From: Cyclonatronum proteinivorum
GTDB taxonomy: Bacteria > Bacteroidota > Rhodothermia > Balneolales > Cyclonatronaceae
Length of the DNA stretch: 64,000 nucleotides
NCBI RefSeq assembly: GCF_003353065.1
Contig: NZ_CP027806.1
Coordinates: forward strand, 2,686,501 to 2,750,500
Direction of reading: 5' to 3'
In this document: positions 1-64,000 of the stretch, one piece after another
Numbering within the stretch: the first letter of the stretch is position 1
Layout of the letters: each line of letters begins with the position of its first letter
Translations under genes and position numbers: made by a program
Notes under the pieces: model-generated
Database searches by the model: none
What the model was told of the DNA's origin: nothing
What the model saw: only the letters and a program-made list of their open reading frames with translations

Positions 1-1523
1 CGCTCGGGATTCAGGTCGGGGTTGAAGCCGCCGGTCATGTCCGGACGGTTGACAAGCTCGGTTGTTGTCGGGGTTTCGAAGCCGGTTGTGAAGTTAAGGT
101 AGCTGAACCAGCTGCCGTACTGATAGCTGATACCGGCCATAGGACTCAGCGCACCGAAACTGCGGCTGCCGGAAGCGTCGTCTCCGTCCTGCATAAAGCG
201 GTCGTTGTTCCGGAAGTCAAACCAGTCGGCCCGAAGTCCCGCTGTAAAGGCGAAATCACCAAAGGGGACCTTCACCCTTGAGAAAGCGGCAAGGCTGTAC
301 ACATCTTCCTGCTGATCGAGCGTAAGCGGCCCCTGATCGCCGCCTTCGCGGGCTTCATTCACCCAGTTGCGGCGGCTGTCGCTTTGAATGGAAGCGTCAA
401 AACCGACGCCAAAGCTGAAATCCTGATACTCCTGCTGCAGGGTTGAGCGGAGTCCGCCGGCAAGGCGATCGACCTGAATCCAGGCAAAGGCCAGCGGGTT
501 TTGCAGCTTCCGGGCCAAACCCCAGGTTTGCACTTCGAGGTCGCCCTGATCGAGGAGAAGCCGGTAGCGGGCACCGAACTGACCGTGCCGCGTAATTTTG
601 CGGGCATTTTGTGCCAGATTGTTAGGCGCAGCCAGATCGGGGGTATCAGATGCTTCGTCGGCCGTTAAGGCGCCGGGGTTATCGCTCACAGGAGATTCAA
701 GCACGGCGGCAGTCAGGCGCAGCCTTGAACGCGCATCGAGGGTGATATCCGCGTGCCCCCCGAAGCGCCAGGCTTCGAAACGGCTGTGATCGCGGAAACC
801 TTCCTGCCAGAGCCGCGAGCCGTAAATCATGTAGCGGTTACCGCCCGCTTCAAAACCGGCTTCGACATCCTGTTTGTTGTAGCCGAAGCTGCCCGCGGAA
901 ACCCGCGCCCGCACATGGGGCTCCGTTCCAAAGTTTGCGGTTGACATCAGCAATGCCCCCCCGCCCGCATTGCCCCAGAAAGAAGACACCGGTCCGCGCA
1001 CCACTTCCACATCGCGAATGAATGCCGGATCAATAAGCGTCATAATGCTTTGTCCGTCGGGCATGGTGAGGGGAACACCATCCATCAGAATATGAATGCC
1101 GCGAACCCCAAAAGCTGCGCGCCAGCCCATCCCCCGGATGGATATGCGCTCACCTACGGCGAAATTATTGCGGTCATTTACCCAGAGACCGGGAATACCG
1201 CGGAGCGGTTCGGTAAGGACGAGACCGGGCGACGTAAGCCGGCGCTCTTCAGGTATGCGGATTGCGGTAACCGCAAACGGGGCTTCGGCTGAAGTCTCGG
1301 TAAGTCGGGCCGCTTCGATCCGCACATCTTCAAGCTCAACCCGAAGGGTATCGGACAGTGCTGTACCGGTCGATTTAGGGAGATCACCGGTTAAACCGGA
1401 AGCATGCACAAAGGCGGGAAGAGTTCCAAGTGTGAATAAAAGAATTAAAAGAGTCAGCCTGAAAGCCGGCTTCAGGGCGTCAGGCAAAACTTTGGGCAAG
1501 GGAATAGTAGTGGAATAACTCAT
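1..1523 (-). CDS. TonB-dependent receptor, N-terminal part (runs off left edge)
   Basis: Reading the minus strand from an ATG at 1523 gives an uninterrupted frame to the window edge (about 507 codons). Residues ~22-40 are a hydrophobic export signal. A TonB plug follows directly, with 'ILMDGVPLTMPDG' and 'VEVVRGPVSSFWGN' (the usual plug end, 'RGPxSxxxGxxAxGG'), then beta-barrel strands ('GFDASIQSD', 'TAGLRADWFDF'). No carboxypeptidase-like domain precedes the plug, unlike many SusC-type receptors. Such proteins import large or scarce ligands across the outer membrane using TonB energy; the ligand cannot be told from this part. The gene is divergent from gap. The barrel C-terminus lies outside the window. 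Confidence 0.9.
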   Translation of the reverse strand, partial: MSYSTTIPLPKVLPDALKPAFRLTLLILLFTLGTLPAFVHASGLTGDLPKSTGTALSDTLRVELEDVRIEAARLTETSAEAPFAVTAIRIPEERRLTSPGLVLTEPLRGIPGLWVNDRNNFAVGERISIRGMGWRAAFGVRGIHILMDGVPLTMPDGQSIMTLIDPAFIRDVEVVRGPVSSFWGNAGGGALLMSTANFGTEPHVRARVSAGSFGYNKQDVEAGFEAGGNRYMIYGSRLWQEGFRDHSRFEAWRFGGHADITLDARSRLRLTAAVLESPVSDNPGALTADEASDTPDLAAPNNLAQNARKITRHGQFGARYRLLLDQGDLEVQTWGLARKLQNPLAFAWIQVDRLAGGLRSTLQQEYQDFSFGVGFDASIQSDSRRNWVNEAREGGDQGPLTLDQQEDVYSLAAFSRVKVPFGDFAFTAGLRADWFDFRNNDRFMQDGDDASGSRSFGALSPMAGISYQYGSWFSYLNFTTGFETPTTTELVNRPDMTGGFNPDLNPE

Positions 1524-2840
<1,317 letters not shown>

Positions 2841-2897
2841 AAAAGCCCGGTTACCGAAGCGTTTATCAGTTTAGGTAATCGTGTTGTTTATTACTTC

Positions 2898-2931
2898 AAA
2901 GGTCTTCTGCCCTGGCAGGAGACCTTTTTTT
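2898..2931 (+). terminator. Intrinsic terminator of gap
   Basis: Hairpin AAAGGTCTTCTGCC / GGCAGGAGACCTTT (one G-T pair) with a 2-3 base loop, followed by a T-tract. It lies about 60 bp after the gap stop codon. Confidence 0.85.
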
Positions 2932-3088
2932 GTTAGCACGTTTTCATAGATACGCACTTGTACGTACCTATTTTATGGTAGCAACTTGTTCGCTTTTCCT
3001 TATTTTAATCCGGTTAACCGAATGCAATCAACGTGATTATTTGATTGGACTATAAGAACGGATTTTTTACGATTACCAATATTGAGGC

Positions 3089-5260
3089 ATGTCTCCTGAT
3101 TTTGAAATGCTGGTCATGAATGCACCAGTACCTTTTGTATGGCACAAAATAATTTATGATGACGCTGGTAAGGCGTCAGATATTGAATATTTACTGGTAA
3201 ACAAGGCCTATGAAAAAGATACCGGCATTACAGCGGATGAAATAGTAGGAAAAAGACTTCTGGAAATGCTTCCCGGGGTGCGGGATGAAGAGTTTGACTG
3301 GATTGGATTTTACGCTGAGGTCGCAGAAACGGGCAGCAGTAATTCCACCCAACAGTTTGTGGCACCGCTCGGGAAATGGTACGACATCATGGCCTTTTCA
3401 AGTAAAAAAGGGTATTTCGCTATATTTCTGCGGGACATGAGTGCTGAAATTCAGGAAAAAACAAAGCGTCAGATTGATTCTGTCCGTCTGAAGCAGTGGG
3501 GAAGCTTAAATACCATTTATGAAGTCCATACGGACCTTGAAGGACGTTATCTGTATATCAACGAGCCCTTTCAGCAGGACTTTAACGTACCGTCTGAGAA
3601 ATACCTGGGAAAGCTTTCAATGGACAGCATTCATCCGGGTGATCACCAAAAGACCTATCAGGCCATGGAGTCTCTTTTCCGGAGTCCTGACGAGGCGGTT
3701 ACATTGGAACTCCGCAAACCCTTTCGAAACGGAAAAATAGTAAGCACCACATGGTCTTTCCATCTTATCAAGGATAGTCATGGCCGGCCCGAGAAAGTGG
3801 TTTGCCTTGGCCTGGACAATCACGAACTGAATGAACTCAGGGAGAAAGCAAGAAATCAGGATTTGGTGCTGAGGGAATTATTTGAAGTCCTCTTGGCCGG
3901 CTACTGGGACTGGAACCTCATAGACAACACCGAATATCTAAGCCCTGCCTTTAAAAAAATGTTCGGCTATGAAGACCATGAGCTCGAAAACCACCCCGAT
4001 ACCTGGCAAGCTCTTATTCTCCCGGAAGATCTTATCAGAGTTAAAGCTGAATTCGAAAAACATGTTGATTCAAAGGGGAAGGTTCCGTTTTCGCTCGAAG
4101 TCCGCTACCGTCACAAGGACGGCTCCATTGTTTGGGTCATTTGCGCGGGAAGGGTGATTCAATGGCAGGATGATGGCACCCCAATTCGAATGATAGGGTC
4201 TCATATCGATATCACACCCATCAAGCAGATGGAAGATGAACTCACCGAAAACAGGCAGCTTCTCGAATCAATTCTCAACACGCAGCGGGAAATGATTTGC
4301 CGGTACCTCCCCGACACAACCCTTACCTTTGTTAATGATGCATATTGTGATGCTTTTGGAATGACAAAGGAAGAATTGTTAGGGAAAAAGTTTATTGATT
4401 TTATTCCGGATGAAGACAAACCCAAAGCCCTCCAACATATTGCTTCTATCACCCCCGGCACACCGGTTGTTACCCAATCCCACAAAACAAGGCTGCCCGA
4501 CGGTACGCTTGTCGTTCAGGAATGGAATGACACCGGAATTTTTGATGAAAACGGTAAGGCTGTAAGCTATCAGTCTTCGGGTATAGATGTTACGCAGCGG
4601 TTTGAAGCTTTTGAACAACTCAAAGAAAGCGACGACAAGTTTCAGGACATCATGATCAACCTGCCGCTTGTCGTCTGGCTGCGGGATGATCGGAATGAAA
4701 AAATCCTTTTTGTCAACAAAGCTTATGAAGACATCTGGGGCCGCTCCGTGCAAAGCCTGTACGAAAAACCCGCTTCATTTACAGAAGCGATTCATCCAAA
4801 TGATTTGCCCCGCTTCGAAAAAGCTTTCCGGTCTTTCGAAAAAGGCGGCATTTTTGCCTGCGATTTTCGCATTTTTCGACCCGACAAATCCATACGCTGG
4901 GTTAGTACCAAGCAATACCCGGTTTACAATGAGCAAAATGAGATTGTCCGCTATACTGGCATGGCTGTTGATATTACCCCCGTAAAGGAAAACGAGCTGC
5001 GCGTTCGCAAACAAAACGAAACCTTACGGCAAATTGCCTGGGAGCAGTCACACATCGTGCGGCAGCCGGTTGCAAAGGTCCTCGGCCTTGTAAAACTTCT
5101 CAAAAACGAAACAGACCTGCCCGATGAGCAACGCAATCTGTTTTTTGATTACCTGATTCAAAGCACAACGGAACTTGATGAGATGATCAAAAAAATCGTC
5201 CAAAAATCCAATGAAGTCGAGTTTAAGGTCAGTAAACAGGAAAAAACCCGTAAGGAGTAA
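3089..5260 (+). CDS. Multi-PAS sensor protein ending in an orphan DHp (phosphoacceptor) domain
   Basis: A 723-aa soluble protein with no signal peptide or membrane segment. Five PAS-type modules follow each other (about 1-115, 135-250, 265-385, 390-510 and 520-645). Several have PAC-like tails ('SHIDITPIKQ', 'GMAVDITPVKE'). Residues ~645-715 form a histidine-kinase DHp-like helical hairpin with candidate phosphoacceptor His655 in 'EQSHIVRQPVAKVLGLV'. The protein stops there: no HATPase_c N/G boxes and no receiver domain follow. Similar 'PAS...SHxxRxP' proteins without ATPase occur in Bacteroidota (family knowledge). It may accept or relay phosphate from another kinase, or act by protein contacts. 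No response regulator is adjacent. Confidence 0.8.
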   Translation: MSPDFEMLVMNAPVPFVWHKIIYDDAGKASDIEYLLVNKAYEKDTGITADEIVGKRLLEMLPGVRDEEFDWIGFYAEVAETGSSNSTQQFVAPLGKWYDIMAFSSKKGYFAIFLRDMSAEIQEKTKRQIDSVRLKQWGSLNTIYEVHTDLEGRYLYINEPFQQDFNVPSEKYLGKLSMDSIHPGDHQKTYQAMESLFRSPDEAVTLELRKPFRNGKIVSTTWSFHLIKDSHGRPEKVVCLGLDNHELNELREKARNQDLVLRELFEVLLAGYWDWNLIDNTEYLSPAFKKMFGYEDHELENHPDTWQALILPEDLIRVKAEFEKHVDSKGKVPFSLEVRYRHKDGSIVWVICAGRVIQWQDDGTPIRMIGSHIDITPIKQMEDELTENRQLLESILNTQREMICRYLPDTTLTFVNDAYCDAFGMTKEELLGKKFIDFIPDEDKPKALQHIASITPGTPVVTQSHKTRLPDGTLVVQEWNDTGIFDENGKAVSYQSSGIDVTQRFEAFEQLKESDDKFQDIMINLPLVVWLRDDRNEKILFVNKAYEDIWGRSVQSLYEKPASFTEAIHPNDLPRFEKAFRSFEKGGIFACDFRIFRPDKSIRWVSTKQYPVYNEQNEIVRYTGMAVDITPVKENELRVRKQNETLRQIAWEQSHIVRQPVAKVLGLVKLLKNETDLPDEQRNLFFDYLIQSTTELDEMIKKIVQKSNEVEFKVSKQEKTRKE

Positions 5261-5312
5261 ATGCTGATTGCAAATGGTACTTGCATCCAACAAACTTTCC
5301 GGGCTTACGCCC

Positions 5313-6278
5313 TCAAAAGGCCGGCTTTACGGTCCTGCCCGATTCAAAAGCATGCAGCGCGTTTACAATGCCATCCGCAAAAGGCTCCGCCGAAGGTTCG
5401 TGATAGCGAATCCAGAGTTCCGGTTCTAACAACTCCAGCTCCATAATGGCCCAGTTTCCTTCCCCGTCGCGCACCATATCGGCACGCCCGTAAACCGGTA
5501 CGGGGGTTACCGCCGCCATAGCACGCTCTGCGAGCTCAATTTGCGCCGGCGAAGGCGTATAGGCTTCCACCGTGCCCCCCCAGTCATCCTGCACGCGGAA
5601 ATCCCCTTTTGCCGCGCGCTTGCGGACCGCGTGAGTGTATGCGCCGTTCAGCACCATCAGCGTATCCTCGCCACTTTCTACAATAGACTGCATGAAAGGC
5701 TGCAGCATGAAAGCCTGTTTTTGAAGCACCGGAGCTATTTTTTGCGACACCGCAGCGGCATTTTCCGGGCTGACCCGATACGTATGCCAGGCGCCGCCCG
5801 AAATACAGGGCTTAACCACCGCTTTAGACCAGCCGTTTTCCTGCATTAAGCTTACCAGCTTGTCAGCCTGACTCCCCGCTTCCATGAATACGGAAGGCAC
5901 GATATTCACACCTTTTGCGTCCAAATCCGCGAGATAGTGTTTGTCCATGTTCCAGCGAATCATCTCCGCCGGATTAATCAGCAGCGTTTCGTGCTTCACC
6001 CGATCCAGCCAGTCAGAAAACTCAGCTGAACGTTCGTAGTAGTCCCAGGTCGTGCGGAAAACGGCGCATCGGAATTGTCGCCAGTCCACATCCTTCCTTG
6101 CCCAGTCAATGCGTACAGCGGAGAGTCCGCGTTTCTGCAACGCTGCCTGCAAAAGGGCATCATCCCGCAGCATATTTCCAAGATACCAGTCGTCGGGAGC
6201 AGCTTCAGCAGCCTCGTATCGGTGCTCAGTCAGCAGCGCTACGTCCGCTAAAAAAGCGCCGGGTTTCTGTTCAGTCAA
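5313..6278 (-). CDS. ATP-grasp enzyme of the RimK/glutathione-synthase type
   Basis: A 321-aa protein with an ATP-grasp fold. A pre-ATP-grasp region (~1-100, 'FRTTWDYYE') precedes the nucleotide-binding lid 'VVKPCISGGAWHTYRV', 'MLQPFMQSI' and the Mg-binding end 'IMELELLEPELWI'. Enzymes of this kind join a carboxylate to an amine or thiol using ATP; the substrate cannot be told. The start is a TTG at 6278. No ATG lies in frame between it and the upstream in-frame stop, and a (GGTTT)4 repeat sits just upstream, so the true start is uncertain. It lies 79 bp downstream of the M48 gene on the same strand and may be co-transcribed. Confidence 0.75.
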   Translation of the reverse strand: MTEQKPGAFLADVALLTEHRYEAAEAAPDDWYLGNMLRDDALLQAALQKRGLSAVRIDWARKDVDWRQFRCAVFRTTWDYYERSAEFSDWLDRVKHETLLINPAEMIRWNMDKHYLADLDAKGVNIVPSVFMEAGSQADKLVSLMQENGWSKAVVKPCISGGAWHTYRVSPENAAAVSQKIAPVLQKQAFMLQPFMQSIVESGEDTLMVLNGAYTHAVRKRAAKGDFRVQDDWGGTVEAYTPSPAQIELAERAMAAVTPVPVYGRADMVRDGEGNWAIMELELLEPELWIRYHEPSAEPFADGIVNALHAFESGRTVKPAF

Positions 6279-6285
6279 GTTTTTT

Positions 6286-6305
6286 GGTTTGGTTTGGTTT
6301 GGTTT
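6286..6305. repeat. Pentanucleotide repeat (GGTTT)4
   Basis: Four perfect tandem copies of GGTTT (AAACC on the coding strand) lie 8-27 bp upstream of the TTG start of the ATP-grasp gene. Pentamer tracts in this position can change length by polymerase slippage. A GTG at 6322-6324 would come into frame with the gene if one unit were added. Confidence 0.9.
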
Positions 6306-6357
6306 TATCGATGGATGGGTTCACGGCCTGAACGGGGTATCGGGCAGATTAAAGCCT

Positions 6358-7845
6358 TCAGGGACGCGGCAGTTTAAGGCGCTGTCCGCGGGTTATGGTT
6401 TCATCGAGCTCCACCTGATTCATGATGGCGAAGCTTTCCGCGGTGAAACCGGGCGGCAGCTGATCCGGCAGAAAACTACTGAACGGGCCAACGCGGTCCG
6501 CCGAAACGACCTGCAGACGGGCAGGCTGAATATTCAGAATAGATTCATCCGTAAGCGTTTGGAAGCCACTCACAATTTGTGAAAAAGCCGACTGAAAGCC
6601 TTCATAGCGCTCAGCAGGCGCATAGTTGAGAAAGCGGTACACCTGCCCGTTGTGCTCAAGTCCCTGTACCATAAGCCGAAGCGCTGTGCCATCCTGCGTA
6701 GTCGCGGTTGCTATGGCCCGGTAACCGCGAATATTACCCACGTTTTGCGTACCGGAAGATTCAACGGTGATTCCCTCCTGATTGGTAAAGCGGTCAACCG
6801 CCGCACGTGCATTGGAAGCATCCTGTTCAATCGTAAAGATACTGATGGCTTGCTGATCGTTATCGAACATCACCACCTGTGTCGGCATATTCTGCACCGA
6901 CCAGCCGGATGGTACCGGATACTGAAAGGCAAGTTCCGGATGAAAGTACATGGCATCCCTGACAAAGCCGTTGCGTGGGTTTTCGCCAATCGTCATGCCG
7001 TCGATCATCTCCATAAAACGACGCTCATTTCGGCGGGTTTGTTCAAAACCCTGATCGCGCCATTGCTGCGAAAGCGTGTGCATGCTCTGTTCCCGCTGAC
7101 CCGGATCGGGGTGAGAAGACATAAAGTTCGGAATGCCGCCCCCGTGCTGCGCGCTGAGCCGCTGCAGAGAGCGGAAAAAAGCGGCGCCCTCGGAAGCATC
7201 GAATCCGGCACGGGCAGCGTATTCCACCCCAAGTCGATCGCTTTCCCGTTCATGATCTCGGCTGTGACTCAGAAAAAGCAGTTGCGCCGCTGTGCCACCG
7301 AGATTCATAATACTTTCCGCATCTACGCCGAAAATTTCCTGCCCGGCAAACGCGCCGCCAACCAGAACAAGCTGACCAATTTGCTGTTGCAGCATCCGCT
7401 GAGAAGCATGCCGGGCCGCAACGTGCCCGATTTCATGACCGATCACAACCGAAAGCTGCGCTTCATTATTCATGTGCGAAAGCAGCCCTCTTGTGAAGTA
7501 CACAAAGCCCCCGGGAAGCGCAAAGGCGTTCACCACATCACTATCAAGCAGGCGGAAGGTAAATTCCGTGTTGCGGAACTGCGCGGAAGCCTCCGGTCGG
7601 CGCAGGTGACTTTCTGCCAGAATGAGTTCGGAAAGCTCAACGATATAGGCTTCAAGCTCCTCGTTCTCATAAATCCCAAACTCAGCAACAATATCCTGAT
7701 CGGCTTCGCGGCCAATCTGAATTTCCTGTTCCCAGGTGAAGGCGAAAGCACGGGTTGTACCCGAAACCGGATTTTGTTCCAGCGCCACACAGCCGGTCTG
7801 CCAAAGCAGAAAAACAAGTAAAACCACAGAGAAAAGTCCGCGCAT
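6358..7845 (-). CDS. M48-family lipoprotein metalloprotease
   Basis: Secreted or periplasmic zinc protease with a BepA/Oma1-like N-terminal domain. The start chosen (ATG at 7845) gives 'MRGLFSVVLLVFLLWQTGC', a classical lipoprotein signal with the lipidated Cys at 19. The open frame extends to 7926, but those extra 27 residues would bury the signal. The zinc motif HEIGH is at about residues 137-141 ('VVIGHEIGHVAARH'). The third ligand lies in 'HERESDRLGVEYAARAGFD'. The C-terminal ~60 residues ('NQVELDETITRGQRLKLPRP') match the 'lnGl...g..lKip' tail common in this subfamily. Likely role is quality control of envelope proteins. 495 aa. Confidence 0.9.
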   Translation of the reverse strand: MRGLFSVVLLVFLLWQTGCVALEQNPVSGTTRAFAFTWEQEIQIGREADQDIVAEFGIYENEELEAYIVELSELILAESHLRRPEASAQFRNTEFTFRLLDSDVVNAFALPGGFVYFTRGLLSHMNNEAQLSVVIGHEIGHVAARHASQRMLQQQIGQLVLVGGAFAGQEIFGVDAESIMNLGGTAAQLLFLSHSRDHERESDRLGVEYAARAGFDASEGAAFFRSLQRLSAQHGGGIPNFMSSHPDPGQREQSMHTLSQQWRDQGFEQTRRNERRFMEMIDGMTIGENPRNGFVRDAMYFHPELAFQYPVPSGWSVQNMPTQVVMFDNDQQAISIFTIEQDASNARAAVDRFTNQEGITVESSGTQNVGNIRGYRAIATATTQDGTALRLMVQGLEHNGQVYRFLNYAPAERYEGFQSAFSQIVSGFQTLTDESILNIQPARLQVVSADRVGPFSSFLPDQLPPGFTAESFAIMNQVELDETITRGQRLKLPRP

Positions 7846-8163
7846 GGAAAAGCCTGTGCGGTGAATTGGGTATGTTGGAGCGCGCATAAATGTAATCTGT
7901 TGAAATAGGATGAAATTGAATAGCATGGACCAGTCTTGAAATATTAGCCGACAGCCAAATCAGATGGTCGCAAAGTGCTAAAATACAAATTATCGGTACC
8001 CCTCTGAAAGTCCGTCGGCTGTTCACCCCATTTCTTTTCAGAAATGAAGGTCGAAGGAACCAAAGCAATCACCAGCACTTAATCGTTTTTTCTGTTTTTT
8101 TGAAAGCTTAGCTGATCTGTTTAGGGAAAAGTGCAGGAAAGACTTACCAGTTGACCTTCTCAA
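7846..8163. other. Intergenic region upstream of the M48 gene
   Basis: About 320 bp between the chosen M48 start and the SDR stop, both on the minus strand. It must hold the M48 promoter. No clear hairpin terminator for the SDR gene, repeat or small gene was seen. Confidence 0.3.
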
Positions 8164-8997
8164 TCAGGTCACTTTTGCCCGTTTTAGCACAGCATTCAGC
8201 AGTGCGGGACTCAGGCGCTTGAGCCAAACTGTTGCAATCTCCGGACCTCCAATAAATATCTCGGCTTTCCGCTTTTCAAGTTTCGGAATCAGTTTGCGGC
8301 TGAAGGTTTCGGCGCTCATCGCCTTGCTCTGACCATCTCCCATGCGCGCATAGGTTTTTCCGTCGGCAGTAAGGGAATTCAGGGTGATACTCGTCTTTAC
8401 AAAACCGGGACACACCAGGCTTACATCAACATCGTGCTCATACATCTCCTGTCGCAGGCAGTCGTACCAGCCCTGCAGCGCGTGTTTTGAAGCGGCATAG
8501 GTCGAACGGTATTTTGTCCCGATTTTCCCCATCACGCTACTGATGACAATCACATAGCCGGATTTACGGGCGATGAAATGCGGCAAAATGGCCTGTGTGA
8601 GCGCAATGGTGCCAAAGAAGTTGACTTCCATAATACGGCGGATCACGGGCATCTCTGCCTCCGCTGCAAGTGCGCGCTGACTCATCCCCCCATTATTGAG
8701 CAGCACATCGACCTCCCCCCAACATGCGATGGCTTCACTTGCTTTCCCGGTCAGACTATCTGTCTCGGATAAATCAAGCGGGATAATCCTGATATTTTCT
8801 TCCGGGCCTTCGCAGTTACGCTTCACCCGCTCAAGTTCGTCCGTACGTCGCGCTGAAAGAATAATCCGCGCCCCCATCCGGCTGAAATCATACGCCATCG
8901 CTTCCCCAATGCCCGATGAAGCGCCTGTGATCCAGACAACCGAATCCCGCAATGACTTACGCTTACCCTTCTGTTTCCCATTTCCGCCCTGTTCCAT
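8164..8997 (-). CDS. Short-chain dehydrogenase/reductase (SDR)
   Basis: A 277-aa NAD(P)-dependent oxidoreductase of the classical SDR fold. Cofactor motif TGASSGIG is at residues ~25-32, and 'NNGG' replaces the usual NNAG. The catalytic Ser lies in 'VISSVMGKIG' and the catalytic YxxxK in 'YAASK'. 'VCPGFVKTSI' follows. The charged N-terminus ('GGNGKQKGKRK') precedes the fold and there is no signal peptide. The closest look is to DHRS7-like dehydrogenases, but the substrate is unknown. It stands alone between long gaps. Confidence 0.88.
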   Translation of the reverse strand: MEQGGNGKQKGKRKSLRDSVVWITGASSGIGEAMAYDFSRMGARIILSARRTDELERVKRNCEGPEENIRIIPLDLSETDSLTGKASEAIACWGEVDVLLNNGGMSQRALAAEAEMPVIRRIMEVNFFGTIALTQAILPHFIARKSGYVIVISSVMGKIGTKYRSTYAASKHALQGWYDCLRQEMYEHDVDVSLVCPGFVKTSITLNSLTADGKTYARMGDGQSKAMSAETFSRKLIPKLEKRKAEIFIGGPEIATVWLKRLSPALLNAVLKRAKVT

Positions 8998-9173
8998 AAA
9001 GTTTCCGCATATTAAGTAAGTGTGTAGGGTGTTTTTTTAAAGTATTGATGTTCCGCATTCAGGACAAGCGGATTCATCGCTCCGTTGCGCTCATGTGAAT
9101 GGAAGCCATGTCATGCCATTCAGCGGCTCTCAAAAGATTGTGCAATGCCAATAAACACAACGCAGTGCACTTT

Positions 9174-9193
9174 ACTGTACTGTACTGTACTGT
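9174..9193. repeat. Pentanucleotide repeat (ACTGT)4
   Basis: Four perfect tandem ACTGT units in the intergenic stretch upstream of the SDR gene (start 8997, minus strand). It lies about 180 bp from that start. Confidence 0.9.
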
Positions 9194-9245
9194 GAGGCAG
9201 ACCCAAAGCTTACGTTTCAGCGGGTTGTGTTTTCTGTGGATGTTT

Positions 9246-9344
9246 CCCCCCCCCCAAAAAAAAGCAAGTGACCCATCTTAGGTTTGGGGTTTCCTGATCT
9301 TACCCTAAAACATTGATGTTCACGGCGTTTTCCCCCAAAAAAAA
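9246..9344 (-). repeat. Dispersed ~90-nt intergenic element, copy 1
   Basis: Read on the minus strand it runs T8-G5, then 'AAAACGCCGTGAACATCA', a variable middle, then 'AAACCTAAGATGGGTCACTT', then GC-T8-G10. The two ends match copies 2 (22202-22290) and 3 (54975-55064), with nearly the same spacing. Its first T8 tract doubles as the U-tract of the subtilase terminator. Function unknown. Confidence 0.75.
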
Positions 9345-9376
9345 TCCCGCCGTGAGAAACCAATTCCCACGGCGGG
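9337..9376 (-). terminator. Intrinsic terminator of the subtilase gene
   Basis: Minus-strand hairpin CCCGCCGTG / CACGGCGGG (perfect 9-bp stem, positions 9346-9354 with 9368-9376), followed by A-T8. It lies 45 bp after the stop of the giant protease gene. Confidence 0.9.
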
Positions 9377-9420
9377 TTTGAAGGCAGAGACCTGTTACGG
9401 GTCTAAGTGTGTTATAAGAG

Positions 9421-12400
9421 TTATTTCACCAGCATCATTTTGCGGGTTTGCACGAAGCTGCCCGCCTGCAGACGGTAGATATACACGCCGCTCGAAAGTC
9501 GGGTTGCGTCGAAGCTGACCGTGTGATGTCCGGCATTTTGGGTGCCGTTTACGAGTACCGCAACCCGCTGCCCGGTGAGGTTAAAGACTTCGAGACGAAC
9601 CTCGGAGGCTTCCGGGAGGGCGTATTCGATGAGCGTTGTCGGGTTGAAAGGGTTGGGGTAGTTCTGTGCGAGATCGAAGCGGCCCGGCGTTTCATCCGGA
9701 ATACTGGTCGGCAGCGATAGCGCGACCTGTATGTCCGTAATGTCAGGCATAAGCTGAAGGCTCGCTCCCGTTTCAAGCCACTGTGTGTCCGCAACTTCAC
9801 TGCCGCGCATGAGAATCAGCTCTGCACCGGTGTCCGGCAGGTGCAGGCCGGCTGTGAAGCTGAGTTCAACAGGCTGATCCGCACTTTGAAGCGCGATCCA
9901 TGCGGAAGCCTCATCAACAAGCCAGAAGTCGTCACTGAATCTGACATCAAATGCGCCTGAAGGCGGCACCGGCGGCAGGCTGAACTGCATCGGGTGCTGC
10001 CGCTGTGCTGCATCTGCCCCGAGTCGCAGCTCACGATGGATTCCTTCCGGGGTACTGAACTGCAGCGTCGCGTAAGCATCAAGCCCTTCCGGGTTTAGCG
10101 CGAGAGGCACTGAACTTGCGGAAGGTGCGCCAATACCTACACTGCCCGATTCACTGGTACGTACCCAGTATCCCATACCGGCATCAAGTGTTTCGGCCTG
10201 GAAGTAGGAACCGTCAAAGCCGAAAAGGGTACCGGCGATAATAATTCCGTTCGGGTCATCTATACCACAGGGGCCTTCACAACCGGCATGGCCGGAAATC
10301 AGGTTCCAGCTTTCCTGCAGTTCAATTTCAGCCATCGGCTGCGGCATGCCTGTAAACGGTACGGTTGATGCGTCTTCAAAGCGCAGCCAGTACCCTTCAC
10401 CCATGTTCAGGGTCTCCCGCTGTGTGTAGCTGCCGTCGAAACCGAACAGGGTATTGGCAATAGAACCAGTAAAAATTTCCCCGTAGGCGTCGTGCGGCAT
10501 GTCATAGGCCATACCCACGAGATTCCAACCTGCAAGGTAGGTTACTTCTGTTTCAGCGCTCAGACTGTGGGTAACCGTCAGGGACTGAAAACCTGTACCG
10601 GGCACTACAACGCTGTTTTCCTGTCGCATATCCACGCTGATTCCATTACCGCTGAGGTGGAAGATACCTTCTTCCGCCAGCGTTGAGGGGTCCCAGCTGA
10701 GGGTGACAGGCGCATTGCCCGCTGATGGACGTACCAGCACCGGCCATACCGTCTGTTCGGTCGTAGTAGGCTGAAAGAAGGTAAAATAGTCATCATCATC
10801 AAAGCTGATGCGGGCATCGAAGGTACCTGCCGGTCCCGGAGGCGGGGCGAACAAATCGTACTGAGGATCAAAGCCAGGGGTCGCATCTGCGGCAGTACCA
10901 AAGGTGAGGATTACCGAGTTATCAGCTGTATCTGAAACGGACACCGGAGTTACGAAATCAGGATCACCGGGTGCGGGATCGTCATCGCTGTCGCTTGTAC
11001 CGAAAACCCTGAAGGCAAGATCCTGAACGGTGAAATCCGGGAAAGCAACAGACTGTGGCGTCCATGAGGTGTTGTCACCATAACCACCACCGGGATTTCG
11101 CCAATGGAATTCTCCGCCGTTAGAAGAAGAGTTACCCAACCAGAACCAGCGGCCGTCAGCGAAGTAATCCATGTGCGGGGCAACAGATACCCACCAGGTT
11201 CCTGCATCAAGCACGGCGGCTTCAGGCAATTCTATAAAGATGATGCCATCCGCTGAGGAAGTTACCTCCGCTTCGAAAAATCCAAACGAAGGCTCGTCGG
11301 CAGGACGACCAGACGCATCGGTGTAGAAGAAAACGTTGGCAAAAAGTGGCTGATTAATTAAATCAGCGTAAAAACCAAGCGCTTCAACTGCTGTAACAGC
11401 CCATACCTGACCATCGGGAACAAGGAAGTCATCTGCAGCTTCAACGGCCCATACCTCCGGCTCGTCAAGGTCATAGATACTCAAAGCACCATTTGTAATA
11501 GTATCCCCGGATTGATCCCAAAGCACAACTGCTTCTCCTTCCGGACTTACCGAAACCGAAACAGCTACGCTAAGCTCCGGGTTATTTGCTGCATTTGAGC
11601 TGAGCAATATGCTGCCCCCGTAACTGCCGGGTGCAAGCGAGGAAGCATCAAGACTGACTGTAACCGTAGCAGACTGACCTGCCGAAAGGCTCAACGCAGA
11701 AGGTGCTACCGAGAGGATATCACTCATTAAACCAACAGCACCTGAATACGCAGCTGTAAGCTGATGATCACGGGCACCTGAAATGGTATTCGTGTCCTGC
11801 GATAATGGTCCGGATGCTGCGATCAGATTGCCCGTTTTATCGAAAGCGCGCGCACTTCCAAAAGCCGAAGACAACTCAACTTCCAGTGTGCCGCTGCCGG
11901 TATTCGTCACGGTCATCGTTTGCGAACTGCTGTCCCCTGTTTGCACGGCAAAGTTGAGGTTACCGGGCTGAACAGCAATGGAGGGGTTATCGGTATCAGA
12001 GCCGGGAATTCCCAAAATTGTAAAGGTAAGTCCGGCAGGATTCCAGTCTAAACCAATAGTTGATAGTGGGGTCCAATCGAAAAGCCCTATGCCGAAATTA
12101 TCATCAGGGTCAATAAGTACAGGTTCACCAAAGTTCTGCTCTCCCTGTGCCCAGTTCCAGCGAGCTGCGCCATCGAGGGATGGAAGGTTTTGTACTGGTG
12201 CTACTGACAGCCAATAGCGGCCCGGGTTAAGCACCCAGCCGAAAGAAGAAACATCTAAGGTTAGGGTGTAAAGATTGCCCTCCTGACTTACTGAAAGACG
12301 GGGATCATCTGCATCTACTTCAATGGCATGTACCCAACTGCCCGTGTCATAAGGTTCGCCAGCGGGCGATCCGTCCGCATCAGCAAAAATATAAACCTGA

Positions 12401-15400
12401 TAGCCCAGTAAAATGCCATCCAAAAATGTCTGGTCATTCTGAAAGCCCAGCGTTGATATACTGGTTAACGCAGCAGTTTGGCTGATTTCAAAATCATCAG
12501 CACTATAGGTTGCAGTACCAAGGCCCTCGAATGTACCGGTTACAATTCCGCCTGTTTCAGCACGGTTTTGCTGCCACAGCACAACCTGTTCACCAACGGG
12601 GCTTACAGCTACAGAAACAGGTATGTTTAGGTTTGGGTTGTTAACGGCATTCGAGCTTAGGGAAACGCTGCCAGCGTAACTTCCCGGAGAGAGTGCTGAG
12701 GCATCGAGACTAACGGTAACGGTAGCAGACTGTCCGGCAGATAAGCTCAGTATATTTGGAGCAACCGACAACACCTCGCTCATCAGCACATCGGCTAATG
12801 TACTTTCTGCCGTTAACCCGTTATGCGTTTCGTTTGCTGTATTCCGCCCCTTATTGGCATCCTGCGCTGCTGCAATCAGGTTTCCTCTTTCATCGAAAGC
12901 CCTTGCACTGCCGAAAGTTGCTGAAAGGTCAACTTCCAGAGTACCCGTTCCGGTATTCGTCACCGTCATCGTTTGCGAACTGCTGTCGCCTGTTTGTACG
13001 GCAAAGTTGAGGCTGCCGGGTTCTACTGATATAGCAGGCAGCTCAACACCATCACCGTCGATTTCAATATCGACAGGTATGATTCCGAGCGGAGTAAGGG
13101 GTGAGTTTGTTGCGATTGCAATTTCAGCAGTATAATTACCTGCACTTAAGCCAGAGGTATTCGCTGTGACCGCAACTTCTCCAAATTCGCCGGCAGCCAA
13201 AGTTCCACTGTCAGGTTCGAAAACAAACAGCGCTTCACCGCTCTCCCCTACTACATTAAGTACGAGGTGTACATCGGAGAATCCAATGGAAGCGTAGGTA
13301 ATCGGTTCGGGTATACCACATGCGTGCGAGGCAATATAGGAAGGAGCTGTCTCGCCCAGACTGTTGGCGCCGGGAAATAAATCCGAAGTATCTGAGTCTG
13401 AAATGAAAGCCTCGACGACAATCGTAGATCCGGCGGGCACTTCTGCTTCGACCGGGATTGTAACCACTGACAGGTCTTGATTGCTATTAATATTTGCGCT
13501 CCCTGTACCAATAAGCGTCATATTTGAGAAGGTAAAATCACCTTCAAGAAGGTAAACACGCACTTCAACAGGCAGAGCCGGGCCTACAACCGACTCAACT
13601 CCGAATTGAACAGCTGTTACGCTGAAATCATCGTTCACATCGAAATCTGTGAGGGTATAGGTACGCAGAAAACTGTTATCAGCTGTTGTACCACTACCAC
13701 CGCAACGCACCCCGGTTGCATTTGCAATCTCCTGAGAAAGAGAGTGTGTAAGAATAACTTCGTTGTTCAGAACGCTTCGTGCCGGATACGTATCCGATTC
13801 GTCGAATGACGTGTTAACAGACGGAAAAGAACCTTCATCTGCTGTCGTCTGAAACACATGCTGCGAAGATGTATCCTGATTTGGGTAAGTCTGCCCAACA
13901 GGCACTACAGCTGTAGTATTCCTTACGGGGGTAAGCGTACGGTTTAAGCCCGTGAGACCGCCTGTTATGCTGAAATCTAAGGCCCCTCCGCCCTGATTGC
14001 CTATAGCAAAGTTAAATGCACCATTTTCACCCTGCATCAGTTCCAGTGAAATATTCCCGGGCTCGAAAACCAGCTCTCCGGGCTCACCGGCTACCGTTAG
14101 CTCTACTGGTACGGAAAACTGCTGATTAAACGGGTCGTTGGTTTGCACTCTCAGGGAACGGGTGTAGACACCGTCGGTCAACTCACTTGCATCAAGCGTA
14201 ACGGATATGCTTTGGGAGCCATTTGGGGAAACGGTACCCGAGGTTGGGGATACATCCGTGATAAAACTTTCCCCTTCTTCTGCGCCTACAAGTTCTATAA
14301 GCCCGCTCCATGTACTTGCACCGCCGGGGGCCCATGCATGGCCTATTGAGACAAATACACCGGACATATCAAGAGGCGTCGGGATATTGATCGTCGTATT
14401 TACAGGTGTGCCCGGAGATCCGCTGCTACCAACCCCCCATGCAATTCGCGAGCCTGAAGGCCCGTAATTCGTTAGGCCACCTACCTGAAGCAGTACAGTT
14501 GACGGATCAATAACAGCGCCTGTTTCAAGCTCAACGGTTGTGAACAATACCCCAAAATCACTTGCCCATGTGCCACCTTGTTCTGCTTCAATAACAAAAT
14601 CTGCGGCAACAGCTGTAAGTTCACCATTGAGATCACCGCTCACGGTAATGAATTCACCTCCGCTTAAGGTTAGGCCATCAAACTCTATCGGAAAGACGCC
14701 CTGATTGACTTCGGGATTACCATCTGTCCGTCGAAATATTTCGGTATCTGACCTTGTCTCTCCCGTCATAGTACCAGACAAGCGCTCAGCCGTTGCCTGA
14801 CGGGCTTCATCAGAGTTTTCAAATGCCGACTGAACGTGCGTAATTGCTTGTTGCCGCGTCGCTTCAAAACGCGTGTCAGTTCCATCAAGGATTCGACCCA
14901 TCACAAAATCAGGGAATACATAGGTGAGATCAGCCTCTCCTTCGTTAGCAATAGTAAGCTGCACGGTTGTGCTTTCGCCCGGCTCAAGAAACTCCTGAAA
15001 ACTTTGCGGATTTAATACAGCGACCGGTAAATCCCCCAGCAGCCCGAGGCTGTTAAAGGCATTGATTCGACCACCTGCAATTGTGATATTCTGGAAAGCC
15101 GGAACAGGATCTACACCATCCATAATAAGTGTGCGTAATTCAGAAGGGCTGGCATCCGGGTTTTCAGCTTTAAGCAAAGCTGCAAGCCCTGCCGCATGCG
15201 GACTTGCCATAGACGTACCTGAAAGAATCGCATATCCTTCCTGATTAATATAGGTACTCAAAATAGCCGAACCCGGTGCGGCAACGTGAACGGTATTGGC
15301 ACCAAAGTTTGAAAAACTGCTACGCAAATCATTGCGGTCAGAACTGGCAACTGCCATAACATTCGGCAAATCATAACCTGCAGGATAAAAATTCTGATTA

Positions 15401-16395
15401 TCATTATTGCTGCCGTTGTTACCTGCCGCAGCTATAACAAAATGACCGGCCTGACCAGCTGCCTCAATTGCATTGAACGCGGCCTGTGAAAAGCCCGGAC
15501 CGCCCCAACTGTGATTGGATATTTGTGCCCCGTTTTCAATAGCATATTGGAGCCCCTGAACAATAGCCGCACCATTACAGGTTGGGCTGCCGTTTAAACC
15601 GCAAATTTTGATGTTCATGAGCGTTACATCCCAATTCACACCGGTTATTCCCTCATTGTTATTCCCTACAGCGCCTATTGTACCGGCAACGTGAGTGCCG
15701 TGCCCGTTCAGATCTTCCGGAGTGTCTCCCAAAAAGCTGGCACCGGGGTTACCGTTTTCATCAAACCAGAGATTATCCACAAGATCAGGATGGGTACTAC
15801 GGATTCCCGAATCAAACACAGCCACAATCACTTCCGGCGATCCCTTAGTAACTGCCCATGCCTCTAATGCCGAAATATCAGCACCAGGTGTACCACCATT
15901 CTGTCCCGTATTATTCAAGCCCCATAGCGAAGTGAAAAAGGGATCATTTGGAACCGTACTCTGAAGGCTTTCAAGAGGATTTTCATCTTCAATAACAAAA
16001 TCAGGTATGCGGTATACAAAGTTGGGTTCAGCATATACCACATCTGATCTGCCGTTAAGCATATCAAGTGCCTGCTGAACCGTTCCGTTTTCGAAACGCC
16101 ATAACTGTGCATTAATCAGCTCAAGCTCCGTAATCTGTGTAACCCCAAGCTGTTGATGCAGTAGTTCCGCTTCCGCTGCGAGCAGGCCCGAAGTAAACTC
16201 AACAACAAGCTCATTACGAAAGTATTCAATTTCACCGATACCGGTGATGTAAGCTGTTTCAACAGAGGCATACTGTTCGGACGAATAGCCGGCAGATTGG
16301 CCTATCAGGTTCATTTGATTTGAAGCCGGAAAAAAGAGCAACATCACAAATGACAAACATAAAAGCCTGGTAAAAGTAGTCGATAGTGTTTTCAT
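9421..16395 (-). CDS. Giant secreted S8 subtilisin-like protease with T9SS sorting domain
   Basis: A 2324-aa extracellular serine protease. Signal peptide ~1-26, then a propeptide-like region to ~150. The S8 domain (~160-440) has triad Asp195 ('VFDSGIRSTHP'), His232 ('GHGTHVAG') and Ser395 ('GTSMASPHAAG'), with oxyanion Asn326. A long stalk of Ig-like/choice-of-anchor modules follows. One ~150-residue unit occurs twice (starts 'VEPGSLNFAVQTGDSSSQ' and 'VQPGNLNFAVQTGDSSSQ'), visible as DNA repeats near 11.55-12.0 and 12.6-13.05 kb. A module '[20 protein letters not shown]' is shared with the next gene upstream. The last ~80 residues are a T9SS type A sorting domain ('[10 protein letters not shown]'...'KMMLVK'), so the protein should be exported by T9SS and anchored or released. 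It has its own terminator. Confidence 0.95.
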   Translation of the reverse strand: MKTLSTTFTRLLCLSFVMLLFFPASNQMNLIGQSAGYSSEQYASVETAYITGIGEIEYFRNELVVEFTSGLLAAEAELLHQQLGVTQITELELINAQLWRFENGTVQQALDMLNGRSDVVYAEPNFVYRIPDFVIEDENPLESLQSTVPNDPFFTSLWGLNNTGQNGGTPGADISALEAWAVTKGSPEVIVAVFDSGIRSTHPDLVDNLWFDENGNPGASFLGDTPEDLNGHGTHVAGTIGAVGNNNEGITGVNWDVTLMNIKICGLNGSPTCNGAAIVQGLQYAIENGAQISNHSWGGPGFSQAAFNAIEAAGQAGHFVIAAAGNNGSNNDNQNFYPAGYDLPNVMAVASSDRNDLRSSFSNFGANTVHVAAPGSAILSTYINQEGYAILSGTSMASPHAAGLAALLKAENPDASPSELRTLIMDGVDPVPAFQNITIAGGRINAFNSLGLLGDLPVAVLNPQSFQEFLEPGESTTVQLTIANEGEADLTYVFPDFVMGRILDGTDTRFEATRQQAITHVQSAFENSDEARQATAERLSGTMTGETRSDTEIFRRTDGNPEVNQGVFPIEFDGLTLSGGEFITVSGDLNGELTAVAADFVIEAEQGGTWASDFGVLFTTVELETGAVIDPSTVLLQVGGLTNYGPSGSRIAWGVGSSGSPGTPVNTTINIPTPLDMSGVFVSIGHAWAPGGASTWSGLIELVGAEEGESFITDVSPTSGTVSPNGSQSISVTLDASELTDGVYTRSLRVQTNDPFNQQFSVPVELTVAGEPGELVFEPGNISLELMQGENGAFNFAIGNQGGGALDFSITGGLTGLNRTLTPVRNTTAVVPVGQTYPNQDTSSQHVFQTTADEGSFPSVNTSFDESDTYPARSVLNNEVILTHSLSQEIANATGVRCGGSGTTADNSFLRTYTLTDFDVNDDFSVTAVQFGVESVVGPALPVEVRVYLLEGDFTFSNMTLIGTGSANINSNQDLSVVTIPVEAEVPAGSTIVVEAFISDSDTSDLFPGANSLGETAPSYIASHACGIPEPITYASIGFSDVHLVLNVVGESGEALFVFEPDSGTLAAGEFGEVAVTANTSGLSAGNYTAEIAIATNSPLTPLGIIPVDIEIDGDGVELPAISVEPGSLNFAVQTGDSSSQTMTVTNTGTGTLEVDLSATFGSARAFDERGNLIAAAQDANKGRNTANETHNGLTAESTLADVLMSEVLSVAPNILSLSAGQSATVTVSLDASALSPGSYAGSVSLSSNAVNNPNLNIPVSVAVSPVGEQVVLWQQNRAETGGIVTGTFEGLGTATYSADDFEISQTAALTSISTLGFQNDQTFLDGILLGYQVYIFADADGSPAGEPYDTGSWVHAIEVDADDPRLSVSQEGNLYTLTLDVSSFGWVLNPGRYWLSVAPVQNLPSLDGAARWNWAQGEQNFGEPVLIDPDDNFGIGLFDWTPLSTIGLDWNPAGLTFTILGIPGSDTDNPSIAVQPGNLNFAVQTGDSSSQTMTVTNTGSGTLEVELSSAFGSARAFDKTGNLIAASGPLSQDTNTISGARDHQLTAAYSGAVGLMSDILSVAPSALSLSAGQSATVTVSLDASSLAPGSYGGSILLSSNAANNPELSVAVSVSVSPEGEAVVLWDQSGDTITNGALSIYDLDEPEVWAVEAADDFLVPDGQVWAVTAVEALGFYADLINQPLFANVFFYTDASGRPADEPSFGFFEAEVTSSADGIIFIELPEAAVLDAGTWWVSVAPHMDYFADGRWFWLGNSSSNGGEFHWRNPGGGYGDNTSWTPQSVAFPDFTVQDLAFRVFGTSDSDDDPAPGDPDFVTPVSVSDTADNSVILTFGTAADATPGFDPQYDLFAPPPGPAGTFDARISFDDDDYFTFFQPTTTEQTVWPVLVRPSAGNAPVTLSWDPSTLAEEGIFHLSGNGISVDMRQENSVVVPGTGFQSLTVTHSLSAETEVTYLAGWNLVGMAYDMPHDAYGEIFTGSIANTLFGFDGSYTQRETLNMGEGYWLRFEDASTVPFTGMPQPMAEIELQESWNLISGHAGCEGPCGIDDPNGIIIAGTLFGFDGSYFQAETLDAGMGYWVRTSESGSVGIGAPSASSVPLALNPEGLDAYATLQFSTPEGIHRELRLGADAAQRQHPMQFSLPPVPPSGAFDVRFSDDFWLVDEASAWIALQSADQPVELSFTAGLHLPDTGAELILMRGSEVADTQWLETGASLQLMPDITDIQVALSLPTSIPDETPGRFDLAQNYPNPFNPTTLIEYALPEASEVRLEVFNLTGQRVAVLVNGTQNAGHHTVSFDATRLSSGVYIYRLQAGSFVQTRKMMLVK
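11540..13050 (-). repeat. Two direct coding repeats inside the subtilase stalk
   Basis: Unit one (about 11540-11995) and unit two (about 12600-13050) encode nearly the same sequence ('NFAVQTGDSSSQTMTVTNTG', 'SARAFD', 'APxxLSLSAGQSATVTVSLDAS'). They are strongly alike at DNA level, for instance around 11905-11965 and 12960-13020. The ~600 bp after each unit differs. This is recent internal duplication and a possible site of recombination or assembly error. Boundaries are approximate. Confidence 0.85.
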
Positions 16396-16566
16396 GATTC
16401 TGAAATTTGGGTTGGTGTAAGAAGGTTTTTGTATTTACTGTCCGCCTCTTAATTGTTTGGGGGTTAATATGTATTTCAGGAAAAGTAAATCAGCGGAAGC
16501 GACCTTAAACAGGGTCTGCAAGACCGCTGATTTTTCAGAATGTTCACGCTCAATTATGCGTCTGAG

Positions 16567-18702
16567 CTATTTAACAAGCGTCATTTTGCGCGTTTGCACA
16601 AAGCTGCCAGCCTGCAGACGGTACAAATACACACCGCTCGACAGGCGGGCTGCATCGAAACTTACCGTGTAATAACCGGCATTTTGAATCCCTTCCACAA
16701 GCAGCGCAACCCGCTGACCGGTCAGATTGAAGACCTCAAGACGGACTTCCGCAGCCTCAGGCAGGGCGTACGCGATTTGTGTGACCGGATTAAAAGGGTT
16801 GGGATAGTTCTGAGATAAATCAAAGAAGAGCGGCACTTCATCTGGTGACAAGGCTGTACCCGGCGTGACTTCAAGCGCCACACTGATGGTGACTTCCGGC
16901 TCGCTTGCTGCGTTGGAAGTAATCAGCACCTGACCGTCATATAATCCTGGTGTCAGATCCTCAGTTGAGATCAGTACTTCGAATGTGAGTGTTTCCCCGG
17001 CTGACAAGCTGAATGTCGTTTCAGACAGGCTGATCCACCCTATAGCATCAGCTATGCTTATTTCACCGGCAAGGGTTAATTCCCCCGTATTCGTAATGGT
17101 AACTTCGGCTTCGCCGGTGTCTCCTTCTTCAATTTCAAAAGAAAGTTCAGCCGGACTAACCTCAATAGCCGCTGCAGCACGCTCTAATGTAAAATCGTAA
17201 GGCCCGTTGGCGGCAGCATTGGTTTGATCGCCCCGCTGCGCAAAAACCGTCCATTGCAGCGCTACACTTTCACCCTGCTCAATACTCAGACCTTCAAGAA
17301 TGGCATCGAGGCCGCCGCTTGTAAAAACGAGACTTGTTTCTTCTGTTATCTCACTCAGCAGCGGATCATCGAAACTACCGCCCGCGGCAATCAGCAGCCA
17401 GGTATAGGTTTCCGCATTTTCAGAAGCTTCCCAGCTAATTTCTACCGCATCATCACTTTCCGGGATCGTCACCAGCGCAGTGCCGTCGGGGGGAGTGAGC
17501 AAATCAAAATCACCCAGTGGCAAAGCCATCACGCTAAGCGCAACCCAAACAGTAAGGTCCGTGTCGCTGCCTGTAAAACTCACGATACCCGTATAGGCTC
17601 CCGGCTCAAGGTTGCCTGCAGCAGCATCAGCAGTTATGCTCACGGAGGCCTCACCTCCAGCAGGTACCGTTACCTGTATTTCCGATGCTGAAAGCCAGCT
17701 TCCCGCATCTTCAGCTTCCGCGCTAACGGAAAGCGTAGCATCAAGCTGACCCGTGTTGCTCAGTGTCAGCAGTTGGGTATCGGATGAAAACTCACTTACT
17801 TCAAAACTCAGCGAAGCCGGATCAACCGAAACATCCGCTATGCCGCGAATCAGCGTAAGATCAAAAGGCCCGTTAGCGGCTTCAGTCACTTCATCACCGT
17901 TCTGCGCAAAAACCGTCCATTGCAGCGCGGCACTTTCACCCGGCTCAATACTGAGGGCTTCAAGAATGGCATCCAGAGCACCGCTTGTAAAAATGAGACC
18001 GTTTTCTTCCGTTGTCTCACTCAGCAGCGGCTCGTCGAAATTGCCGTCCGCGGCAATCAACAGCCAGGTATAGGTTTCCGCATTTTCAGATGTTTCCCAG
18101 TTTATTTCTACGATATCATCACTCTCCGGAATCGTCACCAGCTCTGTGCCATCAGCCGGAGTGAGCAGGTTAAAAGGCCCCGGTGCCGGCTCCTCTTCAA
18201 CAATACGGTAAGTCACTGTAAAAAAGGAAAATCCGGTACCTTCAAAGACAAATTCGGACTGCTCTCTCAAATCTATGATCTCACCACCCGAAAGGGTAAG
18301 CAGCACCTGTCCTTCTTCCGGAAAGTCCGCTGTGTTCCAGCTGAGTGTGACCGGGCTGTTGCCGGATGACGGACGTACCTGCATCGGCCAAACCGTCTCT
18401 TCATCTGTTGTTGGCTGAAAGAACGTAAAGTAGTCCTCATCTTCAAAACTGATGCGACCGTCAAAGGTGCCCGCCGGCCCCGGTGGGGGAGCATACAGGT
18501 CATATTGCGGATCGTATCCGGTGGTGGCATCAAAAGCTGTACCAATTGTGAGGTTTACGCCATTGCCCGCTGCATCAGCGGTCACAAAGGGAATCTCAAA
18601 ATCAACGGATTGTAAACTACCGTTTTGCTGCGCTATTAATTGGGCTGGCAAGCATAATAAAAGTATACACATAGCCCCCCGTATCATACCTGATTTCGTC
18701 AT
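16567..18702 (-). CDS. Secreted multi-domain protein with T9SS sorting domain (no enzyme domain seen)
   Basis: The start is placed at ATG 18702, which gives '[25 protein letters not shown]', a good signal peptide. The frame stays open to 18861, but those extra residues are not signal-like. 711 aa. N-terminal module with '[20 protein letters not shown]', shared with the neighbouring subtilase. Then two copies of a ~110-residue Ig-like unit ([20 protein letters not shown] and [20 protein letters not shown]), each followed by a BACON-like/choice-of-anchor module ('[13 protein letters not shown]', '[13 protein letters not shown]'). Last is the T9SS type A domain ('[10 protein letters not shown]'...'KMTLVK'). 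No catalytic motif was found; it may be an adhesin, a scaffold or a partner of the protease. It lies 171 bp upstream of the subtilase gene. Confidence 0.85.
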
Positions 18703-19084
18703 ATATAACACCACGTGTTTTAATGATGGTTGTAATGCGCCTGAGTTAAACGCCTGCTCAATAATGAGGTCAGGACGTAAATTATGGGCATGATTCGCTA
18801 CTGAAATCAACATGTTTATCCCATTAAGTGTTAAAATATATATACCAACCCTAATAATCAAATACTGTTATTCAAATATTTCGTAATGCTTTATACCGGT
18901 TTACTGCGACCCGTTTATGTTGCATCCGTTTCAGAATTATTAATTGCAGACAGAAATCATCTGATTGCGGCCAGGGAAAATTGAAGAGTTCGATGAAACC
19001 GGGACTTCTGCATGTAAAAGTATGATTAGATACCCGCTATACTTAAATTCAACCTAAACTGAGGCCTCCCATCAATACCGCTTT
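18703..19084. other. Divergent intergenic region
   Basis: About 380 bp between a minus-strand T9SS cargo gene and the plus-strand propeller/barrel gene. It should hold both promoters. No repeat, RNA structure or small gene was recognised. The stretch 18703-18861 is open in frame with the cargo gene but is probably leader. Confidence 0.3.
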
Positions 19085-22078
19085 ATGTACAAAATTTACC
19101 TTCTCTGTCTTGCACTTACTCTTCTGACCCTTTCAGTGCTTAACCAACAGCTATCCGCTCAGCATCCCTCCTTTGAGCAAAACATTGGCTTTTCGATATT
19201 TAATGAGCGGAATCATCCACAGCTTGAGTGGATGAGTGCAGAAACCGAGCATTTTATCATCAGCTATCCGAAACATCTTGCCGGCATTGAGCAAGAAGCC
19301 GCTGCAATTGCGGAAGCAACCTACACCGCCCTCTCGGCCAACCTGAATGTGACTTTCGATTTTAAAATCCGGATTTTTCTGAGCGATGAAGACGAAATCG
19401 TAAACGGTTTTGCCGTGCCTTTCTGGAATTCCTACACCAATATTTGGGTAAACCTCAATGATGTAGCACAAGCATGGAGCGGTCCTGAGAAATGGCTGCG
19501 GACCGTACTTGCACACGAGCTCGCACACATTTTCCATTTTGAAGCCGTCAAATCCAACCTCCCGCTTTTCGGCGCGGTAGCTACCGGCGTTTCTTTGCCG
19601 GAACCCTGGACCGAAGGCATCGCGCAGTATTACACCGAACCCTGGCACGTGCTCCGGGGGGATCAATTGCTCCGTACCGCCATCTACGACGGCCGTCCCG
19701 ATTTCCGCCGGAATGAGTCTATACGTGACCGCGGCCTGATGTACGCGAGCGGCAACGCACAGCTGCGGTATTTTGCGTCAGCCTACGGCGACAGCCTCAT
19801 CCCGAAAATACTTGCACACCGGGATACGACTTTCTTTGGGCTCGCCCGCACACACAATTTCAACAATGCTTTCCGCGAAGTTACCGGGCAATCATTCCGC
19901 GACTTTGAAGACGAATGGCGCCGGCACATGAGCATTTACTACCACACGCTCGCGGGACAAATGGAACGCAGTGATTCTCTGGGCGTACGCCCCGACACCC
20001 TTGCCGGCTTGCTCATCAGCGATGTTCAGTACAGCCCGGATGGCCGCAAGTTCACCTCCATCGTGCTCAACTCACGCAGTCGCCCGGTAACGGAGCTTTC
20101 CCTGCACGATCATGCGCGGCGGCAGAACCGGCGGGTTATTGATCGCGGCAGCATCAGCGGACCGGTAAGCTGGAGTCCGGACTCGCGCTACATCGCCTAC
20201 AGTGCAAACGTCCGCGGTCGCTACGGCGCCCTTATCAACGACCTGTACCGCATCGACACGCAGACCGGCAGACGCGAACGCCTCACGCACACGCGCCGCG
20301 CTTCGGCCCCGCAATTCGGGCAGGACAGCAACACCCTGTTTTTCGTGGGCAATGACAACGGCACAGGCAACATTTACCGCCTGAACACCGAAACCGGTCA
20401 GGAAACCAAACTCACCGAATACAGCGGTGACGTGCAAATTGGCCGCACGGCCATGAACCCCGATGGCACGCACCTCGCCTACGCACTTTTCGATAGCGAC
20501 GGCAGCCGGCAAATTATCGTGCTCGACCTCGAAAGCCGCACTGAAATGCGCTTCACAACGCCCTTCATCGACGACCGCAACCCGCTGTGGAGTCCCGACG
20601 GCCGCTGGCTCGCCTACACAAGCATGCGCGACCGGGTGCCCAACCTCTTTGTCCGAAAAGCATTCGAAACCGACAGCGTAGAAGAGCGCGTCACAGCCCT
20701 GTTTACCGGGGGCACCGCACTACAGTGGCTCCCGGCCGATTCCCTGCACGCAGACGGTCGGTTCAGCATGATTGCGACCGACAGCAAAAGCAACAACAAA
20801 GTCTATCGCATTGACGCCTCCCGCCGCGCCGAAGAACCCGATCCGCAGGTAAATCCGACCTACACCGGCTGGCTCACGCACCAACCGCCACACGTGATAC
20901 CGCGCGAAATTGCCCCGGATGAAAGCCTGATCACCGATCGCTATGCCTACAACTCATGGCGCAATATTTCCCATGTAAGCACCATCCCCTTCCCCTTTTT
21001 CGCTGATGACCAAAACTACGGGGCAGGTTTTGTCAGCCTGTGGAGCGAGCCGCTTTCCAGACACATGATTACCGCGGTTGGCGCCCTCTCCATCCCCAAC
21101 TTCACCGATAACAGCCTGTTTTTCCTGAGCTACACCAACAATCAGTTCCGCCCAAGCCTGAGCTTAAATGCCTACCACAACAGTTTCACAGGCCGTTTTT
21201 ATGAGCGGGATTTTCTGATCACAACCAACTCAGGAAGCTTTTTGCTTGCAAGCCTGCCCCGCGACTGGTTTGATACGCCTTTCATCCGCACAACGCTCTT
21301 TGGCCGTTTGCGCTACGAGTACACCAATGCCGACCGCAACTGGGAAGGCCCCGCTGTGCGTCGCCTGCCGGAGCCCGAAAGCGGCTGGCAAAGCGATGTA
21401 CGCCTCGGAGTCCGCATTCACAAAGCCGTGCCCTATGCATGGAATGTGGTACACCCGCTGGAAGGCTACGGTCTCGAAGCCCGCGTAACCATCGCAACCG
21501 ACGCCCTTGGCGGGGAAACCAACTACATGCGGCCCGATGTCAAGGCATTCATGATTTTACCAGGCCTTGGCGACGCGCGCTTCTACCTGTACGGACGCGC
21601 CATTCTGCAAAACGGGGAAAGCTTCGGGCAAGACTACATCGGCTTCAGCCGCTACGACGACATACAATTTGGCGACACCCTGCCCGGTCTCGACGTTTTA
21701 TACACCGATACCGAGCGGGTCCGCGGCTACAGCTCATGGGGCGACGGCTACGTAACCGGCAACCGCATGCTGTTTGGCACCATTGAATACCGGATTCCGT
21801 TTTTGCCAAGCCTGCAAACGCAGGTCTTAGGACTGGTGAGCCTCGGCCGGACAACCATAGCTGCCTTCATGGATGGCGGCGCCGTGTGGAACGACGACTT
21901 GCTCCCCGGTGATGGCGTAACGCGACGCTTGGGTACCGGCTTCGAACTGAAAAACGAACTCAACATCGGCGGACTCCGCATTGCCCACAACCTCGGCTAC
22001 GCACAGCCCTTCAACGACTTTGGCACCGGGCGCAATGAAGAAATCTACTACCGCATAAAAGCCGTGATCCCCTTCTGA
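19085..22078 (+). CDS. Outer-membrane fusion: HELAH metallopeptidase-like domain, TolB-like propeller, Omp85-like barrel
   Basis: A 997-aa exported protein with a signal peptide at ~1-25. Residues ~45-290 resemble a gluzincin: zinc motif 'LAHELAHIFHFE' (H144, E145, H148) and a third ligand Glu177 in 'PWTEGIAQYY'. Residues ~300-620 carry WD40/TolB-like propeller repeats ('DVQYSPDGRKF', 'VSWSPDSRYIAY', 'PLWSPDGRWLAY'). From ~640 to the end is a transmembrane beta-barrel with an Omp85-like 'ERVRGYSSWGDGY' and a final 'YYRIKAVIPF' strand ending in Phe. Homologues are sometimes annotated as 'biopolymer transporter Tol' or BamA/TamA-like proteins. It could present a protease on the surface or in the periplasm; the function is not established. 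Confidence 0.8.
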   Translation: MYKIYLLCLALTLLTLSVLNQQLSAQHPSFEQNIGFSIFNERNHPQLEWMSAETEHFIISYPKHLAGIEQEAAAIAEATYTALSANLNVTFDFKIRIFLSDEDEIVNGFAVPFWNSYTNIWVNLNDVAQAWSGPEKWLRTVLAHELAHIFHFEAVKSNLPLFGAVATGVSLPEPWTEGIAQYYTEPWHVLRGDQLLRTAIYDGRPDFRRNESIRDRGLMYASGNAQLRYFASAYGDSLIPKILAHRDTTFFGLARTHNFNNAFREVTGQSFRDFEDEWRRHMSIYYHTLAGQMERSDSLGVRPDTLAGLLISDVQYSPDGRKFTSIVLNSRSRPVTELSLHDHARRQNRRVIDRGSISGPVSWSPDSRYIAYSANVRGRYGALINDLYRIDTQTGRRERLTHTRRASAPQFGQDSNTLFFVGNDNGTGNIYRLNTETGQETKLTEYSGDVQIGRTAMNPDGTHLAYALFDSDGSRQIIVLDLESRTEMRFTTPFIDDRNPLWSPDGRWLAYTSMRDRVPNLFVRKAFETDSVEERVTALFTGGTALQWLPADSLHADGRFSMIATDSKSNNKVYRIDASRRAEEPDPQVNPTYTGWLTHQPPHVIPREIAPDESLITDRYAYNSWRNISHVSTIPFPFFADDQNYGAGFVSLWSEPLSRHMITAVGALSIPNFTDNSLFFLSYTNNQFRPSLSLNAYHNSFTGRFYERDFLITTNSGSFLLASLPRDWFDTPFIRTTLFGRLRYEYTNADRNWEGPAVRRLPEPESGWQSDVRLGVRIHKAVPYAWNVVHPLEGYGLEARVTIATDALGGETNYMRPDVKAFMILPGLGDARFYLYGRAILQNGESFGQDYIGFSRYDDIQFGDTLPGLDVLYTDTERVRGYSSWGDGYVTGNRMLFGTIEYRIPFLPSLQTQVLGLVSLGRTTIAAFMDGGAVWNDDLLPGDGVTRRLGTGFELKNELNIGGLRIAHNLGYAQPFNDFGTGRNEEIYYRIKAVIPF

Positions 22079-22080
22079 TA

Positions 22081-22132
22081 AAAAAGCTGTCGCAGCGGGC
22101 GGGAAGTCCAACGATGCCCTCCCGCTAACAGC
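22081..22132 (-). terminator. Intrinsic terminator, minus strand
   Basis: A two-part hairpin, AGCGGGCGGG / CCCTCCCGCT inside GCTGT / ACAGC. Read on the minus strand it is followed directly by T6. It would stop transcription from the phosphotransferase gene before it runs antisense into the fusion gene. On the plus strand no T-tract follows. Confidence 0.65.
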
Positions 22133-22201
22133 ACCAAAAGACGCATTTCAGATCAGAACACATCGCCCTGATCATAAGGTCGGGGCACATGTTTAGCTTT
22201 C

Positions 22202-22290
22202 TTTTTTTTGGGGGAAACTCCGTGAACATCACGGTCTTTCGTGATAGTTTGGAAAATCCCAAATCAAAGATGGGTCCCTTGCTTTTTGGG
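22202..22290 (+). repeat. Dispersed ~90-nt intergenic element, copy 2
   Basis: T8-G5, then AAACTCCGTGAACATCACGG, in which CCGTGA-ACA-TCACGG forms a perfect small hairpin. A variable middle follows, then CCCAAATCAAAGATGGGTCC and CTTGCTTTTTGGG. The stretch from G5 to the final GC is 73 nt, the same as in copy 1. Confidence 0.8.
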
Positions 22291-22424
22291 TTCCGGTGTG
22301 GCAATAAGCTTCCCTCATCAATAAAACTGCATGGATGAAAGAACGGCCTTATCCGCACCGGGTCTGACCGCCATCACAGCAACCGACTCAAAAAACCTCA
22401 CCCTGAAGCTAACAGTACTACGAC

Positions 22425-23942
22425 CTACCCCTGCATAACTTCTTCCGGATCCGTCCCGTTGTCAGCATCCGTTTCATGAACAGCGAGTGCTGTATCTACG
22501 GCTTCGAGCAAACTGATTCGCGCATTCTTTTTATCCTCGGCTGAAATAAGGTGCCAGGGCGCATAATCGGTATCGGTGTAGGCCAGCATATCATTGACCG
22601 CATCGGCATACTCATCCCACTTTTTGCGGTTGCGCCAGTCCTCATCCGTAAGCTTGTACTGTTTGTAGTCGGTTTTTTCGCGCTGTTTAAAGCGCTTCAT
22701 CTGTTCATCTTTACTGATTTGCAGCCAGAATTTTAAAACCGTAATACCGGATTCGGTGAGCTGTTTTTCAAAGTGATTAATTTCCGCATAGGCCCGCTTC
22801 CATTCTTCCTCTTCCGCAAAGCCCTCGACCCGCTCAACCAGCACCCTGCCGTACCAGGAGCGGTCATAAATCGTGAGAAATCCCGCGCGCGGAATTTGCA
22901 TCCAAAAGCGCCAGAGATAGTGATGGGCTTTTTCTTCCTGCGTAGGGGCCGCAATCTGAATTACCTGATACAAACGGGCGTCAAGACAATGAATCAGCCG
23001 GCGGATACTGCCGCCCTTCCCTGCAGCATCAGAACCCTCAAGCACAACAACGACCGATTTTTTCCTGTGATGGGCCTGCCAGGCTTTCACATAAATACTC
23101 TCCCAAAAGTATGACATCTTTTTCTTGTACAGCTTGCGCTTATACTCAAGCCCGAGATCAATCCGGTCAAGCGGCTTGGAAGTGACTTCCGGCAGCGGCC
23201 TGCCATTAACCGCTGATGTATCCGGGCCCCCGCGTTTCAGGTATTCAGAGAAAACCCCGGTGAGCAGGTGCATGACCGAAATATCGCAGGTTCGGGCATC
23301 CGTAGCGTCAATTTTGTACCAGGGGGCATGCGGCTGATGGGTCGTTTCCGTGAGCTCCGTAACCAGCTTCATCTTCTTGTCATAAGAGTAGCCCCCCTGC
23401 CAGTCATCCATCGTAACCTGCCAGGTTGATTCGGGCCGGTTATTGGTGTCCTCTTCTTTGTTTTGTCTTTTCTGATCGTAATCAAGGTGCAGCCAGATCT
23501 TAACAATCAAAGCGCCGTCAACGGCAAGCAGCTGTTCCATCTCTTTGATTCCCGTAATGCGCTTGCGGAAACAGCTCAGGTCACATTTGCCGTGCAGCCG
23601 GTCTAAGAAGGGCTGTGTGTACCAGCCACCCAGAAAAAGCCCGGTGCTGCCGGAAGCCGGAAACTGACGCCAGTACTTCCAGAAGTAGGGCCGGTCGGCT
23701 TCTTCGTCTGAGTCGGGCCGGTGTACATGCGTCTGAATGAAACGCGTATCCATCCACTCATTGAGCAGGTTCATCACCCGCGTATATCCCGATGTCTGCG
23801 TACCGGAAACCAGGATAATGACCGGAACCCCTGCATCCCTGAGCCTGAACTGATTTAGCAGAAGCGCCCCGCGGTCCCGCTCAATTATTTTGTTGTAGTC
23901 TTTGTTTTTTTTGATTTTTTCGGCTGTTGCGTAAGGGATCAT
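22425..23942 (-). CDS. pap: Polyphosphate:AMP phosphotransferase (PPK2 class II)
   Basis: A 505-aa cytoplasmic enzyme that phosphorylates AMP to ADP with inorganic polyphosphate. It consists of two fused PPK2 domains. The C-terminal copy (~250-490) has an intact Walker A 'LEGSDAAGKGGSIRR' and Walker B-like 'YDRSWYGRVLVERVEGF'. The N-terminal copy (~10-230) has degraded versions ('LVSGTQTSGYTRV', 'FLGGWYTQPFL') and is probably not catalytic. This pattern is known for class II PPK2 proteins. ATG start. It is the last gene of a minus-strand run behind the S9 peptidases, but a terminator lies between them. Confidence 0.92.
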   Translation of the reverse strand: MIPYATAEKIKKNKDYNKIIERDRGALLLNQFRLRDAGVPVIILVSGTQTSGYTRVMNLLNEWMDTRFIQTHVHRPDSDEEADRPYFWKYWRQFPASGSTGLFLGGWYTQPFLDRLHGKCDLSCFRKRITGIKEMEQLLAVDGALIVKIWLHLDYDQKRQNKEEDTNNRPESTWQVTMDDWQGGYSYDKKMKLVTELTETTHQPHAPWYKIDATDARTCDISVMHLLTGVFSEYLKRGGPDTSAVNGRPLPEVTSKPLDRIDLGLEYKRKLYKKKMSYFWESIYVKAWQAHHRKKSVVVVLEGSDAAGKGGSIRRLIHCLDARLYQVIQIAAPTQEEKAHHYLWRFWMQIPRAGFLTIYDRSWYGRVLVERVEGFAEEEEWKRAYAEINHFEKQLTESGITVLKFWLQISKDEQMKRFKQREKTDYKQYKLTDEDWRNRKKWDEYADAVNDMLAYTDTDYAPWHLISAEDKKNARISLLEAVDTALAVHETDADNGTDPEEVMQG

Positions 23943-24014
23943 TAGCTAATTGGTACGCTTAAATATTATTATTCACAATGAGATCAAGTTATCGGCTCAG
24001 AGAACCATAAGCAA

Positions 24015-24054
24015 GAAAAAAGGCAGCCTGCATGTGCAGGGCTGCCTTTTTTTT
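24015..24054 (-). terminator. Intrinsic terminator between S9 peptidase and pap
   Basis: Hairpin AAGGCAGCC...GGCTGCCTT with a TGCA/TGCA inner extension, flanked by A6 on one side and T8 on the other, so it can act on both strands. It sits 22 bp after the stop of the upstream S9 peptidase gene. Confidence 0.9.
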
Positions 24055-24075
24055 GGAGTTCTTCAAAAATGCATC

Positions 24076-26451
24076 TTACCGGAAACTGTACTCCCTCGGG
24101 GGTTCCATGCCGTGCAGATGACGCACAAAGAAATCCCAGGTGCGGCGCAGTTTGTAGCTTTCATTGGCGTAGCCGTGACCGCGGTTGGGCAGTACAATAA
24201 GATCGAAATCTTTATTTGCGTCAATCAGCGCGTCGATCAGCTGCAGCGTTGTATTCGGGTGCACATTGGTATCCATGGTGCCGTACGAAATGAGAAGGTG
24301 CCCCTGAAGCCCTTCAACCTGATATTGCAGCGCCTGATTGGTAAAGCTGTCGGTGCCGTCTTCGAACCGCTCGAACGGTCCCTGAAACTTTTCACCCCAG
24401 TAAAAGGTGTAGCCCCGGTTATCCATGTTACCGGCACCCGCTACCCCGGCTTTGAAGAAGTCGCCGTGATTGAACATGGCCGCTGCCGTTGCAAAGCCGC
24501 CGCCTGAATGACCATACATGCCCGCGCGCTCGATATCAATGAAGGAATGCCTCTCGGCGAGTTCCCGCATGGCAGAGATCTGATCGGGCAATCCGTTATC
24601 GCTCATGTCCCCGTAGTAAGCCGCATGAAAACTGCGGGACCTGAAGGGCGTGCCGAGCGCGTCGATCTGTACGACGATGAACCCGAGCTCTGCCAGCGCT
24701 TGTGCCTGTCCCCTGCGGCTGTGCGCGAAGCCACGCGTGCCCACACTTCCGATTTGCGGTCCCGGATAAATGGAGTTGATGATAGGATAGCTTTTATCCG
24801 GATCAAAGTTCATAGGCTTGAACATCAGGCCGAAGATCTCGGTCTCACCGTCTCGTGCCATCGCGCTGAAAGGTTCCGGAAACTGCCATCCGGCCTCAAA
24901 CAAACGGCTCAGATCGGCTTCCTCCAGCGTAAGGATGACTTCTCCGAAACGATCGCGCAGCACCGTCACGGGCGCGCTGTTTACGGTTGAGAAGGTATCA
25001 ACCAGGAAACCGCCTTCCGGCGACAGGCTCACGCTATGGTGACCGGTGTCCGGCGTGTGCAGGCTCAGCCCCGTGCCATCCTGCAGCACGGAGTACACAT
25101 ACTCTTCGTAGGGATCCTTGTCGGGATCAATGCCGAGTGCGGTAAACCATATTCTGCCGCTTGTGTCTTCAATCCGAAGAATATTGGACACATTCCACGG
25201 GCCTTCTGTTATGGAATGGATACGCTCGCCTGTTTCCAGATCATGCAGGTACAAATGCCCCCAGTCGCTTTCGCGGCTGAACCAGATGAACTCCCCCTGA
25301 TCGTACAGCACGCGCCAGTTGGGTACGCCCCGGCTGTTGAGATTGGTTTCGATAAAAATTTCATCCCGCTCATGGAACACTTCCCGGACTTCCCCTGTGC
25401 GCAGGTCCGCAATTTTTAGCGTCACTTCCTTGTAATCGCGGGACGTTGCCACAAAGGCAAGTTTGCGGTTGCCGTCGATAAACTGATTGTCGGCCCAGTC
25501 GTTGCCGCGGGTAAGGCCGCAACAGTTGGAAGTCCGCTGATGATACGGCCCGCCCTGAATCCGGACCATATTCTGCGTTTCAACATCAATGACTACACGA
25601 TGGTGCATGGGCACCTCATCATCCGGATCGGACGGGATGGCATACGGCCAGGAGACCAGCTCGGGTCTGCCCTGTGCGGTGCGCAGAATGTGCATTTCCG
25701 GCACATTGCGCTCATCAAGCTGATAGGTAGAAATCATGTAGCCTTCCCGCGACCATTTGAGAATGGGGCGGTCTGAGCGAAACCAGCCCTGAGAATCGGT
25801 CGCGTAGCCGAAGCGATGCTCGCCGTCGGTTGTGAGCTGCAGGTCGTCGCCGGTGTGCATGTCGCGCACCCAAAGATTGTACGCACGGATAAAGGCGGCA
25901 TAGCGCCCGTCGGGAGAGAACACGGCGCTGCGGGGCGTTTCAATCGAATCGGACTTCAGCGGCTGTACTTCGTAGGTGCCAAGGTCCAGGTTCCACATGC
26001 TGCCGTCGTGGCGAAATTCCATGAACCGGGCGTCATCACTCACGGTAATTTGCGAAACAACCAGGTTTTCGGCTGAAACGGTTTTTTCTTCATCAAGCAC
26101 ATCGAGGGCGGCAGCAAGTCGCTCCTGATCAAAAAGCGGATTAACAGCTCTTGTGTCCGTGTTTACAAGATGATAGGCAGTGCCATCGGGCGTATTGACG
26201 CTGTACCAGAAAAGGGTTTCACTCAGCCAGGTCGGGTTTACGCGGTCACGGAAAACCAGGCCGGCAACATTCCGGCTTAGCATGGCGTCTGCATTCGCGT
26301 ACAGATTTTCATCAAATGCAGGCAGACCGTAGATCCGCTCGGTCTCAGGGGTTTCAACAACTACGGTTGGCGTTGAACAAGCCGCCGCAATCATCATAAG
26401 GGCACCCAGCGCTGCGGCCTTCACAACAGATGGACAGTAAGGCTGTTTCAT
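24076..26451 (-). CDS. S9 (dipeptidyl-peptidase IV-like) prolyl oligopeptidase family lipoprotein
   Basis: A 791-aa exported serine peptidase. The N-terminus 'LGALMMIAAACST' is a lipoprotein signal with Cys25, so it is probably membrane-anchored. Residues ~40-520 form a DPP IV-type beta-propeller ('AVFSPDGRYAAF', 'LWVRDMHTGDDLQLT'). The C-terminal alpha/beta-hydrolase domain has nucleophile Ser in 'GMYGHSGGGFAT', Asp in 'SYGTMDTNVHP' and His in 'LPNRGHGY'. It likely releases dipeptides from peptides entering the envelope. It is the second of two S9 genes in a row on this strand, separated by a terminator, so each probably has its own promoter. Confidence 0.9.
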   Translation of the reverse strand: MKQPYCPSVVKAAALGALMMIAAACSTPTVVVETPETERIYGLPAFDENLYANADAMLSRNVAGLVFRDRVNPTWLSETLFWYSVNTPDGTAYHLVNTDTRAVNPLFDQERLAAALDVLDEEKTVSAENLVVSQITVSDDARFMEFRHDGSMWNLDLGTYEVQPLKSDSIETPRSAVFSPDGRYAAFIRAYNLWVRDMHTGDDLQLTTDGEHRFGYATDSQGWFRSDRPILKWSREGYMISTYQLDERNVPEMHILRTAQGRPELVSWPYAIPSDPDDEVPMHHRVVIDVETQNMVRIQGGPYHQRTSNCCGLTRGNDWADNQFIDGNRKLAFVATSRDYKEVTLKIADLRTGEVREVFHERDEIFIETNLNSRGVPNWRVLYDQGEFIWFSRESDWGHLYLHDLETGERIHSITEGPWNVSNILRIEDTSGRIWFTALGIDPDKDPYEEYVYSVLQDGTGLSLHTPDTGHHSVSLSPEGGFLVDTFSTVNSAPVTVLRDRFGEVILTLEEADLSRLFEAGWQFPEPFSAMARDGETEIFGLMFKPMNFDPDKSYPIINSIYPGPQIGSVGTRGFAHSRRGQAQALAELGFIVVQIDALGTPFRSRSFHAAYYGDMSDNGLPDQISAMRELAERHSFIDIERAGMYGHSGGGFATAAAMFNHGDFFKAGVAGAGNMDNRGYTFYWGEKFQGPFERFEDGTDSFTNQALQYQVEGLQGHLLISYGTMDTNVHPNTTLQLIDALIDANKDFDLIVLPNRGHGYANESYKLRRTWDFFVRHLHGMEPPREYSFR

Positions 26452-26480
26452 AGATGGATAGGTTAGGATATAGGATGAGT

Positions 26481-26535
26481 AAAAAAGAAAAGGCGCCCGC
26501 AGCTCATCAAAGATTCAGCGCGGACGCCTTTTTTG
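26481..26535 (-). terminator. Intrinsic terminator between the two S9 peptidase genes
   Basis: Hairpin AGGCGCCCGC / GCGGACGCCT with an ~20-nt loop and T-tracts on both sides, directly after the stop of the upstream S9 gene. Confidence 0.85.
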
Positions 26536-26538
26536 GAA

Positions 26539-28569
26539 TTAATTATCGAACCAGCGTGCGACCCAGTCGTGCACTTCCTGATACCAGAAGATGGAGTTGT
26601 TAGGGCGCAGAATCCAGTGATTTTCGTTCGGGAAATACACCAAACGCGCGTCCAGTCCCATGCCCTTGTACACGCCGTACACTTCCAGTCCCTGCGTTAC
26701 CGGTACGCGGTAATCCAGCTCGCCATGAATGATGAGCATAGGTGAGCTGAAGTTGGCTGCGTGCAGGGCAGGATTCCAGCGCTGCATGCTTTCCAGGCCA
26801 TCCCAGGGTGAACCGCTGTAGGCAGCGATACGGTGTTCCGTGATGTCGGAAGCAAACTGCCCCATAATGTTGTACACCCCTGCATGATTGATGAGCGCAG
26901 CAAAGCGGTCGGTATGTCCGGCAATCCAGCTTACCATGTAGCCGCCGTAACTGCCGCCGGCAGCCGCCATGCGGTCTTCGTCAATGTAGCCGCGTTCCAG
27001 CATGAAATCCGTAGCCTTCATTATATCGCGGAAAGGCTTATCGGAGTGCGCCCCGTGAATGGATTCCGCGAACGCCTGCCCGAAGCTTGTTGAACCGTGG
27101 AAGTTGGGCAGCACGGTCACATAACCCGGTGCAGAAAAAAGGTGCGCATTCCAGCGGTAGTGGAACTCATCCCCAAAAATGCCGTGTGGTCCGCCATGAA
27201 TCATCATCATAAGCGGATATTGCTGAGATGGATCAAAATCCGGCGGATACACAATGTACATCTGCACGTCGGCGCCGTCAGCCCCGGCATAGGTTACGTT
27301 TTCAACACGTCCCAAATTCAGTTCCGAGAGACGCTCACTGTTGAAGGATGTGAGCTGCGTCAGGTCCCGGCCGTTGGTGCGAATGCTGTAGATTTCAGCC
27401 GGATTGGAAAGGTTGTTGTGCGCAAAAAACAAGCGGTTTCCCGCAAGTACCGGTGCGCCGTTTGTGCCGGCATGCAAAATTTGTGTCACGCTTCCGCCAT
27501 TTGAAGGAATCGAAAACAGACTCGTCTTGCCAAGGTGTTGCGCATGAAAAAAGATGGTCCGCCCGTTTGCGCTCCACTGCCAGTTGGAGAAGCTCTTGTC
27601 AATATCTTCCGTCAGAACTTCGCGCTCACCGGACGTCATATCGTAGCGCACAAGGCGTACATTATCCGCATAAAAGTCATTGCGGGTTTGCTTGCCGTAC
27701 ATGATGAAGCGTCCGTCGGGGCTGAAGACCGGATTAAGGTCGTTGTAAGGGTTGTGCTCCGTAATATTTACCCGCTCCCCGCTGCCGTCAGTATTAATAA
27801 GGATGATATCGTAATTCAGGTAGTTGTATGGCGGCGGTTCGTTGTTCGCGGAAACGGCAATGGTACTCCCATCGGGAGAAATATCGTAAGACGGTGCCCC
27901 CATCATTGCAAAAAAGCGGCGGGACTCCGGCATGAGATCAGTCACCTCTCCGTCAAGGGTTGTAGCAAAAAGCCGCGGATAATGCCCGTCCGTCAGCCAG
28001 CGATCCCAAAACCGGTAGGTGCGGTTTTCGGTTACTTTAGCCGTTACAAGCGAATTTCGCTGTTCATCAGCAAGCTCACGCTGACGGTCCCAGTCCCCGT
28101 TATAATCGGGGTGCACGGTTGCGGAAAACGCAATTCTCTGACCATCGGGAAACCACTTCGGGGCAGACACCCCAACCGGAAGGTCTGTGATTTGCTTTGC
28201 TTCGCCTCCGCTCAGCGGCATAACAAACAGCTGTGCGGGCCCGCCGGCACGGCGCGACGTGAAGGCCAGGTAACGGCTGTCCGGACTGAACGCAGGGGCC
28301 CCATCGGTACCATGCTGCGTGAATTCACGCAAATTGGAGCCATCCGCATGCATAAGGTAGATGGTCGTATGGCTCTGATCGGTTGAAATATCAAAGCTGG
28401 TTTTGGTGAATGCGATAAACCGGCCGTCAGGTGAAGCGGTTGGGTTGCCAACGCGCTCCATACTCCAGACGTCTTCAGCGGTTATGGCCCGCTGTTGTGC
28501 TTCCGCCTGAAAGCTTTGAGCCAGCAAAAAACACATCATCAGAAATAAATACGGAACAGTACGAGTCAT
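26539..28569 (-). CDS. S9 family peptidase (acylaminoacyl-peptidase/oligopeptidase type)
   Basis: A 676-aa secreted serine peptidase with a cleavable signal peptide (residues ~1-25, ending 'AEAQQ'). The N-terminal propeller shows repeated 'SPDGRFIAF', 'SPDSRYLAF' and 'SPDGRFIMYG' blades. The C-terminal hydrolase domain has Ser in 'GGSYGGYMVSW', Asp in 'IIHGELDYRVPV' and His in 'ENHWIL'. The GGSYGG elbow is typical of S9C-type enzymes, unlike the GHSGGG elbow of the next gene, so the two are paralogues with different specificity rather than a fresh duplication. coaX ends 64 bp upstream. Confidence 0.92.
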   Translation of the reverse strand: MTRTVPYLFLMMCFLLAQSFQAEAQQRAITAEDVWSMERVGNPTASPDGRFIAFTKTSFDISTDQSHTTIYLMHADGSNLREFTQHGTDGAPAFSPDSRYLAFTSRRAGGPAQLFVMPLSGGEAKQITDLPVGVSAPKWFPDGQRIAFSATVHPDYNGDWDRQRELADEQRNSLVTAKVTENRTYRFWDRWLTDGHYPRLFATTLDGEVTDLMPESRRFFAMMGAPSYDISPDGSTIAVSANNEPPPYNYLNYDIILINTDGSGERVNITEHNPYNDLNPVFSPDGRFIMYGKQTRNDFYADNVRLVRYDMTSGEREVLTEDIDKSFSNWQWSANGRTIFFHAQHLGKTSLFSIPSNGGSVTQILHAGTNGAPVLAGNRLFFAHNNLSNPAEIYSIRTNGRDLTQLTSFNSERLSELNLGRVENVTYAGADGADVQMYIVYPPDFDPSQQYPLMMMIHGGPHGIFGDEFHYRWNAHLFSAPGYVTVLPNFHGSTSFGQAFAESIHGAHSDKPFRDIMKATDFMLERGYIDEDRMAAAGGSYGGYMVSWIAGHTDRFAALINHAGVYNIMGQFASDITEHRIAAYSGSPWDGLESMQRWNPALHAANFSSPMLIIHGELDYRVPVTQGLEVYGVYKGMGLDARLVYFPNENHWILRPNNSIFWYQEVHDWVARWFDN

Positions 28570-28633
28570 ACTTTTTTTGTTTTTAGGATGGGTAGCGTGT
28601 TATCGTTAAGAGAAAAATCGTGTACTTCAAAAA

Positions 28634-29347
28634 TCAGCTAAACCACAGGCGGGCGTCAACCAGCTTTTTCATGCCGTAAAAGACAAGGTTGGCATTCACA
28701 ACGGCCCGCCGCTCAATACGTTTGGCGAGCCAGTCGCCGTCGCCACCGGTTACATAAAGGGCCGCAAGATAGTCGTAACGGCGCACCAATCCATCAACGG
28801 CAGAAATAAATGCACCGGAGAGTCCCCAGCGCACGGAATCTTCGGTATTTTTACCGGGCCATTTCATGGGGATATCGCGAACCACTTTCGGCAGACCGGG
28901 CGCATGTTGCTGCAGGGCTTTTTCCCACAGCGCCATACCCGGCATGATTACGCCGCCGCGATATACGCCGCGGTCATCCATATAATCGATGGTGCATGCC
29001 GTACCGGCGTCAATTACAATGACCGGCTGTTCAGCCAGCGTCCGCGCCCCAAGGCAGGCCATGTAGCGATCCATCCCAAGCGTTTCTTTTGATTCATAAT
29101 CGATTGATTTGGCAGGGATATCTTCAATCGTAAACCATTGCAGCACTTTAGATTCCCCCATCGCTTCCTTGATTGCCTCCGTTGCTTCGGCAACGACCGA
29201 AATGCCAACCGTTTCCTTACCTTGCTGCCTGATCCAGTTTCCGGCTTCCGCAGCGTGCTCGGTGGGCGCATTATACAGTTCCTGCCAGCTGTTACCGGAC
29301 CATGTTTTGATTTTTATGCGCGTGTTGCCAATATCAAGAAAATTCAT
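28634..29347 (-). CDS. coaX: Type III pantothenate kinase
   Basis: A 237-aa cytoplasmic enzyme that phosphorylates pantothenate in the first step of coenzyme A synthesis. It has the ASKHA-fold phosphate loop 'DIGNTRIK' at the N-terminus, the second motif 'VIDAGTACTIDYMD', and 'YRGGVIMPGMALWEKAL' and 'GLP' regions typical of CoaX. It is slightly short but within family range. It is the first gene of a minus-strand run with the S9 peptidases and has no metabolic partner nearby. Confidence 0.92.
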   Translation of the reverse strand: MNFLDIGNTRIKIKTWSGNSWQELYNAPTEHAAEAGNWIRQQGKETVGISVVAEATEAIKEAMGESKVLQWFTIEDIPAKSIDYESKETLGMDRYMACLGARTLAEQPVIVIDAGTACTIDYMDDRGVYRGGVIMPGMALWEKALQQHAPGLPKVVRDIPMKWPGKNTEDSVRWGLSGAFISAVDGLVRRYDYLAALYVTGGDGDWLAKRIERRAVVNANLVFYGMKKLVDARLWFS

Positions 29348-29731
29348 GTGCTTAGTCTAAAAATCGGGTTGAAGGGTATTTGATAAAGCGCCCAATGAAC
29401 GGATCTAACAAAGGTAGGAATATAAGGAAGCCGCGGTTTTACAGCGTTCAGATTAAAGCGGAATATGTAAAATCAGTTTAAGCCGGATTTCTCAGGGTCA
29501 TATAAAAAAACCAGTGCAGGACGCAAATTCCGGCTGAAAAATACGGCTTAGACCGCTGTTTCAAATGAAGCTATCCAAAACGAAGAAACAGAATCAAAAC
29601 CTGCGCCGGTTAACGGGTGCGATGGCTTTGTCAATAAGCGGATAGCACGGCAGATGGTGCGGTTAAACGTTTGAACGCCATACTGATGTTAGTCTGTCGT
29701 AATTACCAATCACCCTAAAATATTATCTTTC
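29348..29731. other. Divergent intergenic region
   Basis: About 385 bp between coaX (minus) and an SDR gene (plus). No repeat, RNA or small gene was recognised. It must contain both promoters. Confidence 0.3.
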
Positions 29732-30445
29732 ATGAATATTACCGACAAAAACGTCATCATCACGGGAGCAAGTAGCGGCATTGGGGCGGCATTTGCTAAA
29801 GCCATTATCGAAAAAGGGGGCGTGGTGTACGGCATTGCACGGCGTCAGGAGCGGCTGCAGGAGCTGCAGCGGGATCTGGGCGATCGCTTTCATCCGGTCG
29901 TGCTCGATATCACCGATGAACCTGCCGTAAGCACCTGGGTCGAAGCGACCTTCAGCGCCGGAAACTATCCCGACGCCCTCATCAACAACGCAGGACTCGG
30001 CAAATTTGGCAATGTCGAAGACCTGAGTCTTGACGACTGGCACACCATGATGAATGTGAACCTTAACGGCGTGTTTTACCTCACCCGGAAAATCGTGCCG
30101 ATGATGAAACAAAATCCGGCGCACTGCCACATCATTAATATAGCTTCTGTCGCGGGTCTGATGGGCAACCCAACCATATCAGGCTACAACGTCACCAAAT
30201 TCGGGCTGCGCGGTTTCTCCGACGCCCTGTTCAAGGAGCTCCGCTACGACGCCATCAAGGTCACCTGCGTATTCCCGGGATCCATCGCGACCGAGTTTTT
30301 TGACCTCGCAGGCTCCTCCACACATCCCAACATGATGCAGGCGCAGGATGTCGCCAGTACCATCGTGCACATTCTCGAAACCCCGGATAATTTCCTGATT
30401 GACGAAATTACGCTGCGCCCCCTCAACCCCAAGCGGCCGGAATAA
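29732..30445 (+). CDS. Short-chain dehydrogenase/reductase (SDR)
   Basis: A 237-aa NAD(P)-dependent oxidoreductase. The cofactor motif 'ITGASSGIGAAF' is at residues ~10-21, 'NNAG' near 86, and the catalytic Ser in 'NIASVAGLMG' with YxxxK 'YNVTK'. The 'VFPGSIATEF' segment follows. It resembles 3-oxoacyl-ACP-reductase-like/YdfG-type SDRs; the substrate is unknown. It stands alone and is followed by a good terminator. Confidence 0.9.
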   Translation: MNITDKNVIITGASSGIGAAFAKAIIEKGGVVYGIARRQERLQELQRDLGDRFHPVVLDITDEPAVSTWVEATFSAGNYPDALINNAGLGKFGNVEDLSLDDWHTMMNVNLNGVFYLTRKIVPMMKQNPAHCHIINIASVAGLMGNPTISGYNVTKFGLRGFSDALFKELRYDAIKVTCVFPGSIATEFFDLAGSSTHPNMMQAQDVASTIVHILETPDNFLIDEITLRPLNPKRPE

Positions 30446-30476
30446 GCGGATAGCTGATTTTATCCCCTTTTTAATC

Positions 30477-30518
30477 CAAAAAAGCCTGCCCGAATTAACT
30501 TTCAGGCAGGCTTTTTTT
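30477..30518 (+). terminator. Intrinsic terminator of the SDR gene
   Basis: Hairpin AAAAGCCTGCC / GGCAGGCTTTT with a ~14-nt loop, followed by T7. It can work on both strands and also lies 50 bp after the stop of the converging M28 gene. Confidence 0.9.
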
Positions 30519-30567
30519 ATAGGGATGTTAGGTTTCGGGTGATGGGTTCCCGCCCCTTCCGAAAAAC

Positions 30568-32217
30568 TTAATTTGCGCTCAGCTCCGGACCCGGTTTGCG
30601 CGGCAGGCGCTCATCAAGCATAGCCGTGTGGTACGCGAAGGTTGCAACAATCACGGCATTGCGCATAAGGTCCTGCGGAACAAGGCGCTCGTACGTATCC
30701 ATATTGGAGTGATGGCTGAGCGTGAAGTACTCGAGCGGATCCTGAATAAACTGAAAGCCGGGCAAACCTACGCGGTCAAACACCACGTGATCGGTTGATC
30801 CGGTATTGGCCCATGAAACCGTCTCGGTACCCCAGTCGGCAAACGGCAGCAACCAGGTGCGGAAGAGATTGCGCACAGCGTCATTTTGCTGCAGATAAAT
30901 GCCGCGGATTTGCCCCGCACCATTATCCACATTGAAGTAGGCCGAGAATTTATCATAACCATCGAGTCTTGTAATGGAAGAAGGCGAAGCCGGATTGCCT
31001 TCGGGCCGTGCCAGGTAGGTTTCTACAAACTCGCGGCTTCCGATCAGCCCCTGTTCTTCCCCGCTCCACAGTGCGATTTTAATGGTCCGCCGTGGTGCGA
31101 CACCGGCTTCCTGCAAAATGCGCATGGCTTCAAGCATAACGACAGAACCCGCAGCATTATCGGTTGCACCGGTCCCGGTATGCCAGCTGTCAAGGTGCGC
31201 GCCGATTACAACAAATTCATCTTTCAGATCAGGATCTGTGCCGGGAATGGAGCCGATGGTGTTCCAGCCCATAAGGTTCTCTTCCTGAAAGCGCACACGC
31301 AGGTCCATTTCCAGCTCAACGGTTTTGCCGTGTTGCAGCATGCGGAAAATGCGGCCGTAATGCTCCCGTGCAAGAGATACCTGCGGCACAGGTGTCGGGG
31401 CGTCGATCTGATGCGGACGCGGACGCTCACCCCAGGGCGTACCCGGAGGCGCAGGCAATGTAGCACCTGAAATGGCAACCTGACCGCTCCAGCCGCGGTA
31501 ACTTTCATCAAGAATTGCAAGGGGCCTTTCTTCCATCAGAAACTGTGCACGCTCATAAGCCGCTTGCTGACGCGCAATCCAGGCTGCGTTCGGGCTTTGT
31601 CCGCCTTGCTGACCAGTAGCAATGCGCTGCGTAGCATTGGCCAGACGAAGGAGGCTCTCATCGGTATGCCGGCGGGCAATAGCGTCCCAGTGCAGCTGCG
31701 GCTCGGCGGGCTCGGCGATCATCACGAATTTACCTTCCAGCCTGCCGCGCCAGTAATCAAAATCTTTCTCCTCTGTAATTTCGAGAAAAACGACTTCCCC
31801 GCTTACAGCTTCATCATAACCGGGCGACCATGCTTTCGGGTACGCGATAACCGGAAAATACGTCTGATCGCTTTGTGCATGCATGGCAAAGCGGGTGAGC
31901 TCCCAGCCGCGACCGAACGGTCCCCACTCATGCTGATACACATTTTGCAGGCCGAAGCTTTCCATCATCTCCGCAGCCCACTCGTTGGCTCGGTACATCT
32001 GCGGGGAATTGGTAAGACGGGGACCAATCACATCGGTGAGATAGCTTGCCATATCCATAATCTGTGAGCGCTCTATGCCCTCTTCGATGAAGGTGTTGAC
32101 CATATCCATGTTAACGGTGGGCTCATCGATGGACTGTGTCCATGCCGGAGCTGCGGTAAACAGTACGGCAGCTGTGAATACAAACAGGAGCTGTATTTTT
32201 AGTAAGAAGTTGTTCAT
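30568..32217 (-). CDS. M28 family zinc aminopeptidase, secreted
   Basis: A 549-aa exported di-zinc exopeptidase with a signal peptide (~1-28, ending 'AWTQS'). The M28 catalytic domain (~330-530) carries metal ligands in 'VIGAHLDSWHTGTGATDNAAGS' (His and bridging Asp) and the general base and ligand pair in 'ALWSGEEQGLIGS'. A later Asp and His are in 'FNVDNGAG' and 'TLSHHSNMDTYE'. The preceding ~150-290 region resembles a PA-like insert. It likely trims N-terminal residues from peptides outside the cytoplasm, fitting the peptidase-rich setting. It is monocistronic by context. Confidence 0.9.
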   Translation of the reverse strand: MNNFLLKIQLLFVFTAAVLFTAAPAWTQSIDEPTVNMDMVNTFIEEGIERSQIMDMASYLTDVIGPRLTNSPQMYRANEWAAEMMESFGLQNVYQHEWGPFGRGWELTRFAMHAQSDQTYFPVIAYPKAWSPGYDEAVSGEVVFLEITEEKDFDYWRGRLEGKFVMIAEPAEPQLHWDAIARRHTDESLLRLANATQRIATGQQGGQSPNAAWIARQQAAYERAQFLMEERPLAILDESYRGWSGQVAISGATLPAPPGTPWGERPRPHQIDAPTPVPQVSLAREHYGRIFRMLQHGKTVELEMDLRVRFQEENLMGWNTIGSIPGTDPDLKDEFVVIGAHLDSWHTGTGATDNAAGSVVMLEAMRILQEAGVAPRRTIKIALWSGEEQGLIGSREFVETYLARPEGNPASPSSITRLDGYDKFSAYFNVDNGAGQIRGIYLQQNDAVRNLFRTWLLPFADWGTETVSWANTGSTDHVVFDRVGLPGFQFIQDPLEYFTLSHHSNMDTYERLVPQDLMRNAVIVATFAYHTAMLDERLPRKPGPELSAN

Positions 32218-32474
32218 ACGCTATTGGTTATTCTGACGGTTGAGATGAATAAGATTGAAGCTCCGAATTTGCAGAAAAATGGGGACTTATAAAGCGCGCA
32301 GATGAAAAAATTTGATAAGGCGAGCGTCAATGTTTGCATGTAGCCTATACCATAAAAAAAGTGCCGGTTTTTTGGCGTTCATCCTGCCCATTATTTTTAG
32401 CGATGTGGATAACTCCTTCTTGAAATGCGCTCAATTGTGCTGTATATTATAAATCTGTATTTAAACGACTACAC

Positions 32475-32565
<91 letters not shown>

Positions 32566-32617
32566 CAAAAAAGCCCGGCCTGAATGTTATCCTACACATT
32601 CAGGCCGGGCTTTTTTG
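32566..32617 (+). terminator. Intrinsic terminator after tRNA-Ser
   Basis: A very strong hairpin: AAAAAAGCCCGGCCTGAATG pairs with CATTCAGGCCGGGCTTTTTT across a short loop. It starts at the base after the tRNA CCA. Confidence 0.95.
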
Positions 32618-32764
32618 TGAAAATAAAACTTGCTTCATCCTTACTGCAAAATGCCGGAGAAGCTTTTTGCCACATCAAACTTTCAGAAGCTCAGAAAAAT
32701 GTAAGGAAATCTGGCAACACCTGTTTTTCGGGATGGCCATTTTTCGAGCTCAGTAGCCTTCCAC

Positions 32765-33418
32765 CTAAAACAAAAAACGGTGTCTTGAGTACGTAGGTAC
32801 CGCTGCGCCGTTATGCTGTGCTGGCATGAAGACCCAATTGCTTGCCGCGCGAATGCTTTCTTCCATAATGCCATACCCTATGGCCGGAATCTGTTCACGC
32901 GTACCATCGGGACCGATGCGATGTATGGCTGAAATGGTGACTTCTTCTACCCGGCCTTCTTCATTAACCAAAAGGGTAACCTGTACCTCGACCTGAAAAT
33001 CAAGCTCCCGGGCTTCCTGCGGGGTTACGGCCTCAACAATTCTGCGGACGCGCGCGGGTCTGTCAGGGTTGCCCACAACACCTTGTTGTGCCTGTTGCGG
33101 CGCTTCAAACCCTTCAAAGTCCGTTAGGAGATCGAATTCGGTGAAATCCGGCTCATCTTCCAGCACCCGGTCACTAATCTCGGGAGGCGCAAAACGGGGG
33201 CGCGGGGGAGGCGGGGGCACTTCAGCTTGTACGGTAATGGAAACGTCATCAATGATGAGTTCATCCCACACCATCCCGCTCAGTTGCTGTGTTTCGGGTT
33301 TCCAGTCCCCTAAACGAAAAGCCAGAATCAACAACAGTAAGGCCACAGCGATTGCACATTTCATCCGCTGATGATAGCTTAGACTATGCCCGAAAAGTGA
33401 AATTACGTTTCTCTTCAT
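32765..33418 (-). CDS. TonB family energy transducer
   Basis: A 217-aa inner-membrane protein. One membrane helix (~20-37, 'KCAIAVALLLLILAFRL') follows a short cytoplasmic N-terminus. Next come a proline-rich stretch ('AEVPPPPPRPRFAPPE') and a C-terminal TonB fold (~135-217) with 'VEVQVTLLVNEEGRVEEVTI' and 'WVFMPAQHNGAAVPTYSRHRFLF'. It would transmit proton-motive energy from ExbB/ExbD to outer-membrane receptors such as those at both window ends; no exbB or exbD is present here. It is the last gene of the probable operon accC-murQ-plsC-tonB (26-bp gap to plsC). Confidence 0.85.
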   Translation of the reverse strand: MKRNVISLFGHSLSYHQRMKCAIAVALLLLILAFRLGDWKPETQQLSGMVWDELIIDDVSITVQAEVPPPPPRPRFAPPEISDRVLEDEPDFTEFDLLTDFEGFEAPQQAQQGVVGNPDRPARVRRIVEAVTPQEARELDFQVEVQVTLLVNEEGRVEEVTISAIHRIGPDGTREQIPAIGYGIMEESIRAASNWVFMPAQHNGAAVPTYSRHRFLF

Positions 33419-33444
33419 AGCCTTACAAACGCCTGGATTCGGGC

Positions 33445-34191
33445 TTATCGTTTATCAGAAGCCTTTAGTTTTCTGAGCCTTGTAAGCTCCTCAGATACCA
33501 GCTGATGGACATGTGCCGCGTAGGTATTAACTGAATCAAAATCGGCAGGATAAACGGGGTCAAGTACGGACACATGAAGGTCGCCGCGCAGGTTCATTTC
33601 CCAGGTATCAGGTTTGATACAGTCAAAGGTGCCCTCAACAACAAGCGGCTGAATGGGAAACTGATTGTCAATTGATGCATGAAACGCTCCTTTTTTAAAG
33701 GGTTTCAGGTTTCCGTCGCGGGTTCGGGTACCTTCAGGAAAAATCATCACGCTTGTACCGTCTTTGATGGGCGCTTTCATTTTGAGCAATGATTTAGCCG
33801 CGCCCTTCGATCCGCGGTCTACGGAAATATGCCCGGCACTGTACATCAGCCAGCCCACGATAGGAATTTTGAACAGTTCTTTTTTTGAAACCCACTTCAT
33901 ATTTACCGGCAAGGTTGCAAGCAAAGGCATATCCAGAAAACTCTGGTGATTTGCAATCCGGATCATGCCGGGTTTGCCATCGGTCAGTTTTTCCAGATTG
34001 TGATAATGACGCTTCCAGAGCGGGTTAAGCACAATGATGGATTTGCCGAAAAACATCATCACGGCATTCGGCAAACGATGATGCGGATCGAACATAAAGG
34101 TGAAGATCCGGATAAGAAATGCGAAAAGGAAAGAAGGAATGAAGGACAGTCCGTAAGCGAGCCACAAGAGTGCGCTGAACAATTTATTCAT
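33445..34191 (-). CDS. plsC: 1-acyl-sn-glycerol-3-phosphate acyltransferase
   Basis: A 248-aa membrane-associated enzyme that adds the second acyl chain to lysophosphatidate in phospholipid synthesis. The N-terminal hydrophobic segment is at ~4-32. The acyltransferase block I 'NHQSFLDMPLL' (HxxxxD), 'VSKKELFKIPIVGW', and block III 'FPEGTRTRDGNLKPFKKGAF' are all intact. The start codon overlaps the end of murQ by 8 bp, which implies translational coupling. A promiscuous acyltransferase of the same family is the only other reading. Confidence 0.9.
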   Translation of the reverse strand: MNKLFSALLWLAYGLSFIPSFLFAFLIRIFTFMFDPHHRLPNAVMMFFGKSIIVLNPLWKRHYHNLEKLTDGKPGMIRIANHQSFLDMPLLATLPVNMKWVSKKELFKIPIVGWLMYSAGHISVDRGSKGAAKSLLKMKAPIKDGTSVMIFPEGTRTRDGNLKPFKKGAFHASIDNQFPIQPLVVEGTFDCIKPDTWEMNLRGDLHVSVLDPVYPADFDSVNTYAAHVHQLVSEELTRLRKLKASDKR

Positions 34192-35128
34192 CTGATTTTT
34201 TTTCTGTGGAAGTTAACGCTTTCCTGATAAATCCATCGCTTGCCTCAAGTCTGCGGCGGGCTTGCTGTGCGCTGAGTCCGCTGAGCGCCATCAGCAAAGC
34301 GGTTTTAACATGCCCATGACTTTCTTGCAGTAAGGCTACAGCTTCATCATAAGACACACCGGCATAGGTAACGAGTATGCGTCGTGCCCGTTCGTGCAGT
34401 TTTTGATTGGAAAGCTGAAGGTCAACCATCACATTGTGCCACACTTTTCCAAGGCGAATCATCGCACCTGTTGTAATCATGTTGCAGACCATTTTCTGGG
34501 CTGTTCCGCTTTTAAGGCGGGTGCTGCCGGCAATGACTTCCGGACCAACTTCTGCCGCTATGAGAATGTCGGGTTTGAGTTCTTTCGGGAGTTGTCCGGG
34601 CTTAACGCAGCACACAAAGATAGTGGCAGCGCCGCGTCGTTTGCCTTCGGCCATAGCGCCAAGAACGTAGGGCGTTCTGCCGCTTGCAGCAAGGCCGCAA
34701 AGGGTGTCGTTGGGCCCCAAGCTGAGCGCGCTGACATCGGCTGCCCCCTGCCCGAGATCATCTTCTGCACCTTCAACCGCCTTAAAAACAGCCTGTTGAC
34801 CACCTGCAATTATACCTTGCACCATTTCTGGGGGGCTTCCGAAAGTAGGCGGACACTCAGATGCGTCCAAAATACCGAGGCGCCCGCTCGTACCGGAACC
34901 GGCATAAATCAGGCGTCCGCCATTTTTGAAGGATTGGGCAACCTGTTCTATCGCCTGAGCAATGGCGTGTTTTTGCTTCCCTACAGCCGCGGCGACTTCG
35001 GCGTCCTGCGCATTCATCAGCTCCGCTATTTCAAGCGGGGAGGCAAGGTCGATTTCCCGGGTTGCGGGATTGAATTGCTCGGTCTCAAGTCGACCGAGCA
35101 ATTCTGAGAGATGTTGGGTTTGTGACAA
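34184..35128 (-). CDS. murQ: N-acetylmuramic acid 6-phosphate etherase
   Basis: A 314-aa cytoplasmic SIS-domain enzyme that splits the lactyl ether of MurNAc 6-phosphate to give GlcNAc 6-phosphate during cell-wall recycling. The signature 'YAGSGTSGRLGILDASECPPTFG' region (cited in part) sits at ~75-97. 'LAASGRTPYVLGAM', 'STRLKSGTAQKMVCNMITTGAM' and the C-terminal UBA-like helices are standard. No MurNAc kinase, anhydro-MurNAc kinase or phosphotransferase gene is nearby. Second in the operon after accC (27-bp gap). Confidence 0.95.
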   Translation of the reverse strand: MSQTQHLSELLGRLETEQFNPATREIDLASPLEIAELMNAQDAEVAAAVGKQKHAIAQAIEQVAQSFKNGGRLIYAGSGTSGRLGILDASECPPTFGSPPEMVQGIIAGGQQAVFKAVEGAEDDLGQGAADVSALSLGPNDTLCGLAASGRTPYVLGAMAEGKRRGAATIFVCCVKPGQLPKELKPDILIAAEVGPEVIAGSTRLKSGTAQKMVCNMITTGAMIRLGKVWHNVMVDLQLSNQKLHERARRILVTYAGVSYDEAVALLQESHGHVKTALLMALSGLSAQQARRRLEASDGFIRKALTSTEKKSDE

Positions 35129-35155
35129 AACAGAACGTCTTGAAATGAGTCCGGA

Positions 35156-36673
35156 TCAGGAGCGTCTGTTACGCCACCACAGCGAACTTGCGTGCGCCAT
35201 TTCATCGAATTCCGGATCTTTGTTCTTTCCGTTCATGGGCACCGCTGAGTGCACTTCAGGTACGAAATGCTCATGCAATAAAGCTGCGGCAAGATGGGAG
35301 ACGTCTTCATTCATACGGAGTTCGGCCGGCTTGTAATAGCTGCCAATAAAATGGGTGTCGTAGGTACCCGAATTAAAGACCGGATGCAGCATGGTGAAAT
35401 GACAGAACGGAATCGTTGTTTTACAGCCATCAATCTGAAACTCTTCCAGGGCAACCCGCATGCGTCGGATCGCTTCGTCGCGGTCTTTACCGTAGGTGAC
35501 GAGTTTGGCGAGTAAGGGATCATAGTTGATCGTAACCGTCTGCCCGGCTTCTATCCCCGCGTCCACACGCACGCCGGGTCCTGAAGGCAGTTTGAAACGT
35601 TTCAGGTAGCCTGTACTTGGCATGAAGTTTTCCTCGGGATCTTCGGCGCAAATACGACATTCGATGGAGTGCCCTGTAATGGTGACATCCTGTTGTTTGA
35701 TCGGAAGCTTTTTACCTTCGGCTACGAGCAACTGCAAAGCTACCAAATCCAGACCGGTAATAAATTCCGTGACGGGGTGCTCAACCTGAAGGCGCGTATT
35801 CATCTCCAAAAAGTAGAAATTGCGGTGTTTATCCGCGAGAAATTCAACGGTACCGGCGCCTACGTATCCGCAGCTTTGCGCGGCTTTAACGGCAACTTCT
35901 GCCATTGCTGCCCGCATATCGTCATCTAAAAACGGGCTTGGCGCCTCTTCAACAACTTTCTGATGGCGGCGCTGTACCGAGCATTCCCGGTCAAAAAGGT
36001 GCAGCACATTTCCGTGCGTATCCGCAATTATCTGAAATTCAATGTGCCGCGGGTTTTCAAGGTATTTTTCAACATAAACCCTATCGTCCCCGAAAGCACT
36101 CATTGCCTCAGATTTGGCCGTACGGATACTTGATGCAAAATCTTCTTTTTTGTAAACAATCCGCATTCCCTTTCCACCGCCTCCGGCAGCCGCTTTAATC
36201 ATAACGGGATACCCGATTTGGGCGGCAACCATTTCGGCTTCAGCAATGTCTTTAAGAGCTGTCGCAGTACCCGGCGGCAGGGGCACTTTGTTGGCTTCCA
36301 TCAGTTCGCGGGCTTTGGTTTTGTCACCCATAGCTTCAATGGCTTCGGGTGTCGGACCAATGAAAATGATGTCATTTTCCTTACATTTCTGTGCAAAAAC
36401 ACTGTTTTCACTCAGGAAGCCGTATCCCGGATGGATAGCGTCTGCCCCGGTTACTCTGGCAGCTTCCAGGATTTTTTCCATCACGAGATAGCTTTTTGAA
36501 GATGCCGCTTCACCAAGACAAACCCCTTCATCAGCAAGCTGCACATGCGGCATACCGGCGTCAACTTCCGAATATACCGCTACTGTTTTAATGCCAAGCT
36601 GCCGGCAGCTGCGAATGACGCGAACAGCTATTTCACCACGATTCGCGATTAATACTTTTTTAATTTCAGGCAT
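35156..36673 (-). CDS. accC: Biotin carboxylase subunit of an acyl-CoA carboxylase
   Basis: A 505-aa ATP-grasp enzyme that carboxylates biotin on a carrier protein. N-domain 'KVLIANRGEIAVRVIRSC'; ATP-grasp glycine loop 'KAAAGGGGKGMRIV'; 'RDCSVQRRHQK'-type motif seen as 'DRECSVQRRHQKVVEE'; active-site 'EMNTRLQVEHPVTE'. The family core is about 450 aa; the last ~50 residues ('HEHFVPEVHSAVPMNGK'...) form an extension seen in propionyl/acetyl-CoA carboxylase subunits of related bacteria. No accB or carboxyltransferase gene is adjacent. It is the first gene of the run with murQ, plsC and tonB. Confidence 0.93.
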   Translation of the reverse strand: MPEIKKVLIANRGEIAVRVIRSCRQLGIKTVAVYSEVDAGMPHVQLADEGVCLGEAASSKSYLVMEKILEAARVTGADAIHPGYGFLSENSVFAQKCKENDIIFIGPTPEAIEAMGDKTKARELMEANKVPLPPGTATALKDIAEAEMVAAQIGYPVMIKAAAGGGGKGMRIVYKKEDFASSIRTAKSEAMSAFGDDRVYVEKYLENPRHIEFQIIADTHGNVLHLFDRECSVQRRHQKVVEEAPSPFLDDDMRAAMAEVAVKAAQSCGYVGAGTVEFLADKHRNFYFLEMNTRLQVEHPVTEFITGLDLVALQLLVAEGKKLPIKQQDVTITGHSIECRICAEDPEENFMPSTGYLKRFKLPSGPGVRVDAGIEAGQTVTINYDPLLAKLVTYGKDRDEAIRRMRVALEEFQIDGCKTTIPFCHFTMLHPVFNSGTYDTHFIGSYYKPAELRMNEDVSHLAAALLHEHFVPEVHSAVPMNGKNKDPEFDEMAHASSLWWRNRRS

Positions 36674-36812
36674 AGCAAATACTTTTTAGGATGGTAGCAC
36701 GAATAAAATAAGCTCTCCGAAAACAGCACAGCAAACTGATGCGCACGCATTCCGGACACTGCGGTTAACAGCAATTAATATACTACCTAAAGCGGAAAAT
36801 CGCTTATTAAAC

Positions 36813-37520
36813 TCAGGGTATATGATTGGAAAACAGCTTTTTTTGGGTTTCTAAATCTGTGCTTAGCCCTTCATGGCATACATCAAACTGATGGGGTACA
36901 TTCCGGTGATCGAAATAGTCAGACAGGGCTTCGGCTTCCTCATAATGATCATCCCCCGGATAGGTTGCAATCCGGATATCTGTTTTGCGGATGTCATCAA
37001 GGTAGAATTCATCCGAAAGGTGCGGAAGATATTCAATCGGATTGTTGTAATAGTAGTCTTCATCAACAGAACCGTCGAAGTGCGGTCTCATATCGTATAT
37101 CCCACCGATAGCAATACATTTATTGAATTTGGAAGGGTGACGTAACAGCATATTTGTTACCAAATACCCCCCTGCCCCTACACCGGCGGATATAATAAAG
37201 GGTTTACCCGTTTTTTTCAGGATACGAGGTATAAGTTCATCAATAACAAAACTTTCCAGATGAAGATACTCTACCAGGCGCTTGCGGGGATCCTGTTCCG
37301 TATCAAAGATGAGCTTGTAATCCGGAGATTCAAGCGTGAATACAATATTGTAATCATTCTCGATTTGGTAGGCTATGCTTGACAGAAACTGACCGTCAGC
37401 GTCGGAGGCGTCACAAAGCGTATTGAAAAAAAGTACAGGTGTACCGCTATTGCCGTAAATTCTGATGACGGCTTCACCTCCTAAGCTGGGACTATTCCAT
37501 TTTTCTGTGATACATTCCAT
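36813..37520 (-). CDS. Alpha/beta-hydrolase (esterase)-like protein lacking the nucleophile serine
   Basis: A 235-aa soluble protein resembling the COG4947-type esterase family (compact alpha/beta hydrolases with 'YGxxGxPVLxFP' near the N-terminus, here 'IYGNSGTPVLFFNT', and 'SAGxxxGGYLVTNMLLRHP'). The nucleophile elbow, normally G-x-S-x-G, reads GVGAG, so Gly replaces Ser. 'AIGGIYDMRPHFDG' and a C-terminal His ('CHEGLSTD') remain. It is therefore probably not an esterase and may be a structural or regulatory relative. It stands alone, with ~140 bp to accC. Confidence 0.7.
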   Translation of the reverse strand: MECITEKWNSPSLGGEAVIRIYGNSGTPVLFFNTLCDASDADGQFLSSIAYQIENDYNIVFTLESPDYKLIFDTEQDPRKRLVEYLHLESFVIDELIPRILKKTGKPFIISAGVGAGGYLVTNMLLRHPSKFNKCIAIGGIYDMRPHFDGSVDEDYYYNNPIEYLPHLSDEFYLDDIRKTDIRIATYPGDDHYEEAEALSDYFDHRNVPHQFDVCHEGLSTDLETQKKLFSNHIP

Positions 37521-37787
37521 GGCTGATTTCTTTTGATGGGGTAAAAAATTAAATGGGCAGGTCTTACACTGATTTTGACAAAGGATATAAGCGTTGAACC
37601 TTCAGGGGTTTGCTTTTCCGAAAAATAGCGTACTCAGGCGTTTTTTTGTTTTGCGTATGAATAGATTTTCTGAGCTTCAGCTGTTGACTACCTATTGTTT
37701 TTACTACGCATGGGTACTACAGCATTCGGTATTCAAAAACCAAAATGTTCGTTTTTTAGGCAGGCTTACAGATACCGGGCACATATT

Positions 37788-38016
37788 AACCCGCTTTATT
37801 CACGATTAAACAGAATTTATTTGCTAAACATAAGTTTAATCTTGGCTTAGCACAAAAAAACGGTAACTCAAAATTGGGTGTGGTGTAAAGACTGCGAAAT
37901 TTTCCCGCTGGCGGCGTTGACGTTGAAAACTCATGCTCAGGGTACTTAGGTACCCCTCCGCTGAGTTTTAAACTTCGCCTTGCCAGCATGAAAATTTCTT
38001 GGTGAATAATGCGGGT
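37788..38016 (+). mobile_element. MITE-like element, copy A
   Basis: The left end AACCCGCTTTATTCAC and right end GTGAATAATGCGGGT form terminal inverted repeats with one mismatch. The right half (37895-37998) is a long imperfect palindrome centred on GGTACTTAGGTACC. The reverse complement of 60039-60300 aligns along its whole length, apart from extra bases in the middle of copy B. It contains no open frame that could encode a transposase, so movement would need one in trans. TTAA is present at the left border only. Confidence 0.85.
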
Positions 38017-38104
38017 CACGACAGACAAGCACCTTTTTTAAAAAACATTTCTCAGCTTTTGGTATCGGATATACAGACTCCGAAAAAAAGAGGATACGTT
38101 CAAT

Positions 38105-38134
38105 AAAAAAGCCGCACCCTAAAGGACACGGCTT
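38105..38134 (-). terminator. Intrinsic terminator of crtB
   Basis: Read on the minus strand, AAGCCGTGTCC / GGGTGCGGCTT forms an imperfect stem with a TTTA loop, followed by T5-A. It lies 80 bp after the crtB stop. Confidence 0.7.
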
Positions 38135-38213
38135 AATATAATTAAAGCTTAGTGATTAACCACAAGATTGTGGCGAAAAAAGCGCTTTTTCTGAACGAAA
38201 AGAAAGAAAAACA

Positions 38214-39233
38214 TTAATTCCTTCTGTCCCACCAAATTTTGGGAATAATGGAAAGTTTTTCGGCCGTGCTCAGATACGCGCGCTGCGTGAAAACCTGATA
38301 GTCATTTTCACGGATACGATTTAGAATTTTGCTGTAATTCAGCCTTGCCATGGCTACCGGATAGTGGCTGTCGCGGGAAAGCATGGGAATGCCTTTATCT
38401 GAGTCTTCATAATAGCGTTCAGCACGCGTGATCTGAAACTCCATGAAAGCTTTGAACTTTTCATCATTCCGGTGCTCGAACAGATCTTTCTCCATAATCC
38501 CGAATTCTGACAGCTCGTCCTGCGGCAGATAGATTCTGTTTCGGGTAAGGTCTTCGCCAATGTCACGCAATATATTGGTTAACTGCATGGCTATACCAAG
38601 AGAAACCGCGTGATCAAGCGCCTTTTTATCTTTGTAGCCGAATACTTCGCTTACCATCAGGCCGACAACAGAAGCTACTTTATAGCTGTATTCGTAAAGC
38701 TCTTCAAAATTTGCATACCGGTTTTTAGTCAGATCCATACAAACACCTTCCATCAGTTCAAAAGGCAGTTCGATCGGAATATGATAGGCTTTGAGCGTAT
38801 CTGACATCGAGAGTAAGATCGGGTGCTCTATGACTTCGCCATCATACGTCCGCTGAAGCTTATCCTTCCAGCTATCAAGCATCTCTACAATCTGAGATGT
38901 GCTTAGCTGTTCTTTTCTCACAAGATCTTCAGCTTCATCAACAAGGTCATCTATAAAACGGCAGAGTGCATAAATGGCGAATATTGACCGTTGTTTTTTA
39001 TTAGGAAGCAACCGTGTTGCCATATAAAAGGTCTTGGCATATTCCCGTGTAATCAACCTGCAGTGTGTGTAAGCCTGCCTTAAATCTGGCGCTGGCACTT
39101 CAGCAATGACTGAAGTGTGAAAGGAAGTGCGCTCGTAGACCGGCCTGATGATAGAATAAGGGAGCTTCAGGATATAATTCATAGCGGATTGAAGTGAGAT
39201 TGTGAAAAGGCTGTATTTTTGAGTCCCGTTCAT
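38214..39233 (-). CDS. crtB: Phytoene/squalene synthase family protein
   Basis: A 339-aa prenyl-chain condensing enzyme, most likely making phytoene from two geranylgeranyl diphosphates (carotenoid pathway). The first Asp-rich motif is 'DDLVDEAEDL' and the second is 'RDIGEDLTRNRIYLPQDEL'; both bind Mg-diphosphate. 'YAKTFYMATRLLPNKKQRSIFAIYALCRFIDD' covers the substrate-binding entry helix. An internal ATG at 39182 ('MNYILKLPYS') may be the real start. No desaturase or cyclase is next to it, so the product (phytoene or a squalene precursor) is inferred from sequence style. Confidence 0.8.
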   Translation of the reverse strand: MNGTQKYSLFTISLQSAMNYILKLPYSIIRPVYERTSFHTSVIAEVPAPDLRQAYTHCRLITREYAKTFYMATRLLPNKKQRSIFAIYALCRFIDDLVDEAEDLVRKEQLSTSQIVEMLDSWKDKLQRTYDGEVIEHPILLSMSDTLKAYHIPIELPFELMEGVCMDLTKNRYANFEELYEYSYKVASVVGLMVSEVFGYKDKKALDHAVSLGIAMQLTNILRDIGEDLTRNRIYLPQDELSEFGIMEKDLFEHRNDEKFKAFMEFQITRAERYYEDSDKGIPMLSRDSHYPVAMARLNYSKILNRIRENDYQVFTQRAYLSTAEKLSIIPKIWWDRRN

Positions 39234-39686
39234 GAGTAACCCTTTAATTTAATGCGGCTCATGAACGTTCCGCCATATCTTTATAATACCCTAATTATCG
39301 GATATTTTCAGTTTTAATAATTTTCAGAAAGAATTTTTCAGTGTGAAATGCAATTCGGCAGGCAATAAAGGCGAAACAGGGCGCTAAACACTTAAAATCG
39401 GATAAAAAACATGGGAATAAGTCCTGATATGCTTACATTTGAGCTCAAATATCATTTTTCCATCACATTATGTCATCCATCAAATAACTGCGTCTTTGAC
39501 GTAAACAAACCCTTAATTTAATACCTTCATAAGGCATTCCGCTGTAACTTCCATTCAGCACAGAAATCAGGCAGGTATCGATTCATCAGACTTTCTTCCT
39601 GTCTGTTGGCCTTACAAGGGTCTGTAACCAACAACTCGTTTTTATTTTACTTAAGCTCCTTTCATCTCGCACACCATCACATATTT
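39234..39686. other. Divergent intergenic region between crtB and the LacI-family gene
   Basis: About 450 bp, AT-rich. It contains the perfect palindrome ATTTGAGCTCAAAT (39437-39450) and two copies of a CCCTTAATTTAAT-like string (near 39241 and 39510). No gene or RNA was recognised. It should hold promoters for crtB and for lacI-purC. Confidence 0.4.
39437..39450. promoter_or_regulatory. Candidate operator palindrome
   Basis: ATTTGAGCTCAAAT is a perfect 14-bp palindrome, about 240 bp upstream of the LacI-family start. Regulators of this family bind 14-20 bp palindromes and often control their own gene. The centre is GC rather than the CG common in the family, so the link is weak. Confidence 0.3.
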
Positions 39687-40700
39687 ATGGCAAAAAAAAT
39701 AACCATTTACGATGTAGCAAAAGACGCAGGAGTAGCTATATCAACTGTTTCACGGGTTTTGAACGGTTCACCATACGTTTCAGAAGAAACCAAGAACAAG
39801 GTTCAGGCGGCCATCGATAAGCTTGATTTTCATCCGCAGGTAAGTGCGCGTATGCTGGCCAAAAGGCAGCCACAAATCATCGCTGTTGCCGTTCCAACGT
39901 TTACTACACCATTTTTTAATGAAGTGCTCAAAGGGGTCAAAGACGAAATCAGTAAACTTGACCTTGATTTTATTATCTACAATACCGGTTCTGAAGACCC
40001 GGAAGAGAATTTTAAACGCTTTGTGGATCGCGGTATCCCGGACGGGCTAATCGTTTTTTCTATCGATATTACTGAAAAAGTGAATAAGCGGCTTAAGGAC
40101 TACGACATCCCCGTCATTTTGGTAGGTTCAAACCATCCTGAGTACGACTACTTTTATTGGGATAATTATAAAGGCGGCTATACTGCCGGTAAACATCTTG
40201 CCCAAAACGGCTACCGCAAAATTGGCTTTATCAGATCGCATACCAAATCCAGTATTTCCGATGAACGGGAACGCGGATTCAGGGACGCGCTCGCTGAAAA
40301 CGGAATCAGTCTGAATGACGATATGCTCGTGAGCGGTATCACCAGAAAACATGCGGGCTTCAGTGAGGAAGCGGGTTATGAGGCCATCAAAATACTCAAA
40401 GAACGCGACGCAATTCCCGAAGCCCTGTTCTGTTCTAATGACGCGCAGGCCATCGGTGCCATTCACGCACTGGGCGAAATGGGCCTTTCCGTACCGGAAG
40501 ATGTCGCCATTCTTGGCTACGACAACATTAAGATATCGAAGTACCTGAATCTCTCGACCATGGATCAGGCGATGTACGATGTGGGCATCCGGGCCATTCA
40601 GCGGCTTTCAGAGCGCTACAAGGATAACAATATCAAGCTCAAACAGACTGTAATTGAACCCGAGCTCATTGTGCGTAAATCTACCAAACCTAAATCATAG
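39687..40700 (+). CDS. LacI-family transcriptional regulator
   Basis: A 337-aa DNA-binding protein. The ATG at 39687 is chosen because 'MAKKITIYDVAKDAGVAISTVSRVLNG' starts the helix-turn-helix exactly where the family does. The frame is open to 39606 but those residues add nothing recognisable. A hinge helix ('SARMLAKRQPQ') is followed by a periplasmic-binding-protein-like effector domain (~60-337) with 'DRGIPDGLIVFS' and 'PDFALCSNDAQAIGAIHALGE'-like blocks. The effector is probably a sugar or nucleobase. It ends 3 bp before purC, so the two are likely co-transcribed. Confidence 0.92.
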   Translation: MAKKITIYDVAKDAGVAISTVSRVLNGSPYVSEETKNKVQAAIDKLDFHPQVSARMLAKRQPQIIAVAVPTFTTPFFNEVLKGVKDEISKLDLDFIIYNTGSEDPEENFKRFVDRGIPDGLIVFSIDITEKVNKRLKDYDIPVILVGSNHPEYDYFYWDNYKGGYTAGKHLAQNGYRKIGFIRSHTKSSISDERERGFRDALAENGISLNDDMLVSGITRKHAGFSEEAGYEAIKILKERDAIPEALFCSNDAQAIGAIHALGEMGLSVPEDVAILGYDNIKISKYLNLSTMDQAMYDVGIRAIQRLSERYKDNNIKLKQTVIEPELIVRKSTKPKS

Positions 40701-40703
40701 ACT

Positions 40704-41660
40704 GTGGTCAATACAGACGAACTTCTCGCACACTGTATTTCCTTAAGCAACCCGGAAGGCTTTGATGATCCGCGCAGAGGAAAAGTACGGGATGTGTATG
40801 CGTTGCCGGGTGATAAACTCGCCATTGTTTCCACAGATCGTATCTCAGCTTATGATCACATACTTGGCGAACCGATTCCATGTAAAGGTCAGATTCTGAA
40901 TCTTATGGCGGCCTGGTCGCTGCGGCAGGTTCAGGATATTGTGCCGGTTCATCTGATTGAAGTTCCGCATCCTAACATCACCATTGCGAAGAAATGCAGC
41001 CCCATTGCGGTTGAAGTCGTTGTTCGGGGACATCTGACCGGCCATGCATGGCGGCAGTATCAGAAGGGGCTCAGAAGCGTGAGCGGGGCTGCCATGCCGG
41101 ACGGTCTCCGTGAGTTTGATCCTTTTCCTGAACCCATCATCACCCCAACCACAAAGGCGGAAGCCGGTCATGATGAAGATATTTCTGCGGAGCAAATTGT
41201 GGCTTCCGGCCTGATTTCAGAACCCGTTTGGAAAAAAATTTCGCAGACGGCGCTGCAGCTTTTTGAAAGGGGGCGTAAAATCGCGGCTTCCCGCGGACTG
41301 ATTTTAGCCGACACCAAATACGAATTCGGCTTTAATGGTCAGACGCTTACCCTTATCGATGAAATCCATACGCCGGATTCATCCCGCTATTTTTATCAGG
41401 AAGGTTTTGACGAACTGCGGGCAGCCGGAAAAGCACCCGTGCAGCTTTCCAAAGAATACATCAGAGAATGGTTGCGCGAAAATGGCTTTACTGGTCAGCC
41501 GGGCGAAGTTATGCCACAACTCCCTGATGAAATTCGACTGAATGTTTTCCAAAAATACGCCCGCCTGTATGAACAAATCACGGGCGAAGCCTTTACCCCG
41601 GTCATAACACCTGATTTTGACTATACGCTGGCAGCTGTTCTCAATAAATTTATGGCTTAA
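40704..41660 (+). CDS. purC: Phosphoribosylaminoimidazole-succinocarboxamide (SAICAR) synthase
   Basis: A 318-aa purine-pathway enzyme that joins CAIR and aspartate using ATP. 'GKVRDVYALPGDKLAIVSTDRISAYD' begins the fold. 'VVRGHLTGHAWRQYQKG' and 'ADTKYEFGFNGQTLTLIDEIHTPDSSRYF' are family signatures. The length matches the longer, yeast ADE1-like form. The start is GTG at 40704, 3 bp after the LacI-family stop. purD lies 8 kb away on the other strand, so purine genes are scattered here. Confidence 0.95.
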   Translation: MVNTDELLAHCISLSNPEGFDDPRRGKVRDVYALPGDKLAIVSTDRISAYDHILGEPIPCKGQILNLMAAWSLRQVQDIVPVHLIEVPHPNITIAKKCSPIAVEVVVRGHLTGHAWRQYQKGLRSVSGAAMPDGLREFDPFPEPIITPTTKAEAGHDEDISAEQIVASGLISEPVWKKISQTALQLFERGRKIAASRGLILADTKYEFGFNGQTLTLIDEIHTPDSSRYFYQEGFDELRAAGKAPVQLSKEYIREWLRENGFTGQPGEVMPQLPDEIRLNVFQKYARLYEQITGEAFTPVITPDFDYTLAAVLNKFMA

Positions 41661-41726
41661 TTCTGCCGTCCTTCTGTTACGCTCGCTTTACTCTATTCCT
41701 TTTACACTACAGCAAAGGCGCATCTC

Positions 41727-43970
41727 ATGATCTATTTCCGCTTTTACGCGGCATTTATTTGGGTACTATTTTTCTTTTTCCTTTTTTTGCCTGCAACATC
41801 AGCTTCCGGCCATATAGAAATAGGTGCGTCTCCTGAATCGCTTGATGAGACCGAAATAACGGCCGATACCCGTATCGGGCTCGCGCTTAGTGGCGGCGGA
41901 GCTAAGGGTTTTGCGCATCTCGGCTTTATCAAAGTTCTGGAAGAAATCGGAATGCCCATAGATTACATTTCAGGCACAAGCATGGGTGCGCTTGTAGGCG
42001 GCCTTTATGCGATGGGCTATACGTCTGAACAGCTGCAGGAGCTGGCCACAAGCCTCAACTGGGACGACCTTTTCAGCGACGCCATAAGAAGACGGCATAT
42101 CCCGATGGAAGAAAAAGAATGGGACAGCCTCTACCTTGTTTCCCTGCCCATCATCGGTCGTTCGATCTCCCTGCCATCCGGTGTTGTTGCAGGGCATCGG
42201 ATAGGGCTCCTTCTCAATCAGCTCACCTGGCGCTACCCCGGGCCACAGAACTTTCTTGAATTTCCTATTCCCTTTGTTTGTGTTGCTACCGACCTTGAAA
42301 CCGGCGAGCCGGTTGTGCTCTCCGAAGGATTTCCAGCAGAAGCGATTCGTGCGAGTATTTCAATACCGACCATTTTTATGCCCAAAACCATTGACGACCG
42401 CATTTTAGTCGATGGCGGGGTTGTACGCAACCTTCCGGTTGAAGAAGTCCTGGAGCTTGGCGCTGATATTGTATTGGCTGTTAACGTAAGCGATCCGCTC
42501 AAATCTGCCGATGAACTCTTCAACATCATCGATATCATGGATCAGACGGTTTCTTTTCAGATTGTCAACAGTATCCGGCACTCCCAAACGCTGGCTGATC
42601 TGAACTTTGAAGACAGCGATATAACCGACGACTACGGCGTTCTTGATTTTGATGAAGCGGAAGCCCTGATTGAACTGGGCAAAGCACTCGCCCGCTCGCA
42701 AATTGACGAACTTCAGGAGCTTGCCGATCAGATTAACGAAGCCCGGGGAAGACCAACCTCCGTGCCACGCATGATAGAAGAACCCATGCGCTACTATATC
42801 TCAGATATCAGAATTACCGGTATTGAATCTGCCTCTGAAGTCAATACCATGGGAAGATTTATGCTCCAAAACGGCAATATACTGAGTAAAGACGACATTC
42901 AGCTGGGTATTGAAAATGTGTACGGTTCCCAGTTTTTCAGTAGCATTACTTACCGCCTCATTCCTGATTCTGATTATGAGAATCATGATGAAGCCTTCGT
43001 TTTGGAGCTTGTTGCCGTTGAACGTGTGCAGGATATGTTCCGCTTTGGCTTTTACTATGACAACTACCGGCGCGCTTCCTTACTATTAAATACGACCTTC
43101 CGAAACCTGTTTTACGCGAGCTCTGTTACGCGCATCAACTTCAAATTGGGCGAAGAACCCTCGCTTGATTTACGCTTTTTCAACTACCTGCGCAGTGAGT
43201 ACAACAACGCCCTCGCGCTGCGCGCCAACTACAGTCTGCACGTGATTGATGAATTCAACAGCGAAGGCGTACGAACATCAACTTTTAACACCAATGCCGT
43301 TTTTCTGGAAGGCATGTTTGTGCCGCACATGGATAATCGGGCGATGGTTTCGGTCGGTCTGAGACAGGAATTTTTCAATATCAGCACAAGGGTCGGAGAA
43401 GTCGTTTTCCCGTTTGCTTCTACAAGCATCAGTCAGCTGATTGCCCGCTTCGATTACGATTCAACCAACCGGGTTAATTTCACCCAAAAAGGTCATTTGC
43501 TGAATCTTGAAGCTTCCCAATCGGTTGATATCCTGAATACTGCCGTAAACTTTTTTCAGGCCTCGGCCTCCTGGCAGGGATATTTTGAGCTGAACGACGA
43601 GCTTGTATTCCTGACCGGCGCCCGGCTCGGCACTTCTACCCGTTCAGAACTGCCGCAGCACTGGCGGTTCCGCTTCGGCGGATATCCGGACTATCCGGGC
43701 TTTCGGATAGATGAAATCAATTCAAACAACATCCGCATCCTGCAGGCCGGCATCCGGTATGAGTTTTTGCCCGGCTACTATGCGTCTTTCCGCTCAAGTA
43801 TGGGCAGCACCGAGCGGCTTGATGAATTTAACTTCAGCCGTACCCCACTGCGCATTGGCTGGGGGGTTGGCTTTGGTTTCGATACCCGCATCGCGCCGAT
43901 TCAGGCGGCAATTATGGGAAGTCAGCGGAATCCGATCATGATCATGTACTCCGTCGGCATTCCGTTTTAA
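41727..43970 (+). CDS. Patatin-like phospholipase fused to POTRA and outer-membrane beta-barrel (PlpD-like)
   Basis: A 747-aa exported protein with a signal peptide at ~8-27. The patatin domain (~48-320) has an oxyanion loop 'LALSGGGAKGFAHLG', nucleophile Ser85 in 'GTSMG', and the dyad Asp near residue 229 in 'LVDGGVVRNLPVEE'. Residues ~345-430 look like one POTRA domain ('YYISDIRITGIESASEVNTM'). The rest is a Bac_surface_Ag-like barrel ('FRFGGYPDYPGFRI', final 'IMYSVGIPF'). The layout matches type Vd-like lipolytic proteins such as PlpD (family knowledge). A role in envelope lipid turnover is inferred. Its gene starts 66 bp after purC. Confidence 0.88.
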   Translation: MIYFRFYAAFIWVLFFFFLFLPATSASGHIEIGASPESLDETEITADTRIGLALSGGGAKGFAHLGFIKVLEEIGMPIDYISGTSMGALVGGLYAMGYTSEQLQELATSLNWDDLFSDAIRRRHIPMEEKEWDSLYLVSLPIIGRSISLPSGVVAGHRIGLLLNQLTWRYPGPQNFLEFPIPFVCVATDLETGEPVVLSEGFPAEAIRASISIPTIFMPKTIDDRILVDGGVVRNLPVEEVLELGADIVLAVNVSDPLKSADELFNIIDIMDQTVSFQIVNSIRHSQTLADLNFEDSDITDDYGVLDFDEAEALIELGKALARSQIDELQELADQINEARGRPTSVPRMIEEPMRYYISDIRITGIESASEVNTMGRFMLQNGNILSKDDIQLGIENVYGSQFFSSITYRLIPDSDYENHDEAFVLELVAVERVQDMFRFGFYYDNYRRASLLLNTTFRNLFYASSVTRINFKLGEEPSLDLRFFNYLRSEYNNALALRANYSLHVIDEFNSEGVRTSTFNTNAVFLEGMFVPHMDNRAMVSVGLRQEFFNISTRVGEVVFPFASTSISQLIARFDYDSTNRVNFTQKGHLLNLEASQSVDILNTAVNFFQASASWQGYFELNDELVFLTGARLGTSTRSELPQHWRFRFGGYPDYPGFRIDEINSNNIRILQAGIRYEFLPGYYASFRSSMGSTERLDEFNFSRTPLRIGWGVGFGFDTRIAPIQAAIMGSQRNPIMIMYSVGIPF

Positions 43971-44078
43971 AGCCCGGCTTAAAAAAAACAAGCTCAGCTT
44001 TGTAAGGCCGCATCATGCAAGGCAAGCGGTCTGTATGACTCGTCCGAAGCAAAATGCAGGACTGTGGCCTGCGGTTTA

Positions 44079-44570
44079 TCAGCTCTTCATATTGTTAAAC
44101 TGTATGGGAAGCTCAAGGTCGGCACTGCGAATGAGATTCATCACTTCCTGCAGATCGTCAATTTTCTTACCGGTTACCCGTACTTTGCCATCATGGATGG
44201 CTGCCTGCACCTTGATTTTGCTGTCTTTAACCCGCTTCACAATTTTCTTGGCATTCTCTTTATCAATACCCTCGCGGAGCACAACCATTTGGCGGATTCC
44301 GCCATGCGAAGTACCTTCTTCGTCCTTAAACTCCATGCTTTTCGGGCTCAGCTTGCGCTTGATGAAATTAGACACCAGCATTTCCCGCACCGCCTTCAGC
44401 TTCATGTTATCTTCTACATCTACCGTGATAAGCTTTGTTTTCCGGTTAAACGACACTTCCGCTTTTGAATCCCGGAAATCGTAGCGGGTTCTGATTTCCT
44501 TCATGGTGTTGTTGATGGCATTGTCCACTTCCTGAAGGTCAATTTCATTTACTGCGTCGAATGATGGCAT
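44079..44570 (-). CDS. yajQ: YajQ-family nucleotide/cyclic-di-GMP-binding protein
   Basis: A 163-aa cytoplasmic protein of two small ferredoxin-like domains, the usual family length. The N-terminus 'MPSFDAVNEIDLQEVDNAINNTMKEI' and 'RYDFRDSKAEVSF' are diagnostic. 'IDKENAKKIVKRVKDSKIKVQAAIHDGKVRVTGK' forms the second domain (quoted in part as seen). Family members bind nucleotides, and some bind c-di-GMP. It is convergent with the patatin gene and divergent from the next gene. Confidence 0.93.
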   Translation of the reverse strand: MPSFDAVNEIDLQEVDNAINNTMKEIRTRYDFRDSKAEVSFNRKTKLITVDVEDNMKLKAVREMLVSNFIKRKLSPKSMEFKDEEGTSHGGIRQMVVLREGIDKENAKKIVKRVKDSKIKVQAAIHDGKVRVTGKKIDDLQEVMNLIRSADLELPIQFNNMKS

Positions 44571-44723
44571 AGCGTAATATTTGGTTTATTTTTATGGGAT
44601 GATTTTTCGCACGAATCTCCCCGTTTTTTACAGGCTGAAAATAATCATTTTTGGGTTAAGGTTCCGCTGCAAGCTTAATCCCGCTGTAGTCCTCTAACCC
44701 CTACTCAATCAGAAATACCTTTT

Positions 44724-45770
44724 ATGGACTCCCTCACACATATACTGCTCGGCGCTGCCATTGGCGAATCGGTTTTGGGCAAACATGCCGGAAAGAAAGC
44801 CCTGTTTTGGGGCGCCGCGGCAGCAACTGCACCCGACCTGGATGTACTTGTAGGTGCCTTTATGAGCGACCTCGACAAGCTCATTTTTCATCGGGGCCTC
44901 ACGCACAGCCTGATGTTCATCCTGCTGACTTCCCCGCTTTACGGCTGGCTCATTAGCCGCATTCACCGCAACGGCGACGTCAACTGGCGGCAGTGGACCC
45001 TGCTCGTTTTTCTCGCACAGCTCACACACACCCTGCTTGACAGTTTCACCTCCTACGGCACGCAGCTCTACCTCCCCTTTATACCCGACGCCATTGCCCT
45101 GAGCACCATCTCCGTCGTTGATCCGCTTTTCACCCTCCCTCTCCTGCTGACGGTTCCCTGGCTGATATTCGCGAAACGCAATCATCCTTTGCGCAGACGT
45201 ATCAGTAGCGTGGCAATTTTTCTGGCTACGGCTTACCTCACATTCACCGTAATCAATAAAACACAGGTGGAGCGGGCTTTTCACGCGGCCTATGCTTCAC
45301 AGGGATACGAAGTTACGCAAACTGATATCAAACCGACCCTGTTCAACAACCTGCTATGGCGCGGCATTGCACAGCTTGAAGGAGAAGACCGCTATGTTGT
45401 GGGATATTTTTCCGTCGTTGACGGGCAGCGGGATATTGTTTTTGAAGAAGTTGAAGGACATCATGACAAAATTGCCGCCTATCACAGCTTCCGATCCGTA
45501 CAGCGCTTAAGATGGGTTAGTGAAGGATTTTATCAGGTGGAAGAAACAGAATCCGGTTTCCTGTTCAATGACCTGCGCTTTGGCCGTGTGGCTGAATTTT
45601 CGGATGATGTAGCCTCCCCCTATGCTTTTTCATATCAGATGACACGCATGGAAGACGAATCGGATTTTCTGGTAGAACGGGTACGGCTGCGGGTTGAGCG
45701 CGGACGTGAATCTGAATCTTTCAGGCTGTTGTGGCAGCGGATTCAGGACGCCAATGCAGGCAGCAAATAA
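44724..45770 (+). CDS. Membrane-bound metal-dependent hydrolase (YdjM/YbcI, DUF457 family)
   Basis: A 348-aa polytopic protein. The N-terminal signature 'MDSLTHILLGAAIGE' and 'ATAPDLDVLVG' with 'HRGLTHSL' are the His/Asp metal-binding motifs of the family. Four hydrophobic segments lie at ~25-42, 63-80, 90-106 and 130-175. The C-terminal ~150 residues are soluble and extra compared with the small E. coli members. Family proteins are linked to membrane lipid or DNA-damage phenotypes, but the reaction is not proven. Its stop lies 2 bp from the stop of the converging gene. Confidence 0.85.
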   Translation: MDSLTHILLGAAIGESVLGKHAGKKALFWGAAAATAPDLDVLVGAFMSDLDKLIFHRGLTHSLMFILLTSPLYGWLISRIHRNGDVNWRQWTLLVFLAQLTHTLLDSFTSYGTQLYLPFIPDAIALSTISVVDPLFTLPLLLTVPWLIFAKRNHPLRRRISSVAIFLATAYLTFTVINKTQVERAFHAAYASQGYEVTQTDIKPTLFNNLLWRGIAQLEGEDRYVVGYFSVVDGQRDIVFEEVEGHHDKIAAYHSFRSVQRLRWVSEGFYQVEETESGFLFNDLRFGRVAEFSDDVASPYAFSYQMTRMEDESDFLVERVRLRVERGRESESFRLLWQRIQDANAGSK

Positions 45771-45771
45771 G

Positions 45772-46146
45772 TCAATCCGTCGGGACCGGTACACCAAGCC
45801 CTGAATCGTCATCATCACCGGCTTTTTCAAGATTCCCTTTTTGGGTTACGTAGGCAGAAGAGCGCATGGATCGTGTACTAAGCCGGCGGATATTTGCTTC
45901 GATACGTTCAAGCTTTTGCCTGCGGCGGCTGCCTTCCGGGTCAAGCTGCAGGACTTTGAATCGGACGCGGTACCATGCGTAGATTTCATCTTCGTCGGTG
46001 CCATTCCATTCGTGATTGAACATGCTGTTGAGCATTTCCTCAACACTTGCGCCTTTCTTTTTTCTTTTGAGCCAGTTTACATGAAGCCAGCTCAAAAGGA
46101 GCGCAACAAATAAAAGGCCAAATTCAATAACTGCGTAGCTTACCAT
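45772..46146 (-). CDS. Small membrane-anchored hypothetical protein
   Basis: 124 aa. Residues ~4-24 ('YAVIEFGLLFVALLLSWLHVNW') form one membrane helix. A basic patch 'KRKKKG' follows, then a cytoplasmic, charged, probably helical domain ('EEMLNSMFNHEWNGTDEDEIYAWYRVRFKVLQLDP') and an acidic tail. I do not recognise the family. It lies between the DUF457 gene and mutL on the mutL strand (81-bp gap) and could be co-transcribed with mutL. Confidence 0.6.
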   Translation of the reverse strand: MVSYAVIEFGLLFVALLLSWLHVNWLKRKKKGASVEEMLNSMFNHEWNGTDEDEIYAWYRVRFKVLQLDPEGSRRRQKLERIEANIRRLSTRSMRSSAYVTQKGNLEKAGDDDDSGLGVPVPTD

Positions 46147-46227
46147 TAACAGACCCGGAGTTTTCTGAAAATTACTCCAATTTTAAACTATCATCCTTAA
46201 AGATACATTCAGCGATACTCTTTTTTC

Positions 46228-48120
46228 TTAGCGGAAACGCTTGTGTATGTCTTCCAAAGGGATAAAGATCGTAGTCGGGCGATTCATGGGATCAAAGAAC
46301 GGATTGCTGCACGCAAAAAGCTGATCAATAAGGGCTTCCATCTCCATAAAACCCAGTCTTCTGCCCCGCGGAATGGCGGCTTTGGAAGCATAAGCAAACA
46401 ACAGCTTTTCTTTCGGGTCGAGTCCGCTTGTGTTACCCATCCCCTGAAAATCGCGCAGAATGCTTTCAATGATCGGCTTTTCATCCATTTTGGTAAGCTC
46501 GGCCGGAACCCCGAGCACCTGCGCGGAATTGCCGCTCAGAAGCTGAATATTGAATCCGATTTTACGCAGGGTTGGAAGCACATCCCGTAACAGGGCAAAA
46601 TCAGAAGCTGAAAAATCAATGATTTGCGGAAATAACAACTGCTGCGTACTCGGCAGACCAGCTTCGGCACTGCTTGTTGCCCGCTCAAAGATAATGCGGA
46701 TGTGCGCATAGTACTGATCAATGATAAACATCCCCGAACGCGTCTGTGAAATGATATACTGATCGTGCAGCTGCCAGTAGCCCCGGTGTTTATCGTACAC
46801 GTTTCCCGAAGGCGGCGCAGTTTTTAATGCGGCCGGATTGGTTCCGTTCTGTTGCGTATCATCACCATTCCTGCCATCTTCGGCGGATCCCCCAACCCCG
46901 GAAGGATAGAGCTTTTCCATCATTTGTTTCCCGTCAAAACCACCTGTCGTAAATCCTCTTCTGTCGGACCCACCGCCAAAAGTTCCGGATGACCGCCATC
47001 CCCCGCCTTCTGAACTCCCTGAACCTGCGCCTGCGCCTCCCCCAAAACCCTGACCGAAGGAAAACGGGCTTTTCACAGGTGCGTCAGATGGGTTGTCAAA
47101 AACATCGTCCGGCACATTAAACCGCTCGTTAAGGCTGCGCGTAATGATGGATTTGGTAAATGCCGCAACACTGCGCTCGTCTTCAAACTTAATTTCCAGT
47201 TTCGATGGATGAACATTGACATCTATTTTGCCCGGCTCGAGTTCGTAGTACAGCGCATAAAAGGGATACAAATCACGGCCTATCCAGTTTGCATACACCC
47301 GCTGTATGATGTAGTTCAGGTGACGGTGCATAAAAGGTCGGCCGTTGACAAACAGGAACTGCTCGCCCCTGTTTTTCTTAGCCATTTTGGGATCAATCAG
47401 ATATCCTTTCAGCCGAAACAGGCTTGTTGATTCTTCAACAGCCAGCAAGCTTGCCCGGTAGGGTTTTCCAAAAATACCCGCAATACGATCCGCTAAGGAT
47501 GACGTCTGAAGCCGGTAGATGGTCTCTTTTTCATCCGAAAAGGTAAACGCGATTTCTGGATGGGCTAGCGCTGCCTGCTGCACAGCGATAATGATGTGCC
47601 GCAGCTCAGTGGCGTCGGTTTTGAGAAAGGCCCTGCGCGCGGGCACGTTAAAAAACAGATTGCGAACCGTAACGGTTGTTCCGGGTTCACCCGGAGCGGG
47701 CACAGCTTCACTCAGCTTGCCGCCTCTTGCTTCCTGCTCCCAGCCGGTTTCATCCTGAATCCGCCGCGTTTTTATGGATACGTGAGCAACGGAAGCAATG
47801 GAAGCCATGGCCTCCCCGCGAAAGCCAAGGGTGTGAATATTGTATAAATCATCGGTGCTGCTGATTTTGGATGTTGCGTGCCGCTGAAAACACATGCCAA
47901 GATCTTCTTTGGACATGCCGCAGCCATTGTCCGTAATCTGAATCATGCTGCGCCCAGACTGTTGAATCAGCACGCTAATGCGGTCTGCACCGGAGTCGAT
48001 CGCATTGTCGAGAAGCTCCTTTACCACAGAAGCCGGACGCTCCACAACTTCACCAGCGGCAATTTTATTCGCGAGTTCGGAAGGGAGAAGATGTATAACG
48101 CTATCTGCTGAAGTACTCAA
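46228..48120 (-). CDS. mutL: DNA mismatch repair protein MutL
   Basis: A 630-aa repair ATPase that links MutS to downstream steps. N-terminal GHKL ATPase: 'NKIAAGEVVERPASVVKELLDNAIDSGA', 'ITDNGCGM', 'TLGFRGEAMASIASV' and 'VRNLFFNVPAR'. A glycine/serine-rich linker lies at ~360-400. The C-terminal dimerisation domain starts near 440. Where endonuclease-type MutL has DQHAxxExxxxE, this protein reads 'DQYYAHIRIIFE', and the C-terminal zinc/catalytic 'CPHGRP' motif is replaced by 'DPMNRPT'. It should bind and signal, but probably does not nick DNA. ATG start at 48120. Confidence 0.95.
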   Translation of the reverse strand: MSTSADSVIHLLPSELANKIAAGEVVERPASVVKELLDNAIDSGADRISVLIQQSGRSMIQITDNGCGMSKEDLGMCFQRHATSKISSTDDLYNIHTLGFRGEAMASIASVAHVSIKTRRIQDETGWEQEARGGKLSEAVPAPGEPGTTVTVRNLFFNVPARRAFLKTDATELRHIIIAVQQAALAHPEIAFTFSDEKETIYRLQTSSLADRIAGIFGKPYRASLLAVEESTSLFRLKGYLIDPKMAKKNRGEQFLFVNGRPFMHRHLNYIIQRVYANWIGRDLYPFYALYYELEPGKIDVNVHPSKLEIKFEDERSVAAFTKSIITRSLNERFNVPDDVFDNPSDAPVKSPFSFGQGFGGGAGAGSGSSEGGGWRSSGTFGGGSDRRGFTTGGFDGKQMMEKLYPSGVGGSAEDGRNGDDTQQNGTNPAALKTAPPSGNVYDKHRGYWQLHDQYIISQTRSGMFIIDQYYAHIRIIFERATSSAEAGLPSTQQLLFPQIIDFSASDFALLRDVLPTLRKIGFNIQLLSGNSAQVLGVPAELTKMDEKPIIESILRDFQGMGNTSGLDPKEKLLFAYASKAAIPRGRRLGFMEMEALIDQLFACSNPFFDPMNRPTTIFIPLEDIHKRFR

Positions 48121-48211
48121 AAGAAGGTTTTGAAGGATGTGAGCTTTTAAGGATGACGAAGATCTTTCGGATGTTTAATTAACAGGATTCGTTGGGTGAT
48201 ACAGAAGGCCA

Positions 48212-48421
48212 TCAGCCGCCCAATTGAAGAAATATAAAGAATAAACCAAACAGCAAGGCTGCATACAGCAATACAGAGCGAACCTGCCCGCGGCTCGATT
48301 TACTTTCAAAACGGATCTGATGCCCGACTTTCTTTGCACGGTCTTTTTTTTCGTCGTAGTAGCGGGGTTTGTACTCAAACCGCTTGTGTGCTTTGCGTCT
48401 TCCTATAAGGGGTCCAAGCAT
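48212..48421 (-). CDS. Small basic single-helix membrane protein
   Basis: 69 aa: a basic soluble N-terminal half ('KRFEYKPRYYDEKKDRAKKVGHQIRF') and one C-terminal membrane helix (~48-66, 'VRSVLLYAALLFGLFFIFLQL'). The 'FEYKPRYY' segment is typical of a small conserved Bacteroidota protein often misnamed riboflavin synthase subunit. It sits upstream of mutL on the same strand with a ~90-bp gap. No function is known to me. Confidence 0.6.
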   Translation of the reverse strand: MLGPLIGRRKAHKRFEYKPRYYDEKKDRAKKVGHQIRFESKSSRGQVRSVLLYAALLFGLFFIFLQLGG

Positions 48422-48496
48422 AAAAAATAGTCTTTCCGATGGTAAGTTTTTCTTATGCCGAATATAATGAAATTAAGCCGGATATCATTTCCGCAG

Positions 48497-49462
48497 CTAC
48501 AATCCGTCGCTTGTCCATCCCGCGCTGTTTATGCGAAAGAGCTTGCTTGCGGTGAGTAGGTACAGCATGTTTTCGTGAATACCCAGTGCGACTGGTGCTT
48601 CCTCCAGCAAGTGCGGGGCCCGCAATAATTCGCGGCCCTGCCAGCTGAAACGTACGAGCTCGGTTTCGTTGGCCACCCAAAGTCCGCCCTGATCGGCCGC
48701 CATGGCACGGCTGCCTTCTGTGCCGGATATAAACCGCCGCCAGCTGCCCTGCGAACCAAGTTCATGCACAAGCCCTCTACCGGACTCAAGTACAAACAGG
48801 CTTTCGTCATGCACCAGCAAATCCCGTAAGGGCAGCATAAGCTCCGTATCCCGCAGATCTGTACGCTGCTGAAGCCGGCCGTTTTGGTCAAACCGTAGCA
48901 ACGCACCAGCGTCGGAATCCGCGGCAAACACATCCCCGAAAGCCGTTACGGCAACCGCACCAGGTCTGAAGAAATCATTGCTGCCCGCACGGTCGGAATC
49001 CGGCGTAATGGTGCTGAGATAGCTTAGCCGTCGGTCGAACAGCTGAATGCGGGCGTTGTTTCGGTCTGCGATATACAGCTGCAGTCCGTTGGTCGCGTCT
49101 ATAGCTGACGGGCGATCAAAACGATAATTGCTGCGTCCCCGGACACCAAGGGAATCGACCCGCCGGCCCTGTAAATCGAGTACGAGCAAGCGATGACGCC
49201 CCTGTTCGATGATGAAAATCCGGTTTTGCCCCGGCACCATGTCCATAGCGTAGGCCCCGCGCAGGCCTTCCGCGAGAACATCCCAAGGCTGTCCCTGATA
49301 CGCCGGATGATGAGATTCCTCCACACCTTGACTTTCACCATTCGTAAGCGAAGCAAGCTGATCCGTGTTCGGCGTAGCGGAAGCACATCCCATAAAAACC
49401 AGCATAAGTACCGGCAGTATGACCGATAGAGCAATGGAACGCATCATCCTACTTAAAAACAT
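48497..49462 (-). CDS. Lipoprotein with an NHL-type six-bladed beta-propeller
   Basis: The chosen start (ATG 49462) gives 'MFLSRMMRSIALSVILPVLMLVFMGC', a lipoprotein signal with the lipobox 'FMGC'. Internal ATGs at 49447 and 49444 are equally possible, and the open frame to 49540 adds no signal-like residues. The mature part is a propeller of NHL/6-blade type ('ALDMV...NRIFIIEQGRHRLLVLDLQGRRVDSLG', 'FDRPSAIDATNGLQLYIADRNNARIQLFDRR', quoted in part). Such propellers bind ligands or partners in the envelope. The binding target is unknown. It is separated by ~75 bp from the 69-aa gene. Confidence 0.75.
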   Translation of the reverse strand: MFLSRMMRSIALSVILPVLMLVFMGCASATPNTDQLASLTNGESQGVEESHHPAYQGQPWDVLAEGLRGAYAMDMVPGQNRIFIIEQGRHRLLVLDLQGRRVDSLGVRGRSNYRFDRPSAIDATNGLQLYIADRNNARIQLFDRRLSYLSTITPDSDRAGSNDFFRPGAVAVTAFGDVFAADSDAGALLRFDQNGRLQQRTDLRDTELMLPLRDLLVHDESLFVLESGRGLVHELGSQGSWRRFISGTEGSRAMAADQGGLWVANETELVRFSWQGRELLRAPHLLEEAPVALGIHENMLYLLTASKLFRINSAGWTSDGL

Positions 49463-49707
49463 GGCGCAATTCCTGACAGGCCTTATCCCGTATTTTTGGC
49501 TTTGGCAAAGCATTACGTAACGTAAATCAACCGTATTCACGGGGTGAATTAATGATCAAAGCTCTCCGAAACAACTGACCAGAAATCATGGAAGCTTCAT
49601 ATAGAAGTTCAGGATAATGTATCACCAGTGAAGGAGTCTTAATTATCACCGGGTAATTATAATTTCCCAATCGCCTTTCATCAAAAAAAACCGAGCTGCC
49701 CTGCGGT

Positions 49708-51015
49708 TCAGAACTTCGCGAGTCCTTTAGCCCCGATATCGGTGCGTTTGTAGAGTCCCTCGAACGAAATCAGGCTTGCGGCATCATACGCCAGCCGGAT
49801 CGAATCCTGAAGGGTTTCGCCTTTGGCAACGACATTGAGCACGCGTCCGCCGTTGGTTACCAGCCGGCCTTCCGCGTCAGTTTTGGTTCCGGCATGAAAA
49901 ACCTGAACCTGTTCCGATTCGGTTGGTATGCCGGTGATGACCTTACCCTTTTCATAGCTTCCGGGATAGCCACCTGAAGCCAGCACAAGGCAGGTGTACC
50001 ATTGCTGCATGTCGATGTCAGGCACATAGGTATCAAGACGTCCCTCGCAGGCAGCAAGCAACAAGTCTGTAAAATCCGACTGCAGCGCGGGCATGATAAC
50101 CTGACACTCCGGATCACCAAAACGGCAATTAAATTCTATGACCTTAGGACCGTCGGGGGTTATCATCAGTCCGCAATACAACACACCCACATAAGGTGCG
50201 CCTTCCGCGGCCATGCCGTGCAGCATGGGTTCAACAATCTTCTCCTGTACCGCTGCGAGACCGGCATCATCAAGCAAACGGGTTGGAGCATATGCGCCCA
50301 TGCCGCCGGTATTCAGTCCGGTATCACCGTCGCCAATGCGCTTGTGATCCTGCGCATGCATAAGTATGCGTGCATTTTTTCCGTCACAAATGGCGAAAAC
50401 CGAAACTTCCTCCCCCGTCAGGTACTCTTCAATCACCAGCCGGGTGCCGGATTTGCCATAGAGATCATCCGTAACCAGCGCATCAAGAGACCAAAGCGCT
50501 TCTTCGAGATTTTGCGGAATGAATACGCCTTTCCCTGCGGCAAGACCATCGGCCTTGAGCACCATCGGCCAGCTGTTGTTTTGGGTGATGTGTGCCCGGG
50601 CGGCATCAGCTTCGTGCCCTTCAAAAACCAGATAGTCGCCGGTTGGCACACCGTACTTTTTCATGATGTCCTTGGCGAAACTTTTGCTGCCTTCCAGACG
50701 GGCTGCCGCCTGCGAAGGTCCAAAAACAAGTTTCCCGTTTGCGCTGAGAAAATCAGCAATGCCTTCAACCAGCGGCTGTTCAGGTCCGACGACCGTGAGA
50801 CCGATCTGATGGTCTTCAATAAAAGCAAGTACGGCTTCTTGATTGGAGGTATCGAGCGGAACATTGGTTCCGCAGCGGGCAGTGCCCGGATTTCCGGGTG
50901 CAATAAAGAGCTGCCCGGTACGGTCTGATTTACGGAGGGCCCATGCCAGCGCATGTTCCCGCCCTCCGCTTCCAATCAGTAAAACATTGATCTTACCCGG
51001 GTTGGAATCAGCCAT
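49708..51015 (-). CDS. purD: Phosphoribosylamine-glycine ligase (GAR synthetase)
   Basis: A 435-aa ATP-grasp enzyme for the second step of purine synthesis. The start at ATG 51015 overlaps the tpiA stop by 8 bp; a start 8 codons upstream (51039) is also open. 'NVLLIGSGGREHALAWAL' is the N-terminal signature. 'KADGLAAGKGVFIPQN' is the ATP-grasp loop, 'GGMGAYAPTRLLDD' is the substrate region and 'EFNCRFGDPECQVIMPAL' is the Mg site. The overlap with tpiA points to translational coupling. Confidence 0.95.
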   Translation of the reverse strand: MADSNPGKINVLLIGSGGREHALAWALRKSDRTGQLFIAPGNPGTARCGTNVPLDTSNQEAVLAFIEDHQIGLTVVGPEQPLVEGIADFLSANGKLVFGPSQAAARLEGSKSFAKDIMKKYGVPTGDYLVFEGHEADAARAHITQNNSWPMVLKADGLAAGKGVFIPQNLEEALWSLDALVTDDLYGKSGTRLVIEEYLTGEEVSVFAICDGKNARILMHAQDHKRIGDGDTGLNTGGMGAYAPTRLLDDAGLAAVQEKIVEPMLHGMAAEGAPYVGVLYCGLMITPDGPKVIEFNCRFGDPECQVIMPALQSDFTDLLLAACEGRLDTYVPDIDMQQWYTCLVLASGGYPGSYEKGKVITGIPTESEQVQVFHAGTKTDAEGRLVTNGGRVLNVVAKGETLQDSIRLAYDAASLISFEGLYKRTDIGAKGLAKF

Positions 51016-51790
51016 GCTTGGCGTAGATTTCACCGGCAAAAGTTACGATCTGATGGAAACTGTCCGGCTTAAGACTTGCTCCGCCGATCAGACCACCGTC
51101 CACATCTTCCTGAGATAACAGCTCTTCGGCATTGGCAGCATTCATGCTTCCGCCGTAAAGCACGGGGATTTGGGCAGCAACATCCGCGTCATAGAGCAAG
51201 GTAAACTCAGCGCGGATAAAAGCGTGCATTTCCTGTGCCTGTTCCGGACTTGCGGTTTCACCTGTGCCGATAGCCCAAACCGGTTCGTAGGCCAGCACGG
51301 TTTTCACAGCGTCTTCCGCAGAAATACCGGCATAAGCGGCAGCAAGCTGATTTTTGACGACATCGAAATGCGCATCTTTTTTGCGCTCTTCGAGATATTC
51401 ACCCACACACACAACCGGGGTGAGCCCGGCACTGAGGGATTTAACCGCTTTCTTATTTACGGTTTCGTCCGTTTCATTGTAGTATTGGCGGCGCTCCGAG
51501 TGACCGATAATGACGTGGCTTGCGCCGGTTTCTTTAATCATCTCTGCGGTGATTTCGCCTGTAAACGCGCCCTTGTCTTCAAAGTGAAGGTTCTGCGCAC
51601 CAATGTGCATACCGCTGATTTTGGAGGAAGCATCAACCGCAGCATTAAGGGATGTGAAGGTCGGGCACAGGAGCATGTTCACGCCGGCAGGTGCCGCGCT
51701 GATCATGCCTTCAAACGTTTTAAAAAATGCGCGGGTCTCATCCGCATTCATGTGCATTTTCCAGTTACCTGCAATCAAAAAAGGTCTCAT
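51008..51790 (-). CDS. tpiA: Triose-phosphate isomerase
   Basis: A 260-aa TIM-barrel glycolytic enzyme. 'AGNWKMHMNADE' carries the catalytic Asn and Lys. 'IIGHSERRQYYNETDE' has the catalytic His, and 'AYEPVWAIGTGETASPEQAQE' has the catalytic Glu and the mobile loop. 'LYGGSMNAANAEEL' and 'DGGLIGGASL' are phosphate-binding. It lies third in the probable run gatB - thioredoxin-fold gene - tpiA - purD (18-bp gap upstream, overlap downstream). Confidence 0.96.
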   Translation of the reverse strand: MRPFLIAGNWKMHMNADETRAFFKTFEGMISAAPAGVNMLLCPTFTSLNAAVDASSKISGMHIGAQNLHFEDKGAFTGEITAEMIKETGASHVIIGHSERRQYYNETDETVNKKAVKSLSAGLTPVVCVGEYLEERKKDAHFDVVKNQLAAAYAGISAEDAVKTVLAYEPVWAIGTGETASPEQAQEMHAFIRAEFTLLYDADVAAQIPVLYGGSMNAANAEELLSQEDVDGGLIGGASLKPDSFHQIVTFAGEIYAKHG

Positions 51791-51808
51791 GTTGAATCCT
51801 TTGGGTTT

Positions 51809-53197
51809 TTAGTTTAATAATTGACGGAGATCGTTTTCAATAATTGAAATCTCCGTACCGGAATATTTTCTCACGATAGTGCCGTCTGGAGCGACGAGAA
51901 TCCGGGTGGGTTGAACGATAATATTCAGGCGGCGCATCAGGTCAGCTTCGTGTACCTGCCTTGCTTTGGCAACAGGCCAGGCGGTTTGCCGCTCTTCATA
52001 AAAAGCCTGAATGGTAATGGGGCTTTCATTGGTAGGAAGGGTAAGAAACTGCACCTGTTGACGCATTTCATCATGCAGAAAACGCATCAGCGCATGCTCG
52101 CCCTGATAGCGCTGCGAGGCCAGATTAGCAATTTCAAGCAAGAGATAGCGACCATGAAAGTCGGCATTGGTCACCCGACGCTCATCCTGAAGCAACAGCT
52201 CGAATGAGGGCAATTCCATGCCGGGTGCGAGATTTTGGATATCGTAGAGGTAAAAATCCGCCCATTGCACGAGGGTTGTGTCATCACTGAAGCGCTCACG
52301 AAAATCGCGCAGCATTTCAAGCGCGGGCTCGTTTTCGTTAAACTGCGCAAGAATTTCAATTTTGCGCATTTCAAGTAAAATGCGGTCTTCTTCGCGCATC
52401 TGAAGGGTCATCACTGAATCTACAAATGCGAGCGCAGGTTCCATGCCCTGCAGACGGATAAGCGCATCGGAAGCAATGATAGCGCGGTCGGACTTAAACA
52501 GGTTAAGCTCGCTAATACCCTGTCTTGCCCTGCTAAGGACAAGTTCATCATCCCATCCCTGCAGGATTTCGATAGAGCGAAGAGTTGCGGTTTCAGCGGC
52601 AAGGGCACCGGGATGTAAATCTTTAACAGACCAGAACAGATCGCTCCAAGTTTGAAGCAAAACCGGGATGGTATCCTGCGTGACTTCAGCAAGGCCCGAA
52701 CTGATGAAATCAACGACCCGGTTGAAGTTCCGCTCTACCCTGCGGTAATCATGCACCGCATTGTTTTCACGGGAGCGGGCGCGGAAGCTTTCGGTAAAAC
52801 CAGGAATCTCAGCGCTAATGGTTGTATGATCGCCATTGGCAAGTACGATGGTTGAGGTGGAAATGAGCCGCTCGTTCCGGGTGACTGAGATCACGTATTC
52901 ATCCCGCTCACTGAAGCGGGCTGTTCCGGAAAAAGCGCCGCTACGATCCGTTAGCGCATAAAAAAGCGTGTCCAGTCCACCGGCTGCCGGGTCGAAATTA
53001 ATGATGGCGATCCCGATACCGGAGTAATCACCCGTCGGATCAAGGGTACGGTCCACTGTAATGGTACCCGAAATATTGGCCCGCATACTACCGGCACTGC
53101 CCTGCGCCAGAAGGAGAGCGGGTGAAAACAGCAAGAGCGCTGCGAAAAACAGGCCCTGAATGAGGCGGGAATTAATGGATATTGTAGTAACGTGCAT
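51809..53197 (-). CDS. Exported protein with a degenerate thioredoxin-like domain
   Basis: 462 aa. A signal peptide or anchor lies at ~10-32 ('IQGLFFAALLLFSPALLLAQ'). Residues ~40-130 look like a beta-sandwich of the carboxypeptidase-regulatory type ('ISGTITVDRTLDPTGDYSGIGIAIINFD'). The middle (~150-320) is helical. The C-terminal ~140 residues have the TlpA/AhpC layout: 'LAPGMELPSFELLLQDERRVTNADFHGRYLLLEI', then 'QPTRILVAPDGTIVRKYSG'. The CXXC expected after 'YLLLEI' is missing ('ANLASQRY'). It is therefore unlikely to be a thiol reductase. It is placed 18 bp upstream of tpiA and 51 bp downstream of gatB. Confidence 0.75.
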   Translation of the reverse strand: MHVTTISINSRLIQGLFFAALLLFSPALLLAQGSAGSMRANISGTITVDRTLDPTGDYSGIGIAIINFDPAAGGLDTLFYALTDRSGAFSGTARFSERDEYVISVTRNERLISTSTIVLANGDHTTISAEIPGFTESFRARSRENNAVHDYRRVERNFNRVVDFISSGLAEVTQDTIPVLLQTWSDLFWSVKDLHPGALAAETATLRSIEILQGWDDELVLSRARQGISELNLFKSDRAIIASDALIRLQGMEPALAFVDSVMTLQMREEDRILLEMRKIEILAQFNENEPALEMLRDFRERFSDDTTLVQWADFYLYDIQNLAPGMELPSFELLLQDERRVTNADFHGRYLLLEIANLASQRYQGEHALMRFLHDEMRQQVQFLTLPTNESPITIQAFYEERQTAWPVAKARQVHEADLMRRLNIIVQPTRILVAPDGTIVRKYSGTEISIIENDLRQLLN

Positions 53198-53248
53198 GTA
53201 AGTTAGTGAGAATGAATAGTTGAAAATGCTTCAGTTATTAAGGTGAAC

Positions 53249-54706
53249 TCACGCTCCGAGCTTTTCTCTTACCAATTGTGTAACCAGCTGCGGGTTGGCT
53301 TTGCCTTTGGTTTGCTTCATCACCGCACCGACAAAAAAGCCCATAAGCTTCTTTGCCCCAGCACGGTAGCGCTCCGCTTCTTCGGGGTTTTTGCGGATGA
53401 CTTCATCTACTACCGGCTCCAGAAAGCTGTTATCCGAAACCTGAATCAGATTAAGCGTTTTCGCAATCTCTTCCGCATCACCGGACTTACTGAGCATTTC
53501 ATTGAAGATGGTCTGCAAGGCGGATGAATTGATTTTATTGTCTGCACGAAGCTGAAGCAAACCTGCGAGACGTGCAGCATCTACCGGGAAAGCGGCAATA
53601 TCAAGATTTTGCTCATTGAGTACCCGTTTCACTTCCGAAAGCAAAAGGTTGGCCGCAAGCTTGGGTTTCGCACCGGCTTCACAAACCGCTTCAAAAAAAT
53701 CGGCAAACGCGCGCTCTTCAGTCAGCAATCGCGCATCGTAAGCCGGGAGCTCCATTTCCTGCATGAAGCGCTGACTTTTCTGCCGCGGAAGCTCGGGCAA
53801 TTCAGCGCGGATTTCTTCCCGCATCGCGTCGCTCACAACCACCGGCGGCAGATCCGGATCCGGAAAATAGCGGTAATCGTGCGCTTCTTCCTTAGAACGC
53901 AGCTGACGCGTTTCCATGCGGTTGGGATCCCACAGAAGGGTTTGCTGCACCACTTCCCCCCCGCTCAGAACCAGCTGTTTCTGCCTTTCGACCTCATACG
54001 CAATGGCGCGCTCCACATTCCGGAACGAGTTCAGGTTCTTGATTTCGGTTCGGGTTCCGAACGCCCGCTGACCTTTGGGTCGAATCGACACGTTCGCATC
54101 GCACCGCAGACTTCCTTCTTCCATATTTCCGTCGCATATACCCAAATAGCGCACAATCTGCCGGATTTGCGTCAGATACGCCCAGGCTTCAGCCGGGGAG
54201 TAAATCTCAGGCTCCGACACAATTTCCATCAAGGGCGTACCGGCACGGTTGAGGTCAACGAGCGTATTATGCGGGTCCTGATCGTGAATGGATTTGCCCG
54301 CATCTTCTTCCATGTGAATGCGCGTAATGCCGATTTTGCGGGTGTTTCCGGCTTCATCCTCGATCTCAATCCAGCCGTTCTGACAAATCGGATTCTCGTA
54401 CTGCGAAATCTGATAGCCCTTGGGAAGATCCGGATAAAAATAATTTTTACGGGCAAAAATGGACTTCGGGGCAATGGTACAGCTGGTTGCCAGACCCATT
54501 TTCACGATAAACCGCACCAGGTTCTCATTCAGTACCGGCAGCGTACCGGGATGACCGAGACAAAGCGGAGAAATATTGGTGTTAGGTTCGCTGCCAAAAC
54601 CTGCCTTTACGGGGGCAAAAGCCTTGCTTTGCGTCAGCAGCTGTGCGTGAACTTCAAGTCCGATTACGGTTTCAAATTCGGTATCCTGCGGGAGAGTTGC
54701 AGTCAT
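53249..54706 (-). CDS. gatB: Asp/Glu-tRNA(Asn/Gln) amidotransferase subunit B
   Basis: A 485-aa subunit of the complex that converts misacylated Glu-tRNA(Gln) or Asp-tRNA(Asn) to the correct amide. 'ETVIGLEVHAQLLTQSKAF' is the N-terminal signature. 'DLPKGYQISQYENPIC', 'HMEEDAGKSIHD' and 'VDLNRAGTPLMEIVSEPE' are the kinase-like core motifs. The C-terminal helical and YqeY-like tail ('NPEEAERYRAGAKKLMGFFVGAVMKQTKGKANP') binds tRNA. gatA and gatC are not in the window. It is the first gene of the run leading to tpiA and purD. Confidence 0.96.
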   Translation of the reverse strand: MTATLPQDTEFETVIGLEVHAQLLTQSKAFAPVKAGFGSEPNTNISPLCLGHPGTLPVLNENLVRFIVKMGLATSCTIAPKSIFARKNYFYPDLPKGYQISQYENPICQNGWIEIEDEAGNTRKIGITRIHMEEDAGKSIHDQDPHNTLVDLNRAGTPLMEIVSEPEIYSPAEAWAYLTQIRQIVRYLGICDGNMEEGSLRCDANVSIRPKGQRAFGTRTEIKNLNSFRNVERAIAYEVERQKQLVLSGGEVVQQTLLWDPNRMETRQLRSKEEAHDYRYFPDPDLPPVVVSDAMREEIRAELPELPRQKSQRFMQEMELPAYDARLLTEERAFADFFEAVCEAGAKPKLAANLLLSEVKRVLNEQNLDIAAFPVDAARLAGLLQLRADNKINSSALQTIFNEMLSKSGDAEEIAKTLNLIQVSDNSFLEPVVDEVIRKNPEEAERYRAGAKKLMGFFVGAVMKQTKGKANPQLVTQLVREKLGA

Positions 54707-55096
54707 AAAATGAGCTAAACAAAAAGATTCGGTCCTGCCCGCTAAAACGGGCTTTGCGTCAGCCGCTCATCTGCAGAGATGAACAGCATTTGTGTTTAAT
54801 ACAAGCTTACAAGTTACAAAAAAGTACCCTATTTATCGAAAGCAACTGTCCTTCTGTCCCGGGCACAACGGCAGGTAATCCCCGTCAATTACCCAACATT
54901 ATGGCTGATGGGAAAATAATGGTAAAATTGTCATGAAAGCTTCCGACCCTTACGCAGCTTTTTTCCAGCATACCTTTTTTCTGTTTGGGTAAACTCCGTG
55001 AACATCAAGGCTTACGGAGTAGATCGGTAGCGCCTAAACCTAAGACAAGTCCCTTGCTTTTTTTCTCTCACGACTTGATGGCAGCCTGAGGCAGAA
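54707..55096. other. Intergenic region upstream of gatB with a dispersed element
   Basis: 390 bp between gatB and aguA, both on the minus strand. It holds copy 3 of the dispersed element (54975-55064) and an imperfect AAAGCT...AGCTTT hairpin around 54938-54963. The gatB promoter should lie here. No gene was recognised. Confidence 0.5.
54975..55064 (+). repeat. Dispersed ~90-nt intergenic element, copy 3
   Basis: T6-CTG-T3-GGG, then TAAACTCCGTGAACATCAAGG, which shares a core with copies 1 and 2. A variable middle follows, then CTAAACCTAAGACAAGTCCC and TTGC-T7. The distance between conserved ends (71 nt) is within 2 nt of the other copies. It runs opposite to both flanking genes. Confidence 0.7.
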
Positions 55097-56230
55097 TTAA
55101 CACCCAAACACAAAGGTGTCATATTTATGTGACAACCCGTAGAGTTGCTGACTTATACAATGGATACTGCCCTGCCCCCAGACCAGATCGGCGCAGGGAA
55201 TCGGTACAATCTCATGACCGGGCAGATGTTTTTTAAACAGGCTGATTACTTCATCATCATAGCGCGGATCATAGACCGGCAGCAGTACGGCTCCGTTTAC
55301 AAAGTAAAAATTAGCGTAGCTCGCGGGCACGTGCTCCGACCCGTCAACGGTCGTTTCTGCAACCCGTGTTTCCGGCATTGGAACCGTCACAATTTCAAAA
55401 GGCTCCCCGTGCTGATCCGTCGCTGAACGGAGCAGTTCGTAGTTCTCCTGCAAGGTTTCGTAGTTCACATCATCCTTGTCTTCCGTTACCATCGTCATGA
55501 TGGTGCTGGGATTGAGAAAACGGCTGAGGTCGTCAATGTGCCCGTCGGTGTCATCGCCAGCAAGACCATTTTTGAGCCAAATCACCTTTTCCTGTCCGAG
55601 CCAGTCTTTCAGATACTGTTCGATCTCGGATTTACTAAGGTGCGGATTCCGGTTCGGATTAAGCAGCACCGATTCGGTGGTAAGCATCACGCCCGCACCG
55701 TTGGTTTCGATAGAGCCGCCTTCCAGCACAATACCCGGCTTGAACCGCTGAATACCGTATTTTGCGCTAAACCAGCCTGGCACCGCATTATCACGGTCAT
55801 AGGGCGGATATTTTCCGCCCCATGCATTGTACTCCCAATCCGTGATTGCATTCAAGCCGCTCATCTGATTCCGCACGAAAATCGGACCAAAATCCCGGGC
55901 CCATACATCGTTGCTTGTGGTTTTGTGCACGGTTAAGCGTTTGGTGTCTTTAATCAGGGATCCCAGACAGTTTGCTGCGCGTTCAAACGTTGCATCGTTA
56001 TTCACGATCAGGTGAAGATGTTCCCGCTTTGTAAGCTCTTGTATAATCTGCGTGTATACGGTCTCAACCCGATCGAGACGCTCACCGGGCCAGGTTTCAC
56101 GGTTACAGGGCCAGCTCAGCAGACTTGCGCTGTGTGTTTCCCATTCGGCGGGCATGCGGAAGCCGAGGGCAGCAGGAGTGTTTAAGGTCATGAAGGATGA
56201 ATTTGGGGCATTAAAAATATTGGTTTGCAT
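55097..56230 (-). CDS. aguA: Agmatine deiminase
   Basis: A 377-aa cytoplasmic enzyme of the amidinotransferase fold that converts agmatine to N-carbamoylputrescine and ammonia. 'RMPAEWETHSASLLSWP' is near the N-terminus. 'NDVWARDFGPIFV' has catalytic Asp residues. 'VLEGGSIETNGAGVMLTTE' and 'GDDTDGHIDDLSRF' carry the catalytic His. 'WGQGSIHCISQQ' has the nucleophile Cys358. The first 13 residues may be leader, since an internal ATG ('MTLNTPAALGF') lies at residue 14. It abuts aguB with no gap, so the two are one transcription unit. Confidence 0.95.
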   Translation of the reverse strand: MQTNIFNAPNSSFMTLNTPAALGFRMPAEWETHSASLLSWPCNRETWPGERLDRVETVYTQIIQELTKREHLHLIVNNDATFERAANCLGSLIKDTKRLTVHKTTSNDVWARDFGPIFVRNQMSGLNAITDWEYNAWGGKYPPYDRDNAVPGWFSAKYGIQRFKPGIVLEGGSIETNGAGVMLTTESVLLNPNRNPHLSKSEIEQYLKDWLGQEKVIWLKNGLAGDDTDGHIDDLSRFLNPSTIMTMVTEDKDDVNYETLQENYELLRSATDQHGEPFEIVTVPMPETRVAETTVDGSEHVPASYANFYFVNGAVLLPVYDPRYDDEVISLFKKHLPGHEIVPIPCADLVWGQGSIHCISQQLYGLSHKYDTFVFGC

Positions 56231-57100
56231 TCAGCGGCCGTGTCGCTTTAGCAAACCCTGATAGGCGTCAATTCGGCGGTCACGAAGGAAGGGCCAGGTG
56301 CGCCGCTGTTTTTCGATGAGGCTGAGATCGCATTCCGCAATCAGAATTTCGGGGGTCTCCCCGGCCTGTGCCAGAATTTGTCCGAACGGACCTGACACGA
56401 AGCTGTCACCCCAAAAGCGGATGTCTCCTTCCTGCCCAACCCGGTTGATTGCCGCCACATAGCAGCCGTTCGCGACGGCATGACTCCGGTGCATGATTTC
56501 CCAGGCGTCCATAAACTCACGCTTAAGGGTCTCGGGCTCTTCAGGCAGCACGCCAATAGCTGTGGGGTAAAACAGAATCTCTGCGCCCTGCATAGCTGTC
56601 AGCCGGGCAGCTTCAGGAAACCACTGATCCCAGCATATCAGCACGCCAATGCGTCCAAAGCGGGTATCGAAGGCTTTAAAACCAGTATCGCCGGGCGTGA
56701 AGTAAAATTTCTCGTGAAAGCCGGGATCTTCCGGAATGTGCATTTTCCGGTATATACCAAGCAGGCTTCCGTCCGCATCATGTACGGTCGCTGTATTGTG
56801 ATAAACACCCGGGGCGCGCTTCTCAAAGATGGATGAAATAATCACAACGCCAAGCGATTCAGCAAGCTTGGCTGTTTCAGTCGTTAATTCACCAGGAATT
56901 TCCACCGCAAGATCAAAGTGCGCTTCGTCGTGATTCTGACAAAAATAGTCGGAGGTATACAGCTCCTGTGTGCAAATAATTTGTGCACCGCGTGAAGCCG
57001 CTTCACGGATATGCGCAAAGGTTTTGTCTACATTGGGCTGATGATGTTGCTCCGAAGATGTTTGAATAAGGCCCAGCACAACCTTGTCTGAAGCTTTCAT
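56231..57100 (-). CDS. aguB: N-carbamoylputrescine amidase
   Basis: A 289-aa nitrilase-superfamily enzyme that hydrolyses N-carbamoylputrescine to putrescine, CO2 and ammonia. The catalytic triad is Glu in 'TQELYTSDYF', Lys in 'YRKMHIPEDPGF' and Cys in 'VLICWDQWFPEAARL'. The last codons lie directly before the aguA start. Together aguB and aguA turn agmatine into putrescine. The arginine decarboxylase needed to make agmatine is not in the window. Confidence 0.95.
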   Translation of the reverse strand: MKASDKVVLGLIQTSSEQHHQPNVDKTFAHIREAASRGAQIICTQELYTSDYFCQNHDEAHFDLAVEIPGELTTETAKLAESLGVVIISSIFEKRAPGVYHNTATVHDADGSLLGIYRKMHIPEDPGFHEKFYFTPGDTGFKAFDTRFGRIGVLICWDQWFPEAARLTAMQGAEILFYPTAIGVLPEEPETLKREFMDAWEIMHRSHAVANGCYVAAINRVGQEGDIRFWGDSFVSGPFGQILAQAGETPEILIAECDLSLIEKQRRTWPFLRDRRIDAYQGLLKRHGR

Positions 57101-57183
57101 AGTACGCGCGCTGATTTTTTTACCTGATTAATAGTATGATTTCCGACAGTCAGCAGTCAAAACCATCGGGCTGCCAAAGATAT

Positions 57184-57214
57184 AGAAAAGCCCGGACAGA
57201 AGAACCGTCCGGGC
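57184..57214 (-). terminator. Intrinsic terminator downstream of the ankyrin gene
   Basis: Perfect stem CCCGGAC / GTCCGGG around a 9-base loop. On the minus strand it is followed by CTTTTC, a short T-tract. It lies ~130 bp after the ankyrin gene and ~85 bp before the aguB start. Confidence 0.6.
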
Positions 57215-57345
57215 GGGATTAATAAGCGTTATTTTTGGGGTGTTGCTTTACGCAGCCTGACAAAGACCACAGCTGCGGATGGCTGCATAAATACAACTAA
57301 AGGAAGCAGCCGGAATCTTTACAGAAGAATAAATTTTTATTTGGT

Positions 57346-57723
57346 TTAAGCCTGATGACTGACAAGCAATTCGTGCATTTCCTTATTCCCTGCGCTATCA
57401 ACATGATCCATAATGGACCAGCCGCGGTCATCGGTAATATCTAAGGAAGCACCATTTTCAAGCAGGAATAACACAACATCTTTATGTCCGTTCATGGCCG
57501 CCCAATACAGGCCATTTGTATTTCGGTTGTCGAGCTGATCCAAATCAGCATCGTGTTCTTTCAATAATTTCAATACGTTAAGGTGACCATGCTTCGCGGC
57601 TTTATAAGCGGCGTTCCGCTGATGTTCATCCTGTGTGTTGGCATCGGCTCCCGCTTCAAGCAGAGCCTTTAAAGAATCAAAGTCGCCGTTTTCCGCCGCA
57701 TCAAGAAATTTATCATTCCCCAT
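57346..57723 (-). CDS. Small ankyrin-repeat protein
   Basis: A 125-aa soluble protein made almost entirely of about four ankyrin repeats: 'MGNDKFLDAAENGDFDSLKALLEAGAD', 'NAAYKAAKHGHLNVLKLLKEHDAD', 'NGLYWAAMNGHKDVVLFLLENGAS', 'WSIMDHVDSAGNKEMHELL' (quoted in part). No signal peptide or other domain is present. It is probably a protein-binding module. It lies ~245 bp upstream of aguB on the same strand with a terminator between, so it is likely separate. Confidence 0.85.
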   Translation of the reverse strand: MGNDKFLDAAENGDFDSLKALLEAGADANTQDEHQRNAAYKAAKHGHLNVLKLLKEHDADLDQLDNRNTNGLYWAAMNGHKDVVLFLLENGASLDITDDRGWSIMDHVDSAGNKEMHELLVSHQA

Positions 57724-58047
57724 AATCGGTTCTCCGTTTAGGAATTGTGAATCATTTTAGTGAAGGTTGTTAGTCCGATTTTAGCACTTTCAGCACGAAT
57801 AATCAATCACTTTATTTTTCTTAGATGTTTGATTCTGAACCGCTTAACTATTACATTGGCATGATATCCTAATATCAAACATCGATTAGCTGAAATCGGT
57901 GTTACAGATGATCCTGCATCTGCCGTGAAATCAGTACTTTCTGAACGCATGTTATGTACTGATATAATAATGATACCTGATCGCGGCCCCTTTTTCCGCT
58001 TTTTTGAATAGACAGGTAAGCACTTTTAATCCCGCATTTTTTTGTAT
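57724..58047. other. Divergent intergenic region
   Basis: About 325 bp between the ankyrin gene (minus) and the serine hydrolase (plus). AT-rich; no repeat, RNA or small gene was recognised. Confidence 0.3.
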
Positions 58048-59421
58048 ATGCGTTTTCAATCATGGCTTAGAGTAAACTACTGCGCCTTTTTGGTGACAGT
58101 TTTGGTGTCATTCGCGGGTTTGCCTGCCGCGGCGCAGCAGTTTGACGAAGACATTAAGCAGACCATTCAGGACTATCTGAAGGCCCATCAGGCCAACGGT
58201 ACTTTTTCCGGGGAAGTAAAGCTTAAGCTGCACGATCAGACGGCGACATGGCGGACAGGCTACCGTTATTTTTCCCGCCTGCAGCCCTTTCAGGAAGGCG
58301 ACCTTTTCCGAATCGGATCGCTCACCAAACCTGTCGTAGCAAGCTGGTTCGGACGACGGTTTCAGGATGGAACCCTAAACCCGGGCAGCTTCATTTCAGC
58401 GTGGTTTCCGGAGCAAGATCAGTGGGAAGACATCACCCTTTCCCACCTTCTGGCCCATACCTCCGGCATTCGCAACTACACTGCGCTGCCTGATTTCCCC
58501 GAAACCCTGCACCTGCCCGCCTCCATCGATGAAATTATACAGCGCTTTGCTGACCTGCCCCTTGAGTCGGAGCCCGGCAGCACGTTTAGCTATTCGAATT
58601 CCGGATACATCCTACTATCCAAAATCATGGCGCTGGAAACTGGTCTCCCGTTCATGGACGCCATCGACGCCTTTATTGCGGAAGAGCTGGAGATTGAAAA
58701 CATGATGTATGAGCGCCCCGACTCAGCAATTGACCGGCTTGTTACCGGTTACACCGATCTCAGCACGTTTGAAGAGAGCCGCTTCATCCACATGTCGCTG
58801 CCGCTCGGTGCCGGGGGGCTGATGGCTACCGGATCGGCTATGATTGACTTTACGGAGCGCATGTATGATGAAGCTTTTCTGAGTGAGCACTGGCGACGGA
58901 CACTTCTTGACCCGCAGAGCGGCAACTATGCGCACGGCTTTGCAACCGGACCGGTGCTTAGCCGGCCAAGTATCGGACACGCGGGCGGTATCAACGGTTT
59001 TGCGTCTAATTGGCTGCATTTTCCGGTTGACAGCCTGACTGTCGTCATTCTTTCGAATTATGAAGCCGCGAATGTCGGGCCCATTATGCGGGATATTGTT
59101 TCCATTGTGTTTGGCAGGTCTTTCGATATGCCTGTTGTGCGCGAGCCCATCCGCCTTCAGGATGAAGAATTGGAGCGCTTCAGCGGAAGATTTGAGATCA
59201 ATCCGGGTTTTTCAATTCAGATCCGCAACAGCGAAAGCCGGCTGTTTGCACAGGGCACCGGTCAGCCTGAAGTAGAACTTTTTCCTGAATCACCAACGAA
59301 GTTCTTTCTGCGACAGCTCGATGTTCAGATTGAGTTTATCTACAATGCGGAAACCGGCATAGCGGACCGGCTTAAACTGTATCAGAGCGGGATGGTACTC
59401 GAAGGGAGAAGGGTGCCCTAA
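58048..59421 (+). CDS. Secreted serine hydrolase of the beta-lactamase class C/PBP4* family
   Basis: A 457-aa exported protein. ATG 58048 is used; the frame is also open from a TTG two codons earlier. The signal peptide (~1-30) ends 'AAAQQ'. The serine beta-lactamase-like fold has SxxK 'RIGSLTKPV' (Ser91, Lys94), YxN 'SYSNSGY' and the third motif 'GHAGGINGF'. A C-terminal ~100-residue domain ('EELERFSGRFEINPGFSIQI') is common in this family. Members include D-aminopeptidases, esterases and D,D-peptidases; this one is not a clear beta-lactamase. It is monocistronic by context. Confidence 0.88.
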   Translation: MRFQSWLRVNYCAFLVTVLVSFAGLPAAAQQFDEDIKQTIQDYLKAHQANGTFSGEVKLKLHDQTATWRTGYRYFSRLQPFQEGDLFRIGSLTKPVVASWFGRRFQDGTLNPGSFISAWFPEQDQWEDITLSHLLAHTSGIRNYTALPDFPETLHLPASIDEIIQRFADLPLESEPGSTFSYSNSGYILLSKIMALETGLPFMDAIDAFIAEELEIENMMYERPDSAIDRLVTGYTDLSTFEESRFIHMSLPLGAGGLMATGSAMIDFTERMYDEAFLSEHWRRTLLDPQSGNYAHGFATGPVLSRPSIGHAGGINGFASNWLHFPVDSLTVVILSNYEAANVGPIMRDIVSIVFGRSFDMPVVREPIRLQDEELERFSGRFEINPGFSIQIRNSESRLFAQGTGQPEVELFPESPTKFFLRQLDVQIEFIYNAETGIADRLKLYQSGMVLEGRRVP

Positions 59422-59625
59422 CTTACAGCTCGTCAGCAATTAATGATGAGTACATCCGGGGCAATATTCGGTTCAGCATGTAAGAGACACTGACCGCAGG
59501 CTGACCGCCTTCAGCAAGAAAAATTCAGCCAAAACTAACGCACTATTGGTTTTCAGCTCATGCGGCTTTGTGGATGATTACGTATCTTATCCAAAGATTA
59601 ACACTGTTAACCAGTCTTAAATGCT

Positions 59626-60042
59626 ATGCGAGATATGATTTATCCTTTTGAAATTGAGTTAGATGTGCGCGACTATGAACTCGACGCACAGGGGATTGTA
59701 AACAATGCTAATTATCAGCACTACTTTGAGCATGCACGTCATGAGCTGTTGCGGAAAATCAGCCTTAGCTTTGTTGGCCTGCATGAAGCCGGATTTGATT
59801 GGGTCGTTCACCGCGTTGAAATTGACTACAAAAAGCCGCTCCGGTCAGGCGAGCGTTTTCGGGTGAAGGTCGCAGCCGAGCAAAAAGGGGTGCGATTCAT
59901 TTTCCATCAGAAGATTGAACGGGTCAGTGACGGCGCCGTCACAACGACCGGGAAAATTTCATCCGTTTTCATGCAGAACGGGCGCCCGGTTCGTCCTCCG
60001 CAGCTTGTGATTGACGCCTACAAAACGCTTTATCCTGGTTAA
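59626..60042 (+). CDS. Hotdog-fold acyl-CoA thioesterase (YbgC/4HBT type)
   Basis: A 138-aa cytoplasmic enzyme that hydrolyses acyl-CoA thioesters. 'YELDAQGIVNNANYQHYFEHAR' carries the catalytic Asp, aligned with the D-x-x-G-x-V-x-N signature of the 4HBT family. 'FDWVVHRVEIDYKKPLRSGERF' follows. The length matches the family. The stop codon TAA at 60040-60042 coincides with the TTAA at the border of the MITE-like element that follows. Confidence 0.9.
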   Translation: MRDMIYPFEIELDVRDYELDAQGIVNNANYQHYFEHARHELLRKISLSFVGLHEAGFDWVVHRVEIDYKKPLRSGERFRVKVAAEQKGVRFIFHQKIERVSDGAVTTTGKISSVFMQNGRPVRPPQLVIDAYKTLYPG

Positions 60043-60300
60043 ACCGCATTATTCACCAAGAAATTTTCTTGCTGGCAAGGCGAAGCTGAAAACTCAGCGG
60101 AAGGGTACCTAAGTACCCTGAGCATGAGTTTTCAGCTTCAACGCCGCCAGCGGGGAAATTTCGCAGCGTGGGAATCACTACGCTCGGAGCACAGCGCTTC
60201 TATCGCACCCAAATTTGAGTAACCGCAGCTTTTCACTAAGCTAAATTTAAACTATCATTTAGGTAATAAAACCCTTTTCAATGTGAATAATGCGGGTTAA
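60039..60300 (-). mobile_element. MITE-like element, copy B
   Basis: Terminal repeats ACCGCATTATTCAC (left) and GTGAATAATGCGGGT (right), with TTAA at each outer edge (60039-60042 and 60297-60300). A long imperfect hairpin (60060-60162) is centred on GGGTACCTAAGTACCC. The whole element matches copy A in the opposite orientation; copy B has ~30 more bases in the unpaired half. It contains no transposase frame. The left TTAA overlaps the thioesterase stop codon and the right edge lies 7 bp from the stop of the next, converging gene. Confidence 0.88.
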
Positions 60301-60306
60301 CAAAGT

Positions 60307-60918
60307 TCAGAACACCGTGCTGCCCTCATCGGTGAGCCAGGTAAACCAGACGGTTTGATTGATCACAGGAATATTGTTTTCCTCGCATATATCCATCGTA
60401 TGACCGGTTCCGCCCGTTTTGGGGTTTTCTAAATCGTCATAGAAAATACCGCAACTCGCCGGTTTTATGCCCTGTGTACCAATCGCCTTAACCGTATCCC
60501 GTATGATGTAGGCCGCTTTGATGGTGAACCGGTTAATATCACCGGCGGCATACCTGTCAATAAGCTTTTCGGTCTTTGTATTACGCTTTGACTGATACAG
60601 CACTTCCGGCTCTTCGGTAATGTTCATGCTTTCCAGCGAATAGGTGTCATGCGCGAGATTGCTCTTTTTTCGATGACCATCATAGGGCGTAATCACCTGA
60701 AGCCGCGCGGCATTTACCGCACTCACCCCTTCCGAAAAATACTGATCAGAGCCCGGAGCGTTGCCGCTTCTAAAAATCATGTGCCTCGTTTTGGAAGTCA
60801 ACAGCCGGCCCAAAGCCTTCAGTTTGTCTTTATCCCCTTCAGCAACCTTACGCTTACCCTCGAGCAAAACAATGGCTTCCGGCTTGTCAAATTCACGGAT
60901 AAATTCAGAGAGCGTCAT
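60307..60918 (-). CDS. SLOG/LOG-like Rossmann-fold protein of unknown function
   Basis: A 203-aa cytoplasmic protein. ATG 60918 is chosen ('MTLSEFIREFDKPEAIVLLEGKR'); the frame stays open to 61035 but that extension looks unstructured. 'RHMIFRSGNAPGSDQYFSEGV' resembles the nucleotide-binding loop of SLOG-superfamily proteins (R-x-G-x-A-x-G-x-D). 'GTGHTMDICEENNIPVINQTVWFTWL' at the C-terminus fits a second phosphate loop. Members of this superfamily process or sense nucleotides. The exact family is not recognised. No operon partner: it is followed by the MITE-like element and preceded by a divergent gene. Confidence 0.6.
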   Translation of the reverse strand: MTLSEFIREFDKPEAIVLLEGKRKVAEGDKDKLKALGRLLTSKTRHMIFRSGNAPGSDQYFSEGVSAVNAARLQVITPYDGHRKKSNLAHDTYSLESMNITEEPEVLYQSKRNTKTEKLIDRYAAGDINRFTIKAAYIIRDTVKAIGTQGIKPASCGIFYDDLENPKTGGTGHTMDICEENNIPVINQTVWFTWLTDEGSTVF

Positions 60919-61170
60919 GGATTTTGGGGGTTTGATTTTCTTTTGAAGGTAAAAATGGAAAGGTGTCGTGTGAAAACCGGATTCTGTGCTGACTGTAAAA
61001 ATAAGGTTTGAGAGCGGTCTCCTGAGCTTCATCACAATATAATTTGAAAGGAAACAAAATGCCCGCTGCGAAGGATGACCCGCGTCAGAATGGACAGGAT
61101 TTGTAGCACCTTATTAATCTAATTTTTATATTGGATTTATATATTGACGCAAGTTATTATCTGCCCCGTA

Positions 61171-61722
61171 GTGAGCACCAAGCCTTTCTCATTGAATCCC
61201 ATCAAAGCCATATCATCCCTCATCCTGATTTTTACCATGCTGTTTTCTGCAGCTGAAGTGAACAGGATCGGGCTGTTTGTGTTCGCTCATTATACAGGGA
61301 ACAGCTGTACCAATATTCTCTGCACCTGCGGCTCGGGTTGCGCATGCTCCCATACTTCGGATTCAAACGCTGACAGCCCTGTCCCGGTGAATGCTGCCGG
61401 CATACCGCTCATTGCGCCAACGCTTAGTTCAGGATCTGACAGCGAAAACGCACTTTGCTGCAGCGGTACCGACGCTTCTCAACCAGACGATTCCCAAACT
61501 TCTGAAACCAAACTTGCCACGGCACAGGGCGCACAACTCTGCAGCTGCGGTCATCACGATCCGGCTGATACCTCCGGCACCATTAAGCCCCTTGACAAGG
61601 TAACGCTCGCTGTTGGTATGCTTCTTCAGAAACCAGAACTACGCCCGAATAAACTGCCCAGCATTACCCAAAGTACTCATCCCGCCTTCCCGGATGAAGT
61701 CTTCCATCCGCCGACTGTCTGA
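61171..61722 (+). CDS. Cys/His-rich exported protein upstream of a copper receptor
   Basis: The start is set at GTG 61171; a TTG at 61144 is also in frame. A membrane or signal segment lies at residues ~12-30 ('ISSLILIFTMLFSAAEV'). The rest is low-complexity and polar with three Cys clusters: 'CTNILCTCGSGCACSH', 'LCCSG' and 'LCSCGHHD', nine Cys in all plus several His. There is no recognisable fold. It lies 251 bp upstream of a CxxxM/HxM-type copper receptor on the same strand, so metal (copper or zinc) binding or handling in the envelope is inferred. Similar small Cys-rich proteins precede TonB receptors in Bacteroidota. Confidence 0.6.
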   Translation: MSTKPFSLNPIKAISSLILIFTMLFSAAEVNRIGLFVFAHYTGNSCTNILCTCGSGCACSHTSDSNADSPVPVNAAGIPLIAPTLSSGSDSENALCCSGTDASQPDDSQTSETKLATAQGAQLCSCGHHDPADTSGTIKPLDKVTLAVGMLLQKPELRPNKLPSITQSTHPAFPDEVFHPPTV

Positions 61723-61973
61723 GTCCGCACACATCATGAACAGGCTCTTTTGAAATTCTGAGCTGTCCCGTTTTCGGCAATGGGTTTACTGTGTACTTAA
61801 TGCACTTAACACCATCGGCAAACTGCGTCCTGCGCACTGCCGTGTTGCCTGAAATACGGGAATCATACCGATGATGTGCCTGCCTGATTCATTGAACTGA
61901 CGTCCTGCCTTAAGAACACGGACCATCCGAAAGGCGTCAGCTCTTGCACAAAAGACATTCAACTTATTTTATA

Positions 61974-64000
61974 ATGGAAGACTATTATACACCCTTTGAT
62001 CAATCCCATACTGACAAATTTCTGTCAGTTTTATTGGTGACATTTTTTGTCACCCCAATCTTACTGTTTTGTCAGACTTCAACCATTCATGCCAGCGCAG
62101 CTGCGCACGGTATCCATAGTCAGGAAAGCGATCAGCCTTATCAGGCTGTGGTTCGCTGTGCCGAAACCGGGCATGTTCTGGGCAGCGCCCACATTCTGGT
62201 TCAGGATGTGCCCGGCATGCACACCGTAAGCCGCGCGGACGGAAGTTTTGAGCTCCGTCTCAGCCTACAAGGTTCTGAACAGGTGCTGCAGATTTCGCAC
62301 CTGGGTTTTCACCCGCTCAGCCTTCGATTCACGCATATCAGTGAACTGCCCGCTGAAATTTTATTGACGCCCAAGCGCGTAAACATGAGTCCGGTTTCCG
62401 TAGTAGCGCACCACACGGTCGGCAGGCCCAAAAACGGCCTCGATATTACGCAAGCGAGTTTCACACCGATCGACTCCGGCGCTTTTTTGCGCGAAGCCGA
62501 CAATGTTTCCGGTGTACGCAGGGGCGGATTCGGTATCGATCCCGTCGTGCGCGGAAACAGCGGCAGCCGGCTCAATATCCGCGTTGATGGCCTTGCTTCA
62601 AGCGCTGCAGCCTGCCCGAACCGCATGGATCCCCCCACCTCCCACATTCGGTTGAGCGACATTGAGCGAATCGAAATTCACCACGGTCCGCATGCGCTGC
62701 GTTTTGGCCCGTCTTTTGGCGGAACGGTTGATTTCATCCGGCACAAGCCTGAAGTGAGTCCACAGTTTCAGGTTCAGGGGGATGTTCGCCTTGCGCTTGA
62801 GAGCAATACCGGCAACCGCGTAACGGATGCGCGCCTGCACCTCGGCAACGCCCGCTACGACCTCATGCTTAGCGGCGGCTTTTCCGCAACAGACGACTAC
62901 ACCGGCGGCGACGGCCTGAAAGTGCCGGCCTCATTTGAGAGCAGCGATTTTGGCGCCGAATTGTTTTTCCGGCCTGCAACAGGCCATCAGCTGCAGGCGG
63001 GATTCTCACAGTCCTATGTGCGAAACGCCGATTTCCCGGCCCTGCCGATGGATATGGCCATGGATGACACCTTTAAACTAAAAGGCGGTTACGCATGGAA
63101 TCCACAGGACGTGCCCGGGCTGCGGAGCCTTCGCGCGGATGCTTACTACAGCTATGTTGATCACGAAATGAACAACCACAATCGTGAATCCTTCAACATG
63201 CGTGACGCTGTTGCTCTTGCCGAAACCAAAACATGGGGCGTGCAGGGGGAAGCTATCGGGATGTACCGCAGCCTGCGCTGGAACGCTAACGCCTCCTACA
63301 CCAATCAGCAAATTGATGGCACCCGCTTCGTAGATTTCAAGGCCGGTCCCAATGCCGGTAACAGCATGACCTACAATTTGTGGCAGGATGCCATCATCCA
63401 AAACAGCGGCCTTTATGCGGGCGCGGATTATTTTTTGGATGCCTGGACGATCTCAACGGCCATCCGGCTGGATTACAATACTGCGGAAGCCCGAAATCTT
63501 GCCCCGCGGTTTGCCGGTACGGATACTTCGAGCGAGCACTTCAACCTGAGTCTAAGTGCCGGAATCAGCCGGGAGTTGAGCACCAACACGGGGATCAGCC
63601 TGTACGCAGGACGGGGCGTTCGGTCGCCGGATGTTACCGAGCGCTTCATCAACTTTCTGGCCGTTGGACGCAACGCGTTCGAGTTTGCCGGAAATCCAAA
63701 TCTGAAACCGGAATCGACCCATCAGCTTGATCTCGTTTTCCGTACCCGCACAAACGACGATGCACTTAACCTGCAGCTGAATGGCTTCACCGCGCTCATG
63801 CAAAATTATATAGCCGGGGTACGCAACGAAGAGCTGCAGCCGATGGTGGCAAGCGCACCGGGCGTACTTGAGTTTCAGAACCGGGACGATGTCTTTACGG
63901 CGGGCTTCGAAGCTACTGCCGAATACCGATTGCCTTCTGTGGCTTCTGCACGTCTGAGTGCGTCCTACACCTATGCGGAATTCACGGATGATGGCAGCGC
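61974..64000 (+). CDS. OprC-like TonB-dependent copper receptor (runs off right edge)
   Basis: From ATG 61974 the frame is open to the window end (~675 codons). Signal segment ~15-33. A carboxypeptidase-regulatory-like domain (~55-130, 'VRCAETGHVLGSAHILVQD') is followed by the plug (~150-290, 'RVDGLASSAAACPNRMDPPT', 'IEIHHGPHALRFGPSFGGTVDFI') and barrel strands. The segment CPNRM (Cys214, Met218) plus 'VDHEMNN' (His397, Met399) matches the CxxxM...HxM copper site known for Pseudomonas OprC. No stop codon is reached, so the barrel end is missing. It probably imports copper using TonB. Confidence 0.88.
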   Translation, partial: MEDYYTPFDQSHTDKFLSVLLVTFFVTPILLFCQTSTIHASAAAHGIHSQESDQPYQAVVRCAETGHVLGSAHILVQDVPGMHTVSRADGSFELRLSLQGSEQVLQISHLGFHPLSLRFTHISELPAEILLTPKRVNMSPVSVVAHHTVGRPKNGLDITQASFTPIDSGAFLREADNVSGVRRGGFGIDPVVRGNSGSRLNIRVDGLASSAAACPNRMDPPTSHIRLSDIERIEIHHGPHALRFGPSFGGTVDFIRHKPEVSPQFQVQGDVRLALESNTGNRVTDARLHLGNARYDLMLSGGFSATDDYTGGDGLKVPASFESSDFGAELFFRPATGHQLQAGFSQSYVRNADFPALPMDMAMDDTFKLKGGYAWNPQDVPGLRSLRADAYYSYVDHEMNNHNRESFNMRDAVALAETKTWGVQGEAIGMYRSLRWNANASYTNQQIDGTRFVDFKAGPNAGNSMTYNLWQDAIIQNSGLYAGADYFLDAWTISTAIRLDYNTAEARNLAPRFAGTDTSSEHFNLSLSAGISRELSTNTGISLYAGRGVRSPDVTERFINFLAVGRNAFEFAGNPNLKPESTHQLDLVFRTRTNDDALNLQLNGFTALMQNYIAGVRNEELQPMVASAPGVLEFQNRDDVFTAGFEATAEYRLPSVASARLSASYTYAEFTDDGS

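Follow-up and report, generated by a model that had tools for sequence, protein, structure and literature searches.

What are the two similar, oppositely oriented sequences that lie in a 64,000-nt stretch (the window) of the chromosome of Cyclonatronum proteinivorum Omega, and why does one half of each keep the shape of a long hairpin? The host is a soda-lake bacterium of the order Balneolales, and its chromosome is a single contig of 4,294,247 bp. The first-pass annotation described two inverted copies of one element aligning over nearly their full length, and this placement is right after small corrections of the boundaries (Table 1). It also reported terminal inverted repeats. The repeats stand, but the leading AA assigned to them does not, as it is part of the TTAA target-site duplication; the inverted repeat proper is CCCGCATTATTCAC, 14 bp in length. 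The duplication is perfect around copy B and has decayed on the right of copy A. An open reading frame at 59626-60042 uses as its stop codon the TAA within the TTAA duplicated by copy B. The long hairpin in one half of each copy is confirmed by folding (z of -4.5 for copy A and -7.3 for copy B, with none of 200 shuffled sequences equally stable). Copy B is indeed longer in its unpaired half, and its extra length is a 28-nt insertion common to other genera. As had been stated, no transposase frame lies inside; no open reading frame of at least 100 aa overlaps copy A.

Table 1. Coordinates, in window positions, of the two copies and their parts
Feature	Position	Strand	Remark
Copy A	37790-38015	+	226 bp
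TTAA left target-site sequence, copy A	37786-37789	.	right side TCAC, so the duplication is imperfect
Left terminal inverted repeat, copy A, CCCGCTTTATTCAC	37790-37803	+	transposase-downstream-type end
Variable half, copy A	37804-37894	+	holds a palindromic box of the CCCAAATTTGAG type that can be recognised across genera
Hairpin module, copy A	37895-38015	+	121 nt; covarying imperfect hairpin and right terminal repeat
Right terminal repeat, copy A, GTGAATAATGCGGG	38002-38015	+	within the 121-nt hairpin module
Copy B	60043-60296	-	254 bp
TTAA target-site duplication, copy B, one side	60039-60042	.	
Hairpin module and terminal repeat, copy B	60043-60163	-	ACCGCATTATTCAC on the + strand
Extra 28 nt of the 254-bp class	~60164-60197 (approximate)	-	CTGCGCACCGAGCGAAGCGATTCCCGCGCAG-type small hairpin
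Variable half, copy B	60198-60282	-	
Non-hairpin-end terminal inverted repeat, copy B, CCCGCATTATTCAC	60283-60296	-	
TTAA target-site duplication, copy B, other side	60297-60300	.	

This short parasitic element occupies more than 100 sites in the genome. With copy A as the query, 40 full-length matches were found at 81-100% identity, and copy B gave 18 matches of the 254-bp class; at least 58 full-length copies were retrieved, and the total copy number is a lower bound. The first-pass annotation proposed looking for further terminal repeats in the genome, and these are abundant: the terminal 15-mer, with up to two mismatches, has 258 matches as compared to 3 for a reversed control. The further copies sit at differing insertion sites. 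A perfect 4-bp direct repeat, mostly YTAR, flanks 66 of the 96 distinct elements having both ends (TTAA 33, TTAG 12, CTAA 12, GTAG 2, CTAG 2, and five others). The size of the element is nearly constant, with most copies at 225-228 bp and a class of 253-256 bp that has one added 28-nt segment. This segment, a GCACCGAGCGAAGCGATTCCCRCGCAG-type small hairpin, is common to the 254-bp elements of the C. proteinivorum genome and of three others (G006, G008, and G002), and it is tandemly doubled at one locus (L154). Its sharing between genera reflects either an old sub-lineage or horizontal transfer.

All 54 copies examined for genomic context are intergenic. The flanking genes are tandem at 29 of them, convergent at 15, and divergent at 10; these counts are approximate, because the open reading frames come from a mechanical procedure and a few elements with overlapping calls may have been counted twice. 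The excess of convergent pairs is marginal (15/54 vs 33/199, p = 0.08). Between tandem genes, the element has no preferred direction (16 same, 13 opposite). An orientation-dependent or terminator function read from gene context was rejected on these two counts. At 10 of the 54 copies the stop codon of a gene falls inside the duplicated site; YTAR targets contain TAA or TAG.

The element is also present in other members of the family and of the order, the genome collection yielding Balneolales metagenome-assembled genomes, Fodinibius roseus, and F. salsisoli. A search of relatives for the hairpin core had been suggested, and a covariance model of the hairpin finds matches in 37 of 126 Balneolales genomes (~30%) and in 13 of 38 genera, with 1 to at least 28 copies per genome. 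In a phylum sample of 394 genomes, every hairpin match lies inside Balneolales. The second terminal repeat is found at the expected spacing in nearly all of the relatives' loci inspected; at one (L308) the contig ends first. Two hairpin copies, at locus L043 of genome G018 and locus L171 of genome G008, are nearly identical and come from genomes of different families of Balneolales, which reflects either horizontal transfer or mis-binned contigs.

Conservation is concentrated in the hairpin half, as the first-pass annotation had noticed. When 29 equal-length copies of the C. proteinivorum genome are compared with their own consensus, the variable half diverges at 13.0% of sites and the hairpin half at 3.0%; within the hairpin, paired positions of these copies diverge no differently from unpaired ones. 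Private variants number 0.29 per site in the hairpin half and 0.74 in the other half. Across genera, 24 sequences have changes on both sides at 24 of 40 hairpin pairs. The cells with both sides changed number 109, against 37.2 +/- 4.5 in shuffled alignments (0/500) and 7-22 in slid controls. The structure for this test was written by hand from the same sequences, so that the percentage paired is biased upward and the both-sided changes are the informative measure. Covariation is also seen on 87 sequences, in an alignment that was fitted to the model and in which a few matches lie on the reverse strand. The internal loops hardly vary across genera; they read CTCA/TTCC near the tip and GCGTT/CGCCTT near the base. 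It is the shape of the hairpin, not its exact letters, that is kept across at least 13 genera, and the covariation supports the proposal that the fold is under selection. The hairpin matches none of the 4227 covariance models of Rfam. A search of open-access literature returned no paper linking Balneol- with miniature inverted elements, and the papers examined that pair IS1380 with MITEs describe other families. A fold of this kind, apparently selected across an order, is new to us.

The proposal that the fold is needed for movement is weakened by derivatives of the element. Several hairpin-less or hairpin-damaged derivatives in the C. proteinivorum genome keep perfect duplications; they could have arisen by deletion after insertion. 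At three unrelated sites (loci with MES10-type sequence) there is a form of 83-84 bp that lacks the hairpin, shares its breakpoints between sites, and is flanked by TTAA in each case; this form has therefore probably transposed as such. It is unlikely that the hairpin is strictly required for movement. It may make movement more frequent or help copies to survive.

The element has the hallmarks of a MITE, i.e., 14-bp terminal inverted repeats, 4-bp duplications, many dispersed copies, and a size of 226 or 254 bp, which is under ~600 bp, with no transposase gene. The first-pass annotation called it non-autonomous, and that classification is supported. The MITE end CCCGNATTATTCAC is of the IS1380 type, as seen by comparison with CCCGGATTATTCAT, CCTGCATTTCTCAC, and CCCGCATTTCTCAC on elements matching NF033539/PF13701. 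Of the IS1380 loci in Balneolales, L264 and L265 have the ends CCCGGATTATTCAT, matching the MITE end at 13/14 positions, L271 has the end CCTGAATAATTCAT with TTAG on both sides, and L263 (1702 bp) has the end CCTGCATTTCTCAC with CTAG on both sides. An IS1380 element (PF13701/NF033539) of Rhodopirellula sallentina (L192) starts with CCCGCATTATTCACCAAGAA, and the 20-nt pattern CCCGNATTATTCACCAAGAA equals the MITE hairpin end at 20/20 positions; the other end of this element was not found. Annotated plasmid IS1380 elements of Rhizobium, Stutzerimonas, Pseudomonas putida, and Bradyrhizobium have CCCG(A/C)AT(C/T)T(C/T)TCA-type ends and CTAG or TTAG duplications. YTAR duplications flank the insertion sequences at L263, L324, L325, and L327; for the type element IS1380A of Acetobacter (L323), the best alignment gives a TCGA duplication, not YTAR. 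Since IS1380 elements elsewhere carry near-identical ends and YTAR duplications, the element is best read as an IS1380-type MITE, an assignment we hold with high confidence. Without an IS1380 transposase, it is a derivative and not an autonomous member of the family.

The first-pass annotation had suggested a search for an autonomous insertion sequence with the same ends; none with exactly the ends of the MITE was found in the C. proteinivorum genome. Six IS1380 copies of this genome (L031-L036) have open 477-aa frames and the ends CCTCAATCCGTGA...TCACGGATT(C/T)AGG. They were rejected as the helper on account of these ends, their apparent 5-6-bp duplications, and the lack of a leader hairpin, seen in the three copies folded; they represent another subgroup of IS1380. 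In the genome paper (PMC6243061), 52 transposase-containing elements are listed and the IS1380 transposases are described as partial; the word "repeat" is absent from it. Unpaired or widely spaced terminal repeats in this genome and in genome G003 yielded no autonomous copy either; the large pairs examined closely span host genes or neighbouring elements. In R. sallentina, CCCGCATTATTCACCAAGAACTTGTTGAATAATGCGGG (L189) is an element of 38 bp in which two terminal repeats nearly abut, with TGAA before and TTCA after it.

Most members of the IS1380 subgroup with CCCGCATT(A/T)(T/C)TCAC-type ends, which resemble those of the MITE and in most cases go with YTAR, form a strong hairpin at one end only, immediately inside the repeat that precedes the transposase gene. 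Its z scores are -5.5, -5.2, -4.7, -3.0, -4.8, and -3.4, as compared to -0.2, 0.8, -1.1, 1.2, -0.8, and -0.6 at the other end of the same elements. The R. sallentina element gives -5.0 at its single known end, and two Balneolales leaders (L262 and L271) fold weakly (-0.9 and -2.0). The MITE has the same asymmetry, with z of -10.9 at the hairpin end and -0.9 at the other, and its hairpin end is equivalent to the transposase-upstream end of the insertion sequences. In the sequence, the IS1380 hairpin can be seen to reach the annotated transposase start codon with its 3' arm, which adjoins a GGAG-like motif, a putative ribosome site.

How else could these observations be explained? Vertical descent of two ordinary intergenic stretches would account for their similarity, and nothing more speaks for it. 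Four-bp duplications are the mark of transposition; therefore simple vertical descent is excluded, and with dispersed copies bearing such duplications at unrelated sites, the probability of this explanation is practically nil. A helper of the IS701 or IS5 type would fit the YTAR duplications, as YTAR-like 4-bp targets are known for these families too, and the genome has IS701-type (DDE_5) transposase genes. However, the two groups of DDE_5 (IS701/IS4-type) elements in the genome have unrelated ends (CTGGAGTTTGGC... and CTCAACTTTCGC...) and were rejected as the helper, and no more than 4 of 41 genomes have DDE_5 matches; such a helper is very improbable. One of these groups (L077-L082) is a ~1.78-kb insertion sequence with the ends CTGGAGTTTGGC...GCCAAACTCCAG, near positions 326305, 3695961, 384250, 487341, 1603727, and 2896881 of G000:C1, whose best NCBIfam match is IS701_3, below the cut-off on the fragment tested. 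Short palindromes adjoin it at one end or at both (GTGCCCCTACAGGGCAC, CGACCCTTTCAGGGTCG, and, in two cases, the MITE hairpin tip GGGTACTTAGGTACCC), as if hairpin tips were its target.

Two further explanations concern the fold itself. The hairpin could be a functional structured RNA, cis-regulatory or small, that acts where it has landed, the repeats merely spreading it. The covariation, the nearly invariant loops, the scarcity of private variants in the hairpin half, and the intergenic location, with 10 stop codons in duplicated sites, agree with such a role. However, the copies show no orientation preference relative to tandem genes, their enrichment between convergent genes is marginal, Rfam has no match, and nearly all of the relatives' loci inspected have the second repeat where its spacing predicts. 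In addition, G-U cells are not above A-C cells on the hairpin strand (52 vs 118), in a comparison of cells that are related by descent and come largely from a few columns; they are about equal in a second analysis that leaves out one ambiguous pair. On balance, we consider a structured RNA unlikely. The paired changes could instead stem from template-switch (quasi-palindrome) mutation, in which one arm is copied onto the other and the fold is not selected. Direct switches such as GC to AT do dominate over the few wobble intermediates, but palindrome correction should perfect the internal loops, and these remain unpaired and nearly invariant across genera, so that this mutational origin is less plausible still.

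We return to an IS1380-type MITE with an IS-derived, propagated hairpin, which as a whole is likely to be the best explanation. The MITE would be an insertion sequence of the IS1380 family reduced to its two ends, hairpin included, with the transposase gene missing. An IS1380 transposase acting in trans would cut at the repeats and insert the MITE at YTAR sites. The hairpin would descend from the leader hairpin of the insertion sequence; this homology is somewhat favoured, the likeness being one of position and architecture and not of sequence alignment. In the insertion sequence, the leader hairpin would block translation of the transposase from read-through transcripts, because its 3' arm runs to the start codon with the GGAG-like motif. 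The weakest step is the last, in which the fold of the MITE is kept since hairpin-bearing copies propagate better. A subterminal DNA or RNA structure may be used by the transposition complex or may shield it, without being strictly essential. We put this propagation role forward tentatively.

With the IS1380 insertion sequences of the CCCGCATTTCTCAC-type subgroup (NF033539, PF13701), the MITE shares the terminal repeats, the 4-bp YTAR duplications of most members examined, and the hairpin just inside one terminal repeat only. In contrast to their ~1650-1700 bp with a transposase gene, it has ~226 bp without a gene, and its hairpin is longer with conserved loops of its own. Known bacterial MITEs, such as MITEPye1 of Paracoccus yeei, attributed to IS1182 (PMC11578231), and the Tn3-derived TIMEs (PMC4133298), are likewise short, gene-less, and intergenic, with inverted repeats, target duplications, and high folding energy. 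They differ in two respects: here conservation across an order, with covariation, extends to the architecture and to the fold of one end, and the presumed helper is IS1380. The transposase genes of IS10 and IS50 have translation-blocking leader hairpins. The IS1380 leader hairpin resembles them, as its 3' arm appears to cover the transposase start, whereas the MITE has no gene left to control.

Bacterial MITEs are usually regarded as remnants of a local insertion sequence that decay fast. The present family is ordinary in kind; what is unusual is its order-wide architecture and a covarying hairpin apparently inherited from the leader of an insertion sequence. That one architecture of ~226-228 bp with one folded end is found across the order with compensatory changes seems to imply selection beyond the terminal repeats. 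The hairpin over the transposase start is a possible control mechanism in an IS1380 subgroup, and the family includes relatives linked to the mobilisation of antibiotic resistance (ISEcp1). More speculatively, the upstream hairpin may be a conserved part of the subgroup, and in Balneolales compensatory changes in different genera may have preserved the fold of its gene-less derivative, for a role beyond hiding the transposase start. If true, the fold would serve, for example, in the recognition of one end as folded DNA or RNA, or in protecting the inserted copy and its neighbours.
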